7,730 nucleotides of DNA from NCBI GenBank assembly GCA_027022065.1, contig JALVZS010000153.1, positions 1 to 7,730 of the forward strand. The letters run 5' to 3'. The notes beneath the pieces are model-generated. The model saw only the letters and a program-made list of their open reading frames with translations. It had not been told where the DNA came from and did no database searches. Position numbers and translations under genes: made by a program. Below are positions 1 to 7,730 of the stretch, one piece after another. This stretch comes from a bacterium. Lineage in GTDB: Bacteria > Thermosulfidibacterota > Thermosulfidibacteria > Thermosulfidibacterales > Thermosulfidibacteraceae. Each line of letters begins with the position of its first letter. The stretch's first letter is position 1.

Positions 1-857
1 TAGAAAGGGTGGTGAGCCTGCTTAGAGATAAGGGCTATATTTACGAGAAAGATGGAGCCCTTTGGTTTAAATCCACGGCTTTTGGTGATGAGAAGGACAG
101 GGTAGTAGTGAGGGCAAGTGGTGAACCCACTTACTTTGCCGCCGATATAGCGTATCATAAAAACAAGATGGAAAGGGGATACGATCTCTGCGTTAATGTG
201 TGGGGGGCTGACCATCACGGATACATACCTAGGGTTAAGGCTGCCCTGCAAGCCTTGGGTTTTGATCCCGGCAAGCTGGAGGTGCTTCTGGTTCAGATGG
301 TTGCCCTTCTTAGAGACGGAAAGCCCATATCCATGTCCAAAAGGGCAGGGGAGATCATAACCCTGAGGTGGCTTATCAACGAGGTGGGCACCGATGCGGC
401 GAGGTTCATCTTTCTCACCAGAAAAAACGATGCCCACCTGGATTTTGATGTGGAGCTTGCAAAAAGGCAGACGGAGGAGAATCCTGTATTTTATGTGCAG
501 TATGCCCACGCGAGGATATGTAGCATAAGAAGAAACGCTGAAGAAAAGGGTCTTTCCCTTTCACTGGAGGATCCATCCCTGGAGCTTCTCACCCAGGAAG
601 AGGAAAGGGAGATAATGAGAAAACTTGCCCAGTTCCCTGATGTTGTGGAGGGGTGTGCAAGAACCCTTGAGCCCCATAGGATCACATACTATTTGCAGGA
701 GCTTTCTGCCCTCTTTCACGGCTACTACAATAAATACAGGGTGCTTGTGGAGGATGAGACTTTGAGAAACGCCCGTTTTGCTCTGTGTGAGGCGGTTAGG
801 ATAGTGGTGGCGGAGGGCCTTAGGTTGTTGGGAGTTTCCGCTCCGGAGGTGATGTAA
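1..857 (+). CDS. argS: Arginyl-tRNA synthetase, C-terminal part (5' end outside window)
   Basis: This is the C-terminal half of a class I arginyl-tRNA synthetase, which charges tRNA-Arg with arginine in the cytoplasm. The reading frame is open from the left edge (first whole codon at base 3), so the start and the HIGH-type ATP motif lie upstream. Visible family signatures are the WGADHHGYIPR segment (about bases 200-235), the KMSKS-equivalent loop ISMSKRAGEIITL (about 328-366), the VGTDAARFIFL segment, and the DALR-type anticodon-binding helical domain from about VFYVQYAHAR to the end. The typical ArgS ending LLGVSAPEVM is present, so the 3' end looks complete. The stop TAA shares its last base with the ATG of the next gene (TAATG), indicating translational coupling. 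The GTG at base 9 is an internal codon, not a start. Identification is firm. Confidence 0.97.
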   Translation, partial: ERVVSLLRDKGYIYEKDGALWFKSTAFGDEKDRVVVRASGEPTYFAADIAYHKNKMERGYDLCVNVWGADHHGYIPRVKAALQALGFDPGKLEVLLVQMVALLRDGKPISMSKRAGEIITLRWLINEVGTDAARFIFLTRKNDAHLDFDVELAKRQTEENPVFYVQYAHARICSIRRNAEEKGLSLSLEDPSLELLTQEEEREIMRKLAQFPDVVEGCARTLEPHRITYYLQELSALFHGYYNKYRVLVEDETLRNARFALCEAVRIVVAEGLRLLGVSAPEVM

Positions 858-1417
858 TGGCAAAGGAGCCAAAGGTTTATACCTTTTCTTTAAAGAAAAA
901 GGAGTTATTTGCAGTGGTGGCGGGGATACTGGTTACGTACATTATGGTGTTTATTTTGGGATACTCCCTGGGAAAGGAGTCTGTTCCTCCACAGAGCTTT
1001 GAGGTTTCCTCAACCTATGAGGCTCCCTCTGAGGAGAAGGTGGTTATAGGTGAGGGGCAGGAGGAGGCTCCTCCCATTGTTACGGAAAAGACACCGAAAG
1101 AGGAGCCCTCGGTTAACGCATCTTCCAGCAGGGAAATCCCTCTGGAGATACCCATAAAGCCCATTAAGCAGCCTGCTTCTACATCTCATCCCAGCTATGT
1201 GAGGTTCTTCGTTCAGGCAGCGGCCTTTTCCAAGCAGAAGCTGGCATTGTCCTTGAAAAAGAGCCTTGTGGAAAAAGGCTACAAGGTGGAGATCATTAAG
1301 GTGGGGCAGCTTTATAAGGTGTTGGTGGGTCCCTTCTCCTCCGAGGATGAGGCCAAGAAGGTGAAGAGAAAGCTTGTAAGGGATGAGAAGATTTACGGCT
1401 ATATTGTTAAGTATTAG
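857..1417 (+). CDS. Membrane-anchored SPOR-domain protein
   Basis: This 186-residue protein has a cytoplasmic N-terminus (1-16, basic), one transmembrane helix (about 17-38), a low-complexity Pro/Glu/Ser linker (about 42-113) and a C-terminal SPOR domain (about 115-186). The SPOR domain shows the usual pattern: FFVQAAAFS at the first strand, a helix, GYKVEI, then LYKVLVGPFSSEDEAKKVKRKL. SPOR domains bind denuded glycan strands of septal peptidoglycan, so a role at the division site or cell wall (FtsN/DedD-like topology) is expected from the family; the specific role is unknown. The ATG is preceded by a near-perfect Shine-Dalgarno (GGAGGTGAT, 845-853) located in the end of argS, with which it overlaps by one base. 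It also overlaps the next gene by 35 bases, so these three genes are probably one transcript. Fold assignment is confident; the particular gene name is not known to me. Confidence 0.9.
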   Translation: MAKEPKVYTFSLKKKELFAVVAGILVTYIMVFILGYSLGKESVPPQSFEVSSTYEAPSEEKVVIGEGQEEAPPIVTEKTPKEEPSVNASSSREIPLEIPIKPIKQPASTSHPSYVRFFVQAAAFSKQKLALSLKKSLVEKGYKVEIIKVGQLYKVLVGPFSSEDEAKKVKRKLVRDEKIYGYIVKY

Positions 1418-2270
1418 CCTTTTTGTCCTCCCTTCCTTTGCAGTTCAACTTTGCATCCCTGTGGGGGCAGGCCCTAGGGAGTTTGAGGAGGCAAATGGTG
1501 TGGAGCTTGCCCTTGATGAGGCATCAATCCCTTACACGAGGAGCTTCAACTGCACCAAGGTCACCGTATTCTACCAGCAGAACGCCTTGGAGGTTGAAAG
1601 CCTGCTTCCCTCCACGGAAGAGGAGGTGGCCCAGCTACTCTCTCTAGTTGAGGGCTCTAATGTGGCCATTGTGTATCCTGAAAGGATGTCCTACTGGATT
1701 CCGAAGATTAAAGGCAAACTTGAGGGAAGGAGCGTAGTTTTTGAGTATCCCTATGTGGAGGGAAAGAGCAACTACAGCGACATACTTGGTGCTCTTATAA
1801 AGATCAAAGAGTCTGGAATCCATATAGACACTGTTATATTTCTGGGCAGGTACAGGGAAGCCATACTTATTATACCATTTTTCAGGATCTTTAAGCCCTT
1901 TCCCGTTATAGCGGCCACGTGGCGTATATATGATTCCCTAATGTTTGCCTACAGGTCCTTTATGAGAACGGTGGTCTTTTACGAGTGGTTTTATCCCTGG
2001 GTTCCTCTCATACACGTTAGGGAGTTCGTTATAAAGTATCTCAAGCAGTTTGGGCATCTTCCCGGCAGGTTCGCAGCCCTTGGCTACGATGCGGGAAGCC
2101 TCGTGGCCAAGGCCTTTGAAGAGGGTGCCCTGGTAGGTGATGTAAGCATAATAGGGGTTACGGGGCTTAAGCGTGTGACTCCTTTAGGTCCGTTTAGGGT
2201 TTACAAACTTGTGAGGCTCAAGGATCTTCCTCATTTGCCTCCTCCTTTGAAGATACAGGTTAAGTGGTAG
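1383..2270 (+). CDS. Secreted protein resembling a type I periplasmic substrate-binding protein
   Basis: This 295-residue protein starts with a Sec signal peptide (MRRF, hydrophobic core 5-16, probable cleavage after PSFA, residue 20). The mature part resembles the Leu/Ile/Val-type (Peripla_BP_6-like) periplasmic binding fold. It shows VELALDEAS (40-48), a strand SNVAIVYPE (92-100), a linker-like GRSVVFEYPYVEGKSNYSDIL (115-135), DTVIFLGRYREA (149-160), PVIAATW (174-180), and the characteristic AALGYDAGSLVAKAFEEG (231-248) followed by VTGLKRVTPLGPFRVYKLVRL. It is shorter than usual family members (about 350-400 residues), with a compressed N-lobe. No permease or ATPase gene lies beside it, so it may be a sensor or structural protein and not a transporter subunit. 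ATG 1383 is the first possible start, because an in-frame TAA lies two codons upstream (1377-1379). Its Shine-Dalgarno is weak, so translation probably depends on ribosomes finishing the overlapping SPOR gene. The fold call is by pattern only. Confidence 0.75.
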   Translation: MRRFTAILLSISLFVLPSFAVQLCIPVGAGPREFEEANGVELALDEASIPYTRSFNCTKVTVFYQQNALEVESLLPSTEEEVAQLLSLVEGSNVAIVYPERMSYWIPKIKGKLEGRSVVFEYPYVEGKSNYSDILGALIKIKESGIHIDTVIFLGRYREAILIIPFFRIFKPFPVIAATWRIYDSLMFAYRSFMRTVVFYEWFYPWVPLIHVREFVIKYLKQFGHLPGRFAALGYDAGSLVAKAFEEGALVGDVSIIGVTGLKRVTPLGPFRVYKLVRLKDLPHLPPPLKIQVKW

Positions 2271-2273
2271 GTG

Positions 2274-2302
2274 TTGAAAAACCTACTGATTTTTGCTAAC
2301 AG
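2274..2302 (+). promoter_or_regulatory. Predicted sigma-70-type promoter for the riboswitch transcript
   Basis: TTGAAA (2274-2279) is a good -35. After 17 bases comes TAACAG (2297-2302), a weak -10 that has an extended TG at 2294-2295. Transcription would start near 2308-2310, just ahead of the riboswitch P1 stem at 2316, which is the right place for it. The -35 begins three bases after the stop codon of the preceding gene. The -10 match is poor (3 of 6), so this rests largely on position. Confidence 0.5.
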
Positions 2303-2315
2303 CTTGCAAAACATA

Positions 2316-2370
2316 ACGGCGATGGGGCCCGCCGTAAACGCCGCCCTTTTAGGGTGGCTGATGGCTCCTA
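2316..2370 (+). promoter_or_regulatory. Fluoride riboswitch aptamer (crcB motif)
   Basis: All elements of the fluoride aptamer are visible. P1 is ACGGC (2316-2320) paired with GCCGT (2331-2335), closing the loop GATGGGGCCC (2321-2330). The conserved AAAC (2336-2339) follows. P2 is an 8-bp stem, 2340-2347 with 2351-2358 (one G-U pair), with a 3-base loop. The conserved 3' segment TGATGGCTCCTA (2359-2370) comes next. The pseudoknot forms between GGGGCC (2324-2329) and GGCTCC (2363-2368), six pairs with one G-U wobble. From memory, the crystallised Thermotoga petrophila aptamer has the same layout and nearly the same conserved bases (GATGAGGCCC loop, AAAC, TGATGGCCTCTA tail). Known aptamers of this class bind fluoride with Mg2+ and turn expression on. 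It lies directly ahead of the toroid-protein/dynamin genes at 2392-4915, with no crcB/fluc or eriC gene in the window. Confidence 0.93.
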
Positions 2371-2397
2371 TCCCGTTGCAGGAGGTGGGATATGGAG
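2363..2397 (+). promoter_or_regulatory. Likely translational expression platform with strong Shine-Dalgarno
   Basis: The Shine-Dalgarno AGGAGG (2380-2385) sits 6 bases ahead of ATG 2392. The 3' pseudoknot strand of the aptamer can pair two other ways. CTCCT (2365-2369) can pair with AGGAG (2380-2384), hiding the Shine-Dalgarno. Alternatively CTCCTATCCC (2365-2374) can pair with GGGATA (2387-2392) plus GGAG (2394-2397) across one bulged T, which buries the start codon. Both exclude the pseudoknot, so fluoride binding would free the start region. No U-run follows any hairpin, which argues against a transcription terminator. The pairings are seen directly; the switching mechanism is inferred. 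Confidence 0.65.
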
Positions 2398-3177
2398 CTT
2401 TTAGCCACCCTAAATTATATCCTGGAGAGGAGATGCCCTTCGGGAGGTTATTGTTTCTACAGATTGGACGAGCCCAATGCAGAGGACACATACTACGCGT
2501 TAAAAACCCTTAAACTTTTGGGCATTGATCCTGGTAAAGATTCAAAGACTGTGTCCTTTCTTAAGAGCCTTAAAGATGAGAGTATAGACATCCTCTATTA
2601 CAAAAGCTTTTCCCTGGAGATGCTGGGGGAAAACTACAGGCCCTCTGCGGGCACTTTAAAAGCCCTGGAGAAGGCTCTGCTTTCTGCCAGCTCCTTTGTG
2701 GAAACCGCCAAGTTTCTACTTCATGCAAAAAGGTTGCTTATACTTTTCAAGCTAAGCGATGAAACACCTTCAGATGAGCTTTTGGAAATCATCGGAAAGA
2801 TGGGTATCCCTCGCTATCTTACGGAGGCTTACTACCTTGCGTGCTCAAGAAGTGTATTGGGATTGGATCTTGAGATGTTTAGGGACTTTCTCCTTCCCTG
2901 CCAGCGTCCCCAAGAGGGCTTCGTTGAGGCTCCGGACCTTGGTTTAAGGTTCCTTGAGCAGATATATGTGGGGCTTAAGTTCTGTAGACTTCTAGATGTA
3001 AGGCCCTTGTACCCGCAGGCTTGCTACGACTTTGTGGTTTCTTGTAGGAGAAAAAGCGGTGGTTTTGCTAGGAGTGATCTGGGCATAGCAACCATAAAAC
3101 ATACATATTTTGCGGTTTTTTCTGTAACTTACATAAAAAACAATAAACTTTTAACGGAGGTATGCCATGGAGGTTAG
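2392..3177 (+). CDS. Alpha/alpha-toroid protein of the prenyltransferase / terpene-cyclase fold, function unknown
   Basis: This 261-residue soluble protein has no signal peptide or membrane helix. Three segments match the repeat of protein prenyltransferase beta subunits and squalene-hopene cyclases (Cys, about 3-4 residues, G-G/E-[FY], then a helix with [HDQ]-x-Y-x-A/G). Repeat one is residues 15-44 (CPSGGY ... EDTYYALKTLKLLG). Repeat two is 170-201 (CQRPQEGF ... LEQIYVGLKFCRLL). Repeat three is 218-248 (CRRKSGGF ... KHTYFAVFSVTYI). The helical region 50-168 between them carries degenerate repeats. It is shorter than a full toroid enzyme (usually over 300 residues). The cyclase DxDD acid motif is absent and so is an obvious D-x-C zinc pair; only a zinc-ligand-like His237 is present. 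It may therefore be a binding or scaffold protein. The start is set by AGGAGG six bases upstream, under the fluoride riboswitch. It overlaps the GTPase gene by 11 bases. The fold call is likely; no function is known to me. Confidence 0.82.
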   Translation: MELLATLNYILERRCPSGGYCFYRLDEPNAEDTYYALKTLKLLGIDPGKDSKTVSFLKSLKDESIDILYYKSFSLEMLGENYRPSAGTLKALEKALLSASSFVETAKFLLHAKRLLILFKLSDETPSDELLEIIGKMGIPRYLTEAYYLACSRSVLGLDLEMFRDFLLPCQRPQEGFVEAPDLGLRFLEQIYVGLKFCRLLDVRPLYPQACYDFVVSCRRKSGGFARSDLGIATIKHTYFAVFSVTYIKNNKLLTEVCHGG

Positions 3178-4915
3178 CCAGGCGACCCGTATGGTGGAGG
3201 AAGGTCTCAGGGTTGCCTTTTCCTATGCAACAGAGCAGGAGAGGGAGCTTCTGCAGGATGTGGATAAAAAGCTTAAGGAAAATAAGTTTAACCTTGTGGT
3301 TTTGGGCCAGTTTAAAAGGGGAAAAACCACATTTGTGAACGCCTTGCTAGGAGAGAAGCTTCTTCCCTCTGCCGTTCTTCCTTTAACTTCAATAGTTACC
3401 GTTGTGGAATACGGAGTGGATAAGAAGGTGGAGGTGTATTTCCTAAACGGTGAAAAGAAGGAGATATCCCCTGATGAGATAAAGCTTTACGTGACGGAAA
3501 AGGAGAATCCCAAGAATGTGAAGCAGGTAAAGTATGTGAGGGTGTTTCATCCTGCCGAGATACTTAAAAAGGGGATAATCCTTGTAGACACCCCTGGTGT
3601 GGGCTCTGTTTACGAGAACAACACGGAGGTTACCTACGATTTCCTGCCCAGGGTGGATGCTGCCCTGTTTCTTCTGACCGTTGATCCTCCCCTTTCAAAG
3701 GAGGAGACGGAGTTTCTCAAAAATGTTGCTCCTCATGTGGCAAGACTTTTCTTCATTCTGAACAAGGCGGACTATATAAGCCCTGAGGATCTGGAGGATG
3801 TGCTTTCCTTCGTGAGGGACAACCTGAAGAACCTAACGGGGCAGGAGCACAAGATATACCCCATATCCGCCAAGATGGCCCTTGAGGGGAGAGTTACGGG
3901 AGATTCTCAGTTGGTTGAAAAAAGCGGGATTCTAGAGCTTGAGAGGGATCTGGAGGACTTTATCCTCAAGGAGAGGAGCCTTGTGGTGTTACGCTCCTCT
4001 GCCAACAAGGTGCTTTCTGTGCTTTCCACACATCTCTTCCAGGCGGATCTTGAGCTGAAGATGGCAACGACTCCCGTGGAGGAGCTTGAGAAGAAGATAG
4101 AGAGGTTCAGGCAGTTAAAGGAAAGCGTTCATCAGGAGGCCAGAGACAGCGAATTCCTCTTTAGGGGAGAGATTGAGTCGCTCATTAAGCTTGTAAACAT
4201 GGATGTGGAGAGGTTCCGTAAGCAGAAGGTTCCTCAGATATTTGAAAGGCTCATGGAGGTTTTTGAAAAGAACAAACACAGAAGCGCTCTGGAGCTTTCA
4301 AGGATACTGGATGATGCTATGAAGAAGCTTCTCGTGGAGGAACTGGATAGATTCGTTGAGGAGGAGAATGAGAAGGTGAACAAAGAATATGCCCGTATAG
4401 CCAGGAGGTTTTCGGATAAGATAAACTCCATAATAGATGAACTTTTGAAGCTTGCTGCAGATATCTTTGAGGTGAAGCTTGAGAGGTTCAAGGTGGAGGA
4501 GGAGATAACCCAGGAGTCTGAGCTGTGGTACAAGCTTGAGGATCCTCCTAGGCTGCTTGATGTGGCAGAGAGCATAGGGAAGGTGGTTTCTTATACATTC
4601 CTGCCCTCTGCTATAGTTCACAGGAAGATAAAGTCTGAGCTGAGTAAAAAGCTTCCAGAGAAGGTGGATATGAACTGTGGTAGAGTTAGGTCAGATTTTG
4701 TGGACAGGATAAACAAAAGCGCCATAGAGCTTCGCTGGGGGATGCAGGAGAAGATAAAAGAAACCTTGAAGTTTGTGGAAGAGGCTGTGGAAAGGGCGAT
4801 CTCCATGAGGGAGAAGAGCAAGGAAGAGGTGGACAAGTACATGGCTCAGATTACATCTAGAAAAAGAGAGCTGGAGGAGCATGTAAATAGGCTGAAGAAG
4901 ATACTGGCTGCATAA
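3167..4915 (+). CDS. Bacterial dynamin-like GTPase
   Basis: This 582-residue protein belongs to the dynamin superfamily (Dynamin_N). The GTPase domain (about 40-270) has the P-loop GQFKRGKTT (47-55), switch-I threonine within LPLTSIVT (71-78), G3 DTPG (141-144) and G4 NKAD (199-202), followed by YPISAK (231-236). Residues about 270-460 and 500-580 are charged heptad-like helices, as expected of the bundle and stalk that form long coiled coils. Between them, residues about 463-486 (LLDVAESIGKVV, then SYTFLPSAIV) are the only extended non-polar stretch and could be the membrane-contacting tip. Dynamin-like proteins bind and reshape or fuse membranes using GTP. GGAGG (3156-3160) precedes the ATG by six bases. 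The start lies inside the end of the toroid-protein gene, so the two are translationally coupled and probably partners. The family is certain; the cellular task is unknown. Confidence 0.93.
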   Translation: MEVSQATRMVEEGLRVAFSYATEQERELLQDVDKKLKENKFNLVVLGQFKRGKTTFVNALLGEKLLPSAVLPLTSIVTVVEYGVDKKVEVYFLNGEKKEISPDEIKLYVTEKENPKNVKQVKYVRVFHPAEILKKGIILVDTPGVGSVYENNTEVTYDFLPRVDAALFLLTVDPPLSKEETEFLKNVAPHVARLFFILNKADYISPEDLEDVLSFVRDNLKNLTGQEHKIYPISAKMALEGRVTGDSQLVEKSGILELERDLEDFILKERSLVVLRSSANKVLSVLSTHLFQADLELKMATTPVEELEKKIERFRQLKESVHQEARDSEFLFRGEIESLIKLVNMDVERFRKQKVPQIFERLMEVFEKNKHRSALELSRILDDAMKKLLVEELDRFVEEENEKVNKEYARIARRFSDKINSIIDELLKLAADIFEVKLERFKVEEEITQESELWYKLEDPPRLLDVAESIGKVVSYTFLPSAIVHRKIKSELSKKLPEKVDMNCGRVRSDFVDRINKSAIELRWGMQEKIKETLKFVEEAVERAISMREKSKEEVDKYMAQITSRKRELEEHVNRLKKILAA

Positions 4916-4923
4916 ATTCTGAT

Positions 4924-5904
4924 ATGGGAAAGCCTTGCCTTATGCTTGCTCCCATGGCGGATCTTACCCATCCCGCCTTTAGGGAGCTTGTGGCTTCTTT
5001 TGGCGGGTGTGATCTTTTCTTTACCGAGATGATCAACATAAACTACCTAAAGTCTACCAATCCCCTTAAGGATCCCTATGTGGTTCCTGCAGAAAGAGAC
5101 AGACCTCTTGTTGCTCAACTTGTGGGAGGTAAGCCAGAGGACTTTGAGCTTGCGGTGGAAAGGCTTGAGGCTACAGGCTTTTTCTCCGGGTACAACTTCA
5201 ATCTGGGCTGCACCAAGGGGAAGTTTCAGAGATACGGATGGGGAGCCTCTCTTTTAGAAAAGCCGGAGCTTATCAGGGATATACTTAAGGCTATGAGGAG
5301 GGCTACCGATAAGCCCTTGAGTGTAAAGATGAGGATACCAAAGGGCCGCAATAAAGATAGGCTTCTCAGACTTCTTGAGGTTTTTGAAAGTTTGGGGGTG
5401 GACTTTGTGGTTCTTCACCCCCGCACGCCAGAGGAGGGATTCAGCAGGCCCGCCAGGTGGGAGGAAATAGCCTTTGCCGTGGAAGCATCAAGCCTGAAGA
5501 TAGTGGCCAACGGCGATGTGTTTTCTCCCGAGGATGCGGCCAAAGTTATAGATTCCACGGGAGCTTGGGGGATTATGGTGGGAAGGGCCGCCCTCATAAG
5601 GCCTTGGATACTAAGGGATATAGGGTCTTATCTGGAAAAGGGAGAGGTAGATAAGCCTCCCGATGCCATTTGTGTTCTGGAGGCACTTGCAGGGTATATA
5701 AAGCGGTTTCTACCTGAAAGATGGCATATTAAAAGATTGAAGCTGTTTTTAAGGTGGTTTGTGCAGAATTACACCAACGCCCTTTGGATTTTGAGGAGGT
5801 TAAAGGGAAGATCGCTGGAAGAATTACTGGAAGTAAGTAAAAGAGAGCTTAAAGGGCTGAAGATGAGAGGATACCCTGTCAATCCCTTTCTATTTGTGTG
5901 CTAA
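4924..5904 (+). CDS. dus: tRNA-dihydrouridine synthase
   Basis: This 326-residue FMN enzyme reduces uridine to dihydrouridine in the D-loop region of tRNA. TIM-barrel signatures appear in order: MLAPMADLTHPAFR (7-20), FTEM (33-36), LVAQLVGGKPEDF (62-74), the catalytic loop NFNLGCTKGK (91-100) with Cys96 as probable proton donor, SVKMR (133-137, Lys135), LHPRT (164-168, His/Arg for FMN/substrate), IVANGDV (193-199) and MVGRAALIRPWI (218-229). The C-terminal helical tRNA-binding domain follows. One oddity is that the usual GCP after the catalytic loop is GCT here. It follows the dynamin gene by 8 bases with no clear Shine-Dalgarno, so it is probably read through from that transcript and may come under the same riboswitch transcriptionally. 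An internal ATG at 4942 is an alternative start. The subfamily (DusA/B/C type) is not resolved. Confidence 0.93.
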   Translation: MGKPCLMLAPMADLTHPAFRELVASFGGCDLFFTEMININYLKSTNPLKDPYVVPAERDRPLVAQLVGGKPEDFELAVERLEATGFFSGYNFNLGCTKGKFQRYGWGASLLEKPELIRDILKAMRRATDKPLSVKMRIPKGRNKDRLLRLLEVFESLGVDFVVLHPRTPEEGFSRPARWEEIAFAVEASSLKIVANGDVFSPEDAAKVIDSTGAWGIMVGRAALIRPWILRDIGSYLEKGEVDKPPDAICVLEALAGYIKRFLPERWHIKRLKLFLRWFVQNYTNALWILRRLKGRSLEELLEVSKRELKGLKMRGYPVNPFLFVC

Positions 5905-5926
5905 GGCGGGAGGGGACTCCCGCCTT
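5903..5926. terminator. Bidirectional hairpin terminator between convergent dus and HU genes
   Basis: This is a perfect 10-bp inverted repeat, AAGGCGGGAG (5903-5912) and CTCCCGCCTT (5917-5926), with a four-base loop. It overlaps the dus stop codon and lies 6 bases past the HU stop on the other strand. The T-runs on both sides are short (TTT then C on the plus strand), so termination may be stem-driven. Its place between two converging genes supports use from both sides. Confidence 0.8.
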
Positions 5927-5932
5927 TCGGAT

Positions 5933-6205
5933 CTACTTGACAGCCTCTTTCAGGAGCTTACCGGGCTTAAACTTGGGCACCTTGGCGGCGGGTATGATGA
6001 TTTCTTCCTTGGTTTGGGGATTTCTGCCCTTCCTCTCAGCCCTTTCCGCCACATAGAATGTTCCAAAGCCTACCAGAGTAACTTTATCACCTTTGGACAA
6101 AGCCTCTGTAACACCTTTGATGAAAGCTTCCAAGGCCTTCTCAGCGCTTGCCTTGGTCAAACCAGCCTCTTTGGCCATAAATGTTACAAGTTCCGCCTTG
6201 GTCAT
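5933..6205 (-). CDS. hup: DNA-binding protein HU
   Basis: This 90-residue protein has the exact family length. It binds and bends double-stranded DNA as a dimer and helps compact the nucleoid. It shows the N-terminal helices [28 protein letters not shown] in part (1-28), the signature VGFGTFYV (45-52), the beta-arm with the intercalating RNP triplet (61-63, in GRNPQT) and the closing helix [11 protein letters not shown] (79-89). AGGAGG (6211-6216 on the minus strand) lies 5 bases ahead of the ATG, and a strong promoter precedes it. The RNP, not IHF-specific features, and a homodimer-type sequence point to HU; whether it is the only HU gene in the genome cannot be told. It converges on dus and diverges from proC. 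Confidence 0.96.
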
Positions 6206-6241
6206 GACGACCTCCTAAAGTGTTTTTATTTTTCTAGGAAA

Positions 6242-6271
6242 ATGATATTTGCTAGCGAAAGTGCTTGTCAA
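6242..6271 (-). promoter_or_regulatory. Predicted promoter of the HU gene
   Basis: On the minus strand, a perfect -35 TTGACA (6271 down to 6266) and a near-perfect -10 TATCAT (6247 down to 6242) are separated by 18 bases. Transcription would start near 6235, giving a leader of about 30 bases that contains the AGGAGG ribosome site. The strength fits an abundant nucleoid protein. Confidence 0.75.
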
Positions 6272-6293
6272 GAGAGTTTGTGGATGTTTTAAC
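6265..6293 (+). promoter_or_regulatory. Predicted promoter of proC-uvrA, overlapping the HU -35
   Basis: TTGTCA (6265-6270) and TTTAAC (6288-6293) are separated by 17 bases, which would start transcription near 6300 and leave a leader of about a dozen bases before ATG 6313. The -35 occupies the same bases as the HU -35 on the other strand. The -10 match is moderate (4 of 6). Confidence 0.5.
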
Positions 6294-6312
6294 CAATTTT
6301 TGGAGGTGTGAG

Positions 6313-7092
6313 ATGGTGGGAATAATAGGTTTTGGTAAGATGGGGGAGGCCATAGCAAGGGGCTTAATTGAAAAGGGGGTTGATATCATTACCTATGACG
6401 TTGCCTCTGAAAGAAGGATAGAGGCGGATTCTCTAGGGGTTAGGGTGGCTTCATCGAACCTGGAGGTAGTGGAGCGCTCCGATGTGATTTTTATTGCTGT
6501 AAAGCCTCAGGTTTTTACCGATGTGGCGGGTCCTCTTAAGGGAAAGGTGGCTTCCGGTAAGATTGTGGTTTCCATAATGGCCGGGGTGAAAAGCGCTAGG
6601 GTGAAGGAACTTTTAGATATACAAAGGGTTGTCAGGGTGATGCCAAACACCCCTGCCCTTGTAGGTGAGGGAGTGATGGCGGTTTGCTGGTGTGGGGACT
6701 TCTCTGACAGTGAGAAAAAATTAGTGGGAGATATGCTCTCCACTTTAGGGGTTGTGGTGGAGGTCCAGGAGAGATACATGGATGCGGTTACGGCCCTTTC
6801 GGGCTCTGGTCCCGCATATGTTTTTCTGTTTCTTGAGGCTTTAACGGATGCGGGGGTTAAGGTGGGCCTTCCCAGGGATGTGGCGCTGAAGCTTGCCTTT
6901 CAGACCATCAAGGGAAGCGTGAGGCTCTTTGAGCTAAACGGCGGCATTCCCAGGGTGTTTATAGACATGGTTACATCACCTGGTGGCACTACCGTAGAGG
7001 CCCTTCACGTACTTGAAAGGGCTGGATTTAAGGGTATTGTTATGGATGCTGTGGAGGCTGCGAAGAGGAGGTCGGAGGAGCTTGGAGGCTGA
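6313..7092 (+). CDS. proC: Pyrroline-5-carboxylate reductase
   Basis: This 259-residue enzyme catalyses the last step of proline synthesis, reducing pyrroline-5-carboxylate with NAD(P)H in the cytoplasm. The Rossmann fold opens immediately with [16 protein letters not shown] (3-18). AVKPQVF (62-68), [14 protein letters not shown] (108-121) and the C-terminal dimer/active-site region [20 protein letters not shown] in part (161-180) follow. The family signature around [11 protein letters not shown] (221-231) comes near the end. The start is ATG 6313: GGAGGT (6302-6307) is well placed and the Rossmann motif begins at residue 3. A longer frame from TTG 6265 would add 16 unrelated residues and would lie within the promoter. 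It overlaps uvrA by 11 bases and is probably co-transcribed with it. Confidence 0.97.
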
Positions 7093-7730
7093 TAGGATAG
7101 TTGTAAAGGGAGCAAGGGTTCACAACCTCAAGAACATAGACGTTGAGATCCCCAAGGGAAAGCTTGTGGTCATAACGGGGGTCTCTGGCTCCGGCAAGAG
7201 CTCTTTGGCCTTTGACACCATATACGCTGAGGGATACAGACGGTATGTGGAGTCTCTTTCCAGCTATGCCCGTCAGTTTCTGGAGGTGATGGAAAAGCCC
7301 GATGTGGATGCCATATACGGGCTTACCCCGTCTATAGCCATAGACCAGAAGAGCGTTTCCAAGAATCCCAGATCCACGGTGGCAACGGTTACCGAGATAT
7401 ACGACTACTTCAGGCTTCTGTGGGGCAGGGTGGGGGAACCTGTGTGTCCCAAGTGTAAAGTGCCTATAAAGGGCCAAACCGTTCAAGAGATAGTGGATTC
7501 CATCCTCTCCCTTCCGGAGGGCACAAAGGCCATGATCCTGGCTCCTGTGGTGAGGGGAAGAAAGGGGGAGTACAGGGAACTTTTCGCCTCTTTGAGAAGG
7601 GAGGGATTTGTTAGGGTGAGGGTGGATGGAGAAATACTTAGGCTGGATGAGGAGATATCCCTTGATAGAAACAAGAAACACGAGATAGAGGTTGTGGTTG
7701 ACAGGATAAAGGTATTTACCAAAGAGAGGG
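7082..7730 (+). CDS. uvrA: UvrABC excinuclease subunit A, N-terminal part (3' end outside window)
   Basis: UvrA is the damage-sensing ABC-type ATPase of nucleotide excision repair, working as a dimer with UvrB. The visible 216 residues begin [19 protein letters not shown] and contain Walker A GVSGSGKS (33-40). They continue with the family hallmarks [24 protein letters not shown] in part (44-67), PSIAIDQK (83-90), the [19 protein letters not shown] region (95-113) and CPKC (122-125), then the start of the UvrB-binding insertion. The frame is open to the window end. No ATG is available. TTG 7082 gives the normal UvrA N-terminus and has AGGAGGT (7066-7072) nine bases upstream and GGAGG (7074-7078) closer in. 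The start lies within the last codons of proC, indicating coupled translation. Confidence 0.96.

Follow-up and report, generated by a model that had tools for sequence, protein, structure and literature searches.

The DNA analysed here (the window, 7,730 nt in length) comes from a member of the phylum Thermosulfidibacterota and carries on its forward strand a fluoride riboswitch aptamer (RF01734, positions 2309–2377) followed by three genes. The first encodes an alpha/alpha-toroid, prenyltransferase-beta-like protein of 261 aa (2392–3177; PF00432, E 9.1e-9), the second a dynamin-like GTPase of 582 aa (3167–4915; PF00350, E 2.1e-28) and the third a tRNA-dihydrouridine synthase, dus (4924–5904; PF01207, E 3.1e-54). 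A preliminary description had placed the switch in front of a toroid protein and a dynamin-like GTPase, neither of them known to handle fluoride; the Pfam assignments agree on both counts, Prenyltrans and Dynamin_N not being known fluoride-response families. The dynamin start (3167) overlaps the toroid stop (3177), and the dynamin-like protein is likely to be translated by coupling to the toroid gene, while dus is probably co-transcribed with both. Further upstream, a gene at 1383–2270, predicted to encode a secreted protein with a weak likeness to periplasmic binding proteins, overlaps a preceding SPOR-domain gene. Between the preceding gene and the switch lies a weak terminator-like hairpin with a T-run (2265–2288, a consensus match only), together with a tentative promoter-like pair, TTGAAA-17-TAACAG (2274–2302), that has 8 of 12 matches, falls below the scan threshold and ends 6 nt upstream of the start of the aptamer model. 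Similar -35/-10-like pairs are found upstream of most other copies of the riboswitch described below.

The window RNA matches RF01734 over the whole model (1–64 of 64) with a cmscan score of 48.3 bits (E 3e-11) against a gathering cut-off of 34 bits, so that the covariance model bears out the identification of a fluoride riboswitch. The riboswitch has no second copy in the window's genome, whose draft assembly (88% complete) spans 1.57 Mb. Its parts and their coordinates likewise agree with those first described: a P1 hairpin (2318–2333, with 2318–2321 pairing to 2330–2333), a P2 hairpin, GCCGCCCU-UUU-AGGGUGGC (2340–2358, with 2340–2347 pairing to 2351–2358), and a pseudoknot of six pairs, one of them G-U, formed between the P1 loop (GGGGCC, 2324–2329) and a 3′ strand (GGCUCC, 2363–2368). 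The core, comprising GGCGATG and GGCTGATG, is unchanged in all 11 copies that we aligned. The aptamer consensus, P1, P2, the pseudoknot, the core and the predicted ON logic are all common to the fluoride riboswitch class (crcB motif) and to the window RNA, which is an ordinary member of that class and, as such, would be expected to bind fluoride.

While the preliminary description was correct about the aptamer, it had missed the expression platform. Folding of positions 2309–2425 gave a minimum energy of -56.8 kcal/mol (z -4.83); 200 shuffled sequences averaged -38.1, and none of them was as stable. The dominant element of this fold is an anti-aptamer hairpin at 2348–2414, for which the relatives have a counterpart helix. 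Since the hairpin takes up both the P2 3′ strand and the 3′ pseudoknot strand, it and the aptamer are mutually exclusive. It encloses the Shine-Dalgarno sequence AGGAGG (2380–2385), and the AUG (2392–2394) is paired within it. A consensus scan of the window detected no terminator-like site 3′ of the aptamer; a transcription-terminator platform was therefore rejected, and control is probably translational, with the switch turning expression ON. Most of the window's Shine-Dalgarno sequence is within the loop of the hairpin, with an unpaired probability of 0.75, and the AUG is better buried (0.35), so that repression there would depend chiefly on the pairing of the AUG. When the aptamer was imposed on the fold, AUG exposure reached only 0.47 rather than full release, in a nested model that cannot score the pseudoknot; among the 11 copies the predicted exposure rose in nine and fell in two (G003 and G008). 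The energy model is therefore better evidence that the platform exists than of how strongly it switches. A mir-135 match on the opposite strand (2346–2416) fell below the Rfam cut-off and was discarded as a chance match caused by the sequestering hairpin.

We then considered the riboswitch in nine draft genomes of the phylum, labelled G000 (the window's genome) to G008. RF01734 was above cut-off in every one of them, giving 11 copies in total with scores of 40.8–59.1 bits. In an alignment of these copies, P1 is paired in 11 of 11 (100%), the pseudoknot is paired in 66 of 66 cells (100%) with both-sided changes at three of its six pairs, and P2 is 82% paired; five pairs in these helices show both-sided changes. 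For the sequestor, in which the 3′ pseudoknot strand pairs instead with the ribosome-binding region, 91.7% of cells are paired and three pairs are compensated. Slid controls for the pseudoknot and sequestor helices were 34–61% paired, and those for the sequestor alone 40–61%. As judged from this alignment, one strand has changed in sequence and yet remains able to pair with either of two partners, as a switch would need and as would not be expected of a relic.

All 11 copies lead into a gene for a dynamin-like GTPase, a toroid protein or an inorganic pyrophosphatase. The toroid gene lies directly behind the switch in G000, G001, G002 and G006; the dynamin gene does so in G003, G004, G005, G007 and G008 and behind a second switch, located between the two genes, in G002; and the pyrophosphatase gene follows the switch at a second locus in G005. 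The gene order varies, being toroid–dynamin in G000 and dynamin–toroid in G003, G004, G005 and G008, and in each block the switch precedes whichever gene comes first. In G000, G003, G004 and G008 the first gene runs a few bases into the second, which suggests translational coupling, and in G002 the two are separate, each with its own switch. One switch per overlapping block and two switches in G002 would fit translational control. G006, a genome that is 96% complete, has a toroid gene with a switch and no dynamin gene; the pair is therefore not obligate. Dynamin 5′ ends without a switch were seen only in G001 (C22) and G007 (C148), where both are cut by contig ends. Thus, in all nine genomes the riboswitch still precedes at least one of the two genes, and the aptamer is present wherever the 5′ region of a dynamin or toroid block is visible. 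The survey of relatives called for in the preliminary description gave no case of an aptamer lost while the genes are kept. The association of the riboswitch with these genes is more than a local accident. No dus-like gene was seen in the relatives' operons, and dus is outside the conserved module. In G004 the toroid gene (L032 7645–8481, on C37) is broken by a TAA stop, which may mark a pseudogene or reflect an error in the assembly.

With respect to the proteins themselves, the toroid profile matches the beta subunit of RabGGTase (E 2.8e-13), and the protein shares alpha/alpha-toroid repeats with protein prenyltransferase beta subunits (RabGGTase beta, FTase beta) and squalene-hopene cyclases. 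By inspection of the alignment of its relatives, which are 21–41% identical, the Asp-Cys-His zinc ligands of the prenyltransferase active site appear unconserved (Asp is replaced by Glu, Cys by Ile or Gln and His mostly by Thr), and for this reason we do not call the toroid a prenyltransferase. It also differs from the prenyltransferase beta subunits in being bacterial and 261 aa long, with no alpha-subunit partner seen. An AF2 model (pLDDT 47) was too poor for a fold search. The dynamin-like GTPase is strongly conserved, its relatives being 55–71% identical to the window's protein. Its G1–G4 motifs are intact, with GQFKRGKTT, DTPG and NKxD conserved in the alignment, and its profile matches the Nostoc BDLP structure 2j68 (E 1.6e-31) across the GTPase part only. 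As in other bacterial dynamin-like proteins (Nostoc BDLP 2j68/2j69, Bacillus DynA, the Campylobacter pair 5owv and IniA), Dynamin_N is followed by a long, predicted-helical region; the similarity is confined to the GTPase part, and the window's gene differs in being under predicted fluoride-riboswitch control. A single-sequence AlphaFold model (pLDDT 38) was too poor for a fold search or for reading a membrane-binding paddle and trunk architecture. A search of plasmids found dynamins related in the GTPase domain only, none of them covering 80% of the query, and no homologues were found in the viral contigs searched.

Other genes in these genomes bear on the fluoride context. Inorganic pyrophosphatase, an enzyme inhibited by fluoride, is a classic fluoride-riboswitch gene (PMC11139923). 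It is absent from the window's own operon, but it lies 3′ of the dynamin and toroid genes in G004, G005 and G007. These operons resemble known riboswitch-associated pyrophosphatase operons in holding the enzyme and differ from them in that dynamin and toroid genes precede it, a HEAT-repeat gene follows it and an exporter is absent. At the second switch of G005 (L034 1260–1400, on C174), a 45-codon open frame separates the switch from the pyrophosphatase gene and may encode a leader peptide or be what is left of a gene since lost. The HEAT-repeat gene and a gene of ~138 aa of unknown family, which come after the pyrophosphatase in the switch-led operons of a single bacterial family (L032 8985–10265, L033 4632–5912 and L037 6979–8502), are further candidates for fluoride genes. 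CrcB/Fluc was found in only one of the nine genomes (G001:C110:2369–2707), and no fluoride riboswitch was detected near it. CLC proteins occur in eight of the nine, with no switch near any CLC gene. The three representatives compared scored 114–157 bits against ClcA structures and 35–53 bits against the CLC-F structure; being far nearer to chloride-type ClcA, they were rejected as hidden CLC-F exporters. The phylum is mostly without Fluc and no CLC-F is present among the CLC types compared, absences that are provisional because the draft genomes are incomplete; no known fluoride exporter gene lies behind any of the 11 copies. A full-length reverse gyrase is encoded in the window's genome (G000:C147:3469–6756), in line with the earlier guess of a thermophile, and likewise in G001 and G002, which belong to the same family; none was above cut-off in the other six genomes. 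Judged by this enzyme, the window's family is probably hyperthermophilic.

We conclude that the window very probably holds a real fluoride riboswitch through which fluoride switches ON the translation of a conserved dynamin–toroid pair. The aptamer, the alternative pairing and the gene association can each be read from the sequences, and the regulatory claim has good computational support; the ON direction would follow from membership of the class. In the absence of fluoride, the aptamer 3′ strand (2363–2368 and flanks) would pair downstream and hide the ribosome-binding region and the AUG. Fluoride, as a Mg–F complex, would bind the nascent aptamer, and strand 2363–2368 would be taken into the pseudoknot. 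With the strand held there the hairpin could not form and the toroid gene would be translated, the overlapping dynamin gene following, probably, by coupling. What the induced proteins do is a further step of inference, and most likely they would either protect or repair membranes or make good a GTPase that fluoride inhibits. Under stress, bacterial DynA is known to take part in membrane surveillance (PMC8844932), and fluoride enters cells as HF (PMC11139923), on which grounds we tentatively favor a membrane-acting fluoride-tolerance module. The dynamin-like GTPase may guard or remodel membranes under the stress of HF entry. Its lipid- or isoprenoid-binding partner may be the toroid, a protein most closely related, among solved structures, to the beta subunits of protein prenyltransferases.

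The main rival to a membrane module is that fluoride inhibits the dynamin-like GTPase itself and that the switch only raises the amount of this enzyme, the proteins then being victims rather than protectors. MgFx or AlFx with GDP mimics the transition state, and fluoride-metal trapping of GTPases is established. The intact GTPase motifs and strong conservation of the dynamin would suit such a target, as would the presence in the same operon, in three genomes, of pyrophosphatase, a fluoride-inhibited enzyme (PMC11139923). The same logic has been proposed for enolase and pyrophosphatase. We nevertheless consider target replacement rather unlikely, given that the toroid has no known fluoride-sensitive chemistry, that the toroid of G006 keeps its switch where there is no dynamin and that many essential GTPases lack such switches. 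Alternatively, the aptamer may sense fluoride as a proxy for the entry of HF and acid at vents while the genes serve general envelope or acid stress. Na+/H+ antiporters are common behind fluoride riboswitches, acidification has been linked to the entry of fluoride (PMC11139923), and reverse gyrase indicates a hyperthermophile as the source of the window's genome; however, retention alongside pyrophosphatase points specifically to fluoride, and a role in general stress appears distinctly unlikely. A non-functional aptamer inherited with the locus is most improbable, for although a single ancestral linkage could account for part of the one-phylum pattern, compensatory changes have accumulated in both alternative helices across deep divergence (toroids 21–41% identical) and the switch leads the first gene in either order and is duplicated in G002. 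Equally remote is a class variant with a different ligand, which might explain why no known exporter follows any copy but which is at odds with an invariant core, with scores of 40.8 bits or more and with a known member of the fluoride regulon, pyrophosphatase (PMC11139923), behind one of the switches.

Returning to the fluoride-responsive dynamin–toroid pair, the window switch departs from the usual RF01734 arrangement in two respects: the genes it governs encode a dynamin-like GTPase and a toroid protein, not CrcB/Fluc or CLC-F, and its platform is a start-codon-sequestering hairpin, with no intrinsic terminator after the aptamer. An early survey listed mutS and genes for K+ or Cl- transport and formate hydrogen lyase behind the motif (PMC2864571). 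In the open literature searched, we found no paper joining a fluoride riboswitch with dynamin or prenyltransferase. The regulon of dynamin and toroid appears to be new, a novelty that is provisional because the search did not take in the gene list of the 2012 discovery paper and the survey covered one phylum. Both proteins are strong candidates for a novel type of fluoride response. It is conceivable, if short of probable, that fluoride tolerance in the phylum rests on a hitherto unknown membrane module of dynamin and toroid, often with pyrophosphatase, whose translation is induced by fluoride. Most members of the phylum have no recognisable exporter, raising the question of how fluoride would be survived without a known export route. 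A bacterial dynamin-like protein gains a candidate chemical cue and, as fluoride riboswitches mark genes used against fluoride, the association offers two testable new families of fluoride-response genes.
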